Of a stretch of DNA of 64,000 bases, positions 1-64,000 are shown one piece after another. Source of the stretch: Crocinitomicaceae bacterium. GTDB taxonomy: Bacteria > Bacteroidota > Bacteroidia > Flavobacteriales_D > Crocinitomicaceae. A program made the translations under genes and the position numbers. The stretch's first letter is position 1. Each line of letters starts with the position of its first letter. The notes beneath the pieces are model-generated. The model was not told the DNA's origin and ran no database searches. It saw nothing but the letters and a program-made list of their open reading frames with translations. The DNA lies in contig JAGYIR010000010.1 in the NCBI GenBank assembly GCA_018402525.1, positions 1-64,000 on the forward strand, given 5' to 3'.

Positions 1-582
1 AGAGAACTCCAAGCATGGGGTGTATCCATTGCGGACAATGTAGTCAACCTGCTTGATGATCTCCTCCTCAGAGAGTGGTGGGAGATAAGAGAAAGTCTCG
101 AAGAACTTGTTGTCAATTGGGTTCCACACCTGCACGATGTTCATAGATGACTTGTGTCAGTCAGTATCACCAAGACGCAAGTTCATACACAGTCACTTCA
201 CGTCAACAGGATACCCTATCCAGCACGAGGTTCTCACCGCATCCGCGGAGATCACCAGAATGTGTCAGTCAACATAGTCAATAACTATTATTAAACACAT
301 TTTCGCGCTGAGTGTCGACTCGGACACGATCAAATCGATCATCGGGACCGTAGTAGGAAGTTGAAGGCGGCCCTCCTTATCCATCGACTCCCTGGGCATT
401 GATGATTCCCATTGATCTCATGTATTCACGATTAAACAACAATGACTCACCTGGAAGGCATTGGTCTTCTTGGCGGCAACAGTAGCGGCCTTGAAGGAGA
501 CAGCCTTGGAGGCTGGCTTCATGGCAGTGGTGCGAGAAGCAACCACTGGGGCGGAGACGATAGCAGCAGCGATAGCAACCAT
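1..582 (-). CDS. RBCS: Ribulose bisphosphate carboxylase small subunit, chloroplast precursor (partial)
   Basis: Small subunit of Rubisco, imported into the chloroplast where it assembles with the plastid-encoded large subunit to fix CO2. Exon 1 (582 down to 451) encodes a 44-residue Ala/Ser/Lys-rich transit region starting [13 protein letters not shown] 320-nt intron (450 to 131, GTGAG...CAG) follows, and exon 2 runs from 130 off the window edge, starting [19 protein letters not shown] and reaching [15 protein letters not shown], the classic RbcS N-terminus. The intron falls between Q and VW, as in land plants. An oddity is that the residues before VW are Phe-Gln, not the usual Met-Gln or Met-Met of the mature N-terminus. 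The promoter should lie in 583-840, which has an AT-rich stretch about 65 nt upstream of the ATG. The 3' half of the gene is missing. Confidence 0.95.
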
Positions 583-840
583 TTCGATTCTTGAAAATTA
601 AATTGATGACAGGTGCGGGCCAAGCACAAGTTTTTGAATGATTAGTATTTAATGTGAGGGTTGTCCTAGTGTGGCAATGCCGCCTTATCCATCAGAGTAG
701 TGAGCCAGATTGTATTCTGACTTTCTTTTCTTCAATATACCAGGATCGAATGCTTGGTCGTGGTTTCCACTCCCTCTCGTGCGAGTCATGACATTGAGAG
801 AATTCGATTGTGTTCCAACACATTACATGCTAAGATCATC

Positions 841-3800
841 TCATTTTGGTCTAGAATCATTCAGAGTTAGTTTGGATGGTGATAGAAGTGCCCCTGTGCT
901 GGCAGCCATTAGGTTCTTTCTGTCAGTGTTCACTGCATGCATAGGGGGTGGTGGCCCCATTGATCTTGCTGGAGTTGCAAATTTTTTGCGCTCCAGTTGC
1001 TTTAAATGCTGATGCTCATATGGACCCATAGTAGCTCTCCTCTGAGTGGATGGTGATTGCCTCAAACTCCTTGATGGCGTTGCTGGGAGAGATCTTCTCG
1101 GCGTCATTGATGCAGCAGCAGGGAGCATCTCCAGCGTGCGCGGAGAGCGGTCTGGCAGCGGTGGCTTGGGTATTCTAGAAGGTGTAAATCCTGGAGTGCT
1201 GGCAGATGAGCGGGGATGCTCTTTTCTAGGTGTCTGGAACTCTCTCATACCTGTGCAACTACCATTCATGTCCCGCCCGTGAGATCCTGACGACGACCTG
1301 GAACGTTGGTGGCTACAACTATTGCCAGATGTCTTGCTGGTATGAGAGGATGAAGAAGAGAAACTTTTGCTCTCAGAGAGTTGAGCCTCCAATATCTCCC
1401 TTCCACTGATGCCACTTGCAGTTTTTGTCATGGTAGAGTTGCTCCATTCTTTGCTTGTTGATCCTAAACTTTGATTCGACTTTTTTTGAGACACTTCCAT
1501 GTCACCATTTGAATTTGCATTACTGCCGGATGCACCTGAGCGATGGGTTGGTCTGGAACTTGTTGTCCAGCTCTGAGAAGCATCCCATGGTAGGACAGGT
1601 ATGGAAAAGTCATTCGAAGCATCTGCAGCGACGGTATACACAATCGGACCTTTACTTCTCACGGTACCACTGCTAGTGCTTGTTTGGTCGGTACCTTTTG
1701 AGCTCATATTTCCATTCTCAACACAGCCGTCCAGACAGCGAGATCCTTGGAGGGATGTAGCATGGCATGACACCATCGTTTTGTTGGACTTGTCCCATGT
1801 ATTCCCATTTGAGAGTGGCATTGATGCTTTTAAAGAATCGATTGCACTTCTTGCTTGCTGATGAATGCCTTCTGGCTCCTCTACAGGATTGAAACTTGCA
1901 AAACTCCCACCTGATGTGATGGCTGTGCCACAAGAGTTGTGTCTGGACTTTTCGTTTCCATCAGATGTGGAAACGCTTTTCACATTATCTGGGGAAGAAG
2001 CCTTGGAAATCTGAAAATTTTCCAATTGGACACATTGCTCCACAGAAGACCCAAGTAGTTCTCTGAGTGATTTATGAGACACCTCAGAGGATGAAGCAGT
2101 GACCCCTGATCGGGCAGAAGATAATCTCTTCTGTTCTTCGATACAATTTGAACATGTGTTGGATCGTTTCGAGGACATCGATGATTCGCTCGACCTGGTG
2201 GGGACTTTTCTCTCAGGACAAGGGAATGATTGGTTTGCTGTATTTCCCACCGTTGCAACTTCGTTAGACAGTGCGGAGTCCAATTGCAATTTTCTTCGAG
2301 CTCCTGGTACCTTTTTAGCAACATCAGACCTGACCTCTTCAGTATTATACGAACAACCTTTTCCACCCACCGAAACAGTTGTCAAGTTGGATGCAATTTT
2401 TGTACCTCTGTCACCTTGGCGGGGATTCAAATCGCGCATTGCTCCTTCAGAAGTTCCCAAATTCTCTTCAGGCATTTTAGATAAACGTTGCTCCGAGCAT
2501 CGTGGCTGTTCACTGGCTTGAGCTCTTGGGCAGTTCACATTGGCCAGGAAAGGATGGTCTAGTAATGTCGTTGCTGATGGTCGCTCCCTCCAATTGCGAT
2601 TGAAACAAAGATACAGAAAATCTTTGCACTCTGGAGATAGATCCTGAGGGATCAGAGGAGGTCCTTTGGACTTTGCAATGTGGAACATTGCAGATACTTG
2701 TGATCCATACTGACTCCATGGTGGCTTGCCTGTGGCCATCTCAATAACAGTGCAGGCCACACTCCATATGTCCGCCTTTCTTCCATGCCCTGTTTGTGTA
2801 ATTACTTCAGGTGCCATCCAGTACGGAGTTCCCTTGACACTGTTGGCTCCAGAGCCAATCGTCACAAGATCCTCAATCTTCTTTGAAGCTCCAAAGTCAG
2901 CCAGTTTCACCAATCCAGTATTTTCTACCAATATATTAGCACCTTTGATATCCCTATGCATAATTCCATTATTATGGAGGTATTCTAGACCAAGTAGGAT
3001 TTGCTTCGTGTACATCTTGACGACTGGCTCTTTGAATGGTCCAAAGTTTGTTAGCAGAGAAGCTATTGAACCACCAGGAACAAACTCTAAAAAGATGTTG
3101 ATCAACTTTGCATTTCTTTCTGTACCAATATATCTGACAATATTCGGGTGATCAAGAAGTTTGAGGGTGTCCACCTCAGACTCGAGGGACCTGATATGCT
3201 CTGCAATCTTAGCACTGCTTGCTCCACCAGCATGCCCCAAAGATACCTGCTTTACAGCCATCAATCTACCCGTATCATTATCCAGGCCGAGATATACGCT
3301 TCCAAAGGCACCCTGTCCCAGTAAATCGCCGCAAGTCCAGTTCCTGGGAACTTGATCCTTGACACGGGTAGCAGAGTGACCCCCCTCTGCTGAAACGTGC
3401 TTTGAATCCTTTGTTACTACAGCGGCATATGACATTTTACTAGGATCGATTGGCCTCGAGAGGCCACTAGACTTCATCTGAACGACTGCATTCCTCATGG
3501 GAGATGCTGGATGTTTCCTCTGCTGCTTCAAGGGGGATGATACTCTCAAGCTACCATGCTCCTCAATGGGCGCCAGTCCATCAAGATCGTCAGGCAAACA
3601 TCCTGATTTCTCCCCTCTACCCACATACATCCCTATGTCCGCCTGCACACATCATGACCAATTGAGTCACCCAACCCATGTACAATCAGAAATGCTCCCA
3701 CACACACACACACACCGTCGTCGCAGTAACTCCCCCAGAGAGATTCGCCTTGATTCTCTGTCTTTGATCATTTTCATACCCTATGTCGTTCCATTTTGCT

Positions 3801-3868
3801 CTATACTTTTCCTCGGTTTCTCTGCCGTGAACACTCCCCACAGCAGGAGCACTGAAACACTGTCCCAT
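841..3868 (-). CDS. ANP/NPK1-type MAP kinase kinase kinase with acylation-type N-terminus
   Basis: Ser/Thr kinase predicted to phosphorylate a MAPKK; ANP/NPK1 kinases act in cytokinesis and oxidative-stress signalling. Two exons: 3868-3716 (51 codons) and 3642-841, joined in phase 0 across a 73-nt intron whose 5' end is a CA/GT microsatellite. The product is 984 aa. Exon 1 begins MGQCFSAP, a myristoylation (Gly2) plus palmitoylation (Cys4) type start. The kinase domain spans about 152-417: GQGAFG loop at 159-164, Lys182, HRD Asp282, DFG at 300-302, APE at 328-330. The phrases [21 protein letters not shown] and [11 protein letters not shown] are diagnostic of the ANP group. The 560-residue tail is Ser-rich with many SP/TP sites near the end (TPSRIP, SPRT, TPRRS, TPARS, LSPSK), likely proline-directed phosphorylation sites. 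No other intron is needed. Confidence 0.9.
3699..3715. repeat. (CA)n microsatellite at a splice donor
   Basis: About eight CA dinucleotides on the plus strand. On the coding (minus) strand they form the GTGTGTGT start of intron 1 of the ANP-type kinase gene, so length changes here would alter the distance from the 5' splice site. Confidence 0.8.
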
Positions 3869-4426
3869 ACTTGGTGCGCCTATACCTCTTATTATTGTCC
3901 AAATATACTAGTAAATACAACTCGTATTCCCCTTCGTCGATGACAATGATCAATCTGTAGGAAAATTCCACATTCGCAGCAACAAACTATGAACCAAACA
4001 CCATATCGGACAGCAGCAGCATCTGACGGTATTCAGACAGGTATGAAATTACTAAAGTATATCTATGTATGCAGAGAGCACGTGTGTTGTTCAGTGCTAC
4101 GAAGAATGACGATCTACTAACGACGTGTAAACCGACAACGCCTTTCTGGTCCACAACAGATTGCCTATGTCTCTCTACGATTCTTGAGGATAATAGTATA
4201 TATATTCATCTATTTTTAATCGCTTTAGGCGGCATTGTTTGAGAGTCATGTCCTGTCGACGAGGCACCTGGAAATCGGCAATGTCGTTAAGATAATCCCA
4301 CGACAAGCCCTCGGTCCAATGCAATATTTAACCGAGACATATGAAACTGAAGACGTTCAGAGATTTCTTTTGTTTCTGGTACAATAGTGTCGCATGGATA
4401 GCTGCACCAAATGAACATATACTACA
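3869..4426. promoter_or_regulatory. Divergent intergenic region between MAPKKK and DNAJC11-like genes
   Basis: This 558-bp stretch separates two start codons that point away from each other, so it should contain both promoters and 5' UTRs. I see no ORF of coding character, no RNA gene and no clear promoter motif, apart from an AT-rich patch near 4190-4215. Confidence 0.5.
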
Positions 4427-6304
4427 ATGAGATATTCGGAAGAAGAGCAATATGCTCACCACCACAGAACAAAGTTGCCAGGAAGAGGCAGGAACTCTGA
4501 ATTGCAGGAAGAATACCAGGAGGACAGAGACGTCTATTCGCAACAATCAGGGGATGCTTTCGAAGGAGAAGAAGAAAACGAATCTCATATGCATCTGTAT
4601 GCAATATTGGGGGTTGGAAAGGAGGCCACAGGGGAACAGATAAAGAAGGCATACAAAAACTTGGTGAGCACTCTGCACCCAGATAAGATGCATCATCAGG
4701 ACGATGAGGAGCTACGGCAGGCGGCAAAAGAGCATTTCATTCGAATTCAAGAGGCCTATGACATACTGAGCAATCCTGAGACGCGAGATGTGTACGATGT
4801 GTATGGGTTGGAGGGAGTTCGGTCTGGGCTGGAGTTGTCTGTTTTTGATAGTTCCTCAATGACGGAGGAAAAGAAGCGGCGGTGGGAATATTTTCAGAGT
4901 CAGAAGAGGAAACTGGTGGAAGAAGCTATGCTGTCGCAGCAGAAGGGAGTGTATATTTTCAAAACAGATGCATCGTCGCTTTTTACACCGTATGCACCTG
5001 CCAACATTGTATCACGAGTGCCACAGGTGAAAAACGTTTACATGTCCACTGGCATGGATATATCGATTGGATCATCAGCGAAAGATTCAGGGCTATCGGA
5101 TCTTGACCAGGACTCTCTGCATCTAGGCGGTATGGTGACTGTCAGGGATGGGATTGGCGGAGGTTCGTTTGTAGCTGGGTATCATAGATTTTACTCGAAT
5201 GGGGCTCAGGGTGCCATTGAAGGGTCCGTGGGCTTGCAGACCTTGTTAGGATTTCAAGCGTCAATTCCAATGTATTCGGACCAAGATAGTACGATTTTCG
5301 TATCCGGTGGATGTTCATGGAGTCCTGATAGTGGAGTTGCCTTTGATATGGGTACTGCGTGTCAACTGGGTCCACAGACATCAGGGGAGTTTGCATGGAC
5401 CTTATTCCCACAAGATCTTTCCTCAATGGCACTCACAATCAAGCATAAAATAAATTCGACACTTGTCGTTGCTAAAGCCGAGGTAGGAGCAATAACGGGA
5501 TTCACCATCAGACTGATTCATCAGCTAACTGACAGCCTATCTGGTAGACTCTCTTTGAAAGCTGGAACACAGGGGGTTGAATGTGAGGTTGGGGGCAATA
5601 GAAGGCTGTCACAAACATCTCTTACTGGTATGAGTGTCATAACCGGGCTACAGGGAGTTCTATTGAGAGTGAGGTTCCAAACTGGGGGGCACAACTTTGA
5701 ATTTCCCTTCATATTGAGCACCATCCTTGATCCATGGGTTGTTTTATTTGCTCATATTGTCCCACCCTTTGCTGTCACCTTTTGCACACAGTTTCTTATT
5801 TCTCCTATGTATAAGAAACATAGAAGCAAGCTTGCGCACCAGGAAGAGGCTATGCGAATAAAGCAAATGGAGACTGACAAGAAGGAGGCCACATTAGCCC
5901 AGAATGTGATGAAGTCTGTAGCAAATCGTAAAATGGAGAAAGCGATGAGAGAGAATGCGCTTGTAATTTTAAAAGCACTCTATGGAGACTCTAGCCTGAT
6001 TTCTGACATGCAATTTGAAGTGATGGATAGTATTATTCGATCTGGTGGTTTTGAGATCCATGACACAGTGTCAGTGATAGATGTCACAGTTCCTGTGCAA
6101 TACATGTGTGAAAGTGGGAGAGTGAGTTTTCATTCCGGTTATCCTAAAGCAAATTTGTTTGGATTCTTCGACCCTGTTCCAACTGTGCCCAAAATGCTTT
6201 TTGTTTTCTTCAAGTATCAGGGACAGTACATGAAAGCATGTTTGGAAGATAGTGAAGGGGGGATACTCCCTAGCAAAGGGGTCCCATTGGAAGTGACAGC
6301 GTGA
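4427..6304 (+). CDS. DNAJC11/OWL1-type J-domain protein
   Basis: Co-chaperone of the DNAJC11 family: N-terminal J domain, C-terminal DUF3395. Animal DNAJC11 associates with the mitochondrial MICOS/SAM bridge; the Arabidopsis relative OWL1 acts in very-low-fluence light responses. Single exon, 625 aa. The J domain is about residues 55-125 with the HPD motif at 84-86 and a typical helix III ending in LSNPETRDVYD. The middle is beta-rich and Gly-rich. A hydrophobic stretch near 435-455 (VVLFAHIVPPFAVTFCTQFL) is followed by a charged helix (KQMETDKKEATLAQN) and the DUF3395 end. The acidic 50-residue leader before the J domain is unlike a transit peptide. The gene converges on the serine protease gene, with 65 bp between stop codons. 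Confidence 0.92.
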   Translation: MRYSEEEQYAHHHRTKLPGRGRNSELQEEYQEDRDVYSQQSGDAFEGEEENESHMHLYAILGVGKEATGEQIKKAYKNLVSTLHPDKMHHQDDEELRQAAKEHFIRIQEAYDILSNPETRDVYDVYGLEGVRSGLELSVFDSSSMTEEKKRRWEYFQSQKRKLVEEAMLSQQKGVYIFKTDASSLFTPYAPANIVSRVPQVKNVYMSTGMDISIGSSAKDSGLSDLDQDSLHLGGMVTVRDGIGGGSFVAGYHRFYSNGAQGAIEGSVGLQTLLGFQASIPMYSDQDSTIFVSGGCSWSPDSGVAFDMGTACQLGPQTSGEFAWTLFPQDLSSMALTIKHKINSTLVVAKAEVGAITGFTIRLIHQLTDSLSGRLSLKAGTQGVECEVGGNRRLSQTSLTGMSVITGLQGVLLRVRFQTGGHNFEFPFILSTILDPWVVLFAHIVPPFAVTFCTQFLISPMYKKHRSKLAHQEEAMRIKQMETDKKEATLAQNVMKSVANRKMEKAMRENALVILKALYGDSSLISDMQFEVMDSIIRSGGFEIHDTVSVIDVTVPVQYMCESGRVSFHSGYPKANLFGFFDPVPTVPKMLFVFFKYQGQYMKACLEDSEGGILPSKGVPLEVTA

Positions 6305-6369
6305 ATGCTTGATTTGTTTAAACATTTTAGAATAGACATATTTATTGAACAAAACTACTACGCATTCTT

Positions 6370-7846
6370 CTACTTTTTGTCAATCTTCTTCAGGATGGAT
6401 TCAATCCAAGGTTTGAATTTTGCTACATTTGTGTACCCACCTGGAACATTTTTTCGAGCACAGCCCTCCCCGAATGATGTAATGCCGTATAAAACATCAT
6501 CTTTGGCGCTCTTGCCTTTCGATACCAATGGCCCCCCAGAGTCACCTTGACAGGCATCTTTTCCTCCCCGAAGATCCCCAGCGCAAATTACCTCTCTTGT
6601 CAATTTGTATTTCAGTCCATACCCCTTACCTACCTCTTTGTTCAACAACTTCTCGCACGTCTTTCTTGACACGTACTGTACCCCTACCTCGCGCAGGTTG
6701 TTGCTCATATCAACTTCAAATTCGTCTGTTTTGCCATATCCAATAACTTGAAGATTCTTAGGTATCTGTTTGTCAGCTGCAGCATTCATAGATACAAAAC
6801 CGTCAGATACCCTTACAATACGCAATAACACATCTTCATCGAACATACATGATGCTATCTTTGCAAAGGGCCAGTTTTTCACAGGAGAATCCAACTCCAA
6901 AATTCCAATATCACCAGTTGGCTGAAGATTATCCCATGAAGATCCATACATCTTCTCGTAATCAGGATGGTACCATTGTCGCTTGACTCTTCGAGTAATA
7001 TATTTTCGGTTATAGATGTCATCCATTTGCCAATTCAAACTTCCAATTTTAACACCTACAGTGTTATCATCTATGCAATGCCCTGCTGTCAAAACAGCCT
7101 TGGGACTGATGAGGACTCCAGAGCAGAATGGACCCTTGTCATCAAAAAGCCTGCATATCACAAGTAAATACCATAATAATTGTGACCGCTTTCGGGGAAT
7201 TCATTCAAAATTTCAACGTACAGGGCAGTGTATGGGTATCTGTCAATGTCTTTGACACGACTGCCACCAACAATCCTGCTGTAATTTCCTGCTTTGCCAT
7301 CTCCCTCATTCACTGAAGAGGAGCAATTCAAAGATACACCTACTTGCACTAACCGGGACTGTTTCTTGTCTCCTTTTCTATTCTCATCTCCTCCACAAGC
7401 ATCCTCAGGAACAATGATGGGATCAGTCCCTCCAATCCTGAAAACTGCATCATCGCTCTTCTTGCCCGATATGATTGGCAGAGTGTGCCTCGAATTGATT
7501 TCTCCCCTACATTCAGTGACGACGTGTGAGTGCCTTGGAGCAGGAAACATCAAGACGGTATCCAACCACTCGTTCCACCAGTTTCGTGCACCTTCCCCTC
7601 CCTTATCCCCGACCCCGCAACCATTCAAGATGGAACCTTTTTCTCATTCATAATATTTCCTTGCAACTTCAGCGAGTCGATACTACCTGTATCAGCGACG
7701 TGGCCCTCAAGGTACCACGTCAGCGGACCAGACGGCGTGGAAGCACGCCCCCAGAGGCATGACAAGTATGTAATTGGCACGTACTTTACCCCATCTATTT
7801 CATATATAGTGCATATTACTGTAAGAAGTGTGAATAGATAACGCAT
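6370..7846 (-). CDS. Secreted trypsin-like serine protease zymogen (family S1A)
   Basis: Endopeptidase predicted to be secreted and activated by cleavage before IVGG. Three exons: 7846-7687, 7591-7222, 7150-6370. The second junction (GTACGT...GCAG, 71 nt) gives YPYTALLFDDKG, a normal trypsin fold; the first junction (95 nt) fits by phase but its acceptor is purine-rich, so the N-terminus is less sure. Product 436 aa: signal peptide (MRYLFTLLTVICTIYE), a propeptide of about 140 residues ending in Arg159, then IVGG at 160. The triad is His201 (TAGHC), Asp257 (GDIGIL) and Ser381 (GDSGGP). Asp375, six residues before Ser381, sits at the S1 pocket, indicating cleavage after Arg/Lys. S1A proteases are rare in green algae. 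The propeptide matches nothing I know. Confidence 0.88.
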
Positions 7847-8479
7847 AGTGTCGACTTTCACCCACGCTCCTAGGTTCCACCTCAAACGCGTGGAAACCAA
7901 CAGCCACGCGAGATAGCCAATCTACTAGTAGTACAAACGAGTTGCTGTAGAATATCGGATATCGAAATTCTAATTCCTATTTTCCATAACTGCAGCATAT
8001 CAGAAACCCCGTGAAATGATGCATTCATTCGTGTAGGCTACAGATCATGACGTCCTAATTCGCACATGTACATGGCAATGTACCATTTCACGCGGGAACA
8101 TGGAGATGAACCTCCGCGGAGGCCTCTGCCCATGAATAGGTGCCTGAATACTCACTAGTGCCACTCATGAGTGATCACATGTGGACATGTCCATGTACAT
8201 ATATGTATACTTGTAGCTACACTGTACAGCACTACATGTAGTGATGAAGTTTCTGACTGTAGTCAGACCATCATAAAATATGATCCATCCTCTTCCAATC
8301 GCTACTCAATTGAAAATACTACTGTGAATCTTGTATCTATACATTAAATTGTGGGTGGATATGCAGATAGGATAGCCTGTGCGCCTTGTCTATACCAGTG
8401 AGTTGCGCCTGTCATGCAAGTATAATTTATCCGAGGAGCAGACATCTCGATCCTTATACAAGTACAATAGTACATTTAA
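7847..8479. promoter_or_regulatory. Divergent promoter region with clustered short palindromes
   Basis: This 633-bp region lies between the start codons of the protease (minus) and RRP40 (plus) genes. Between about 8111 and 8212 it holds a run of perfect short palindromes: CCTCCGCGGAGG at 8111-8122, ACTCATGAGT at 8163-8172, then TGATCA, CACATGTG, GGACATGTCC, ATGTACAT, ACATATATGT and GTATAC. They may be binding sites for dimeric factors. No gene is visible. Confidence 0.4.
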
Positions 8480-9373
8480 ATGGCACAATCTAGTGGTGTT
8501 CGGGTAGTGCTCCCAGGAGACGTGGTGTTGCCTCAACTTCCCAAGGAAGGGATCATTCAAATGGGCTCTGGCGTATTTGTTTCTGATTCAGGTCCGGATG
8601 GTAGGGAAGTTGTAGCCAACCAAGCAGGAATTGTGAAGGAAGAGCAGGATGGCGACAGTGGACGTACAAGTATATGGGTACTATCTCGACAGAAATTGTA
8701 TTCCCCTTCTGTGGGAGATGCTGTTGTTGGCACAGTCGTGCATCGATACACAGAGCATTATGAAGTCGACATAGATTCTACATACACAGCATTGTTGCCT
8801 ATTCTTGCTTTTGAGAATGCGAGCAAGAGAAATAGGCCAATGCTGAGGGAAGGGGATGTTGTGTATGGGAGGGTTGTCCATGTGGACACGGGCATACCAA
8901 GGTGTATACTACATTGCTCAGATGCTTCTGGGAAATCATCCGGATATGGACCGCTGTACAACAGTTCTCAGACATCGACTAATAAGAGAGGAATGTTGTA
9001 TCGGATTTCAACAATGTATGCGAGAGAAATACTGTTGCAGTCGTCAGCAGCTGGGCAGGATGGTATGGGCATTCTGAACATTTTGGGGACGAGAATTCCG
9101 TTTGAGATTGCGATTGGAATGAATGGATTATTTTGGATAACTTCAAACTCATCAAGCAGTGCTTCCAAACAGTATGTAGAGACGTGCATCCTCGGGACTA
9201 CAATTCAAGCCTGTGAATCTTGCACAAAGCAGGTGGTGGAAGCATTGCAACGAGGTACGCAGCAGGAGAGCGGCAACGAGGTGATAGAGAATAGTTCTTC
9301 GATGTTCGCCAAATTACTTTCAAGACACGTGCTTGGGCAATTCAATGCTCAAGTCAATAGTTGGTCATCATGA
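8480..9373 (+). CDS. RRP40: Exosome complex RNA-binding subunit RRP40
   Basis: Cap subunit of the RNA exosome, which degrades and trims RNA 3'-5' in nucleus and cytoplasm. Single exon, 297 aa, a little longer than usual. The N-terminal domain starts VLPGDVVLPQL and includes MGSGVFVS. The S1 domain (about 75-145) begins YSPSVGDAVVGTVVHR and includes the strand GDVVYGRVVHVD. The KH domain holds the RRP40-specific GMNGLFWI segment (residues 213-220), matching the family's GxNGxxW motif. The Ser/Gly-rich C-terminus is probably disordered. The start is the first in-frame ATG after the divergent promoter. Confidence 0.92.
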   Translation: MAQSSGVRVVLPGDVVLPQLPKEGIIQMGSGVFVSDSGPDGREVVANQAGIVKEEQDGDSGRTSIWVLSRQKLYSPSVGDAVVGTVVHRYTEHYEVDIDSTYTALLPILAFENASKRNRPMLREGDVVYGRVVHVDTGIPRCILHCSDASGKSSGYGPLYNSSQTSTNKRGMLYRISTMYAREILLQSSAAGQDGMGILNILGTRIPFEIAIGMNGLFWITSNSSSSASKQYVETCILGTTIQACESCTKQVVEALQRGTQQESGNEVIENSSSMFAKLLSRHVLGQFNAQVNSWSS

Positions 9374-9547
9374 ACCTGTCATGACACATCATGGGGTAAC
9401 AGGAATACAGACCACGCCATGCATGAGAAGTATACCTATATAGGTGATGGACTCACTTCAGTCTGGATGAAGACCAAACAGTGATTAATGCTATGACATC
9501 TAGGTAATGATTTGGATCTCTTTAAGGATCGACTTAGGGAGTGAAAT

Positions 9548-11503
9548 TCATAAAGCTACATTTTTGAATGGAACCCATTGAAGTCGCATTGTCAGAGTGC
9601 ATGGCTTCGTGCTATCTGGCAGACCATAACCAGGAACAGGATTTAGCCTCCAAGATTTTGTGATATCTCCCATTGGTGCATGAGCTATATCATTCAATGG
9701 AATCTCCACACTACCAAGAAAATCATCTTTTGAGAATTTATCATAGTCAAAAACCTTCACTGAGAGCACTGACTCCCGTTTAATCTTGAACCACTCTAGT
9801 TTGCAATCATCCCACTTGGGAGAACATTCTCTGTGCATGACACAGGACTTCTTTGTAATATTAGCGCATGAGAATTTCACATATACATCTGATGATCCCA
9901 GAACAATGTCGGCTATCGGTATGTTTGATCCTTCGATTAGCGTCACCAGCAATGCCCCAACTGGCTCACTTGCGTGTCCCTTGATTAATTCAAGAGGCCA
10001 GTATGTGATTTCAAGGCTCACTTCTCCTCTTCCAGCCCCACAACCTGCAGGATTGCTGAATTCTTCTTGTCCAAGGGGAACCGTCATTGCACTCTTTTTC
10101 CCTGGATTGGAAGATATGTCTGCCAGTGAGATCTTGGCCCTTCCAATCAAATCAGCTGAACCAATAACTGATGCAGCTCCTTTGACCAAATTCACCCTAA
10201 AGAGCTCCTTCATGTTTACCATGTCCACATCAAACATTTTAAGGTGCAAAAATTGGTCTTCTGGTTCTTGAACAAGGAGCCAGTGTGTCTCTTCCCATAT
10301 GGGATTCAGAGTATTTGCCTTTTTCGTTGTTTTCTCTCTGTCTCCGTTCGGATCAACAAAGAGCTCCAAGAATGGATCAGCAGATCCGAATTTATCCATT
10401 CTGGGAAGCCCATTTCCAGACTTCACAAATACTTCAACTGCTCCTTTATTTCGCATATACAACCCCAGCAGAGGTCCAGTCTTTTCTTCTGGGAGGATTG
10501 GCACGACTATCCGCCTTGGCCACACAAGCATACTGGTGAAGGTTTCTCTTAAGAAGGGGTCGAGCCATGCTTTAACAGCTTTTGCTGATAGACTCCCACC
10601 GAAAGCAGCTCCGAAATCGAGATGGAACTTGACCAAGGGAGGTGTCATCAAGGACACTGTTGCAGCCCCAAAACCTGGAATCTCGGGCAACAAAGGGGAC
10701 AACACGATCCTTGCTTCCCCTGAGACGGCCAAATTGGTGACTTTAGGCACCATTCGAGTCGCTGAACCACCTGCCATCAGCTCAATCGCCAAAAATATAC
10801 TTGCATCTCCGGACCATCGAAATCCAACATCAATCTCAATCCTCTCAGAATCTCCCTTGTCTGGTACTTGAATGGTCTCTATCCGAAAGGGGGAGTCTCC
10901 AAACGTCAGCTTCTGAAACGAAATCTTCCGGATAAACGAGGGCCTGTATTCATCCAACATCGGTTCAACTTGACATTTGATTTCGTCACAAATGGCTTTA
11001 TCATAGTATGGCCAAGCTTGCCGAACAATGGAATTCAGCCACTCCATCTTTTCCACATCCGAGAAGTCCAGCCATAAGGGAATATTATGTAGCAAAAACT
11101 GGGTTCCTTTCTTCCCAGGGATCATCCCCAGTCGCTGATTACGCTCATCCTTCCATTTCTGATTCTGATAGTACACAGCAGTGCCAGCAACCCCAATGAC
11201 CATACCCACCACAATACTCTTCAACAACTCTGAGGATACATACAATTTCCAATGCACAACCGCAGATACAATCACTGTCAACCACACCAACCAGAATGAA
11301 GCAACAATTTTGGACCCCTGGATGTTGCTCTTGGCCCTTCCAGTCTGCACCCCAGTCTCTTCAACAACAGAAGTACTGGTAGAGTCCGACCCTCGACCTT
11401 GGACATCCCCAATACTAGATGTCCCCATCCCAGAATCATTTAATTTTGTATCATCGCTTATTTTCACAGAAGAAACCCCTCCCTGAAGCTTCCTTCGCTT
11501 CAT
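9548..11503 (-). CDS. Synaptotagmin/tricalbin-like protein: TM hairpin, SMP domain, two C2 domains
   Basis: Predicted ER-plasma membrane contact-site tether and lipid-transfer protein of the plant SYT/E-Syt family. Single exon, 651 aa from the ATG at 11503; in-frame sequence upstream has no ATG. A polar N-terminus of about 65 residues precedes two hydrophobic segments (about 68-84 and 92-112), a likely ER hairpin. The SMP domain covers about 137-330 (EWLNSIVRQAWPYYDKAI, PFRIETIQV). C2A starts near GAVEVFVKSGNGLPRMD with Asp ligands in DKFGSADPF and FDVDMVN. C2B starts near VGALLVTLIEG and keeps FDYDKFSKDDFLG, typical Ca2+-binding loop 3. It is divergent from the DUF3754 gene, which lies between this and a second SMP-C2 gene. 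Confidence 0.9.
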   Translation of the reverse strand: MKRRKLQGGVSSVKISDDTKLNDSGMGTSSIGDVQGRGSDSTSTSVVEETGVQTGRAKSNIQGSKIVASFWLVWLTVIVSAVVHWKLYVSSELLKSIVVGMVIGVAGTAVYYQNQKWKDERNQRLGMIPGKKGTQFLLHNIPLWLDFSDVEKMEWLNSIVRQAWPYYDKAICDEIKCQVEPMLDEYRPSFIRKISFQKLTFGDSPFRIETIQVPDKGDSERIEIDVGFRWSGDASIFLAIELMAGGSATRMVPKVTNLAVSGEARIVLSPLLPEIPGFGAATVSLMTPPLVKFHLDFGAAFGGSLSAKAVKAWLDPFLRETFTSMLVWPRRIVVPILPEEKTGPLLGLYMRNKGAVEVFVKSGNGLPRMDKFGSADPFLELFVDPNGDREKTTKKANTLNPIWEETHWLLVQEPEDQFLHLKMFDVDMVNMKELFRVNLVKGAASVIGSADLIGRAKISLADISSNPGKKSAMTVPLGQEEFSNPAGCGAGRGEVSLEITYWPLELIKGHASEPVGALLVTLIEGSNIPIADIVLGSSDVYVKFSCANITKKSCVMHRECSPKWDDCKLEWFKIKRESVLSVKVFDYDKFSKDDFLGSVEIPLNDIAHAPMGDITKSWRLNPVPGYGLPDSTKPCTLTMRLQWVPFKNVAL

Positions 11504-11832
11504 CTTGTTGTTTGTGAGACTTTGAGACAGACACGCAATCAATTCAACTCGATTTGATATACCTGTGATCTACCATCAAATGGATATGAATCAATTAATT
11601 AGACAGGGGTTGAAATGAAGTGATGAACGAGTATTGACCCAATCCGAAGCGTACGGTGCCGTAGCAAAGCATTGGCGCGCACGCCCAGTACTGCCCAAAG
11701 ATCTCATCAGTCAAGATCTCTCCCTGGTGGTCGCTGTCCATAAGAATGATGGCTAGAAGCATGCTTTGATATAGAAATTATCATATGAAAGAAAGCTTTG
11801 GGTGTTAGGCGTGTCTGTGGTATAGGGTGGAC
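11504..11832. promoter_or_regulatory. Divergent promoter between SMP-C2 and DUF3754 genes
   Basis: These 329 bp separate two outward-pointing start codons. No ORF or RNA gene is visible. A shared bidirectional promoter for a lipid-transfer protein and a membrane protein of unknown function is plausible from the layout only. Confidence 0.4.
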
Positions 11833-13729
11833 ATGTCAGAATTCGCGAGGACGTCTTGGCACGTCTCTGTGGGTTCAGATTGTGTAAGAACAAGCCCTAG
11901 TAGATTCATTGATATCACAGATGGTGATTTGGAAGAATACTGTATAGGTGCGTGAGGGGATTGAGAGTATCCCTGGAATGTACTTGTGTGGTTGATTGCA
12001 ATATGCCCGATATCCTGCAGGGATTTTGTCAGAATATCCCGCAAAAGACATCAAATCGATTTACAGTCTTGGACAGGCCATTTGTAGTGCGAAGCATAGT
12101 GAGTTGAAGATCGGCTTGGAGCAGGATTTTGAGTACTTCGCCCGTGCATATGATGGCGTTGAGATGCCCAGGCATCTCAAGACATTATCTGAGGAGGAGA
12201 TTGGTGCTCGAGAAGAAAGATTCCTTTCAAACATGGTGACGGTACTGATGAAGAACCATTATCATATTCTGACAGAGCAGGAATGGGAAGCGGCTGCTGC
12301 AGAAGATTTTCTGTTGACTTTGCCAGTCAATGTGAAGTGGGATTCAATGGATGATTCTTTGTTCGATCGTACCGTGTGGAAATCTTTTCCAGAGATGAAA
12401 GATGAATATCCTGTATGTTTAAGAGATAGGATTTTAATTTTTCACAGGGGAGTGACCTGTGCCAAAATGGAGGGCAAGTACTTTGCACAGAAAGTGGAGA
12501 TATTGATTTCTTTTCTCATCATTCAGCCAATCCTGAGGCTTCTTCTATGGACACTGGGTAGGGTAGGATTACGAAACATTCACCGATTGAATACAAATGT
12601 CGAGATTTCGTCATCTTTGTACATGCGGCAGTCGTCACTGGAGGGCAATGCAGAGCAGATTGCAGTGCAAGGAGATGATCACGCTGCTTCAATTTGTATT
12701 GAGAGGCGAACCTTTCACCATATTTTCCCAGATGCTCGCTCAGTTTTTAGAATGATGTTTAAGACGATTCAATTGCAAGAGGCCTGCTGGAAGGATGTCA
12801 TTGTCGTGTACAGAATGGCAAATACCTCTGGTCCTCGCCATGAATTTGATATCAAGTCATCCATGGCTGACGAGGCGGTAGACAGAAATATAGTCTTAAA
12901 AAGGTTTTCATCTATTCCCATTGCTGATATGGAGATTGTGTTTCCAGAGAAAAACATCCACATGCCCCCAAGTGTACTGGTCAACATTGCCATCACGCTC
13001 ATCGGAGCCATTGTGACATTGATAGCCACAATACGAGGAGGACTGAGTTTGACAAGTTTCTGGACGACTCTAACCATGCTTGGAACTCGATTGGGACAAG
13101 TGCTGCAGACGAAAAGGTCTGAGAAATCAGAGATCGAAAGATCAATGGGCCAACTCCTCTCGCAAAGAACTGTAGCATCGCAGAATGCCGCTTTATCCTC
13201 AATCATTAATGATATGTTTTCCCAGCTGGTGAGACAGGTTATATTTGCATACTTTGTTTTGCTCAAGCATCATGGGAGTACAATGGCCCAGCTGGATGAA
13301 CGTTGCGAGCAGATTCTAAAGCAAACGTTTGATTTGTCAATCGACTTCACCTGCCAAGAGGCAATTCAGGTTCTGAAGAAGTGGAGCATCGTCACAGAGG
13401 ATCCAACAGGAAGACTTCTTCCCCTTGAAATTGACACGTGCAAAATAAAGTTGACGGATGTTCTGGTGGCATCTTCAGTCCACCAAAGGAGCACCTTTCA
13501 GGAAACCCTCAAAGGCCTAGGTCTCCAGTTTGGGTCAACGGTGAAAGAGTCCAGTTCGCACAGCATCAGGGCCATTGATGATATGAGGAAAAGTTCTGTG
13601 CAAGCGATTCACGACTTCATAGGACCAAAGGTATCACGAGCGAAGACCCCTACATCAGGCCATATGGCTAGTCAAAGCCACAGTAATCCCATCAAATCGC
13701 TCTTTCTAAGAAGGCGAAGAAAGGAGTGA
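11833..13729 (+). CDS. DUF3754 (TMEM143-like) membrane protein
   Basis: Member of the DUF3754 family, whose biochemical role is unknown; the animal member TMEM143 is mitochondrial. Two exons: 11833-11947 and 12021-13729, joined in phase 1 by a 73-nt intron (GTGCGTGAG...CTGCAG), giving ...EEYCIGILSEYPAKD. The product is 607 aa. The family core runs from about residue 60 (DFEYFARAYDGVEMP) through FLLTLPVNV and ILIFHRGV, with a hydrophobic segment at ISFLIIQPILRLLLWTL. A C-terminal TM pair begins at VLVNIAITLIGAIVTLIATI. The extreme C-terminus is basic (LFLRRRRKE). The gene sits between two SMP-C2 genes and is divergent from the first. Confidence 0.85.
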
Positions 13730-13816
13730 ATTGATCATCATATAATATAAAATTGAAACATTGAATTGAATTACTGAACAACACCCATCCACGGCGGCAC
13801 AGTGCATATTCACCAC

Positions 13817-15951
13817 ATGCTGATTTCCTTGCTTGTTGGGTTTCCCTTGGGTGTCAACCTCGGAATACTGGTACGATACCCAGATGATATCGATGTATAT
13901 AAATATGTAGATGATGTGCACGGAGCTTGCCTTGTAGATCGGAAACATCTTATTCAAGAATGTGTACAGGCGGACTCCCAAGGCCTTCCTGGCCCTATGT
14001 GACGAGTCTGCTGATAGCAATACTGAGATAGAGTTTCCCCCTGGAGAGATCAATGTTTCCTTCTTCAAGCAGAGGCTGCTGAAGGACACGTCTCCAGCTC
14101 TGTCAGAACCTGACTACGAGAGAGTACGTTCCTTTGTATTGACGTTGTCGTTCACGAATAGATCTACTGATTGGGTCTATACGCACTGACGTTATGCAGA
14201 TTCGATTCATGAACACGCTATTACGGCAGTTATGGCCCCATTTGTCTCCAGCGCTTCACAAAGAGATCATAGTTCAATCCAAAGCACCTGTTCAGGAAAT
14301 GGTCAAAAAAATCCCTCTTCTGACGAATGTTCGCGTGGATACGATGGATTTAGGAACAAGACCTTTTCGCATAGACTCGGTTAAATCTTGTTCTGTGGGG
14401 GAAAATGTGATCATGCTGGAAGCGCCACTCTTTTGGGGAGGAGATATTATGGTGCGGGTTGTGGTCGAAGCTGATGTTGCAGGGAAGACAGTGGACATTC
14501 CCATTCAAGTCTCTTGCGTGCAATTCAAGGCTCTTGTACGCATTACTATGTATCCACTTGTGGAGAAGTTGCCTTGTATTGGTGGTGTGGCCATGTCACT
14601 CCTTGAGCAACCAACTGTGGATATGGATTTGAGGGTTTTGGACTCTCCAGATTTGCTCAGCATTCCTCCTATGGCTATCATACGAAAGATTGTGCTGAGT
14701 TTGTTGGCGGGAAAATATCTTCTCTACCCTAATGAAATTTCTGTGCCAATTATGCCCAACTTTGGTTTGCCAGAGCCCCCAAAAGGTATCCTGAGGATAC
14801 ACATTGCATATGGCAGGAACCTCAAATCTTCTTGGCTGGATGAAGTGGATCCTTTTGTTGAAATTGAGGTTCGAAAGGGAAGGAATGTGTCCACTAAAGT
14901 TATTGAAAATGCCACAAATCCTGTGTGGAATGAGACAAAGGAAGTTATTGTGGATGATTTTGAGTCACAGAAACTCAAGGTCACTGTATATGATGATAAC
15001 TTTATCACATCGTCACTGGTTGGAGGTGTGTACTTGGAGCTCTCATCAGCACCATTCGTTGAGAACCCAAATCAGATGTATCGAATGCTGCTTCCCGTAT
15101 ATGCTCCAAAAGAAAAAGGCGTGTATCAAACCATAAAGGGCTCAGACATGCGCAGTGCCCATGACGCTGCCTATGTGGAAGACAAAGTGAGAGAAGAGGT
15201 TGCGAAAAAGCCTCAAGCCAAACTACTGATCCCAATGCTCATGAGAAAACGGGCAGCTAAGAAGGCAAGGAAAGAAGCACTGAACGCATTGGCGGATGGC
15301 AACCCTGAGATGCGACCCAGTGGCAGGGGCCCTCTGGCAACTTCATCCCAAGGTGATGCACCTGAATCGCTACCAGAGGATGATAAAGCAACAGTGAATG
15401 GCCAAGTATGCCTTGATGTGACATTCATTCCATTCGCAAGTAGTAGCCATGAAGAGAAATCAGAAAAGGATCCGCGACCTGATTCTGTTTTGAAAAGAAC
15501 AATCACCTTCTCCAAATCACCAAGATGCAAGGGTGTGCTCTCTGTCCATGTATCCAAGGCAATGTATCTAGGAGATAGCAAGACCACATACGTAGAGTTA
15601 GTGGTCACTGACCCATCAAGACAACCCAATCCAGATATCAGTATTATGTCACCAAAAGAGGTCAACGAGCAGAATCCCAAGTACAACTACAAGGCAGACT
15701 TTGTCAACATATCAACGCAGTCAACACTAACACTGACGATTTACGAGGTTGCTGGCATGGAAAATATGTTGAGTGCTAGTCTTGGCTTACTGAGACACCG
15801 TGAACCTCGGATAGTTGGCTTTGTCATCATTCCGGTTAAGGAAGTATCAGAAATGGGCCACCAGAGGGGTAAATATACGTTGAGCGGGGCACAGTCTGGA
15901 GAAATCCATCTAGGTCTCTCCTGGCTTGAGCTAGAGCTCGATGATATTTGA
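13817..15951 (+). CDS. Second SMP-C2 membrane tether protein (tricalbin/SYT-like)
   Basis: Predicted ER-anchored lipid-transfer tether. Three exons in phase 0: 13817-13870, 13938-14123 and 14200-15951, introns 67 and 76 nt. The splices give one N-terminal membrane segment (LLVGFPLGVNLGILIGNILF) followed by a basic NVYRR. Product 663 aa. The SMP domain starts near ERIRFMNTLLRQLWPHL and includes PFRIDSVKS. A C2 domain starts at KGILRIHIAYGRNL with Asp in DEVDPFVEIEV and VYDDNF. A Lys/Arg-rich linker (MLMRKRAAKKARKEA) follows, then a divergent C2-like domain (KGVLSVHVSKAMYLGDS) whose acidic loop residues look incomplete. It differs from the 9.5-kb paralogue in having a single membrane segment and a degenerate last C2. 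The ATG is the first in frame. Confidence 0.87.
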
Positions 15952-16317
15952 TTCTCTCTGCTCTTTTCTCGAAAAAGTCGATGGAAGAGTATTTGACTGG
16001 ATGATACGCCACCATATGGTGACAAGATGCGATATTGTGGTGTCGATTGAAATGTCTGTCCCTGTACAGGGTATAGGGTAAAGTCTGTCGACCGTCGTCA
16101 CGACATCTGTATGCATGGTCAATCCCGATCGACCTGTACACTTAAAGCTTGAAGTTCCTTTTAGACAGGAAGTAACAACGTGTATATCCATTCAAAGCAT
16201 ATTGTAAGAAAACCCGGGTTCCTGCCGCAGTGACTTTGACAAGCACAGAGTCACCAGGGTGTAGGCACCACACCAGACCCTTGGAGTACCATTAGTTTGT
16301 TTAATATTCATTTTGTG
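15952..16317. other. Intergenic, no gene seen
   Basis: This stretch of 366 bp lies between the SMP-C2 stop and the bZIP start. It should hold the 3' UTR of the first and the promoter of the second. An alternative bZIP initiation upstream at a non-ATG codon is possible but unsupported. Confidence 0.4.
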
Positions 16318-17985
16318 ATGAATGGTCGTGGAACTGGCAGAGGGGGACTTGGGGTAGGGGGCGGTGAATCAGGGCCCCATTCGGAATCAGATATTCACCT
16401 CTCTCAGTTGCATCAACTGGCGAAGATGTTGAGAGTGACGCAAGAAACTCTCATAAAGCGGGGTGTGGATCCATCACCGGAGAATATGGCAGCATATCTG
16501 CTCCAGGCATTGGTGCAGTCCAGTACTCCACTGCAGGAGCAGCAGCAGCAGCAGCATGACTACGACATGGAACTGGTGCATCAGAATGAAACAGATCCAG
16601 AACCTACTGTTTACTATCCAATACCTTCTAAGGCTGAGGATGTACCTGAAAGACTCTCTAGAATGCTTGAGGAGGTGTACAGGGCAAGAGGACTGCCACT
16701 TCCCCTCTCAAAGCCTGGAGAAGCCATGGCAAAACGTCGTCGAAGAACTACAGATGTCACAGAGCACGAGAATATGCAAATAGATATGCGATGGGCAGCT
16801 GAGAAAGTAGTTGTGCAGGATGGCCCTGAGATAATGAAAGTGCAGGATGATTCTGAGAAAGTGAAAGTGCAAGATGATACAGACAAGATAATTGACAGGA
16901 TTGCCAAAGCGAGGGTAAGAAATCGTGAGGCACAGCAAAGATTCAGAAACAGGCGACGTGAAAAGATTGTCGGGATGGAAACAGATTATACAGTTTTACG
17001 CGACATGTGTCGGAGAATCGAGGAAGACAATCTTGCCTTGGAACAGAAAGCACACTATCTTTCGCGGATTATTATCATGAGAGAGATCATTCTGCATTCA
17101 TTGTCGTGTGAGCCTCCCGAGAAAGACAGCATGCTTTACAGGATTCTTGGAGAAACAGGGTTTGGAAGAACAGGTGAGTCCACTCCTAAAAATGATGGAA
17201 AGGAGAGCAGCTCAGAAGAAGAAGAAGAAGGCCAACGTGAAGAGCCTATTGAAGAAGTGATGGAGGAGAGGCCCGGCTCTTCTGGCAATTTGGATGAGAT
17301 TTATCGAATTGCGCATTCGTTGGACGATCCAGAATCATTCTTTTTGTACTGGAGGGAGTGGCAGATAGAGATCAAGCATAGCTTGGCAGAATACGATCAA
17401 TTTAAGAACAATGAGACGCGAGAAGATGTGATTCGCAAATTTGATAAAATGGTCAAAATCTGGGCTGTGAATAGTCGCTTGTATCCAAACAATTTTAAAG
17501 TGATGGTTGCAGATCATTCCATGCCTGAAGAACAGGGAAGTATGAGATGGAGGGATATTGCCAGAAGGGTGTTTGAAACTATGACTGAGGACAAGGTTCA
17601 ATTGCTGAATGAGTATTGGGACAAATTCATGGCAAAAATGTCAGACTACTACTCGAGGAGGGTTGATGTTGCAGAAAAGCTTGCAAACCATCAAGATTCG
17701 ATCAAGGACCACAACCCTGACAAGTACTGCTTGAAAAACATGAGCAATAATCACTTGTTGTTGGGATATTTGATAGGGTCTCTGAATTATTTAAGTGAAA
17801 AGACCTGGATTACAAATGTGCGACTGTCATCTGGGTGGACTGTTGCAATTGGGGAGTGGAATTCGTGCATCTGTAATGCCCTTGCAGCTCCGTATCCTCC
17901 CAATTGGGTTGCCATCTGCAAAGAAATTGTAGATATTGGGAAATCGACGAATATAGTTAAGAAAAATGATGATATGAATCAATGA
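16318..17985 (+). CDS. bZIP transcription factor with unrecognised C-terminal domain
   Basis: Predicted nuclear DNA-binding factor. Single exon, 555 aa from the ATG at 16318. A Gly-rich start and a Gln run (EQQQQQ) precede the basic region near residue 200, KARVRNREAQQRFRNRRREK, which keeps the N-x7-R signature (NREAQQRFR). The zipper (DYTVLRDMCRRIEEDNLALE) is short. Just before the basic region a motif like KVQDDxEK is repeated three times. After an acidic linker comes a helical, Trp/Tyr-rich domain of about 230 residues (SFFLYWREWQIEIKHSLAEY to GWTVAIGEWNSCICNALAAP). I considered a DOG1 domain as in plant TGA factors but could not see its signatures, so the domain is left unassigned. Stop codons of this and PEX22 are 14 bp apart, convergent. 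Confidence 0.8.
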   Translation: MNGRGTGRGGLGVGGGESGPHSESDIHLSQLHQLAKMLRVTQETLIKRGVDPSPENMAAYLLQALVQSSTPLQEQQQQQHDYDMELVHQNETDPEPTVYYPIPSKAEDVPERLSRMLEEVYRARGLPLPLSKPGEAMAKRRRRTTDVTEHENMQIDMRWAAEKVVVQDGPEIMKVQDDSEKVKVQDDTDKIIDRIAKARVRNREAQQRFRNRRREKIVGMETDYTVLRDMCRRIEEDNLALEQKAHYLSRIIIMREIILHSLSCEPPEKDSMLYRILGETGFGRTGESTPKNDGKESSSEEEEEGQREEPIEEVMEERPGSSGNLDEIYRIAHSLDDPESFFLYWREWQIEIKHSLAEYDQFKNNETREDVIRKFDKMVKIWAVNSRLYPNNFKVMVADHSMPEEQGSMRWRDIARRVFETMTEDKVQLLNEYWDKFMAKMSDYYSRRVDVAEKLANHQDSIKDHNPDKYCLKNMSNNHLLLGYLIGSLNYLSEKTWITNVRLSSGWTVAIGEWNSCICNALAAPYPPNWVAICKEIVDIGKSTNIVKKNDDMNQ

Positions 17986-17999
17986 ATGTGAATGCTGTT

Positions 18000-18823
18000 C
18001 TAGCCTTTCAGTGATGTGAGTGATTGACGTAAACTCTCACCATTAGAAAGGCATGTAACCGACAAAAATCTACGTAGTTCCTTGCATATCTCTTCATTTA
18101 TATCAATATATATAGTTGGTTCAATCTGCCGTGCAATTGAAACTTTACTCGCAGCTGAATTGCAAAATATGACCCTATGGAATGGGATCATGGGCACCTG
18201 TGATGTCTCACCAATTATCCCTGCGTGTTCCAAGACATCTGACACCACTGCCTGCCCAATATCGTCTTCTACTTGACACACCAAAAATACATCCTTCCCT
18301 AATCCGATGATCTCTTTCACAACCTCCACTGCAGAGTCCACAAGACTGGCCCCCTGAGTTGACAACTCTTCAGGCGTTCTCTCGTGCACTATAGTGCCAC
18401 CCACGGACAAGACAATCGATGAAACCCTGGACAGTTGTTGCTTCAGAGAAGAATCGCGTCCTGCTCTATGTAAAGCTTGCGCAGGACTCGAAAGCTCCAC
18501 TCCAGACACTCCTACACTGTCGGAAGCAGCTCTAGTTTGCCCCCTTGCCCTAGGTTCGTGTAATCCTGCACACCAATGAAAAGACATGGTTGATAAAACT
18601 AGGCATACATTCATTGTCGATGCCACGCACTCTTCTTTTGTCTATAGTAAGCATACAGAGCTGCCCCAAGAGCCAAACCCAAGACACCTCCAGAGAGTGA
18701 TACTCTGGATAGAAGCCTCTGAGAACAGGTAGAACTTATTAATCATATCTTCATATAATATTCACATGTCCTGAAAAGAATATAGCATACCAAGACAAAG
18801 GAGAGGAGACCAGAAAAAACCAT
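18000..18823 (-). CDS. PEX22: Peroxin 22 (PEX22-like)
   Basis: Peroxisomal membrane anchor that recruits the ubiquitin-conjugating enzyme PEX4 for recycling the import receptor PEX5. Three exons rebuilt by phase: 18823-18791, 18718-18631, 18565-18000 (introns 72 and 65 nt), 228 aa. Exons 1-2 give MVFSGLLSFVLRLLSRVSLS and one membrane segment (GGVLGLALGAALYAYY) followed by basic RQKKR, the usual PEX22 anchor. The cytosolic Rossmann-like domain ends HRVIFCNSAASKVSIARQIE and IDINEEICKELRRFL, which matches the plant PEX22 C-terminus (VLFC..G...VRQLEP..HID...I). Without the two upstream exons the protein would lack its membrane anchor. Confidence 0.85.
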
Positions 18824-18940
18824 TTTAGAGCATACTACTACGTCAGCGATACGAGTCTCTAATTGTCTACTTTAAACAATAACTGATTTCATATTGAAAC
18901 TTGTAACTACGCTATGCTGTCTGACTGACAAAAGCACAGC

Positions 18941-20737
18941 ATGGGTGATACAAGTAGGGAAGAACTGGTTGCGCTAGGAAGGCAAAAGGTACGACAGGTG
19001 GCTCAATAGAGCATGGAATGCCGCGATTTCATAACAAGGGATCACTTTTGCTCTAGTTGGAAGAATTCAGGCAAAGGAGGCGCGATGAAGAGAGGCAAAG
19101 CAAGGCTTTGTCAACGCAACTGAAGGCAGAAACACCCGGGCCATGCCAAGATGACACAGGGATAGTGACTAGCAACGTTAGAGTGGAGTCTAAGGATGGT
19201 AATGGATCCGAGCAACTAGCAGTGTATGACAATCAAGTCTCCCGGGCTTCACAACAGTGTGACAAGCAGACTCTGGGAACAAACATTCTTCAATCCAGTG
19301 CACTTGCAGGTAACTCCAAGTCATCTGACGAATCAATACGCGATCAGGAGAGCCCTACAATGGGCTCAAATGTTGATGAACCTATTTGGGGAGTTGTGGA
19401 CAGCAGAAGGGATTTAAACTTGGATGAAACAGAACGTGTTGAGGATGTGGACAACCTTCCCAACAGCACTGCTGGAATAGGACACAATGAGAACATTCAG
19501 TTTGAGGCTAGTCTTTTTTTGATCCCAAGAGATGATGATGCCCAAAGGGGCCATGGCAGGCGCGCAGAGGGACTGGATGGAGCAAGCCCTGATGTTGTTT
19601 CCAAAGACAGCAGCAACAGGGAGGATGAGGAGGGTGATGACATGAAGAGAAGTGTACTCTTTGAGAAAAGGTGCGACCGATATTCATCCGTATGATTCAG
19701 TGATTCTCTTTTTAATGCTGCTCTTATGAATTTTGCCATCCACTACCATTGCATTCTGAATGTGTTCAGGAGAAACTTTGAAAGACTCCAAGAGCATATT
19801 GATGCTTTAACTTCGGAAAAGATGGACCTTTCGTTATGTCTGCAGCAACAAACAAATCTTGTTCGACGTTTGACAGAGGAGAACGAGAGAATGGTGCAGA
19901 AGCTGAATGCTGCTGCCAGTAAGGAGGAACACCTCCAAGAATCTGTGCTGAATTTAGAAAGAGATAAAAAGGCCATTGAGAGCCGTGCCTTGCTATCTGA
20001 GAAGGAATTAGACATCAAAGAGAAAGAGAACAGGAGTCTTGCTGCGAAGGTCAAGGTACTTGGGAGCGAACTTGTCAATTTGGAGGAAAATCTCCACAAT
20101 GCAAAAGAGAGGATGCAGTCAGAATACATCCATGGAGGCGGGAAAGATGCAGAGGAGCATCAGGGATATGCGTATAAAAAGGAAAACGATGAGTTAAGAA
20201 GCGAAATATGCATGTTGCAGGACACTGTCGGAAAGTTGCAGCAATCATTGAGAGAATCAGAAATTCAGCTGGCCGCTGCCCTTGAAGCTCAAGATACTCA
20301 AAAGCAACAGATTGCTGAAACAAACAAAGAACGTCAGTCATGCCCATTAACTAGAACAATTGCACTGAGATCTGTATCGAATGTGAGCCCGTCATTTGAA
20401 GGAAGAACGCCTGTGTTGCCGGTGGAGACTCGAGCACTGCTCCCTAACAGAGCATGCCTTCTAAAGAATGATCTGTTCCAGGAAGACATTGAATCGCTTG
20501 CAGAACGCGTATATCTTTTATTGAACAGGAATCCAAGAGCTTGACCGCATGAGCAATTTCCACTTTGCGCGAAATGTATATCACCACGCTCCTGGAGCTC
20601 CCCGAGTTGGCAGGCTCCCCAGGGACTGGGCCAAATGCATGTCAGCATCGGGCTGTCGACCATTTCGTATCGAACCCGTCCCAGACACGGTCATACTGAC
20701 AAGGTTGATCGAAAAGGCACAAGTGTATAAAGGCTGA
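18941..20737 (+). CDS. Golgin-like coiled-coil protein, apparent frameshift near the 3' end
   Basis: Likely Golgi-type coiled-coil tether. Exons: 18941-18988, 19057-19670, 19770-20544, introns 68 and 99 nt, phases 0 and 2. The start MGDTSREELVALGRQKLEEF resembles the N-terminal motif shared by GM130 and plant golgins (xxLAAxxKKLxxF). A polar, disordered stretch follows, then a long coiled coil from RRNFERLQEHIDALTSEKMD (about residue 220 on). In the literal sequence the frame stops at 20544 after LLLNRNPRA. Dropping one G at 20529-20530 continues the coil as LLLNRIQELDRMSNFHF and opens the frame to 20737. I therefore give 20737 as the end and treat 20530 as a frameshift or sequence error; 20544 is the literal end. 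Confidence 0.7.
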
Positions 20738-20820
20738 TTGCGCGACATGTTTGCATACTTTATAAACTTGATTACATTTGCACATTGCTGGCAAAAGAAC
20801 AGGAAAGAGAAGAGTCTAGG

Positions 20821-21282
20821 ATGGCAGCTATCACTTGGAGAGTGTTCTTGCTCTCCTTAGTCATGTTGGTATCAACCCTGTTTACTGGCATTGCACGTGC
20901 TCAGCACACGACAGGTACGTTTGTAAAATGTCTCGGTCTTTTGTAGAAGTTTTGTATGGCCTCATGACACCATCATCATGATCATGATGTTGGGGCTGAG
21001 ATCTCCTTGTAGAAGGTATCCCCTTCCTCCTTTACGTTTCTGAGCTCTGAACTAGATATGGGTACATAACTGACATTGTGATGAGTCGATTCTTCAGGTA
21101 ATTCCAATGCAATCAAAGAGGCGCTTGCGGATAGCATTCGGTTAAGAGCAGAAGCGAAGAAGGCAAGCACGCTTGCCAAGCATGGAGGGAATGTTGGCCC
21201 ACAGGCTACGCCTGAAGCGGCAAAGACTAAGAACTTTGCGTTCACAAAGATTGATGTGAACGCAAACCCTACAAATCCGTGA
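20821..21282 (+). CDS. Small secreted protein, family A (92 aa)
   Basis: Unknown function. Exon 1 (20821-20914) encodes a signal peptide (MAAITWRVFLLSLVMLVSTL, cleavage likely after ARA). A 183-nt phase-1 intron follows, then exon 2 (21098-21282). The mature 60 or so residues are Ala/Lys-rich: ALADSIRLRAEAKKASTLA, then TKNFAFTKIDVNANP. This resembles the neighbouring 22041 gene (ADVIRTKAEAQATS ... TKEFAYTNIRF), so the two appear related. The stop TGA is followed within 3 nt by GTGAGT, and an acceptor-like GGCCAG lies at about 21510-21515, suggesting a 3' UTR intron or a longer isoform. Confidence 0.65.
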
Positions 21283-22040
21283 TCAGTGAGTACTGAGACA
21301 ATCCATCTGCGCATCTCCATCATGAGAGATGTGTGTGCTGCAGCACTCGGGACAAAAGTCAGATCCAGCATAGGAACTCTGTGAACCATTCGTCTTGGAA
21401 ATTGCACCGAGTACTACCAGATATTTCGATTTGAAAGACAGTGAGTGCATGGTAGGCTAATAATATATGATAGCTTGTCTTTCTAACTTCACTGATTTGA
21501 TTTGATTTTGGCCAGGCTCACTGGTGGCAGTGTAAAAAATTTCGTCTCTTTCATATCCAATCATTCTTCTCTGAAACCCTGATGATGAGATGTTTGCACG
21601 TTGAACCCTTTTCTCTCCAACGATCTCCTATCTGGCTTCCGGTCACTGCAATTTAAGGTCCTGATCATCAAGACCTGACCCGTGTGACTTCCGCATGCCA
21701 ATGGCATGCCATGCATGGTCGGATTTCCGAGGGTTGACCAGGCGACCCAACCCCCACAATAGGCCCACTTTTTCGATTCTCGCGGATCAAATAATGCAAT
21801 CAATGTTGAAAAGCATATATTACAATGGAGTTGGGTCAATTAATACTTGTGGGGTCACTACATCTGTCTGTGAGAAGAAGTCAGTTACGGCTGGAACAGG
21901 GACATTCTGGGGCATCCGAACAGTAACCAGCACATATTTTGATCAACATGGGGGTTGATAAAGCGACATTTTACTGTATCTATAGTTCACAAAATGATAT
22001 GAATATCACAATTTAGAAGTAGTGGAAACAAAATAGTAGC
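21283..22040. other. Intergenic between two secreted-protein genes
   Basis: These 758 bp hold the 3' region of the 92-aa protein gene and the promoter of the next. The 15-mer CATGCCAATGGCATG occurs at 21694-21708 and again after the next gene at 23175-23189. No further gene is visible. Confidence 0.5.
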
Positions 22041-23094
22041 ATGGGTGTCCTACCTTTACCCATCAGAACTTGTGTTTTCACTGTGTGTGTGCTCATGATT
22101 GGACTCTGGGCAGCAGAGGCCTTGGATGCTCCTCGCCAGGCTCATCTGGAAAGTGTAGTTGAACCGGCAATACATGAGCTCCAAGATTTTGAACAGACCC
22201 AGGTACGAAGGCCACATGATAGGAGACTTAGAGAACGAATAATAGCTGATGCTGTGGCAAATGCTGTGGCTGATGTTATTAGGACTAAAGCAGAAGCTCA
22301 AGCAACTTCAGCAGCACAGCAGACACAAGTGACCCCCTCATCTCCGACAAACACAAAAGAATTTGCATACACTAATATACGATTCAAATCCTTTGTTAAT
22401 GAGGACACATCCAGACAAGATGACTCTTTTCTTCAATCTATACAGGAATCTGCACTGCATGATGCTCAAGAGAAGGATCAGAAAGAACCAACGAAGGCGA
22501 ATCCGCCGGAAGAAAATGCTGATGATCTAGAATCACAACTAAACTTTAAACTCGCGCAGGTGCAGAAGGAGATGAACGAGCTCGAGGAATTGAAGAAAGA
22601 GCTAGCTGCCAGGAAAGCCAAAGAGGCCTCTTCATCAAACCAGAGGAGGCTCCTATCATCCAACCTGAAGTGGCAAGATAGATTCCAAGACACTGGTATT
22701 CGTGGGTGGGATGCTATGAAGCTTGCTAACAAGGTATGTATAAAACAGATGCATAGCGTCATCATGCACAGTCTTGCCAATTGTGTGATTTTTCTTGCAG
22801 AAGAGCGACATGCTTCAGGATGACATCTCCCTTCTCCAAAAAAGGATCAGTGATACAGCTGCCAGCGTGAATGATCGCCTCATAGACCTCCTTAATTTTG
22901 GCACGGAGACACTAAGTCGGGTCGTCGGCTCCCAAGGCGACAGGCAAGTTGTCAGGAGTGACGCCATGAGAACATTCCTTGATGCAGCAAGGGATGTCCA
23001 TCTGGGCAATCTGGGCAAATTCCAGAGCATGCTCGAGTCTGTCATGGACAGTCGCGAGATCAAACACGAGAAGCTATTGAATCGCATCTTCTAG
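22041..23094 (+). CDS. Secreted coiled-coil protein, family A (328 aa)
   Basis: Unknown function. Exons 22041-22733 and 22801-23094, phase 0, intron 67 nt. The N-terminus is a signal peptide (TCVFTVCVLMIGLWAAEA). A central segment (AVADVIRTKAEAQATSAAQ ... TKEFAYTNIRFKS) matches most of the mature 92-aa protein encoded just upstream. A strong coiled coil follows (QVQKEMNELEELKKELAARK), then a dibasic SSNQRRLLSS that could be a processing site. The rest is helical (MLQDDISLLQKRISDTAASV). It looks like a longer paralogue of the first gene with added helical regions. No membrane segment apart from the signal peptide is seen. Confidence 0.7.
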
Positions 23095-23145
23095 AAAGGT
23101 TCCTTGCCCTTCCCACTCGCGCAGGCGTGTGTATTTGATCCCTAG

Positions 23146-23189
23146 GACTCCCATTGGGAGTCTCCCAAAGGGCCCATGCCAATGGCATG
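23146..23189. repeat. Inverted repeat plus shared 15-mer palindrome in a 3' flank
   Basis: GACTCCC-ATT-GGGAGTC at 23146-23162 is a perfect 7-bp-stem hairpin, 51 bp after the stop of the 328-aa secreted protein. CATGCCAATGGCATG at 23175-23189 is a near-perfect palindrome that also occurs at 21694-21708. They may mark 3' end processing or a regulatory site of the downstream gene. Confidence 0.5.
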
Positions 23190-23277
23190 AATGGAACAAG
23201 AAATAAACACATGTACATCTCACAGATACTGTATCAAATTTTAAACTGTTTGTAATCTTCTTATACGAGAGAGCAAC

Positions 23278-24231
23278 ATGAGCCTGACACTTGGAAATTT
23301 GCAAAAACAATGTCACACGTGTAGAGGTTGTCCTAGTGCAGCCCCATTTCATGGTGGACGAATGCACAGGTTTGGAGCAACTATTCCTCTCCATAAACAT
23401 GTTGCTGCTTCAATGATTAAAGAAGCGGCCACTGGCGTTGACTTTCCTCTGGTTGAGAAACTATGGTACGAATCGACGCTTCTGTGTTATCTGAACCAAC
23501 ACAACACGTATGGTGATCCTTTATGGATTCATCGACATGTTTCTATGACCTGTAGGGTTGGTGATGAGATGAGATGTATGGGGGCAAGCAACAGAGTGAA
23601 GAAAATTGCCTTTGTTGGTGTAAAACTGTATGCTATTGGCCTATCTGTGGAGGCACAGCTGGCAGCGAAAGAGCTAGGCGTTAGAGACAGAGGGAATTTC
23701 TTCGAAACTGATGACGATTATTGTTGCGCTCTTGTGGACGGGGCATTCATCAAATCATTGGAGATAGTGCTGGTTAGGAACATCCAAGGGAAGCAATTCA
23801 TAGATGCCATAGATGATTCCTTGCGACCCCGCTTGGCTCTATCTGGTGATCTGGGATCTTTGGAAAAGCTTCAAAACTTTTTTGTCAAGCTAAGTCTTTC
23901 GAAAGGGACCGTCATAAAGATGGTTTTCTGTCAAGACTCAAAGGTGGATATTTGTGTGAGGGAGAGTCGTCCCCCAACTTTTGAGAATGTACGACATATT
24001 ATGGTAGCATCATCTCGTATCTTGCTTGCACTCTGATGTACTTGACTTGCGTTGTAGGAAATACCTGATATCTCCATCGAGTCTCCTTCTCTTTCAAGGG
24101 CACTTTTGGAGTTATATATGGGTTCAGAGAGCATAATCCCAAATGCAAAGGAAGAATGGGCAGGTGGTGCCAAATCTTTATTGGAAAGTGAAAAGATTAG
24201 GAGAGATACGCGCCCGGGAGGGTCTGGATAA
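23278..24231 (+). CDS. Chalcone isomerase-like / fatty-acid-binding fold protein
   Basis: Member of the chalcone-isomerase superfamily; in algae such proteins are usually the non-catalytic fatty-acid-binding (FAP) type in plastids. Three exons: 23278-23465, 23556-23988, 24058-24231 (introns 90 and 69 nt; phases 2, 0), 264 aa. The splices restore family landmarks: ATGVDFPLVEKLWVGDEMR, KKIAFVGVKLYAIGL, KSLEIVLVRNIQGKQFIDA, LSKGTVIKMVF and IESPSLSRALLELYMG, the typical C-terminal helix. Intron 1 is a multiple of three and has no stop, so it can read through. An N-terminal 30-residue region with CHTCRGC and basic residues may be a transit peptide. Function is inferred from family only. It lies among the secreted-protein genes. 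Confidence 0.85.
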
Positions 24232-24691
24232 TTTAATGGCCCAGTGGCAAGCCAACTGAAACTGTAGAGTGGAGCTGCAGCCAAGAGTCTTGGCCCAAGA
24301 CCGTGGTAGCCTCGCTACCAATGATAGGGGAGCGAGCTTGTGATAACAGTGAAACCTTAATAAGGATTTTAAGAGTTCGTGTTCTCGAACCTCCGAGTTC
24401 GTGCGTCCCATGTGCACCCGCCTACAATTCCGTCGTCATATTGATCCTGTCGCCCATCTACGTCGACCGGACAGCATGCGCTAGGAAAGGGCGCCTGCCT
24501 CGACAAGCGGGTTCCGAATGTGTCCCAAATGTGGTCGTTAGAACAAGATTGAATCTCCTATACAGACATGCTTGGACTCTGGAATGGTTCATTACAAAAT
24601 TTCATTAAATTTGTAAGAGTCCCGTCCCATTCTTTCGGAATCTCATACATTTACAAACACTACGTGAAGTAACCAAGCATACAAAAGAAAA
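24232..24691. other. Intergenic, no gene seen
   Basis: 460 bp between the chalcone-isomerase-like stop and the third secreted-protein start. The GTTCGTG/CGAACCTC bases near 24375-24405 loosely resemble a tRNA B box but do not fold into a T arm. No feature is supported. Confidence 0.4.
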
Positions 24692-25573
24692 ATGATTCGT
24701 ACTACCATTGGTCTTTTGGCAATTATTGCCGCTGCCAAGGCTGGATCTGCTGACGAGACAGGTATGTGTTGAACGAATTTCAATAGATGAGGTGTTGCTT
24801 TTGCCAATCCAAAGGAGTTTGTTTCCTATCGAGGGACCAACAGCCTTGGCATATCCCACAATTTTCACCATTTTCTAACATTCGTCAATCATGCTCGTTG
24901 TCTGTTGCTGTACGCAGGGATCAATGAAGTTGTTGACAACATCGGTTCTCAATTGGCCTCCGTCTTCAACTCTGGAAATGGACGCCGCCTCAACAAGGCT
25001 GATGGGGCATTGATCGCAGATGCCAAGGGGTTCCTGGCAGACGCTTTCAACCTCATCAAGGACGTGACCACGAAGGCTGGTGACAAAATGCGATATACAT
25101 TCGATGAGATCAAATCGAGTGACAGGATTCTGACGGATATCATGGGGAGCTATCTTCCTCAAGATTACAAGGATATTTTTGATGGCAGTGTCATTGACAA
25201 GCTTCAGGCAGCTGGTAGCCTTGACGAGGCCTACCAAGTCCTGGAAGATGCTTCTGCTGACTACTGCACCGAACCAGACTATGAGCCATCTACAAAGGAG
25301 CCTACTACATGCGAAGGTCCCAAGGTCGAACTGGCTTTAAAGCCAAAAACCTGCACCATTGATTCAAAGACCCACACCATCGACTGTGTTCCAGCCAGGC
25401 TAGTCCTGTCCAAGACTCCAGGGTCATGCACATTCAAGCATCACACTCCATACACATGGACAGGAAAGGAGTGCAAAATTGAGAAGACTTTCGGAAAAGA
25501 GGATGTTGTAACCAAGGGAGGAGATGAGTACTGGCTCTATCTGGACAAGAATGGTGCTGCACAGCACGCTTAA
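24692..25573 (+). CDS. Secreted cysteine-containing protein (241 aa)
   Basis: Unknown function. Exon 1 (24692-24761) is a signal peptide (MIRTTIGLLAIIAAAKAGSA); a 156-nt phase-1 intron follows, then exon 2 (24918-25573). The exon 1 layout (signal peptide, then an Asp/Thr-Thr-Gly junction in phase 1) parallels the 20821 gene. The N-terminal half is helical and begins INEVVDNIGSQLASVF with a dibasic GRRLNK. The C-terminal half has six Cys (YCTE, TTCEG, KTCTIDS, IDCVP, GSCTF, KECKI) and predicted beta strands, consistent with a disulphide-bonded extracellular domain. Codon use is normal and it is not obviously a transfer. It converges on the MCM-binding protein gene, with 125 bp between stops. 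Confidence 0.7.
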
Positions 25574-25698
25574 GCGTATTTCATTTCTTGCTATTAGCAC
25601 CTAATTTCATTCAGAATAGATAGAACTACAATGTTGGTTCTGTAGTCGATTGTTGTAACAAAGTTCATTAATAGAATTCTTTATACTGATTAGGGTGT

Positions 25699-27656
25699 TT
25701 ATTTAGCCAAATTTGTTGAATCGCAGATCCTATCCTTTCGATGTTTCTCCATTGCCATAACATGCTCCCAGCGCTCCGGAGTAAGCTCGGTTTCGCCATA
25801 GCTCGTGCAAAGCAATCTCGCAATCTGCGTCAATAAAATTCAGGTGAGAACGATGAATCTAACGGAGAAGTTATGCCAAAATAAACGTACATTGAGCCAG
25901 CAATGGAAAGATCCTTCATCAACATTTCCAGAACCTTTCTTCTTCATCTCTACTGTCATATCTCTCAGTAAAACCTCTTCTAGCTCCTTGGGGATCGAGA
26001 ATTCTGAAATTTTGGCGGAAGATAAGTATTCTCTTGCCATAGATATATCTCTATTGGGTAGCCTAGAGCATGCTGTCACGTTTGTTTGAGCACTTCGAGA
26101 GAGAGGAAGCTGCATTTCCCCAACGCCTTTCAAAACAGTCCTTCCCTGGGACAAGATCACAGTAGGATAATCTGTCACCTGATCAATCTGATAAAATTGA
26201 AAATCATACGGTAATTTCTGCGATTGCATGATGGATTGAAGTGCAGATAGGTTCTTGAGACCAATTTCTGATAATTCGCCGGGGGACATGGCAGTTTCAT
26301 CCAACAGTAGAATGCAACCATTGGGCAGCTGCAGTATAGCATCTGACAAAAACGATTGATCGGCAAGCCGAGTCGGGTACCAAAGACTTCTATTCAGTTC
26401 AGCACAGGACAGTTCTAGGTTCATAACACATGGCATCAGGTCAGAGAGAATTGATCTGACTGATGTGCAATAGTGTTTGTCACGTATCCCAGTGATATTC
26501 AAAGAAATGATTCCCAAAGCACCCTGATTCGTTTCCCTTGGTCTCGAGTGCACGCGAGAAATAAGTTGAAGAAGCAAATATTCTGCAGCAAGATCATCTC
26601 CTCCAAGCACCTCTAAGAGGCTATGCTTCACCACCTCCCTGGCCTGGCCCAGAATGCTCTTATCAAAACGACACATGCCGCCTGGGACAGGCGAACTGAG
26701 CGTCTTGACCACTACACCATGCAATCTCGGAGCGATTGATGTTGGAATCTTTGATGCATTCGCATCTTGATCTAGATCCATCTCGCTGCCCTCTTGGGCC
26801 ATTCCTGGAACTCTTGAAAGAATCCCATAAACTTCAATTACATCATTCAATTTGACATTTTTCTCACCATAGATATGAACGACGCAACTACCTTGGGGAA
26901 TATGTCTCAATTGGCTCTCCAAAGGACTCAATGCTCTCGCTTTGCTGCATTGGCCAGGGTTTGTAGTTCGTTTCTGTGGCATATCTGTGTGAGGGTGTTC
27001 ATGTGCTGTATCAGGTGCAAGCTTACTTCCATCCTCGTCAGAGCAAGTAAAAACTCGCTTTTGTCTTAGATGCATTTCACCGGAGCAAGTCTGCAGCGCA
27101 GATGATAATGCAAGTTCATCATGAAGGTTCGTGACCCACTCGGTGCGACCAGGAACTGGAATTGCAAGAATAGGTTGACGCTCGTCGAACTTTTTCTCGC
27201 CATTTTCATAAATTCTTTGTGTATCCACTGCATCTCCATATCGCGTTGATTGCCACTGCCCATCGGGGTCCTGAAACTCTGAAACAAAATACTCTGGATT
27301 TAATGTGTCTTTCACCATACCAATGTACCTCACAAGTGTGTTATTAGGTATCGAGTCCATCGAGGTAGCAGTCAAAAAAGGAACCTACACGTGTACCAGA
27401 ATGAAATATGTTGGTTCGTATGGGCAGGTGGATACATACGTATTCAAAAAGGTGAGAACTGAGGCCCAGGCTGAGACGTCAGAGCTCTTCAAACAAAAGA
27501 CTCGCCACATGAGGTCCGTACCATTTCTGGTGATGCTTGAGAGATAATCTTCGCGAAGTATTCCTCAACGCCGTGATCATTGGGGCGATTCTGCTGTCCA
27601 CGCTGCTCATACAGATTCTTAATCACAGCCAAGGGTCTCATTATTGCGTCTTCCAT
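25699..27656 (-). CDS. ETG1: Mini-chromosome maintenance complex-binding protein (ETG1/MCMBP)
   Basis: Nuclear protein that binds MCM helicase subunits and helps unload them and secure sister-chromatid cohesion. Three exons in phase 0: 27656-27522, 27384-25891, 25824-25699 (introns 137 and 66 nt), 584 aa. Landmarks are NTLVRYIGMVKDTLNPEYF and AIPVPGRTEWV near the N-terminus, an AAA-like middle (GDDLAAEYLLLQLISRVHSR, LPNGCILLLDETAM with Walker-B-like acidic residues) and the C-terminal IARLLCTSYGETELTPERWE, which is supplied by exon 3. The match to plant ETG1 runs end to end. The N-terminal MEDAIMRPLAVIKNLYEQ is the family's conserved start. Confidence 0.92.
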
Positions 27657-27799
27657 CGTGACAAGGGTAGAATTTACCAGGATCAATCCTTATGAAATTA
27701 CAAGAATGCATTCAATCCAATATTATTCAAGGGATACATATATCAAAATTTTAAATTTAATCTTTCTGCAGTATCTGGCCATGGTACTGCGAATTTCCA

Positions 27800-29632
27800 C
27801 TAGTACCCATCATAGGACACATGAATCTGATGAAATGGAAGGCTGGCTCGTAGGATACACGCACTTATTTCATGAGGAGCCTGCGAAAAAGCACTTGAGA
27901 ATCCAAATATTGAGATGGATCTTGTTGATGAGCAAATTTCTATACGGCCGCCTCCCAACACCTCGAGGTTCACAGAATCTTCTACCTGTCTGATCTCGTT
28001 CTTGGCCACCGAGAATATGTGATTGTGATATGCTGCTCTAGGATCACCACGAACAATGAGCCTGCTAGTCTTCCTGTCAGATGATTCAGACTTGAATGAC
28101 ACGCGTAACAAAATATACTTCATCTTGCCATCATTGTCGAGAGGAATGTTGTGCGGAGGAATATTCGGTCCCAAGTTTCGTTGTCCCAACACTTTTTGGA
28201 TGGATTCGCTAATGAGCCTGTTGGCCAACGCATGTTTCCCAGGGATGTGAAAACCAAACATACCTGACTCTTGCTTGTTATCCTTTCGCAGCTCGTTATC
28301 CAGACAAGAAACATGAAACCATCTGGCATCTTCTAGCTCATCTTGATCACAATTTATTTCCGGTAGAGATAGGCCAGGTCGGAAAGCATGAACCTCCTCC
28401 TCTAAGATACCAACATGCTTTGCGGCTACTTGGCCCTCACTGCTCAACAACTGAAATCCTAATGGTGCCATCGCAATATCCTTTGTCTGCGCAGTGAAGC
28501 CAACCATGAGAGATTGAGGAAAAGGCCATGGTTGGCTACTATGATATTCTATTGAACTTGGATCGAGACTGACATCGGATTCTTCTTTGATTTCTCTCAT
28601 ACACGCAGTTTCCAAGGTTTCCCCTACCTCTACAAAACCTGCCAGCAGGGAGTACCTTCCATATTTCCACGATGCTTTCCTTCCCAAAAGAAACCAGTCA
28701 CCATGCATAGCCCCAACTATTACAGCGGGATCTATTCTGGGATACAAAGACCTTGAGGCGTTTCTCTTGCCCTTGACCCTCCTTCCATGCCCACTCAAAA
28801 TGATTTCATTCGCCCGATCACCTGTCTGTGAGCAAAATTGAGTTTTTGAATGCCAGGTAAAAAGTCCACTGGACAAGGCCAGAATAGAGGCATCCTCTGC
28901 ACACATCTTGGGGCCTTCCTTCCTGACATCAATTGAGAAGGCATGCTGGAATTGAATCGGTACATCCTTAACATTATAAGCAAAAACAGCAGTGTTATCC
29001 TTCGTGTAAATCCCTAAAAATATGCAGCCTGGGTCCTCACATTTCAGAGAGATTTGGTTAGGAGTCGCGACAACAGGAACAAACAAGGCCGTTTTGCCCT
29101 CTGCGTCTACAGGTCCCTCGGAATTACAAAATGAACTCGTCACACCATCTTCATATGGTAAGGCCAACGCACATCCATCCAGGAAAAGGACTATCTTTGT
29201 GTCTGGCTGCTGCAATAAGTCTGAAATGGTTGATCCATCACCCCTCAGTACACCAGCTCTGTCCAGAGGAAGAGAGGAGAAGTGACAAGGTTGCACGACC
29301 TGGCGTCCATCTTTCGTCGACTTTAAAGAGCTCAACCCTCCCTCCCTCCCAAATCTGAGCTTCGTGCCGTTGCCTTTCCTCAGAGGAGCACCAGCCTGCC
29401 ACCTGGTCATCTGTCCACTCAGTCCATGTACATCAGGTACTCGTGGGATCGAGTGATATATCAGCGATGAGCAATTCCAGATACATGCGTTTGAGCCAAC
29501 CATGCGTTGCGACGAGAAGAGCCAATGTGGCTGCCTGAAGTGGGTGGCACTTGTGCCCACTCCACCACGGATGACTCTGAAGAATCGCATGAGATACTTA
29601 TATACAGAGTTAGCACCTTTGATGACGCGCAT
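27800..29632 (-). CDS. NUDIX NADH pyrophosphatase fused to a PHPT1/Janus phosphohistidine phosphatase
   Basis: Single exon, 610 aa. Residues 1-45 are Arg-rich and nearly free of acidic residues (organelle presequence-like). Residues about 140-490 are a NudC-type NADH pyrophosphatase: YPRIDPAVIV at 297-306, Nudix box at 332-354 (GFVEVGETLETACMREIKEE) and the family tag SQPWPFPQS at 366-374. Residues 501-610 match animal PHPT1 to its last residues: DGKMKYILLRV, IVRGDPRAAYHNHIF (His536 aligned to catalytic His53), LGGGRIEI, FGFSSAFSQAPHEIS, SYDGY. Two oddities: the zinc ribbon keeps only one of four Cys (FCSQTGD), and the last Gly of the Nudix box is Asp (EESDV). The frame is open throughout, so this is a real fusion or a very tight readthrough. 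Confidence 0.88.
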   Translation of the reverse strand: MRVIKGANSVYKYLMRFFRVIRGGVGTSATHFRQPHWLFSSQRMVGSNACIWNCSSLIYHSIPRVPDVHGLSGQMTRWQAGAPLRKGNGTKLRFGREGGLSSLKSTKDGRQVVQPCHFSSLPLDRAGVLRGDGSTISDLLQQPDTKIVLFLDGCALALPYEDGVTSSFCNSEGPVDAEGKTALFVPVVATPNQISLKCEDPGCIFLGIYTKDNTAVFAYNVKDVPIQFQHAFSIDVRKEGPKMCAEDASILALSSGLFTWHSKTQFCSQTGDRANEIILSGHGRRVKGKRNASRSLYPRIDPAVIVGAMHGDWFLLGRKASWKYGRYSLLAGFVEVGETLETACMREIKEESDVSLDPSSIEYHSSQPWPFPQSLMVGFTAQTKDIAMAPLGFQLLSSEGQVAAKHVGILEEEVHAFRPGLSLPEINCDQDELEDARWFHVSCLDNELRKDNKQESGMFGFHIPGKHALANRLISESIQKVLGQRNLGPNIPPHNIPLDNDGKMKYILLRVSFKSESSDRKTSRLIVRGDPRAAYHNHIFSVAKNEIRQVEDSVNLEVLGGGRIEICSSTRSISIFGFSSAFSQAPHEISACILRASLPFHQIHVSYDGY

Positions 29633-29796
29633 TGGACTTCATGGTTCATTGGCAATGCCATCAGCGGGCGTTTGAATACGGAATTCCGTAGGACACATCC
29701 AGAAAATCAGAGAATGCTCAGTTGATGTATGTTTCTGAGGTCGCGGATGGCCTCCAATTCTATGAATACTAATTCATTGCTATCATTTACATCAAG

Positions 29797-30738
29797 ATGA
29801 ATAAAGATAGTGCAATCTTTGTTGCAGGGGCCAGGGGCCTCGTAGGGAGTGCCATCGTTCGTCGACTACAGGCCTCTGGGTACACGAATGTCTTGTACCC
29901 AAGTAGACAGGAACTTGACTTATCCGATGCAGATCAGGTTAAGAAGTATTTTGAAGGGATGAAACCAGAATATGTGTTCATTGCGGCTGCAAAAGTGGGC
30001 GGGATTCTGGCTAATAATACTCAGCCAGTTGAGTTTCTCCTTGAGAATTTGAAGATCCAGAATACGCTGATTCCTATATCATACGAGTGTGGAGTTAAAA
30101 AGCTGCTTTTTCTTGGTTCAACGTGTATCTACCCTAAATTCTGTGAGCAGCCGATCAAAGAAAGTGCACTTTTGAGTGGTCCCCTGGAGCCAACAAATGA
30201 GGCCTACGCCATTGCTAAGATTGCCGGCATCAAGCTTTGCCAGGCGTATAAAAAGGAATATGGTTTTAACGCTATTTGTGCCCAACCCACGAATTTGTAC
30301 GGACCAAATGATAACTTCAGTTCTACAGGGTCACATGTCATACCAGGGCTCATGAGGCGCATCATGGAGGCAAAGGAAGCGAAATTGGAGAAGATCGCAT
30401 GCTGGGGCACAGGCACACCTACCAGGGAGTTTTTGTTTGTAGATGATCTCGCAGATGCCTGCATTTTTTTGATGGATTCGTATGATGGTATTGACATTGT
30501 CAATGTGGGAACGGGGGATGAAATTTCCATTGCTGATCTAACCAAACTCATTTGTGAACAAGTTGGGTGGGAAGGAGAAATAGAATGGGATACCTCAAAG
30601 CCTGATGGTACTCCCAGAAAGGTGTGTGACATCTCCAAATTAAAGAGTCTCGGTTGGAATCCCAAAGTGGACCTAGCAAAGGGGATTGAGTTGACGCTGT
30701 CATGGTTCAAAGAGCACCAGAATTCTATTCGCACTTGA
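29797..30738 (+). CDS. GER1: GDP-L-fucose synthase (GDP-4-keto-6-deoxymannose epimerase/reductase)
   Basis: Converts GDP-4-keto-6-deoxy-D-mannose to GDP-L-fucose with NADPH in the cytosol, for glycan and polysaccharide fucosylation. Single exon, 313 aa, normal family length. An SDR fold: NADP-binding GARGLVG (11-17), catalytic Ser in GSTCIYP (108), and YxxxK as Tyr137-Lys141 (YAIAK). Other family blocks are AAAKVGGILANNTQP, PTNLYGPNDNF and GTGTPTREFLFVDDLA. Its start lies 165 bp from the divergent NUDIX-PHPT gene. Confidence 0.95.
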   Translation: MNKDSAIFVAGARGLVGSAIVRRLQASGYTNVLYPSRQELDLSDADQVKKYFEGMKPEYVFIAAAKVGGILANNTQPVEFLLENLKIQNTLIPISYECGVKKLLFLGSTCIYPKFCEQPIKESALLSGPLEPTNEAYAIAKIAGIKLCQAYKKEYGFNAICAQPTNLYGPNDNFSSTGSHVIPGLMRRIMEAKEAKLEKIACWGTGTPTREFLFVDDLADACIFLMDSYDGIDIVNVGTGDEISIADLTKLICEQVGWEGEIEWDTSKPDGTPRKVCDISKLKSLGWNPKVDLAKGIELTLSWFKEHQNSIRT

Positions 30739-30820
30739 ATATGTGCGTGGAGTGGATTGTCTCTTCTTCGGAAATATTCTATTGTTGCGACGAAGTATAT
30801 ATATCTTGTACATATGAACA

Positions 30821-30854
30821 CATACATACATACATACATACATACATACATACA
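30821..30854. repeat. (CATA)n microsatellite
   Basis: About 8.5 copies of the tetramer CATA, in the convergent 3' region between the GDP-fucose synthase and Sec14-like genes. Confidence 0.9.
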
Positions 30855-30920
30855 GGCTAAGAAATTTGTAGTTGACAATGGATAAACTGCATGCCTAGTG
30901 TCACCATATGACTCCTCCCA

Positions 30921-33149
30921 TCAATGAATATTATTTTCGCAAGCAAGTGATCTAATGAGTGATTCTTCGACACTGTCGTAAAAGTTCTCAACTCCCTGTC
31001 CCCCATATGCTTTGGGGATGACAGATTCATGCATCACTTCCCTCAAGGCAGGTAGAATTTTGCTCTCCTTACTGATGACTCGGATCTTCCTCGCTGTGTG
31101 TGGATCCAGAAGCGGCTTCGCCATACTCCATAGAGCGCTAAAAAACCGTGGTATATTTATAATGAATGCCTTTGCCATCCTTTCTGGGTAGTGGTTTTCA
31201 AGCACATCCATCATTTGCTTTCCGAGGTGTACAGCCTCAGAATCAGCAATGTCGGAAAACCCTATACCTTTCATGTCATATATCCTAATGAACTGACCTT
31301 TTGGAAATTCAGTTGGGTCGAGCACTCTGGTTATCCATTCAAGGACAAACACAAACTGATGAATGATTTCCTCCGAGTTTTCAGGAACGATGCCTTTCCT
31401 TCTGAGTGCCACCATTGTTTCTCTGAACTTTCCCATACCTTCAACGACAACCGGCATACCGTCCTTTGATCGACCAATCACTGCATGAACGTAGTTCTGT
31501 TTCAGCAGATTGAAATAAGGAATAGGTGCTTGAAGAATAGTGTCCACAGAGTGTTCAGCCCTCCATTCTGCAGTTGTCCTAAGTCGCTGCATCGCAAATT
31601 GGCGGTCACCTTTGCAAGCAGCAATATATCGCTTGTAAAGATCGATATTGATTGCTTGGCTGATCTGACTGAGTCTCTTCAGTTGATTTGCTTCCTCTTC
31701 CGTCACAGATATTGCGGTCGTTGAAATGGGTTCATGCAGCAGCATCTCATACTGTTGCATTTTCAACTTGGATACTTTCACAGACCTCCGTACTGAAGTA
31801 TTTGTCAAGCTGTATAGCCTTGTAGATTGCAAAGACATGCTCTTAAACGCACGTGATCCACGTTCCTGTTCTGAAACCTCATTGTGTTGATTGAAATCAT
31901 TACCTGATGAAACCTTTGCCTCTTCTACGATCGCAGATGCATGATATATCAAAGAGAAAGTTATCACAGAATCTTTCCGAATCCTTGGAGAAAACAAAAG
32001 CAGGATAGATATCAACAAAGTTGCCACCATTGCAGCAACCAATACTAGTGGTTCTTGGATTCCAAGCCAACTCTGGATCAACAAACCCAGCAGGGCTGCT
32101 ACTGATGAAAACATTACATGCCTGGAAGACACCAATCTGCTGCGAGATTCAGATTCCTCTAGTCGTCTTTCCATTGCCAGCGAGTACTCGATGCTGATGG
32201 AGTAATTAGGAAGATATGTCTCAGTCTCTAGAACTGGCTGTGCCTTCACGTTGTCTTTCTGATGGCCCTCCTCAGTACACTTTCTTATAATATCCGATAC
32301 TCTTACTGAAGCTTGACATGGTCCAAAAGGACTTGATAAAGTGAACACTATCAAAGTTGTGCCGACTGTCTGTTCCAAAACGGATACTTGTATCCGTTGG
32401 CCTGTTTTGGGAAATTCAGAGAGTAACACGTTCCTGGAAGTTCGCTGTGCACCTGTATCCATTTTGACTACCGTCAGTAGTGTGGGCTCCTTGACGAAAG
32501 GCAGTCCATCATTCAGCCACGAGATGGCATTTTGTAGTCGCAACCTATGATATTCCATCTTTTCCATCAACTCTGCAGCTTCCCTTTCACTCCGCATGAT
32601 AAAACTAGATGATACTGATCTCACATCAGGCGAATCATTGAAAACATCTGAAATTGATCCAGATTTGTCTCGCATGCTCCTGCTCTGCTGCTCTGGAAGA
32701 AGAAGCTTTTGTGGCGAGAGGAAGCCAAAGACTGTCTTATTGTGGGTCTGCACTTTGGATTCCTCAGCTTGAAAAACTGAGATGAAGTAGTGAATGACGA
32801 GCTTCCTACCATTTGATTGAATCTCTTTGATTTTCGAGAACGGAAGCGAGTACATCAAAGTATCTACATCTCCAGCTTTTACAGACTCCTCATCCACATT
32901 CAATATTTGCGGGTCCAATAAGGCAACAGAATCAGTTGCGACCACTAGTAATTTTGCATCTTCTTCTTTCAGTTGTATCTCACACGAATTTTCTGTCGCC
33001 AAGCCTGTGGTATCTTTATGGAACAGATTAGACAATTTGTTGTGAGCTACTTTCAACCCGCTGCCTTGCTTGCGCTGATCCACCTTCTCGACCCCATCCC
33101 CCGTCCAAACTTTGGATATAAGCAAAGACGTGTGCCCCGAGGTGTCCAT
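30921..33149 (-). CDS. Membrane-anchored CRAL-TRIO (Sec14-like) protein
   Basis: Predicted lipid-binding/transfer protein. Single exon, 742 aa. The N-terminal 330 residues are mostly beta/helical and not assigned (a PH/GRAM-like fold is possible: VVATDSVALLDP, SLPFSKIKEIQSNGRKLVIH). Two hydrophobic segments lie at about 345-361 and 366-387 (VMFSSVAALLGLLIQSW; PLVLVAAMVATLLISILLLF), a probable hairpin. The C-terminal CRAL-TRIO region has the N-lobe around YKRYIAACKGDRQFAMQRLR and the lipid-binding lobe with GMPVVVEGMGKF, IRIYDMKGIGF, MMDVLENHYPERMAKAFIIN and VIPKAYGG. The hairpin ahead of a Sec14 domain is unusual among plant Sec14 proteins, which are mostly soluble or carry a nodulin/GOLD domain. 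Confidence 0.82.
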   Translation of the reverse strand: MDTSGHTSLLISKVWTGDGVEKVDQRKQGSGLKVAHNKLSNLFHKDTTGLATENSCEIQLKEEDAKLLVVATDSVALLDPQILNVDEESVKAGDVDTLMYSLPFSKIKEIQSNGRKLVIHYFISVFQAEESKVQTHNKTVFGFLSPQKLLLPEQQSRSMRDKSGSISDVFNDSPDVRSVSSSFIMRSEREAAELMEKMEYHRLRLQNAISWLNDGLPFVKEPTLLTVVKMDTGAQRTSRNVLLSEFPKTGQRIQVSVLEQTVGTTLIVFTLSSPFGPCQASVRVSDIIRKCTEEGHQKDNVKAQPVLETETYLPNYSISIEYSLAMERRLEESESRSRLVSSRHVMFSSVAALLGLLIQSWLGIQEPLVLVAAMVATLLISILLLFSPRIRKDSVITFSLIYHASAIVEEAKVSSGNDFNQHNEVSEQERGSRAFKSMSLQSTRLYSLTNTSVRRSVKVSKLKMQQYEMLLHEPISTTAISVTEEEANQLKRLSQISQAINIDLYKRYIAACKGDRQFAMQRLRTTAEWRAEHSVDTILQAPIPYFNLLKQNYVHAVIGRSKDGMPVVVEGMGKFRETMVALRRKGIVPENSEEIIHQFVFVLEWITRVLDPTEFPKGQFIRIYDMKGIGFSDIADSEAVHLGKQMMDVLENHYPERMAKAFIINIPRFFSALWSMAKPLLDPHTARKIRVISKESKILPALREVMHESVIPKAYGGQGVENFYDSVEESLIRSLACENNIH

Positions 33150-33450
33150 TTTGTTAAAGATGAAGACTTCCCCAACAGAACAACAGAAAGAACAAGTTCA
33201 CAAAGTGGTGAACCTCGGCGACCTCATGATACAAAGGTCAACCCAAAGTCTAAGAACCCTTTTCAAGAATAGATTCTGTAGGAAATCTTGTAAAATTCCA
33301 TAGAACCCGATCATTGAATGGTTCATCACCCAAAAGAGATGGATCCGGTGACTGTCAATTTGACAGAGTCGGATGAGATGATCATTATGGCATGGCGAAG
33401 GTGGCATTTCTTAAAATAAATAAGACATTAGCATGTAGATATAAGTACTC
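33150..33450. promoter_or_regulatory. Divergent promoter between Sec14-like and ALG14 genes
   Basis: 301 bp between two outward-facing start codons. No ORF with coding character or recognisable motif. Confidence 0.4.
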
Positions 33451-34179
33451 ATGATGTCATGGGGTAGTGGTGTGGCAGTGCTGTTATGTTCCATTTGCTT
33501 GCTGTTCGGATTCACATGGCTTTTGGTCAAACTGGGGACTCTAGGGTCGCAAAAAAATAGCGAACGAGTATCTACATCGCTAATGGTGGTTTTGGGATCT
33601 GGTAGGTTTACATACATTGTTCTTAATGTGAAAATTGGGGCAGAGTGTGTTGGGCATGTTCAAAAAGTACCTCTGTGTTATTCAAGCGTAGGGGGGCATA
33701 CAGCTGAAATGATACATCTCTTACACTCTATGGATTTAAAGAACCGATTTCCTACCCGATGCTATGTTGTGGCTGAGACCGATCCCATGAGTGAAGAGAA
33801 AGCAAGACTATTTGAAAAGGACAGACAACAGGACTTTGTAATTGACCACGTTCCAAGAAGCAGAGAAGTTGGGCAAAAGTATGCCACATCAGTATTGAGC
33901 ACTTTGCATGCTCTAGTATTCGCTGCCATGCTTGTTTTGCGTCACCGGCCTAGAGTGTTGCTGGTGAATGGACCAGGGACCTGCCTCCCTATTGCTTTTT
34001 GCTGCAAGATTCTCTGTAGTTGTCAAGTCGTCTATATTGAGAGTATAGCAAGAGTGGATAAGTTATCTTTGACAGGGAGAATCCTGTATGTTACGAAATT
34101 GGCAGACATGTTTTATGTGCAATGGGAGGAACTACAGCAGAGGTTGCCCAGGTCAAAATATGTTGGCAGGGTGTACTAG
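33451..34179 (+). CDS. ALG14: ALG14, membrane subunit of the second N-glycan GlcNAc transferase
   Basis: ER membrane protein that recruits ALG13 to add the second GlcNAc to dolichol-PP-GlcNAc. Exons 33451-33601 and 33692-34179, phase 1, 212 aa. Splicing out the 90-nt intron joins VVLGSG and GHTAEM, the family's catalytic-region motif VVLGSGGHTAEM. The intron is a multiple of three and has no stop, so unspliced RNA would also translate but would break this motif. The N-terminal anchor is VLLCSICLLFGFTWLLV. Other blocks are VLLVNGPGTCLPIAF, VYIESIARVDKLSLTGR and MFYVQWEEL. The stop lies 23 bp from that of the convergent RSH1-like gene. Confidence 0.93.
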   Translation: MMSWGSGVAVLLCSICLLFGFTWLLVKLGTLGSQKNSERVSTSLMVVLGSGRFTYIVLNVKIGAECVGHVQKVPLCYSSVGGHTAEMIHLLHSMDLKNRFPTRCYVVAETDPMSEEKARLFEKDRQQDFVIDHVPRSREVGQKYATSVLSTLHALVFAAMLVLRHRPRVLLVNGPGTCLPIAFCCKILCSCQVVYIESIARVDKLSLTGRILYVTKLADMFYVQWEELQQRLPRSKYVGRVY

Positions 34180-34202
34180 ATCAATTCAAACAACTCACAA
34201 TT

Positions 34203-36714
34203 TTACAGGGTACTAATTTCATTGTTGTGCAAGTAACATCCTGCCCTCCAAGACTGCACACAGTTGACTTGACTCAGCCTCTCCAAAAGAGTGGGAAGAA
34301 GATGTATTGGCCCTTCCAACTCATAATTCATTGAAAAAATATTTGTTGTTTTCTCCTTTGATCCGCTATACGATAAAATGTTGTGATTATATCGTGAGAT
34401 CACATTTGAAATATCTGCTAGCAAGCCGGACCTATCGACGCATTGGATGCTCAGCCAATATGACTGTGAACTAGTGATATCTGCAACATTGTTACGATTG
34501 AGCAGATTATCCACAGCCACCTCATCTGATGGTCCCATGAAACCAGAATTTTCCTTCAAAAATTTTAAAATTTTATGCCTAGCGCTCTTTGTTTGCGCAG
34601 CATCCAACCATTGTCGATGCCTTCTCACAATGTTTGCATTTGCTGGACCCTTGTAAGTGATCACCTCTACGACTTCTGCATTAGCAAGCCTATGTTCTGC
34701 TGGAACAATTTTACCATTCACCCTTGCTGCAACCATTGTGTTCCCTATATCCGTATGGATATGGTATGCAAAGTCTACAACAGATGCTCCCTTGGGTAAA
34801 CGCATCACTTGACCTGATGGGGTGAACACGAATACACCTTGTCCAAGCAGATCACCTGTTACACAGGCAACAAATTCTTTTGCTGACAGAGTTCCCAAAA
34901 ATTCTTCTTGCCACTGCCTGATCGAATTAAGCCAATTAATCCTGCGGGTCATCGAGTAAGAGTCTAATTTTTGTGGAGACATGCTCAGCCTTCCATTGAA
35001 AACTGCTTGGTCCTCCTTTTCCCTGACAGGAAATCCTCCCACATGATTACTCGTGATAATTCCTTCAGCGTTGTTCCCATCTTCTTCGACACTGTCATGG
35101 TTTGACCTGGAAAATTCATCTGCACACTGCCACGAATCAATCGCAATTCCAAATTGTGCTAGTCTCTCCATCTCTCCGGTTTTGATCTGTATTTCGATTG
35201 GAAATAGAGCCTGTGAGTACTTTCCCTTGCTTACCTTGCCACCATTTGAGCTATCATTTGGAATGACCAGCCCTGTTGGTATCACTGTCGTATGCAGTGA
35301 TTGGTAATTGTTGGGCTTTGGGGTAGCTATATAATCCTTCATTGATCCAGGTATTGGCGCCCAAAATGAGTGAATAAGCCCCATTGCATGGTAGCACAGT
35401 TGTCTCTCTGATGCAGCTGCACCTACAGCATCACAGGATGTCGATTTCACAGGATCCAAGATTACTCGGATCTGTGCAATTTCAGAAATCTCACGGATGG
35501 ATCTTCCACTGTCATGAAGCTTTCTCCAGATACTGTAGAGAGACTTTCTTGATATTTCAATGTGCACTTTTCGAAGTAAATCTGTCAAATATGGGTCATC
35601 TGCCATCCTCCGCTGGAGGTCAAATGATGCAGCCTCTACTGCTATTCTTTGTGACTCCCATACACGATCCACTACACGTCTAGTCATGGCATACTGCTGT
35701 GGCATTGCATAATAGAAACTAAGTTCTTCTAGCTCCTCTTTGATCGTGTAAAGTCCCAGAAGCCTTGCTAGTGGGGAGAACACCTCTAATGTTTCTTGAG
35801 CAATCCTCCGCTGCTTGTTTTGAGGCATCGATGCCATTGTTCTCATGTTATGCAACCGATCTGCCAGTTTTACTACAATTATGCGAACTTCTTCCGTCAT
35901 GGCAAGGAACAGGAACTGCAAATCCTGTGCTTTGGTATCAGATTTTGTTAAGCAGTTGGACTGTTCTTCTGCTGCACCCTTGGATCTCTCAGGATGATGA
36001 GTGGGAAGCTTACTAAACTTTGTCTCTCCTTCCACAATGCGTTGCACCGATTGGCCGAAATAAAATCCGATCTCTTCAAGTCCAACTGTCTCACCACAGT
36101 CTTCAACAGTGTCATGAAGCAAACCAGCAATAAGAGAGTCTGAATCCATGCGAAGCTCCGCAAGAATACGTGTAACTTCTACAGGATGTGTGATAAAAGG
36201 CTCACCGCTCTTTCTACTCTGGCCTTCATGCGCATCAAACGCGAGAGACAATGCCTCCCTCACCAAACCCTTCTCCTGTGGAGGTATGTATCCAAGCATG
36301 GGCATAAGCCTTGTATTCCATAGGTATTCCTCGGTTATATCCTCTTGTTTCATTCTTTGGTAAAATCCATAGTCCATCAACCCAACAGAAGGACTGTTGT
36401 GCGAGACGCATATCCTGTCTTGCCCTCGCGCTCCGTCAAAACATTGTTGCACAGTGCAAAACCGTCTGTCGTTTCTTCTGACCAAATTGAATAGTTTCTT
36501 CCTCCTCTCAGCACACACCAATGGTGAAAAATGAGTACTATTACCTGCGAACGAGACTCACGGTTCACAGAGGCTACCTCGCCAGCCAACGTACCGACAC
36601 CAACAGCCCTGAGCAGGGACTAGGAGTGTCATAAAACGATACAATAAACGTACCTGATCTTGTCGATGGCGTACTCTGCCCCAACGGACTTCTCGCAGCA
36701 CCACCTCGGTTCAT
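34203..36714 (-). CDS. RelA/SpoT homologue, RSH1-like (HD, synthetase-like, TGS, ACT)
   Basis: Plastid-type (p)ppGpp enzyme. Exons 36714-36654 and 36544-34203 joined by a 109-nt phase-1 intron, 800 aa. The HD hydrolase domain is intact: THPVEV, LLHDTVED (about 163-169) and KLADRLHNMRTM. The synthetase domain looks degenerate as in plant RSH1: ISRKSLYSIWRKL lacks the usual Gly, and AQIRVILDP replaces the D-R-A-R block, although NYQSLHT and EIQIKT remain. A TGS domain (VFVFTPSGQVMRLPKGASVV) and ACT domain (IQCVDRSGLLADISNVISRY) follow. I infer that it mainly hydrolyses (p)ppGpp. The rebuilt N-terminus (MNRGGAARSPLGQSTPSTRS) is Ser/Arg-rich like a transit peptide. An RSH4-like gene lies directly upstream on the same strand. 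Confidence 0.9.
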
Positions 36715-37061
36715 CTTCTCTGTCGAGGTCACCTTTGCAACTGTTGGAGAGCTAGCGTCATTGTATCTACATGACCAAACGTATTTTATATTTTATATTA
36801 TCAATTGGGTGATAACAGTTCCGTCTAATCTGACATCAGTCAGAGATAGGAAGTTCACTTTGGCATCTCATGAGGAAAGATGGGAGTCCAAACATTGGCC
36901 AATTGGCCTTGCAAGGTGGCCACCATGGTGACGGTGGTGGGATTGCTTACAGCCAGTTGAATCATTCTTTGACTGCAATTTTGCACATATTGAATATGCT
37001 GATGCTGGTGTGAACAGAATTAGTTGCAGCAGTACAATTACAATACGTTCAATTCATGAGA
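36715..37061. promoter_or_regulatory. Spacer between the two RSH genes
   Basis: 347 bp between the RSH4-like stop and the RSH1-like start, both on the minus strand; it should hold the RSH1 promoter. The minus-strand sequence has no other ORF. AT-rich TATATT-type bases occur around 36780-36800. Confidence 0.4.
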
Positions 37062-39665
37062 TTAAATACGAACTGGATCATGTGTGAGGACAACAAAATC
37101 GCCATCTTTCAAAAGAGTACTTTTCGTAACCAGCTTGTTGTTCACATTGATAAAATCTTCAGGTTCAGAGTTCGAGGGCACAGCCAGAGTTGTGTCCCAT
37201 AACCCACCTGCAGTAGTTCCTTTCGGAACCCTGATAATCTTGCCACTAGGCCAAAGCAACACCATAATGTCTCTTTGAAATGTTGCCTCGAGCCCCACTT
37301 CTTCCACATTCCGACTTCTCGTTACTTCGTCCTCTACATCAATGCCCCATTCAATCATGGATCGAAGGAGTTTTATTCTATTATTCATGTAAGTATTCTC
37401 TTCCTCGCCCTTAGAAGTATGTGGTGGCGAAATGGAGCGGCAGTCTGGAGGGCTACGATTGTCTTTTTCTGGCAGTTGCAACAAAACACAGGTTGTCGCA
37501 AATTTATGCCCAAATCTGTCCATCTGGTGGTATTTTCCATCTGAACACAAGGTGAAAAGCTCTAACGTAACATTCATATCCCCTTGAGAGGGTGAGAAGT
37601 ATCCCTTATCAGTCACGTATGAGTACAAGTGCTCATAAAGCTCAGAATCTGCAGTAATTGGAGAACCATTGCCCACAGACTTATTAGCATAGGATGATGC
37701 TACGAGTAGCCTACTACCATTCGGCTCTGTTTTGATCACTACTCCATCTCTAAGGTTTCCACTGGCAGATATCCTGAGTACAGGGTGACCTGGAACAAAA
37801 GATGGCAGGCCATCTACACCTTCCTGCCTACTCTCAGACTTCTCTTTGTAAGCCCAGTGAGCTGCTTTACCGTACTCTGCTTCTTCATGCATCGTGGATG
37901 TCCTGATCTGGACTTCCATGGGTATTCCTCCCGGGCCTAGGACGGCGGTGTGAAGAGACTGATACCCAGAAGGTTTGGGGACGGCAATATAGTCATCATC
38001 TTCGCCTGGCACTTTCCTCCAGAGCCTATGAACAGCAGGAAGCACTTTGTAACAAATTTCAATCGCATCTTTTTCATTCGCTCCACATTTATCATCGACA
38101 ACGACTCTAAGAGCTCTTAGATCATATACTTCAGCGAGTGGAACACCCTTTCTGGCCATCTTCTTAAACGAAGAGTACATACTTTTTATCCTACCCTGCA
38201 CACTGATCTCCAGATTTGTTGCAATGCCCTCTATTATCAGCTCTTGCAAAAGAGCTTTGGCACATCTTTTCAGTACTTCTAAACCTCGCCTAGCACCAGG
38301 GGCAATTCTAATTCTCTCCATGTTGAATGTTGACACATCAAATGGCAAAACTGTGGAAATCAAATCCCTGACCTCTATTTGATCATCTGTCAGAAATGAT
38401 GTAGAATCAAAATATCCTGAAAGAGATGAGGCATTCCACTCTCCTTCATTTTGCATGCTGGCACTGGATGAACCCATCAACTCTGGGTTACCACTAATGC
38501 AGCTCCCAACATTGCCGCTGCCTCGTGATTTCTCGCTGACGAGGTCCATATTGATCATAGATATATCTGCAATCGTTTCGATACCCCACAGCTGCTCTAA
38601 ATCTCCACGTAGAGCAACATAAGCTGATGGCTCCAGAACTGCAAAGCACAAATCTTCCAACTCACTCTTCAATGCAAACATCCCTAATCTCTCTGCAAGG
38701 GAGCACCAGATCTTCTGTGTTTCTTCTGCCACTGCCCTTTGCTTGTCTGGCCCCAAAGCATACACTGTCCTCATATTATGAAGTCTGTCGGCTAATTTGA
38801 TCACAATGACCAGAGGCTCGGACACCATAGTGACAATCATAGCTCTTAGCTTATCAATCTGTTTGGCAGTCTGCTTTTCCTGCTTCAATCTCAACTTCCG
38901 TCTCACGAGTTGGTTGGTCGCACTTAGCTGACTCACTTTGGTTACCATTGACATGACGTGTTCCCCAAACAACTGTCCAATGTAATCAGGCTGAATTTCG
39001 CCATCGTCAATGACATCATGGAGAATTGCTGTGATAACAGCTTCTTCTGCTCTCGAGTCTTCTTCGTATGGTGACAGTAAGGCTTCAACAATCAAAGCTG
39101 TTTCGATGCAATGGGTAATATAAGGCTGACCAGTTTTTCGAAACTGCCCTGCATGTGCCTTTGTTGCCACAGCTACAGCCTCTTTGACCCTCTCTCGTCC
39201 GAAGAACTTTGACTGAGACACGTCGATTCCAAATAGCTCATCCGCACCAGTAAACCCATCCTCTTCTGATGCATATCCACTCTCCAAGGCTGTAGATAAC
39301 ATCAAGGGCTCCATTTGAGCCCACAGGGAACGAGCACCAGCAATAAACACACTGCCCATCGCTACCGAAGCAACTAGAGCGCTCAGTAAAACAGTTGTTT
39401 CGTCCTTGCTCTGCATCGCAGTCCACCCGAGAAAAGCATCATAGCACCCGTGTAAAGAACGAGGGGACCCTACACACATCCCCCCTGCACTTTTGAACCA
39501 CCATTGATACACAGCTATTGCCCCTCTGCGACTACGAATATATTCCGAAGAAATTTGACCGAAATATTTCCGCCGTGGGAGATGGTATTGTATTATGGTC
39601 CGGCACGGGCTTGCCATCCCAACTCGAGGACAAAAAGCTATCTCAGGGTAGCAGGGTGCGTACAT
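37062..39665 (-). CDS. RelA/SpoT homologue, RSH4-like, with intact synthetase domain
   Basis: Second (p)ppGpp enzyme. Single exon, 867 aa (ATG at 39665; a second Met at residue 17 starts MASPCRTIIQYHLPRRKYFG, a better transit-peptide start). A hydrophobic segment (LLSALVASVAMGSVFIAGA) lies near 95. The HD region keeps AGQFRKTGQPYITH, ILHDVIDD (Glu to Asp in the second acidic position) and KLADRLHNMRT. The synthetase domain is complete: VQGRIKSMYSSFKKM, YDLRALRVVVDD, VPKPSGYQSLHTAVLG and MEVQIRTSTMHEEAEYGKAA. A C-terminal TGS-like domain (DIMVLLWPSGKIIRVPKGTT) is present and no ACT domain. The RSH4 assignment comes from this layout, not from a tree. I infer that it is the main synthetase of the pair. 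Confidence 0.88.
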   Translation of the reverse strand: MYAPCYPEIAFCPRVGMASPCRTIIQYHLPRRKYFGQISSEYIRSRRGAIAVYQWWFKSAGGMCVGSPRSLHGCYDAFLGWTAMQSKDETTVLLSALVASVAMGSVFIAGARSLWAQMEPLMLSTALESGYASEEDGFTGADELFGIDVSQSKFFGRERVKEAVAVATKAHAGQFRKTGQPYITHCIETALIVEALLSPYEEDSRAEEAVITAILHDVIDDGEIQPDYIGQLFGEHVMSMVTKVSQLSATNQLVRRKLRLKQEKQTAKQIDKLRAMIVTMVSEPLVIVIKLADRLHNMRTVYALGPDKQRAVAEETQKIWCSLAERLGMFALKSELEDLCFAVLEPSAYVALRGDLEQLWGIETIADISMINMDLVSEKSRGSGNVGSCISGNPELMGSSSASMQNEGEWNASSLSGYFDSTSFLTDDQIEVRDLISTVLPFDVSTFNMERIRIAPGARRGLEVLKRCAKALLQELIIEGIATNLEISVQGRIKSMYSSFKKMARKGVPLAEVYDLRALRVVVDDKCGANEKDAIEICYKVLPAVHRLWRKVPGEDDDYIAVPKPSGYQSLHTAVLGPGGIPMEVQIRTSTMHEEAEYGKAAHWAYKEKSESRQEGVDGLPSFVPGHPVLRISASGNLRDGVVIKTEPNGSRLLVASSYANKSVGNGSPITADSELYEHLYSYVTDKGYFSPSQGDMNVTLELFTLCSDGKYHQMDRFGHKFATTCVLLQLPEKDNRSPPDCRSISPPHTSKGEEENTYMNNRIKLLRSMIEWGIDVEDEVTRSRNVEEVGLEATFQRDIMVLLWPSGKIIRVPKGTTAGGLWDTTLAVPSNSEPEDFINVNNKLVTKSTLLKDGDFVVLTHDPVRI

Positions 39666-40166
39666 CTACGTTGTATTATGCATCGATACAGGGTTGTAAG
39701 GCATTAAGAATCAAAAAATATTATAATTTTTCACGTTTTGACCGGCATCAAGTGCCTGGTTTTGTTTTCCAATCTGGGCCCTGATTCTTTCTTTTCCTAA
39801 AAAGCTTATTGTTTGTCTAGACCTACAATCGGCACTGTGGTGCCGGAATGCTCCTCACCCAGGGTGACATAGAGGTTGCAGTACCCATCTGGATCAAGTA
39901 TCATCCGTTGTTCCAGCTGCGCTGCCGATCATGATGGCCACCTAGCCTAAAGGCTACAAAAGCATGCTCTGCGCAGAGGGACATCATGCAGATCTGTACG
40001 CTAGAGTAGATGAAATGAAGTCATCCAGGCAGCTCAACCCTGGTTCGATCGTCAAATAAACCTTCATCATGATATTTGTATCTCGTTATCTCAAGCACTA
40101 TACCTCATTGACAAGGACAGCGGTTGAAATGTCATAGGTTTGTTGGGACTGTCAACACGTAGTCGG
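39666..40166. promoter_or_regulatory. Divergent intergenic region
   Basis: 501 bp between the RSH4-like and ARM-like gene starts. It has a GGTTCGATC string at 40042-40050 reminiscent of a tRNA B box, but no matching T-arm or acceptor stem. No gene is supported. Confidence 0.4.
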
Positions 40167-41672
40167 ATGAATCGTTCAGACTCTCCTAGCCCTCGGAGGG
40201 CTTCGGGTGGTGAGGAAATAACATCGACGTATAGAGCAATGTACGGTGGCCCTACTGGATCTTCTCTCAGCAGGTACGGAGGACTACTGGCAAGTGATTC
40301 ACGACGCCCACAGTCACACTGGTATCTTTCTTGATTTTGTAGTTGGAAGTCGTCTTTGAGCCCTCAATTGTCACCAAAAGCGGGGAGTGCGAGTAAAGGT
40401 GATGATCCATTGGAACGTGAAGTTGAAGTGGAGCAGCCCTCACTGGCAGGTTTGGTGGAAGACCTGCGCATCTCACACGTGCCTGAGGAAGAAAATCCCC
40501 AAGACCAAAGAGACTCTTGTGGTGGATTTTTAACTCCGATTAGAGATGGAGCTCGTAGCAGGGAAGGGGGGGATGATTTTGATGTTCGCAACAGTGTGTC
40601 TCTTGCTGTGAGAGATATTTCCATTCTAACTACTGGCAATGCTTCGAGCCAGAAAGATGCTATGCTTTCTCTCGTTACTACTATTAAGCAGAGTTGTGCT
40701 GAAGCTCTTCAGGGAATTCATAGTGCCGGAGGAACACATATTCTTCACACGAATATTTCATCTGCAGACAAGCAAGTGAGGAGATTGTGCACAGAGGGTC
40801 TTGTAGAAATGATGGAAGTGCCAGGAGCTGTTGACGAGATTTTATTGTCGAAAGAAAATTCATCGAGGGTCTTTGGTGCTGCACTTCGTGACTTGCTTCT
40901 GTCTGGTGATGCCATCAGTCAAAGATTGCTGTCAAAACTAATGTCTTCACAAGAAAGGCAGGTAGAGGTCTGTTGTGCCGAGCATAAAATCGTCAGCAAA
41001 TTATTGAAAAAAGTAGAGAAAGACTTCGAAGCCCATCCAGAGGGAGAAAGCAGTGCTTTGGAGTTGCTGCTTTCAATGGTTCAATCCGGACGAGAGTATT
41101 TTCTCAACTCGGCTGTTTGGAATGGTGCATTAGACACATTTATACCATTGCTGTGCTCAGAGAAAATCAGGAGAAAGGATCACGTATTGAACATTGTCTG
41201 GAAGCTTTGTGCAGGTCAAAGAGATGTGGCTAGGATGTTATGCACGCCCAAAGCAATCAAGGGCCTTTCATCCGTGTTGGCTGATCCATCATATTCAATG
41301 AATATTCAATTGGAAGTTTGCCGTTTACTTTTCAAAATCTGCGCAATATCGAGAAAGAAGAGGGATATCAAAGTTGCTCTGCAAGACTATTGCTTGCCGA
41401 GAGTGAGTGAATTGATCCATCAATCAAAATCTGAGTATCAGAATGCACGCTCAACCCACCAGCAACCATGTGCCATGTCGACTGAACAAAGTGTATGGGC
41501 CACATGTGCAGCAATAATATCATTATTAGCACGTGATTCTACACTCTGCTGCCATGTTATATTTCAGGCAGGTGTGCTGCTGCATTGTGTCCGGTTACTC
41601 ACAGAATCCTGCGAATATAGACTCTGCAAAGAGCTTCTGGATGCTTCTGGATCGTATGCAAGCTCCTCCTGA
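40167..41672 (+). CDS. Armadillo-like helical repeat protein
   Basis: Unknown function. Exons 40167-40273 and 40343-41672, phase 2, intron 69 nt, 478 aa. The N-terminal 130 residues are polar and Ser/Pro-rich (SPSPRRASGGEE), probably disordered. From about residue 145 the protein is all-helical with ARM/HEAT-like units: KQVRRLCTEGLVEMMEVPGA, ALELLLSMVQSGREYFLNSA, VLNIVWKLCAGQRDVARML and LEVCRLLFKICAISRKKRD. No U-box, kinase or other domain is attached. It may be an adaptor; the exact family could not be recognised. Confidence 0.65.
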
Positions 41673-42146
41673 TTCGTTTACTGTAAATAAGTAGGTCTTT
41701 GATCTTATACAGCAGTGCTTCGTCATCTGTAGTCCTCGTCCCATGATTTTAATCAGTGTAGTAATGCAAAATCATCACTACAGTGTAGATTCTGTCACTA
41801 GATTCCTGTGGCGCAAACCTTCCCTATCACAGGGACACTGGATAGGTCAGAACGCTCAAGAAAAAGATTCCTTTTCACGGCCAGGAATCCACGTCCTGCA
41901 TGGGGTGAGATACCCTTGTGCGCATCAGCAGTCACCACAGCTATAACTATACCAAATAATTTGATATATTTCAGATCCATCATGAGCAAAGGTGCGCAAT
42001 GTGCCACGATCGGCATCCAGACCCCGACTGAAGAGGAGACAAGAGAGAGTGATCAACTTCAAGTTTTTGTTTTAATTGGGGGATTGGATTGGTACATTGG
42101 GTGCCAACTCATTCTACTATTACCCTCCGATGGTTTACCGATCTTT
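41673..42146. other. Intergenic/5' leader of SQD1
   Basis: 474 bp. The SQD1 frame stays open upstream of the chosen ATG to about 41808 and contains an earlier in-frame ATG near 41982 (MSKGAQCATIG), so a longer N-terminus cannot be excluded. No other gene. Confidence 0.4.
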
Positions 42147-43730
<1,584 letters not shown>

Positions 43731-43851
43731 TTTGAAAGTTCTAAGTGTCCGTAAATACTCCTTGAGAAATAATATCCAGATTGTATTTGTATTGGATGTC
43801 AACGTAATTTTTCACAGTCAGAAGAAAACCAAACAATGGAAAAGGCACTTG

Positions 43852-44642
43852 CTATCCAAAACTCCCAAAGCCCATTATTCGAGCAACGTCACTGTCTTCG
43901 TCATCCCCGCCGTCCGGAAGTGATTGTGAGGATTCGGTTTCAGTTACATCTGCCGATTCTTTCAAGAGTTTGGGACCTTCCTCTAACAATGTTGGCTGTT
44001 CATCTTTTTGACCGAAGCGGTGCCCAAGCTTCCTGCATTTTGCATTCTCAAGACGCTTTCGTACCTCATCCGCCGTGGACCTTTTTACTTCCATGCTCAT
44101 ACCAAGTGCTCTATTATGGTATTTCCCGTTTAGATGGTCCAAATATGCCAAGCTGTCTTGAAATGAACAGTCGCATATGTCACAATGATATCCTCCTTGC
44201 TGAGAAGGTGAAGTCAACGATTGAACATTTGAGCGATTTAACCTTGATGTAAGGTCAACTTCACATTCTCGAGGCTTGAGCTTTCCCCTCTCGACAATAA
44301 GACCCAGGTGCAACGGGTCCCTCTCTGTAAACAGTGGAGCTATTGGGTGAGGTGGCACAAACTTGGGAAGAAAGCACGTCGGAGGGCAGGTGACATACCT
44401 AGTCTTTTGCGCTTTCTTGCATCTAATTGAGTTTCTTCAAGTTCTTTATCCTGCATTGTCAAGAATGGAAGGCGCATCACGCAATTATCGAGACTGAGCC
44501 CGGCAGTACAGTTCATATGCAAGGTCTATCGTGTTCTACTTACCCTAATCTCCCTATCTTTCGCTTTCTGATGGAATTCAGCCCTATCCCATGTCTTTCT
44601 ATGGGTATTATCAACCCCTGAGGCCCCTTTTTCGTTCGACAT
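43852..44642 (-). CDS. SNU23: U4/U6.U5 tri-snRNP zinc-finger protein SNU23/ZMAT2
   Basis: Spliceosomal protein that joins with the tri-snRNP and is active at B-complex activation. Three exons: 44642-44544, 44450-44399, 44324-43852 (introns 93 and 74 nt; phases 0, 1), 207 aa. Landmarks: KTWDRAEFHQKAKDRE at the start, LKPRECEVDLTSRL, the U1-type C2H2 finger GGYHCDICDCSFQDSLAYLD with HLNGKYHNR, GMSMEVKRSTADEVRKRL, and the C-terminal IMGFGSFG. Intron 1 has the only GTAAGT donor seen in the window. The gene is divergent from IWS1. Confidence 0.92.
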
Positions 44643-44924
44643 GGCCCCAGCTAGATCGGACTCTTTGCTTACCTTTTACCACTCGTGTATGGGCGGCATC
44701 TAGACGCATTCAGAGAAACGAGACTGATATCTGCTACATACAAAGTAATCCTATAGATATGCCATAAGGATTGCGACGGATTCTCTCATGTACATGGCAT
44801 GCTTCCGAAATATAGAAATTTGGAATTGCAAGCCAATTGGCTTTGCGACATGCAAAAGGAGTTGGTATGCCCCCTCCTAAGCACAAAGTGGTTTCTTATT
44901 TGTTATCACGTGTGTGACGGAAAT

Positions 44925-46121
44925 ATGGTAGATAATACAGCAGCGAGGAAGAGCAAACTCGAGGAGTTGATTGAGAAAAAGCGGCAAGAGCAGGACGAGG
45001 AACGCGAGCGTCAAAGGGCACAGCCGGAGGAAAATATTGCAGACATAGATTTTGGAGACGGATCAGACGATGATGACGTGGATCCAAGAACTGAGACAAC
45101 AGGTATGTTCCACCAGTTTGAGACTGCTAGACTCTTTCCAGGGTCAGAGTGATGACAACACTCAATCTGTGCAGATCTACCGGTATTAACTGAATATCAT
45201 GCAGCACAGCATGGCGATGAAGAAGAAGGAGAAGGTAATGAGGTGCCAAGTCAGAAGGATCTCGACTTCATAGATGACGAAGGTGTTTTACCAGAAGAGA
45301 GGATAGATTTCGGAGATGACGAGAATGCTGTCAATTTTGAGGAGGCAGAAGAGGCAAAAGATGAGATGGAAGAAAGATTAGATGGGCTATTCGGCAGAGA
45401 TACGCTGAGAAACTCAGCAGATGCAGAGATAAATACTCAGGCAGAGAATCTCATGGCACAGATGGAAGCTGCCCTGGAGGCTGACCTTGAGGCTTTTTCG
45501 AAATCAATGCCGGCATTAAACAAGCTTCGAATGTTGAAAAAAGCTGAAGAGATGTTTTCCATCAGTAGGATGCACGAGCCTTTAATGGCAGGGGGTGTCT
45601 TAGGCTTGTTAAAGGGTTGGCTTGAACCAATGCCTGATGGATCACTGCCCAACAGCAAAATACGGACTGGAGTTCTGTCAATGCTCGAGAAATTAAATAT
45701 AAATTGTGCAAATGAGGATCATAAAGAACAGCTTAAGAGAAGCGGGATTGGAAAGTTGGTGATGTTTTTGTCCAAATTACCTGATGAGACTGCAGGAAAT
45801 CGAAGATTAGCTCAAAGCCTCGTGGAATCCTGGAGTAGGCCCATCCTTGGGTATTCTAGACCTTCGGAGAGTGGATCGATCCAGAGTCGAGATGGACAAG
45901 CCATGCGTGCCCAGCACTCGCGAGCTAGTAGACACAACGACATCCAAGAGGCAGAGCTAAGCAAACATTCAGAGAGCAGACACGCAATTATTCCTACAGC
46001 CGCCGCATTAGATTACACCATCCGTCCAAAGAGCAAAGTCAGTATGCCATCTAAAAGTTCTCGCGCAGGTAAACACTCAGAGCCAAAACTACTGAAAAAA
46101 TTGCTGAAGAAGAGAAAGTGA
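44925..46121 (+). CDS. IWS1: Transcription elongation factor IWS1/SPN1
   Basis: Binds SPT6 and RNA polymerase II in elongation and mRNA processing; in plants also brassinosteroid-regulated transcription. Exons 44925-45102 and 45175-46121, phase 1, intron 72 nt, 374 aa. The N-terminal half is acidic and charged (KKRQEQDEERERQRAQPEE, DFGDGSDDDD, DFIDDEGVL). The TFIIS-N-like core follows: FSKSMPALNKLRMLKKAEEM, GGVLGLLKGWLEPMPDGSLP, IRTGVLSMLEKLNI and RRLAQSLVESWSRPILG, the family signature. The C-terminus is basic (LLKKLLKKRK). A shorter acidic region than in animal IWS1 is normal for plants and algae. Confidence 0.92.
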
Positions 46122-46189
46122 AGCCTTATCAGGAAGCATTTTGGATACATGAAGCACCAAATTCGGTGAACATTTAAGTGACATCATAG

Positions 46190-46807
46190 TTAATCGTCAA
46201 CCGTATCATAATCGACGTCGATGATCGCATCGCTGGGATCCACATCCACAGATTGTCCTGTAATAGACATCCCTGCTCCCAACAAAAGGTTCATCAGAAA
46301 AAGCACTGCAGCAAACAGCACACCCAGCTTCAAGAAAGAGGGTATTGCCAAAATACCGATCAATACCCCAGAGATCCCTATCGCACTGTTAATTGGCGAC
46401 ACCCCGTAAGCTGTTGATATCCTGTCCAAAGTCCCTGTGACAGCGGCTACCGCAAGAACTACAAGAATGAAACCAATGGATGGGAGGGCAGTTCCTATCA
46501 AGGTCCCTCCCAAGACAAAAAACGCCAGCAGGCCCACTATTGGAAATAGTATTCCGATAGAATCTGGAAATTTCAGATCATCTGTGTTCTCTGGTCCTGC
46601 AAAACACACTACTCTTCGCAGCTTGAGCCTCAGACTTCTACAAGCACCTCTGGGGACGCTGTCTGTCCGAGTATTTGCAACTATTGGATCATATCGTCCG
46701 TTGAAGATACGCCTCCCACCGAGAAATTGATATGTCCGACGCAAGGTCGCTCTCTCTGCTGGTGTCGTCGACTGTTGGGATACCTGTGAGGAGTGAGATT
46801 TTAGCAT
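46190..46807 (-). CDS. Predicted plastid membrane protein, unknown function
   Basis: 205 aa, single exon. The N-terminal 70 residues are Ser/Thr/Arg-rich with few acids (SQQSTTPAERATLRRTYQF ... RSLRLKLRRVVCFAG), consistent with a chloroplast transit peptide. Four hydrophobic segments follow (IGILFPIVGLLAFFVLGGTL, SIGFILVVLAVAAVTG, INSAIGISGVLIGILAIP, KLGVLFAAVLFLMNLLLGA) and an acidic tail (DVDPSDAIIDVDYDTVDD). I do not recognise the family. It converges on IWS1 with 68 bp between stops. Confidence 0.7.
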   Translation of the reverse strand: MLKSHSSQVSQQSTTPAERATLRRTYQFLGGRRIFNGRYDPIVANTRTDSVPRGACRSLRLKLRRVVCFAGPENTDDLKFPDSIGILFPIVGLLAFFVLGGTLIGTALPSIGFILVVLAVAAVTGTLDRISTAYGVSPINSAIGISGVLIGILAIPSFLKLGVLFAAVLFLMNLLLGAGMSITGQSVDVDPSDAIIDVDYDTVDD

Positions 46808-47259
46808 ATCTCTGTCCTACAAACTTGTAACATTCGTTATTGAAATCTCTATTTCGAATCCGTAGAGTTCTACCCGGCTCTATGCACCTTTGTCCAGATG
46901 GATCATCTGGACTCCAGATTCTGGACACGGACGTCTTGTCTGCTGTAACTGCAGTGCTGTGGTGACTGTATGTCAGCCTCTTCTCCTAGCTCTAACCATC
47001 GCAAGACATCTACACGCGTGTACATGAGATCTTGTCTCACGCGAGGTGTCGTTTCATGGATCATGAGCACAGGTCATCCATGCCCATCATGAGACTATTG
47101 TCTGCAAAGTCTCCATGGCATGGAGGCTGATGACGTGCCATTCCCAGTGCATATAATGCCCACCATCAGGACAACCTGTCATAGATTTTCAGACTTTGTG
47201 TATGAAAAAGCAGAAAATCTACCTGCAGAAGATCGATTGTCATAGCAGACAAATTACAC
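46808..47259. promoter_or_regulatory. Divergent intergenic region
   Basis: 452 bp between the plastid membrane protein and APS kinase starts. It is rich in CATG-centred words (ATCATGAG, CCATGGCATGGAGG) like those at 21.7, 23.2 and 8.1 kb. No gene is visible. Confidence 0.4.
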
Positions 47260-48156
47260 ATGTTGGCACTGCGGACTCTCGGCCGTTCTTTGCGAAGGGG
47301 GACCTCCCAGGCAGAACAAGCATTCTCGAATACTCTTATTCAACGATCGGGAGGAATGAACGAATCGCAGGAGAGATGCGTCACCTCAGACGTGTACGAC
47401 GTCGGGTCGGCGACGAACATCAAATTCCATGATGGGATGGTTCCCAGGGAGACCAAGGAGAAGTTGATGAATCAAAAAGGGGTGGTGATTTGGTTCACAG
47501 GTGCGTGTGACTGGTCGATTTAGTTGCCATGTGTGCTGTTGATGCATTTGTCAAGGGAAACAAAACGTTTGGAAGGCAAAACACCCAAAGAAGACGACTT
47601 AACGAGGATCTCATCTACCTGGATACCTGCAGGATTGAGTGGTAGTGGCAAATCTACAGTTGCGTGTACTTTGGAGCACGCGCTAGCAGCTAGGGGCAAG
47701 GTCACAGTACTGCTTGACGGGGATAATGTTCGCCATGGCCTGAACAGTAATTTGGGCTTCAAGGCTGAAGACAGAGAAGAGAACATTAGGAGGATTGGGG
47801 AAGTGAGCAAATTGTTCGCAGAGAGTGGAGTTATAACTTTGACCTCTTTCATTTCGCCTTACAGAGCCGACAGAGCAAAGGTCCGAGAGAGAATGGCAAA
47901 AGGTGACTTTTTGGAGGTATATATGAGAATACCGATTGAAATCTGCGAAGAAAGAGATCCCAAAGGATTGTATAAAGCTGCAAGGGCAGGAAAGATCAAG
48001 AATTTCACTGGAATTGATGACCCATATGAGGAGCCCGAGAATCCTGAAATCACATTGAATGCAAAGGACGAGGAAGGTAACATGGCATCTGCAGAAGACA
48101 TGGCGGCCGAGATAATCAAATATTTGGATTCAAATACATATCTTCGAGGTCCATGA
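47260..48156 (+). CDS. APK: Adenylyl-sulfate (APS) kinase
   Basis: Phosphorylates APS with ATP to make PAPS, the sulfate donor for sulfotransferases. Exons 47260-47500 and 47633-48156, phase 1, intron 132 nt, 254 aa. The intron interrupts the P-loop; splicing gives [14 protein letters not shown]. Other motifs: [58 protein letters not shown] and [14 protein letters not shown]. The N-terminus ([20 protein letters not shown]) is a basic amphipathic targeting sequence, plastid or mitochondrial. It lies 3.5 kb from SQD1. Confidence 0.95.
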
Positions 48157-48522
48157 GGATACGTGGGCAGTCTCCGAGACATTGCTCTTTGCAGTCATGT
48201 GTACCACTGGAACAGGGCACATGATGTACTCATCCATTTCCTGTGGAGGAAAGTTTCTATCGATCTTGCATAAATTGATAGAAAGGTTGTAATACATTTT
48301 GCCCATACGTGAAATCAATCAATGACAATATTTGCCTTGTGCTCTTTCCTAGGAATATTGAGAAAGGAAGTCATTGCTGACTTGGTGCCTTGCAATCCAA
48401 TTCCAGGGCCATCAAAAGAGACCTTGAATCCCAGAACCTGTCCACTTTGAGACCATGAAGACTGGTCTCGCATTTGATCACTAGTAACAAAAAAGAGCGA
48501 GGCAGTCTCAACAATAACACTT
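48157..48522. other. Convergent 3' region with an unexplained open frame
   Basis: 366 bp between the APS kinase and TerC stops. On the minus strand a 71-codon frame (48530 to 48315) starts with an ATG that overlaps the TerC stop (ATGATTGA). It reads like coding sequence (SGQVLGFKVSFDGPGIGLQG, LNIPRKEHKANIVID) but has no recognised family. It may be the TerC 3' UTR, an alternative last exon, or a separate small gene. Confidence 0.4.
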
Positions 48523-49741
48523 TCAATCATTTTTTGATTTCCACAGACTTGCAATCACCCCCGAGCCCAAGATTGAGATCACAATACCGAGTGACACTTC
48601 TGTTGGAATTGCGTGTCCAGTAAAATCCAATATGATCTTCAGGCCAATAAACCCAAGTACCGTAGCAACTGACTTTTCCAAATATACCATTTTTGTCAAT
48701 GCAGATGAGACAAAGCCAAACAGACCCCGCAAACTTAAGATGGCAAAAATATTAGAGGTGTATACCACAAATGGATCCACTGTGACTCCAAAAACTGCGG
48801 GAATCGAATCCACAGCAAAGATCACGTCGGAAAGTTCAATCACTAAAAGCACAAGAAGTAAAGGAGTCCCAACCCTTCTCCCATCAATTGACGTGAAAAA
48901 CTTGTCCCCGTCGTATTCGCTCGAAAACTGGAACAGAGACTTTGAAAACTTGACTATTTGGTTGTCTGAAAGATCTTCTTCTTCATCCCCTTCCGACCTA
49001 CAGAGTCAAATACGAATCTTTTTCGAAAATGGAACTATAGTTTACGTATTCTTTCGTAGGCACGTACATCAAGAGCAAATTGAAAGATGAATATAGCAAT
49101 ATTCCAGAAAACACCAGAAGGATTGGCTTCCATTTCTCGACAGCGTCTGCTCCAAGAATAATTAGAATCAATCTAAGAATTGCTGCAGTTCCTATTCCAT
49201 ACGATAAGACAGTCTTTTGGGACTCCAGGGGAGTTGCAAAATAGCGAAACACGAGAACAAAAACAAATAAGTTGTCGACAGATAAACTCTGCTCTAGAAG
49301 GTATCCAGCAAAATACTCTGCAACCAAAAGCTCATCAGGAGCACTATATACAACGTTCAATCTCACAATCACCTGCGCAACACACCTTCTGCTTTAGTTT
49401 GCCCTAAAACAGCCCAAACAATGCCCCCAAAAACAGTTGCTCCAATAACAGTCAGTGCCGCTGATTCTGCTCCTCGCTCCAGCTCGGGCTCCACAATATC
49501 TATATCTCTTATGTCACAATCCACTGCACTCCCCTTATCGTCTTCCTTAGCCCTGGGCACTTGGAATCCCTTTGGGCAACGAAATCCGGGTCTAGACCCA
49601 GCACAAGGAAAGCAAACACGCAGCCTCTTGACGAGATTTCTGGATTCAGTCAACTGTATACATAGAAGAAAGTAATTTATTCAAATGAAAATGCCACAGT
49701 TGCACACCGTGCAACCCGGACGACGGCGAAAGGGTGGACAT
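48523..49741 (-). CDS. TERC: TerC-family thylakoid membrane protein
   Basis: Integral membrane protein; the Arabidopsis homologue is essential for thylakoid formation and insertion of photosynthetic membrane proteins. Exons 49653-49386, 49317-49068 and 48997-48523 are well supported (introns 68 and 70 nt, phases 1 and 2) and restore TKAEEYFAGYLLEQSLSVDN and SFNLLLMSEGDEEEDLSDN. A first exon 49741-49706 (MSTLSPSSGLHG) is tentative because its 52-nt intron is short. The last blocks are IELSDVIFAVDSIPAVFGVT and LEKSVATVLGFIGLKIILDF. Seven or so membrane segments; the acidic Asp residues in SLSVDN and SDVIFAVDS are the family's metal-site residues. About 380 aa. Confidence 0.9.
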
Positions 49742-50721
49742 GAGCACAGAAGCACACACTTGAACTAGCTTCTCTCGGTGGAGAGAAGACGCCCATCTCA
49801 CTGACATATTCCTAATGAAGCTAAATTGATACTACAGCACTAACAGAATGGGGTAGGAGCACAACTTGACAGGCTCCAACGCCTCGGTGAGTCAAGAACA
49901 CTGTCAGAAAAATACCCTCTCTAGGCTCTTGTTATTATGCCGCCTTCCACGACATCCTCGCACAAAATTAGATGTTTTTTATTACCTGCGGATGACGCTG
50001 GAAATGTCATGCTTTGTCCAATCCATGACAGGAATGAGATGCCATCTGGCACTCATCACCCAATGTAGAGAGTGATTCTCGAACTCGTTCATTCGATATC
50101 TATGACTTGACAACCGAAGAGACAGCCATGCTAGTCCACGAATACAATCACCAGTGTCAAGTAAAAAGAATGATCGGGCTTCATGAGGGGAACTGGTCAT
50201 CTCAATAGACGTGCATGCTACTACAGGTAGGTGGTCTATGCGTGGTTGCATCATTTGATCTCTGCAGCTGCGCATCTACCTCACTGAACGACTGCAGAGT
50301 CCTTTTCAAACTATGCTGGAGAGGTGAATGCTGTTGGAAACCACATCGTGACCATAGGCGCATCTGAGGTGGCCAAATATCAAAATTGGTTGAGATCTAG
50401 ATCACATCCGCGGATGGCATGCATGCAAAGTCGAATGGTGACGGTAACAACGGCATCAAAATTGCTACATTGCTCCGTACAACCTCGGATATATACATAA
50501 CAAAGAAAAATATACGTATATCAGGAAAAATCGAGGCAAAATATTGACACTATTTGCAATTCTCGTTTGACATTCGTCACTTCACGAGTAGCGGAGGCTG
50601 GACCAAGTCCCAGCATTCCAGGTATACTGGGTCAAGAATCAACTATTAAAAACAATATTTGAACGATTCTATTGGTCATCTACGACTATTCGATAGGTGA
50701 GAGGAGATATCCGTGCGAATT
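49742..50721. other. Intergenic, no gene seen
   Basis: 980 bp between divergent TerC and eIF4G genes. Only short ORFs without coding character. No tRNA, repeat or known motif was seen. It is the second largest gene-free stretch in the window. Confidence 0.45.
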
Positions 50722-53700
50722 ATGGAGTCAAGGTACGCTTCGGTCGTTTCGTATGTATGGTTCTAGACTTTTAATTTGATGATTTCTTTGATGTAATATC
50801 TCCTATTGAATGTTACAGGGACAATATGTCTCATTCGAGGTCGACAGGTGTGTTGAACTGGATACCGGCTGATACGGCGATTGACGGCATGGGGACGTGT
50901 TCGTTGAATGATTCAGGGACAAAGGCAACCTGTCTCTTGAACTTTAAATCGACAAATTGTTTGAATGATCATAATCTGTGTGCTATGTTGACGCAGAGTC
51001 GGGGAAAACTGGTGGGCCATTGTCGTGGGCCATGAGGCTTGCAAAGGGGAATGGAAATACGTCTTCCAAATTTGACAAGCATGGAGACAGCAAACAAGGT
51101 GCTTCTGATGTGCATCGGTCCTCTGACGTATCGCAAGGTACGCTGTGAACTTGTCTTTAGCTCCTGGGCCTGTAGTTCAATTGTGTTCCTAGATTTTGAC
51201 AATTGTTGTTTTCCCATCACATTCATGCAGGTTCGAATGCGTCCAGTGCAATCAAATTTGGAACAATTGATCCAAAGCAGCTGGAATCTTCAGGAACAGA
51301 AAGGAAAACACACGGCGCTGGAGATCAGAGGGCTAGGGCCTCCAAAAGTTCTGAAAAAGTTGTCAATGGGCCACAGGATGCAAAGTATTCTGATCGTTCG
51401 AGCTCGGGCCGGATGTCTTCAAATACTCAGCCGCCTTCGTTATCCCAAGGTCCATACCCTCCAGCTCAGCAATTCTCTGTACCTTATGTGCAGCAGCCAT
51501 ATCAGGTTCAAGGAGGAGCATTTCAGCCATTTCTGCAAAATCCTGGTCAGGTGTTTTATCCATCAAATTTCAGACAACCAGTATCTACAGGGTACTATGG
51601 TGCTTCCATAGTACCCCCTGTGGGGGCTCAGGAGGGCATGCAGAATGCCCAGCCTCAGGAAGCATCATATCATCCCCCTGGATCATCCAAAGTGGCACCT
51701 CCTGTTCGACAAAAAAAGGTATGATTCTTTCGTAATTCTACTATTTTCTCAGCGCTTACATTTATTTCATCTTTTTTAAATCAGATTTTGAGGATTGAAG
51801 ATCCCAACACCCATGAAGCTCTTGATCTCAAGGAAATAACAAGCAAGACGAGGACCAAGGAAGCAAGTTTGAATGACGCCCAGCCAGATATTCAAATTAA
51901 CGAACAACAAAGGGAGTCAGTGGATTCGAAGGAAAAAAGTAAAGATCTTTCCACTATTGATCGATCAGAAAAGGCGAAGGAAGCCATCTTGGAGCAGGAG
52001 GTCAATTCCTGTGCTGATGCAAACCCTGTTCACGAGGTACGTTGATAAGCAGTAATTAAGCCGGCGTGAAGAATTTTTCATATCTTTTACGTGACTAGTA
52101 GCTGCTAATATGAAACAGATATAGTCTGGTGACTGCTGGACTTTTCCTGGTTGTCATCCTCAATATCTATCTAACAACAACTTTTTTGATCGCAGGAAAA
52201 GCCCCCAGAGGTCATAAAGGAGACAAATGGGCGAATTAGATATACCAAAGAGTTTTTGCTGTCGCTGAAGTCGAAATGCCAGGCGTTGCCTCCATACGTG
52301 GAACCAGCTACCCTCTCAGCACTGTTTGCGAAGCAGTCCAACGGTTCGTGTTTTCTTGTGTCTTCCTGTTTCTGTATGACAAATGAAAGATGAATTTTGT
52401 AATTTACTTGCAGATCGTGGAGAGTGGAAATCAAATAATGGAAAGGGTCCACCCCCTCCTCCTCGAGGAAGGGGTCCTTCACGACACAAGAGCTCTGGGG
52501 CTGATGCGGATACTTGGGAGAGAGGGAAGCCATTGCCTCCTCACTCAGGATATGGTCGTGGTCCTCCTCCAGGAATGAGAGTGCCAGGACCTCTTCCAGC
52601 ATTGCACAAATCTGATGCAGCATACAAAGTGGGTCGGACAAAAGGAGTGGATCCAGAAGAAGAAGCTGCGCAGAAGGCTCTGAAATCTATGCTAAATAAA
52701 ATCACTCCAGAAAACTTCAGTAAGATCACCGACCAAATAGTTGAAAAGATAAATGAGCGAAAGAAGGCCAAGACCCTCATGGGATTCATTGACCAGATTT
52801 TTGACAAGGCACTGAGAGAGACTACATTTGCAGAACTTTATGCAGACCTAGTATCAAAGTATGTCCATTGGTTGGATAACAGTGTCTAAAAGATATTTTA
52901 ACCTTCTTTTTTTCCTTATCCCTGCAGATTGAATCCTGCCCTGCCTGACCTGACAGATGAGGAAGGAAATCCAGTCAACTTTAGACGAGCACTATTGAAC
53001 AAGTGTCAAGAGGAATTCGATTATGGTGTCAATGCTATGAAAGCTGTCGCTGAACGCGAGCGTCGTGAAGAAGAAGGCATGGGGGAGAATGTTTCAGAGG
53101 AAATTCAGGAAAACCAAATGACAGATGAAGACCGTTCAGGGATTGAAGGGAAGGCCGAGAAACTGCAACTGGAAAAGGCTGCCGCTGATGCAGAGGTGAA
53201 AGCAAGAAAGCGCATGTTAGGCAACATCATATTCGTGGGACAATTATATAGATTTGGGGTCTTAATCGAGGCAGTGATGCATAGTTGTATCAAGCAGTTG
53301 TTGGAGGAGGTACGAAATTGCTTCTGTTTCATCATGTGTCATTATCTTCCGTCATATCTTCTCTCGAGAATTGAAATATCAATGTCAACTGTCTGCAGAC
53401 CGAGCATCCTAGACCAGAGGACATCGAATGCTTGTGCAAGTTGCTGGCGACCGTTGGGCGACCAATGGATGCATCGAAGAGAGAGATTAAGCGCCCTGAC
53501 GGCACGACGATCAAGACGTCTGATATGATGGACGTATATTTCCGTCGGATCGAATCCCTGATGAAGAGCAATGTACTGGATGCCAGACATAGGTTCATGC
53601 TAAAGGATCTCAACGATTTACGAAAACAAAATTGGATCGAGCGTCGAAAATCGGAGGGTCCAAAGAAGATTGGCGATATTCATCGCGATGCAGCTATGGA

Positions 53701-54577
53701 AAGGACTAAATCACAACAATTCGATCGTCAGTCCAAGGGTCGTGAACGCGGTTTTCAGCGCCCAGGTTTCGACAATCGTATCGATGCCCCAATAAGAATC
53801 ATGAGTTCGACAAAGGTTTCCAATGATACCGACTCGCTTCGACCTGGTGGCCGGCCAGGTCCCTCCAAGGGTCAGGCCAAGCCCATCGTCATGAGTGATG
53901 ACACTGTCCAAAGGAAAGTCAAGGGACTTTTGCAGGAGCTCTTCCATAACGAAGACGTTAAAGAGTCTGTCGTCAACTTAGGAGAATTAAAAGCAGCGGG
54001 CGCAAAGATGGACCACGTTGTTGATACCCTGTTAACCTCTTCTTTGGAGAGTAAAGGAACTTCTTGGGACCTCTTAAAAAGCTTCTTAAAGCAGTCGAGG
54101 TACGTATAATCGTTAATGATAGAAAAACTTGGGGCATTTCATAACAGTATTTGCTGTATTTGTAGTGATAACAAAATGATCTTGCCTGACGAATTGCAAA
54201 GAGGGTCAAGATCGCTCTTGAACAAATTGGAAGACATTCGTGTCGATGTTCCCAGAGCATCTCAGCAGATGGGGGATGTTTTCAGTTTTCTCGTTCACGA
54301 GGGTTGTTTGGAAATCAAACGGCTCATGATTGATATAAAAGAAGCAGATATCGAGGAACCTGTCGAAGGCGAAGACACAGAGTTGATAGAGAGTGGAACC
54401 GCAAAGGATCTTGTAGGATATATCTGTAAGGGCCTCAGAGATTTGCAAGAAGAAGGTGAACTTTTGTTGCAGGTGAAATCAATTGATCTAGAATCGTATT
54501 TCCCTGGATATGAGCGAGATGATCCCAGCCAAATTTCTTCTTTCAAAAAGAAGTTTGATATTGAGGAACTCTTTTAA
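50722..54577 (+). CDS. eIF4G: Translation initiation factor eIF4G / eIFiso4G
   Basis: Scaffold that joins eIF4E, eIF4A and eIF3 to bring mRNA to the 40S subunit. Ten exons, each junction consistent in phase: 50722-50732, 50819-50847, 50997-51137, 51231-51718, 51785-52036, 52196-52343, 52414-52858, 52928-53309, 53399-54099, 54166-54577; 1002 aa. The N-terminus is disordered (SAIKFGTIDP, Pro/Gln-rich). The eIF4E-binding motif YxxxxL-phi is YTKEFLL in exon 6. MIF4G spans exons 7-9 (LNKITPENFSKITDQIVEKI, RALLNKCQEEFD, VGRPMDASKREIKR). The MA3 domain spans exons 9-10 (KVKGLLQELFHNEDVKESV, DTLLTSSLESKGTSWDLL). Exons 1 and 2 are tiny (11 and 29 nt). The most intron-rich gene here. I could not decide between eIF4G and eIFiso4G. 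Confidence 0.93.
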
Positions 54578-55849
54578 TCTGATACGTATGATCAATCGAA
54601 GGTATTGACATATCCGATATCTTACACACTACCTTCATGTAACAATTCATTTACATCGAAAATTTGCTTGCTATTACAACAGCTAAATGACAGCCTGTAG
54701 AATCACAAAAGATTGGGTGTTTTGACCGGGAACGCGTTGACGATGCAACTGAATTCTATTGCATTGAATCTGCGAATGCGTGCTATATGATTCATATGTA
54801 CGATTTTTTCCCATCGCGTAAGATCGCTAAAACTTGGTGGGGTGTATTGGTGAGGAGAAATGGCGATTTTCCCCGCTGATAGTAAACCTTGGATAGCATC
54901 CTATTTTGTTGGCGATCTTCCCGTCACTGTTGACTGGTCTCAGATGAGATGGCCTTGGGAATACTAGCAGCGAATGCCTGCAGAGATCCATTATTCATGT
55001 AATTGCAGTGTGTGATCGCATTTGTCTCGAGGTCCATTGGGCTCCAATACGGATGTACATATCAATGACAATGCTTTGCAGCGGATTCACTCTGGTCATG
55101 CCTAAAATTCCGTGGTATATTCGCCGAATATTATTCGGTATCACACAATGCATGGTAACGTTACAGTTTTGTTCAGTCCACGGTGAACTGATCCGCTGAT
55201 GGATCTGTCAATAGGAGTAGCGCTCTGTACAGATACAATCGCTTACAGCGAGCTGGACGATCTTTGCCAGCCCAGATTTGCCTGTCTTTGCAGCTTGATC
55301 AGCGGAACATGCAAGATCGCCTTTGTCCTTATTCTTCTAGTGTCAGGATTTGGCTCTTGAAATGTCGAAAGTCAGGTTCAATGGTCGTTGAAAGTTTGGA
55401 ATGAATGTGTTGCTCCAGTCATGGAATGTCATTGAGCAAGCCGATAGCTATCTCTCTATGCATATGTATGTGTCTCAAGGACCACTCATCCGCATGGAAC
55501 ATTCAGTTTAAGTACGGAAGTGCTCCAGGGGTTTTCAGACCCTTTGGACACCGTGCAGATCTTTGCATGTACTGGATCTGGTTTCCTGTCGTGCAATCGC
55601 CCACTGATCATACTGCACCGGCGCGCCAACTAATCCGATCATAATCATGCTGTTATCAACATGAACGTTCGTGGACGTGCTCGGAGCAGACTGCTCCAGC
55701 GCAATCCGATAGTAGCCCTGTTGGAGACTCACACCATCTCGACCGTGGAGGGAACTCGCAGGTATACCTCGAGATTCAGTAAATTGATGTGAAATCACAC
55801 CCACCTATATAAATTGTCGTCAGTGTGACTGAATTTAATATTTTCAGCC
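54578..55849. other. Longest gene-free stretch; no gene recognised
   Basis: 1272 bp. Minus-strand frames exist at 55535-55804 and 55776-56030 but show no recognisable domain. The region could hold an unrecognised short gene, a non-coding RNA or a long regulatory region; nothing is supported. Confidence 0.45.
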
Positions 55850-56686
55850 ATGCCTTTGTGGATTCCCCATTCTGGCTGTATATCCAGCAGCTTGGGGATA
55901 CAGCTGTGTCCATTGCAGTGGCGTTCTGGTGCAGGTGTCCTACAGGGTATGAGACAGAAAGCGTGTCTTTCTCACAAGCGGACACTGCTTCCGAAATACA
56001 ATTGTATCTCCGACAAAAGAATTCATACATCGCCGGTTCAACGATATCGGAGAGTGAAATGCCCTTCCCAGAAACCTCTCAGAGAGGCAAAGCCAGCGGG
56101 ACCCGAGGTGAGTTACTCTAGAGTATTCAGATCTGAACACCTGGCGGACATGGACAATTGACAATCATCCATTGATTCGTCTGTTTTGCAAACCGTATGG
56201 GTAGCATGGTGATTGGATCGTTATGTTTCTTGTGTAGGGAATACTTCTTTTTGGGTTTCCTCCAAAAGAAGTAGAATCAGTGAGAACGTGGCTCTCTGGG
56301 GTAAATTTAAAAGTTGTCTCAGGAGACGGTGTCGTACGAAAGTCTTCTTCCGTGTCTGAGGCCTTGGAGTTGCTAACAAGTTCCACTTTGCCAGTGGAGA
56401 AAGGTGAGATGCTCTCTTGCTTGACCAGAGTGGTACTTTTCAGTGGTCTTTCAGGGGAAGAAATGGAGGGACTTGTTGACGTTTGGCAAGATGCTCTTAG
56501 TACGTTAAATTTGCCTTACAATTTGATACATTCATATCCTAAACATGTTTTCCTTGGGCAGGTAATGGGCAGATTTCGTATGGATACGTAACCACCTGCA
56601 TGATGGAGGAGAGAGTAGACAGAGTGTTGATCAAAATTATATCCGCTTCGGATGAAAATGACATGGGAAATCTGTCCACCAAGTAA
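55850..56686 (+). CDS. DUF3783-like protein, probably plastid-targeted
   Basis: Unknown function. Exons 55850-56107, 56238-56499 and 56562-56686 (introns 130 and 62 nt; phases 0, 1), 214 aa. Exon 1 is basic, Cys/Ser-rich and nearly acid-free (KACLSHKRTLLPKYNCI ... RYRRVKCPSQ), a likely transit peptide. The core starts GILLFGFPPKEVESVRTWL and includes TRVVLFSGLSGEEMEGLVDV, the VVLFSGLxxEEM core of plant DUF3783 proteins. Stop TAA at 56684 directly follows AAG, but the same bases form a donor-like GTAAGT, so a longer isoform is possible. Confidence 0.7.
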
Positions 56687-57109
56687 GTACATTTGAGATC
56701 CAGGACAAGTAATGATAGTATCTTTACAAAAGGTGATAATTACAGTCGTTCTGAGCATACGGTGTATCCTGCTAATCCAAGTTTCTGCAGCAGCACTTTT
56801 AATAATAACCATTTCAGCTTGCGAACACACTGAAAGGAACTGAACTTGTTGATTTATGTACAAGTACCAGTTTGGCTACAACCAGGCTTGTAGAGGCGGG
56901 TACACAACCTGATAATGCACAAGGATGCTTTAATTGTTGCCCTGTTCCTATTCAGTTAGTGGCGAGCATCAAGATTGTCAAATTGTCTATGTAGGTATAA
57001 TCTATGCGACTATGTAACTAGTCTTGGTAACTCAAATCCAGATAGATACGATCCCAAAGGCTGTGCTCATTCACATTACCAACAACAAGCATATGCAGGC
57101 TCGGGAAAT
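56687..57109. other. Convergent 3' region, no gene seen
   Basis: 423 bp between the DUF3783-like stop and the KIN-beta-gamma stop. It probably contains both 3' UTRs. Confidence 0.4.
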
Positions 57110-59030
57110 CTAAGCAAGCAAGAAGGACGCGACATCGCTCAAAGAGATTATTCCCTCCAATTTCTTTGTTTCTGGATTAACAGCTAGCAATCTACGAACT
57201 CCAGGAATTGACAACCTCTCCACAACTGTCTTTAGAGGGTCAGAATTGGTGCAAGCGTGTATTCGCTGCTTTGCTGGCACTGAGGAGTTGTCTTGGATGG
57301 AAGTCTGACTGGCTGAGGGACTCGCACCCTCCCATGTTTGCGGGGTATTGTTAGACAATAAGGATGGGGGGGATGGCTGAGTCGCAAGAGCCAATACCTG
57401 GCCAACTGTCACATCTTCAAATTGCAGACGGCTGTATGCATTGGACTTTGCAAGCATCGTTATATCAGATTTGGCATATATATCCACCAACACGCCAGCG
57501 TCACTCACAACTGGTAAGCAGCTAAAACCCCCTTCCAAAAGCATCGTAAATGCTTGATACAGGGGAGTTGAGTGTTTTACCGTCGCCAAATTCGCTACTT
57601 TCCGTGATTGAGGACCCTCCTTTCCAGACTGAACAGAAGCTTCTCGAACGACCACAGAGCTATCATGCGCCCATGTTCCAACGGCTACGGAATCCAGTGG
57701 TCTAGCCAACAAAGGCAATGATGCAAGAGAAGATCTAAAGTGCCTCAACAGACAGCCCAAAACTCCTCCTAGGGTGGCACTGTGTAAAACCTCCTGGGTG
57801 TCCTCAGACGAAACTGGCTCGAAAATGGTGTTCACAATCGGAACGAGGCTACAGTGGTTTTTCAGCAGCACATTGACTACATCTTGCAACGTATCATTCG
57901 GCGCTATGCTTATCAGTTGATTGCATGGCTGACCTTGGCTTTCAAGTTCTTTTCTCAAGCCCCTGATGGTGTGTTGATCCATCTCAGCTTCACTCATAGG
58001 GTTGCTGGAAGTCGACACAAGGTTTCTCATCTGCTGTAATGTTGTTATAAAATCTGTTGCAGAAATCATTCCACATATGGTACCTTTTCTTGTATCAAAT
58101 AATGGAGCAGAAGCCGTCCCTTGCTCGTGCAAGGCATGAAATGCTTGTCTAAGGGGCAGATCAATGTCCAAAAGGACAACCTTCCCGCTCTCTGGTATAA
58201 GTTCGGACGCTGTATGGTGCCCCAAAAATTCCTTGATTTTTCCCTTGGAGAAGAAGGGCTCCTTTTCCTGCACTCAGCAGTGAATCAATGAGCAACTAAT
58301 CAATAGCAAACTTCCTCATCACTGCACATACCTGCTCGATAGCGACAGAGGCGGCCACTCCTTGAGCCTCGATCGATTTATCAGTTGCTCCGAATGCATT
58401 TTCCTTGACAAACCCCGTACTGTCAAATGCCTGGCCAGGTGGCTGCAAGTTGCTAATTTGGGGGCTTGTCTGTTCTGTATTTTGACTGCAGTACAAATTC
58501 ATTTGATTAGCAATGGGGCGTTCATCTTCTGTTCGTGTCAATCGAGGAAGTCACATACATTTCTGGTTTCCTGACAAAAAGCCAATTGTTGACATTGCCA
58601 AGAGGATCTGGCATAAATGGCTGTGCCTCATCATGCCTCCACTCTCCATCGACAATGAATTTATACTGATGGTATCTGCACCGTCAAACATGTCAAGCAC
58701 TCAGTTGAACGATGAGGATGTACATATCATTGACTAGAGCATTATGTCGTACCCTGGTGGCAGATGAACTATCACAGAAAAGACACCAGGCTGACCGTCT
58801 TCCGGAACCATTGGCACTGTCTCCACCCATCTCGTAAATGAACCGCATAAATGAACCTATTCAAGCAAAACATCTCGTAGTTACCAAAACTACATGCCGG
58901 CCATCCACCAACGTAGAACACAATACAATCATACAGACGTGGTACGTTCTCATCCAAGTTTCAGACAAGGTAGACCTACCTGATTACCTCCGAGCCTCCA
59001 TACAAACTTTGTTGGTGCAAAATAACTCAT
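57110..59030 (-). CDS. SNF4: SnRK1 regulatory subunit KIN-beta-gamma (CBM plus four CBS repeats)
   Basis: Plant-type gamma subunit of SnRK1/AMPK, which senses energy state; it carries a glycogen-binding domain normally found on the beta subunit. Five exons: 59030-58980, 58856-58753, 58675-58559, 58485-58332, 58267-57110 (introns 123, 77, 73, 64 nt), 527 aa. Exons 1-3 spell the [52 protein letters not shown] and [10 protein letters not shown]. The CBS region starts [20 protein letters not shown]; later blocks are [39 protein letters not shown] and [21 protein letters not shown] Ser-rich insert ([17 protein letters not shown]) lies between CBS3 and CBS4. The start MSYFAP resembles plant KIN-beta-gamma starts. 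Confidence 0.93.
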
Positions 59031-59795
59031 TTCGTGCGTATGATTGTGCTACAACTGAGTTCTGTCGGATTTCTTCCAGGTCATGCTTTACAAGTACAAG
59101 CTCTATTGTTCGAAGAGTTGGTCCATTCAATCGTCTTTCGCACTTAATTTAATATCATCAAACCCCCCCCCGCTGATACTGTCCGTGAGAATTATGGATG
59201 GCATGGAGTAGCGACTATCGGTCTCGAGGCCTCACGATCAGGCTCCCTTCCAAACTACATGTAGACTGAATGCACTGCATCATCACGATTGAGGAGGGCA
59301 GGCTACCTACTGATACCCTTTCCACGCGAAACACAAAAGCTGGTGGTATACTCTGGGAATCAATGCTTTACATTCGTATCTGCTGGTACCAGTGCTACAC
59401 TGATGCACATGGGGGCACTCGTTGCCTTGACATGTCTCCCCAGTATATATTGATTGGACTCGAGTCCAGAGCTCTCTACAAGAACCAAATTCAGGTAGTG
59501 TAAAAGGACTCTTTTTCCTGGACTGATGATCCTTTTCTTGCATGTGGTTGTACAGAAGGTTTAATGGTCAAGGGTCTTCTGCAGCTGAATTCTGCAGATG
59601 CACTCCTGGAGTGCTGGATCCAGACCATTAGCGAGTTTTCTGTAAAGGTTCAAACAGCAACCTGATTCCACCGACATTCCTGTCGCATTTCATACTGCGT
59701 TGATACATACAAGGAAATAAAAAACTGAATATTGAGAAAATTCTCAACTGTTGTTTGTCTCTTTTCACAGAGTCAAAGGACTTCAGGGCATAAAT
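59031..59795. other. Divergent intergenic region with possible upstream exon of the kinase gene
   Basis: 765 bp. A strong pyrimidine-rich acceptor (CTCTTTTCACAG ending at 59770) suggests a 5' exon of the CDPK-like gene between 59500 and 59700, but I found none that fits in phase. A C-run lies at about 59162-59170. No other gene. Confidence 0.4.
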
Positions 59796-62233
59796 ATGAG
59801 AATCGATGTGTGGGATGTAGAGAAGAGTGGCAGAAAAGAAAACCTCATCGTTGATAGGGGCTACCCGAAAGATTTTGAGAGCGTTTTTACCGTGGGGAAG
59901 GCAGTTGGCTCGGGTGGCTTTGGACGCGTCCGAGTTGTGACGGAAAAGAGCAGTGGCCATGTTTATGCATGTAAAAGCATTAGAAAACGCCTTGATATAC
60001 CAAATGTGTCGATATATAGACAAGAGCAGCATCTAGTCGGCATTGACAGAGAAATCAAGGTATTGAGGCTGCTGAGAGGCACCCTGAGTGTGGTCCATCT
60101 GAAAGGTGTTTGGGAAGATGAAGAGGACATACACATTGTCATGGAGTATTGCAAGGGTGGCGAGTTGTATAATAGTATAGGTCGACAGCCATACACAGAA
60201 GAAAGGGTCTCTTTTTACATGAGATCAGTCCTTCAAATGCTGTCACAGTGCCACGCACACAAAATTTTGCACAGAGACATCAAACCTGGTAATTTCTTGC
60301 TTCTGTCAGCGGAAGAAAACTCTCCACTGAAAGCTATTGACTTTGGATTGGCTGCATTCTTTGATCCAAGAGAATTACCTAGAACAGACTTGGGGCTGGA
60401 TGGGACTCCATGGTGCGTGAGGATGTGGATGCTTTCCATATTTTCTGCCTGAAGTATCTTTACACGGCCTGGTGCATTTCGTGAACAAAATGCTGTCATA
60501 AAACTCTTTCATTTTGATATTTATATGGTTTGCGCAGGTTTATGGCACCCGAAGTGCTGAACTCGGAGACATACCCCTCCTCTGACGTATGGAGTGCAGG
60601 AGTGATGTGCTATCAATTACTCTGTGGGTATTTACCATTTGACGATGTTCAAAATAAGAAATCTCCATCATTGTCTGTTGTTTGGAAATCTATTCTAACA
60701 GAAGATCTATCTTTTAAGGGGTCAGCTTGGAAAAATGTGAGCCACGAGGCAAAGGATTTTGTTGCCAGTCTGCTGAATCGAGATCACGCAGCTCGCCCAT
60801 CGGCAAAGCAAGCTTTGAGTCATTCATGGCTACAGAATAGCTTCCACCAAGGAAAATCTATAACTTTGGACGATACAGTGGTTCAGCGTATCCAGGTATG
60901 TATTCTACTGATATATTCTCCAATGCCTGTGTAGTCACTTGAGCAAGTCATTTTGCAGAGGTTTGGACAAATTAATCTCCTTCAAAGAACCATTCTGGAG
61001 CTGATTGCGTCAGAATTGCTTACATTAAGACCTCAGAGTCTTCCAGATCCAACGATGAGGGGAAAGAGAAGGTCTAGCCCATCGGGGTCCATTCCGTCAT
61101 CAGGCTCTTCGTCTCGTGCTGAAGATTCCCATCACGGGGATGGCATGTTATTCCCATTAAGTCCATCTAAAGGGAAGAATTTTCTGGGTCAGCAGCCTGT
61201 GTCTCCACAAAATCTATCCCTATTGGAACTTTCTCACGTGCCTAAAATTGTGAATAAGAAAGGCAAAAAGGCTGCAACTATACATGGGGGTAGGGAGTAC
61301 TGGAGGATCCTGCGGCAGGCTTCTGATTTAGCCCTGCAAGGATCTGGCCATGGCAGATCCGATTATCTTCATACGTTTTCTCGGACACCTCGAGAAAAGA
61401 TGGAACAGAGGAAGGCAGCAAGACTCAGTTTGGACACGTCAGTACATGGTGCAAGAAATTTAAGCTCTTCTCATCCAGGGCAGCCATCTGTATCGGGGAA
61501 TCAAAGTTTGCCAAGTCCAAACAATAAATCACTAGATGCAATTGGAATTGAAACCCCAATATTCCCAGGAATGCACGAAGATCGAGAAGCAAAAGATACC
61601 TTAGAAGAAGGGGGGAGAGGAAGAAGCTTTGCATTGCAGGCATTAGAAGCCACCAATCAAGAGACAGAGAAGCATGGGATCAACTCTTCAGGGACAGAGA
61701 CAGAAGACACAATGTCAAAAGAAACGCCAATTACCGATCCTAAAACACTAGAAAAATTGATGGGGGAGCTCAAGTTCCGGAAAGGGAAAGCAATAACAAA
61801 GGAATCTTTGATTGCAGGGTTGAGCAGACTTGGATATGAGGTCCAACCAGACGAGGTATCTTCCCTCATGGAGATGCTTGACTTAAATAAAAATGATACG
61901 ATAGAGGCTTCAGAATTCGTCGCCTCGCAGCTTGACTGGAGAGATCTACAAAGCAACAACAAGGATCTATGGATTGAATGCGCCAGGCGTGCCTTTGAGG
62001 ATCTGGATTCTCGCTCAGCTGGCCACATTACAGTGGAGAATATAGTGTCTTCGCTGCGAGATAAGCTTCCAGAAGAAGAAATCAATTATGCTGTGGAGAA
62101 TGCTCTTGTCGACTCTGGCATAATGGATCCCGAGGAGGTGGATTTTGAAGGATTCCTGAAAATTGTTCAAATGGGGTCACGTACTTCCTTGGACAGTCTG
62201 GATCAGTATGATTCTAGACTGAAAGACTCATGA
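59796..62233 (+). CDS. CAMK-type protein kinase with distant C-terminal EF-hands (CDPK-like)
   Basis: Predicted Ca2+-responsive Ser/Thr kinase. Exons 59796-60412, 60538-60895, 60959-62233 (introns 125 and 63 nt; phases 2, 0), 749 aa. Kinase domain about 30-295: GSGGFG at 38-43, Lys60 in YACKSI, HRDIKPGN with Asp161, IDFGLA at 181-186, GTPWFMAPEV, LCGYLPFDD. Helix QRFGQINLLQRTILELIA follows the kinase as a CDPK junction would. A disordered Ser/Lys-rich linker of about 240 residues separates it from the EF-hands near the end: DLNKNDTIEASEF keeps the Ca2+ ligands, DLDSRSAGHITVENI is irregular, and others are degenerate. Classic CDPKs have a 30-residue junction, so this layout is atypical. The start may be upstream if a 5' exon exists. 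Confidence 0.85.
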
Positions 62234-62562
62234 ACATTCTTTCCATGGGGATATTTGCACTGCATATGGATAAAGAACCTTGATGGAACAAAAGAAGCAG
62301 GAGTTTGCAAGCTTGCACATTCAGGTGACAAATTTCCTCAATTTGAGGACCTCAAATCCAGTGCTCAGTGAGCAATGCCCACGGACTACGTGATCACCCA
62401 TGTCGAGGCCAGCCTTTGAAAACTGTAAAAATAAAACTAGCGCATTTACTAGATAACAAATCACGGATGAATCACATGATGAACGTCTTGGGGAAGTCTG
62501 TCTTGTTGCGGAAGGGCTGCGGAACCCACTTCACAGCAGTCTACTGCTGCTGAATTGGAAAA
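62234..62562. other. Intergenic, no gene seen
   Basis: 329 bp between the kinase stop and the TPP start, same strand; 3' UTR plus TPP promoter. Confidence 0.4.
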
Positions 62563-63719
62563 ATGTCCATTGACGAGGAAAATATGTTATCAAGAATAAG
62601 TATCGAACCCAATGAAGAGCAGCGGCGTAGAGACAGCGTCGATGCCTCCGTTATCGAGCCTTTTGCCCAGACGTATGAGCGGTGGGAGGTACGTTTGGGG
62701 GTGTATTTGCATCCAGATTCCTCGTATATAAATAATAGTGGCTGATGTACTTGAGAACCATTCGCAGGCTGAGCACCCCAATTTATTGGAGAACTTTGAG
62801 CAGCTAGAGAGCCTTGCCCAGGGCAAATTGGTCACTGTGTTTTTAGATTACGACGGAACGCTTACTCCTATCGTGAACAACCCTGATTTAGCTTGTTTAT
62901 CCAAGGCTACAAGGGATGTCGTGCGGCGGCTGGCCCACGTGTTCCCGACCGCAATTATCAGTGGGAGAGGTAGAAAGAAAGTAGAGGAATTTGTTCAGTT
63001 GACTGAATTGTACTATGCTGGTAGCCATGGAATGGATATTGCTGCACCTAAAAGCTCAATGATAAATCTAGAGTTTCGACCTGCGGAGAAGTACGAGACA
63101 TTAATGCAAATGATCAAACGGAGACTGGAGGAGGCTACCAGTCACATTCAAGGATCATCAATAGAAGACAACAAGTACTGCATCAGTGTCCACTTTAGAA
63201 ATTGTCACCCAGATTCTTTTGAAGAAATACTGAAATCTGTTGAGAATGTAGTAGCTCAGGAACCCCAGATATTTTTTACGAGGGGACGAAAAGTGTTGGA
63301 AGTCCGTCCACGTGTTGATTGGAATAAAGGATCGGCTCTTGTGCATCTGCTGTCCATGCTCGGTATAGCCGATGAAGAAGTATTCTGTATATATATTGGA
63401 GATGACCGGACGGATGAAGATGCTTTCCAGATCCTGTCCGACAAAAGGCTTGGAGCTGGCATCTTGGTGTCCAACAAAGTTAAACACACGAAAGGGGTTT
63501 GGTCGGTCAGGAACACAGATGAAGTCAGGAAACTTCTAGAGAAACTTGCAAACTATGGAAACTCTGGTACGTTTGCCTGCCTTGTCGCGTAGGGTTTCTC
63601 TCCATGGCAGTTTTTTCATCATGTAGTATGTCTCTGACTTGTGCAGAAAGGAACTTGTGGCATTCAAAGAGTGGTTGCAAAGGCTGGAAAATCACAAGAG
63701 AAAACTGAGGTAAAGTAAA
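62563..63719 (+). CDS. TPP: Trehalose-6-phosphate phosphatase (C-terminus uncertain)
   Basis: HAD-family enzyme that makes trehalose from trehalose-6-phosphate. Exons 62563-62688 and 62768-63566 are firm (intron 79 nt, phase 0); a third exon starts near 63650. Landmarks: HPNLLENFEQLESLAQGK, HAD motif I FLDYDGTLTPIV, FPTAIISGRGRKKVEEFV, LYYAGSHGMDI, EVRPRVDWNKGSAL and IYIGDDRTDEDAF. After GVWSVRNTDEVRKLLEKLAN a GTACGT donor follows at 63567. The acceptor near 63649 allows three frames; the one reading KELVAFKEWLQRLENHKRKL and stopping at 63719 looks most protein-like but does not fit the phase cleanly. The literal frame stops at 63592. The N-terminal 42 residues are charged, without a clear targeting signal. 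Confidence 0.9.
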
Positions 63720-64000
63720 GCATGCGTTCTGCGCAGAAGCATTCAATAGCGATCAATGGTGTTGCTTTGCTTTAGGTGTAGATACCCCAGATCTGGGGCA
63801 ACCAACTTCCAACAAGAATCAACTTGTCCATCGCTGGTATTTGGACTTCTTTATCTGAAAATGCGTACGCCTCACTCATTTCACTCGCTCTTTGTGTTCA
63901 TGTAACCACGAAAAGCCATGGCAATCTGGCACCTCGCATACAGAGAGGGAGTGGATGCCAATTCGCAGTGGTATCCGATCCAGCGGATCCATCGATCGAT
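63720..64000. other. Window end, no gene seen
   Basis: A 14-bp perfect palindrome, CCCCAGATCTGGGG, lies at 63785-63798, downstream of the TPP gene. The rest is unassigned and the window ends in it. Confidence 0.4.

What the first reader, a model, noticed from the sequence alone, without database searches (positions are those of the whole stretch)
27800..29632. NUDIX NADH pyrophosphatase fused to a PHPT1/Janus phosphohistidine phosphatase
A single uninterrupted 610-codon frame contains a NudC-type domain (Nudix box 332-354, SQPWPFPQS 366-374) followed by a domain matching PHPT1 from DGKMKYILLRV (501) to the final SYDGY (610), including the aligned catalytic His536 and LGGGRI. PHPT1/Ocnus is known mainly from animals and some protists as a stand-alone protein. 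I know of no described fusion to an NADH pyrophosphatase. It would couple NAD(P)H turnover to removal of phosphate from histidine in an organelle. The protein family assignments are established; the coupling is inference.
Basis: partly seen in the sequence, partly recalled or inferred. Interest (0 to 1): 0.78.

Follow-up and report, generated by a model that had tools for sequence, protein, structure and literature searches.

The report
NAD(P)H pyrophosphatase with phosphatase tail
The sequence does encode one protein joining an NAD(P)H-cutting enzyme to a phosphohistidine-phosphatase-like domain, but this pairing was reported in 2016 for several green algae and a moss, so it is a further example and not a discovery.

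Summary
The minus-strand frame 29632-27800 is an uninterrupted 610-codon ORF with a Nudix domain (PF00293, E 1.2e-9, residues 305-381) and a C-terminal Janus/Ocnus domain (PF05005, E 5.2e-22, residues 496-597). Five of the six catalytic-site residues listed for PHPT1 are kept. PMC5118724 (Sci Rep 2016; passages seen) reports that all 'SQPWP subgroup II' Nudix enzymes it found in a moss, Klebsormidium, Chlamydomonas, Volvox and Coccomyxa, but not those of Micromonas, have an additional Ocnus domain. The window protein is a new member of that published combination. I saw no assay of the Ocnus half in the papers listed. Its likeliest role, by inference, is a working P-N phosphatase domain tethered to a NAD(P)H pyrophosphatase. 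The window is eukaryotic-type DNA, presumably algal, in a bacterial genome bin. Its contig turns Bacteroidota-like near 137.5 kb, so it is most simply a chimera.

The parts
27800..29632 (-). whole ORF, 610 codons plus stop: NAD(P)H pyrophosphatase (SQPWP type) fused to Janus/Ocnus domain
29282..29632 (-). residues 1-117: basic N-terminal extension, possible organelle presequence; start codon uncertain (Met at 1, 15, 44, 75)
   Evidence: no D/E in first 60, amphipathic 2-19; weak codon score, below zero here, so unproven
28196..29281 (-). residues 118-479: NudC-like core (region before the Nudix domain, degenerate zinc ribbon, NUDIX domain)
   Evidence: four plasmid records annotated nudC align over query 118-479; NF001299 over 212-384; NUDT12 over 246-381 and 424-475
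28733..28855 (-). residues 260-300: place of the zinc ribbon; Cys267 is the only cysteine left of the four that NUDT12 shows
   Evidence: alignment; cysteine list; PF09297 not reported at E<=1
28571..28639 (-). Nudix box, residues 332-354 (GFVEVGETLETACMREIKEESDV)
28511..28537 (-). SQPWPFPQS motif, residues 366-374
   Evidence: motif SQPWPFPxS named in PMC5118724
28364..28489 (-). residues 382-423: insertion of about 38 residues relative to NUDT12; probably coding
   Evidence: in-frame codon score highest of nine segments (a weak measure)
27803..28132 (-). residues 501-610: Janus/Ocnus (PHPT1-like) domain, complete to the C-terminus
28025..28027 (-). His536, aligned to catalytic His53 of PHPT1
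   Evidence: role of His53 in PMC11277029 and PMC4817053 (passages)

Best explanation
It is a nuclear gene of a eukaryote, presumably a green alga, for a 'SQPWP subgroup II' type Nudix enzyme: an AtNUDX19/NudC-type NAD(P)H pyrophosphatase with a C-terminal Janus/Ocnus domain. The Nudix half most likely hydrolyses NADPH/NADH to NMNH plus an adenylate, probably in an organelle. The C-terminal half probably folds as a PHPT1-type phosphatase, with His536 as general base and K505, R563 and S579 at the phosphate, and removes phosphate from a P-N bond (phosphohistidine or phospholysine of a partner protein). Shown: the frame, the domains, the conserved residues, and published precedent for the domain combination. 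Inferred: activity of either half, location, species, and any coupling.
For: Single ORF; PF05005 and PF00293 over cut-off; NudC model and NUDT12/NudC structures; PHPT1 aligned over all 110 C-terminal residues, 35% identity in the pairwise alignment; five of the six catalytic-site residues listed in PMC4817053 identical (K21, H53, R78, S94, A96; A54 is N537), and His102 aligned to H587; same domain combination and group motif published for the green lineage; neighbours of eukaryotic type: MCM-binding protein, Alg14, SMP/C2 protein.
Against: No transcript or protein evidence. The Nudix box departs from the consensus at one position, and the zinc ribbon is mostly lost. NF001299 was just under its cut-off. 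Of the five substrate-binding residues named in PMC4817053 (E51, Y52, H53, Y93, M95) only Y52 and H53 are kept (E51 is A534, Y93 is F578, M95 is S580). No relative of the fused protein was found in viral or prokaryote contigs, so conservation of the fusion rests on the paper alone, and the passages do not say where in those proteins the Ocnus domain lies. The species is not identified and membership of the green lineage was not tested.
Confidence: 0.7

Rival explanations
1. The Ocnus half is not an active phosphatase but a binding or regulatory module (for a phosphorylated partner or for assembly) of an otherwise ordinary NADPH pyrophosphatase.
For: Pocket residues E51, Y93 and M95 of PHPT1 differ here. 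Micromonas subgroup II enzymes lack the domain, and none is listed for AtNUDX19.
Against: K21, H53, R78, S94, A96 and H102 are all kept, which a pure binding module would not need.
Confidence: 0.35
2. Two neighbouring genes, or an exon chain, appear as one frame by chance or by a sequencing error, and the mature products are separate.
For: No RNA data; linker 481-500 is neutral in codon score; other genes of the window seem to have introns (the kinase-like ORF at 59796-60452 breaks off early, judged by eye).
Against: Uninterrupted frame with a linker of only ~20 residues, little room for a terminator and promoter; the same domain combination is published for five green-lineage genera.
Confidence: 0.04
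3. It is a gene of the bacterium whose bin holds the contig, acquired from a eukaryote.
For: The contig is filed in a prokaryote bin and continues into Bacteroidota-like DNA.
Against: Eukaryotic-type genes occur along the first part of the contig: MCM-binding protein, Alg14, SMP/C2 protein, histone at C6:123535 (archaea also match this model, 3 of 14 controls), DUF382/PSP protein at C6 127.9-129.8 kb. GC is 0.44-0.48 before about 138 kb and 0.36-0.43 after. PF05005 is in 1 of 395 sampled genomes of the phylum, the one being this bin.
Confidence: 0.02

Closest known systems
SQPWP subgroup II Nudix enzymes (PMC5118724, passages seen; its figure 1a example is Klebsormidium kfl00032_0450)
   Same: Nudix domain, SQPWPFPxS and an additional Ocnus domain in one protein
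   Different: [quoted passage not shown] neither Pfam model is reported here at E<=1. Domain order in the published proteins was not in the passages; no direct sequence comparison was possible.
AtNUDX19 (subgroup I)
   Same: SQPWPFPxS-type Nudix enzyme; NADPH pyrophosphohydrolase
   Different: Three domains, no Ocnus listed; chloroplast and peroxisome location known. Here no PTS2 pattern and an SYDGY end, unlike PTS1 (both patterns recalled)
Human PHPT1 (PDB 2ai6 and relatives)
   Same: Aligned over all 110 residues, key residues kept, same DGY end
   Different: PHPT1 stands alone; three of five substrate-binding residues differ
NUDT12 / NudC (PDB 6o3p, 1vk6)
   Same: Nudix domain; SQPWP-type motif
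   Different: No Ocnus in the aligned chains; NUDT12 shows four cysteines where one is left here

Membership tests
Janus/Ocnus (PHPT1) | PF05005 over curated cut-off | tested here: met
   78.4 bits against 23; 82.5 bits; 0 of 14 controls
Janus/Ocnus (PHPT1) | catalytic His53 and phosphate-site residues | tested here: met
   K21, H53, R78, S94, A96 aligned to K505, H536, R563, S579, A581; A54 is N537
Janus/Ocnus (PHPT1) | substrate-binding residues E51, Y52, H53, Y93, M95 | tested here: inconclusive
   2 of 5 kept
Janus/Ocnus (PHPT1) | phosphohistidine phosphatase activity | not testable with these tools
   needs an assay
NudC / SQPWP NAD(P)H pyrophosphatase | PF00293 and SQPWPFPxS motif after the Nudix box | tested here: met
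NudC / SQPWP NAD(P)H pyrophosphatase | strict Nudix box GX5EX7REUXEEXGU | tested here: not met
   one departure, G to D (EESDV); the RE and EE residues are kept
NudC / SQPWP NAD(P)H pyrophosphatase | four-cysteine zinc ribbon (PF09297) | tested here: not met
   no PF09297 at E<=1, only Cys267 in the region; the solved NAD(+) diphosphatase 8zb3 also shows no cysteine in the stretch aligned, so this loss is not unique
NudC / SQPWP NAD(P)H pyrophosphatase | NUDIX-like N-terminal domain (PF09296) | tested here: inconclusive
   not reported by Pfam at E<=1, but tblastn to annotated nudC starts at residue 118
NudC / SQPWP NAD(P)H pyrophosphatase | NF001299 over cut-off | tested here: inconclusive
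   155.6 against 158; 158.5 with neighbours
SQPWP subgroup II (PMC5118724) | SQPWP Nudix enzyme with additional Ocnus domain | tested here: met
SQPWP subgroup II (PMC5118724) | phylogenetic placement with subgroup II; green-lineage host | not testable with these tools

The most novel reading that the evidence does not exclude
The green-lineage fusion is a true two-active-site enzyme in which NAD(P)H turnover in an organelle is tied to reversal of phosphohistidine or phospholysine on a partner such as an organellar nucleoside diphosphate kinase, a link lost in seed plants.
Probability: 0.25. Interest if true: 0.55.

Novelty: new member of a known kind. Interest (0 to 1): 0.2.

Why it matters
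It adds one example to a published domain combination whose second half is, as far as I saw, biochemically untested. Whether the phosphohistidine phosphatase half of these green-lineage enzymes works is an open and easily testable question. I saw no assay of it in the listings, several of which were capped lists.

Tried and rejected
Search for relatives: whole protein in viral contigs (6 stretches matched a pattern, none confirmed) and genome contigs (20, none confirmed); Ocnus alignment in genome contigs (40, none confirmed) and viral contigs (18, none confirmed); Ocnus domain in phages (no match). These collections hold prokaryotes and viruses and the contig scans rest on short peptide patterns, so the misses say little about algae. 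Plasmids: 65 of 72,556 records match, 0 covering 80% of the query; of the 15 rows listed, 6 are annotated nudC, the rest carry no gene name or no annotation, and all end at query residue 479 or before.

Structure prediction from single sequences, full protein (mean pLDDT 30.5) and residues 486-610 (mean pLDDT 34.9): too poor to use; no fold search was made.

Retained intron at residues 382-423: considered because NUDT12 lacks this stretch; set aside because its in-frame codon score, 0.191, is the highest of nine segments. That score is weak: the true frame is the best of six in only 4 of the 9 segments, and the Ocnus part is about tied by an antisense frame. Not excluded without RNA.

Species: no Rfam family at gathering score in the window and three 20 kb stretches, no tRNA in seven stretches scanned with bacterial code, no telomere-type repeat runs in the window or at the contig end.

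Correction made on checking: I had read the holB gene at the contig join as cut at its GTG start. Its frame is open further upstream with HolB-like residues (judged by eye), so the cut, if any, lies about 50 bases further upstream, near L032:17550.

Papers: PMC5118724, PMC4817053 and PMC11277029 were seen as passages only; others as search listings. The supplement of PMC5118724 with its species table could not be read.

Full report
Check of the observation. The minus strand from 29632 to 27800 holds one ATG-to-stop frame of 610 codons; the one plus-strand frame translated over the same interval has many stops. Pfam finds PF00293 at residues 305-381 (E 1.2e-9) and PF05005 at 496-597 (E 5.2e-22) and nothing else at E<=1. 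The NAD(+) diphosphatase model NF001299 covers 212-384 at 155.6 bits against a cut-off of 158, and 158.5 bits when neighbouring pieces in the frame are counted (there 14 of 14 control genomes match at E<=0.001, 5 over the cut-off). Among solved chains one query hits both NUDT12 (E 2.3e-26) and the 14 kDa phosphohistidine phosphatase (E 8.2e-14). Four plasmid records annotated nudC align from query residue 118 to 479 at 27.3-27.9% identity, which marks out the NudC core and leaves 1-117 as an N-terminal extension and 480-500 as a short linker.

Anatomy. The Nudix box is GFVEVGETLETACMREIKEESDV (332-354), with the RE and EE residues kept and a D where the consensus has G, so the strict pattern fails. 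SQPWPFPQS follows at 366-374. In the zinc-ribbon stretch NUDT12 shows four cysteines; only Cys267 is left here. About 38 residues are inserted after 381 relative to NUDT12; their in-frame codon score, 0.191, is the highest of nine segments, so they look coding, though the measure is weak (true frame best of six in 4 of 9 segments). The N-terminal extension has no acidic residue in the first 60 and an amphipathic stretch at 2-19, as organelle presequences do, but its codon score is below zero, and Met 1, 15, 44 or 75 could be the start. The Ocnus domain runs to the last residue and aligns with human PHPT1 end to end. Of the catalytic-site residues listed in PMC4817053 (Lys21, His53, Ala54, Arg78, Ser94, Ala96; passage), five of six are identical (K505, H536, R563, S579, A581) and Ala54 is N537. 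His102, noted in PMC11277029 (passage), aligns with H587. Against this, three of the five substrate-binding residues named in PMC4817053 (Glu51, Tyr93, Met95) are replaced; Tyr52 and His53 are kept.

Where the window comes from. The window is the first 64 kb of contig C6 (603,575 bases) of a 19-contig, 3.16 Mb bin rated 98.32% complete. Of ten window proteins scanned, nine had families, among them the eukaryotic-type MCM-binding protein, Alg14 and an SMP/C2 protein; two RelA/SpoT homologues, two NAD-dependent epimerases, a CRAL/TRIO protein and a protein kinase were also there. A histone match lies at C6:123535 (archaeal controls match too, 3 of 14) and a DUF382/PSP protein at C6 127.9-129.8 kb. 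GC is 0.44-0.48 up to about 138 kb and 0.36-0.43 from there to 200 kb; later samples are 0.38-0.40. From C6 ~137.6 kb the genes are bacterial: DNA polymerase III delta', PSP1, a protein with a type IX secretion signal domain and PorP/SprF, which point to Bacteroidota. The holB frame is open for about 180 bases upstream of its listed GTG, and looks HolB-like only over the last ~16 residues of that (by eye), so the join probably lies within holB near C6:137,550. The contig is thus most simply a chimera of eukaryotic and bacterial DNA. C6:80,001-100,000 was not looked at. PF05005 is found in 1 of 395 sampled genomes of the host's phylum, that one being this bin, and once in the bin. That the eukaryote is a green alga is inferred from the domain combination; it was not tested.

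What is known. A full-text search for 'Ocnus' with 'Nudix' returned one paper, PMC5118724. Its passages say that plant and algal 'SQPWP' Nudix enzymes fall into two subgroups; that moss, Klebsormidium, Chlamydomonas and Volvox have both, while Coccomyxa and two Micromonas have only subgroup II; and that all subgroup II enzymes except those of Micromonas have an additional Ocnus domain (printed 'Oncus'). That is the combination seen here; the position of the domain in those proteins was not in the passages. Other searches combining PHPT1, phosphohistidine phosphatase, NADH pyrophosphatase, Nudix, NUDX19 and Chlamydomonas listed no further paper whose title or abstract start reports work on the Ocnus half of such an enzyme; several lists were capped and most subscription papers are not held.

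Mechanism. By family knowledge the Nudix half should cleave the pyrophosphate of NADPH or NADH; the authors conclude that AtNUDX19 hydrolyses NADPH in vivo (PMC5118724). PHPT1 is proposed to use His53 as a general base to hydrolyse phosphohistidine directly, and there is limited evidence for phospholysine (PMC11277029). With those residues present, I think it more likely than not that the C-terminal domain hydrolyses a P-N phosphate. The products of NAD(P)H cleavage contain no P-N bond, so the halves probably do not act on one small molecule in turn; a shared location, or regulation of a phosphohistidine protein, is the likelier reason for the fusion. This is inference. The main rival is a binding module without activity.

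Verdict. Real, correctly read, already described as a kind; a new member from an unnamed eukaryote, presumably a green alga. Interest is low, with a modest open biochemical question.

Noticed in passing
contig G000:C6 near 137,550 (L032:17550): Apparent join between eukaryotic-type DNA (window side) and Bacteroidota-like DNA, within or just before a holB gene: a chimeric contig in a bin rated 98.32% complete and 1.46% contaminated.
   Followed up: partly
window 34203-36377 and 37062-39665, both minus: Two different RelA/SpoT homologues side by side, one with TGS and ACT domains, the other with HD, RelA_SpoT and DUF7589.
   Followed up: no
window 9548-11503 minus and 14194-15951 plus: An SMP/C2 lipid-transfer-like protein and, by eye only, a second similar C2-type protein close by.
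   Followed up: no
G000:C4:1-20000 (L006) and C4:100001-120000 (L027): GC 0.547 and 0.302 against about 0.36-0.42 in the other contig starts sampled outside C6: C4 may also hold foreign or joined DNA.
   Followed up: no
window 28364-28489: Insertion of about 38 residues in the Nudix domain relative to NUDT12, scored as coding by a weak measure.
   Followed up: partly
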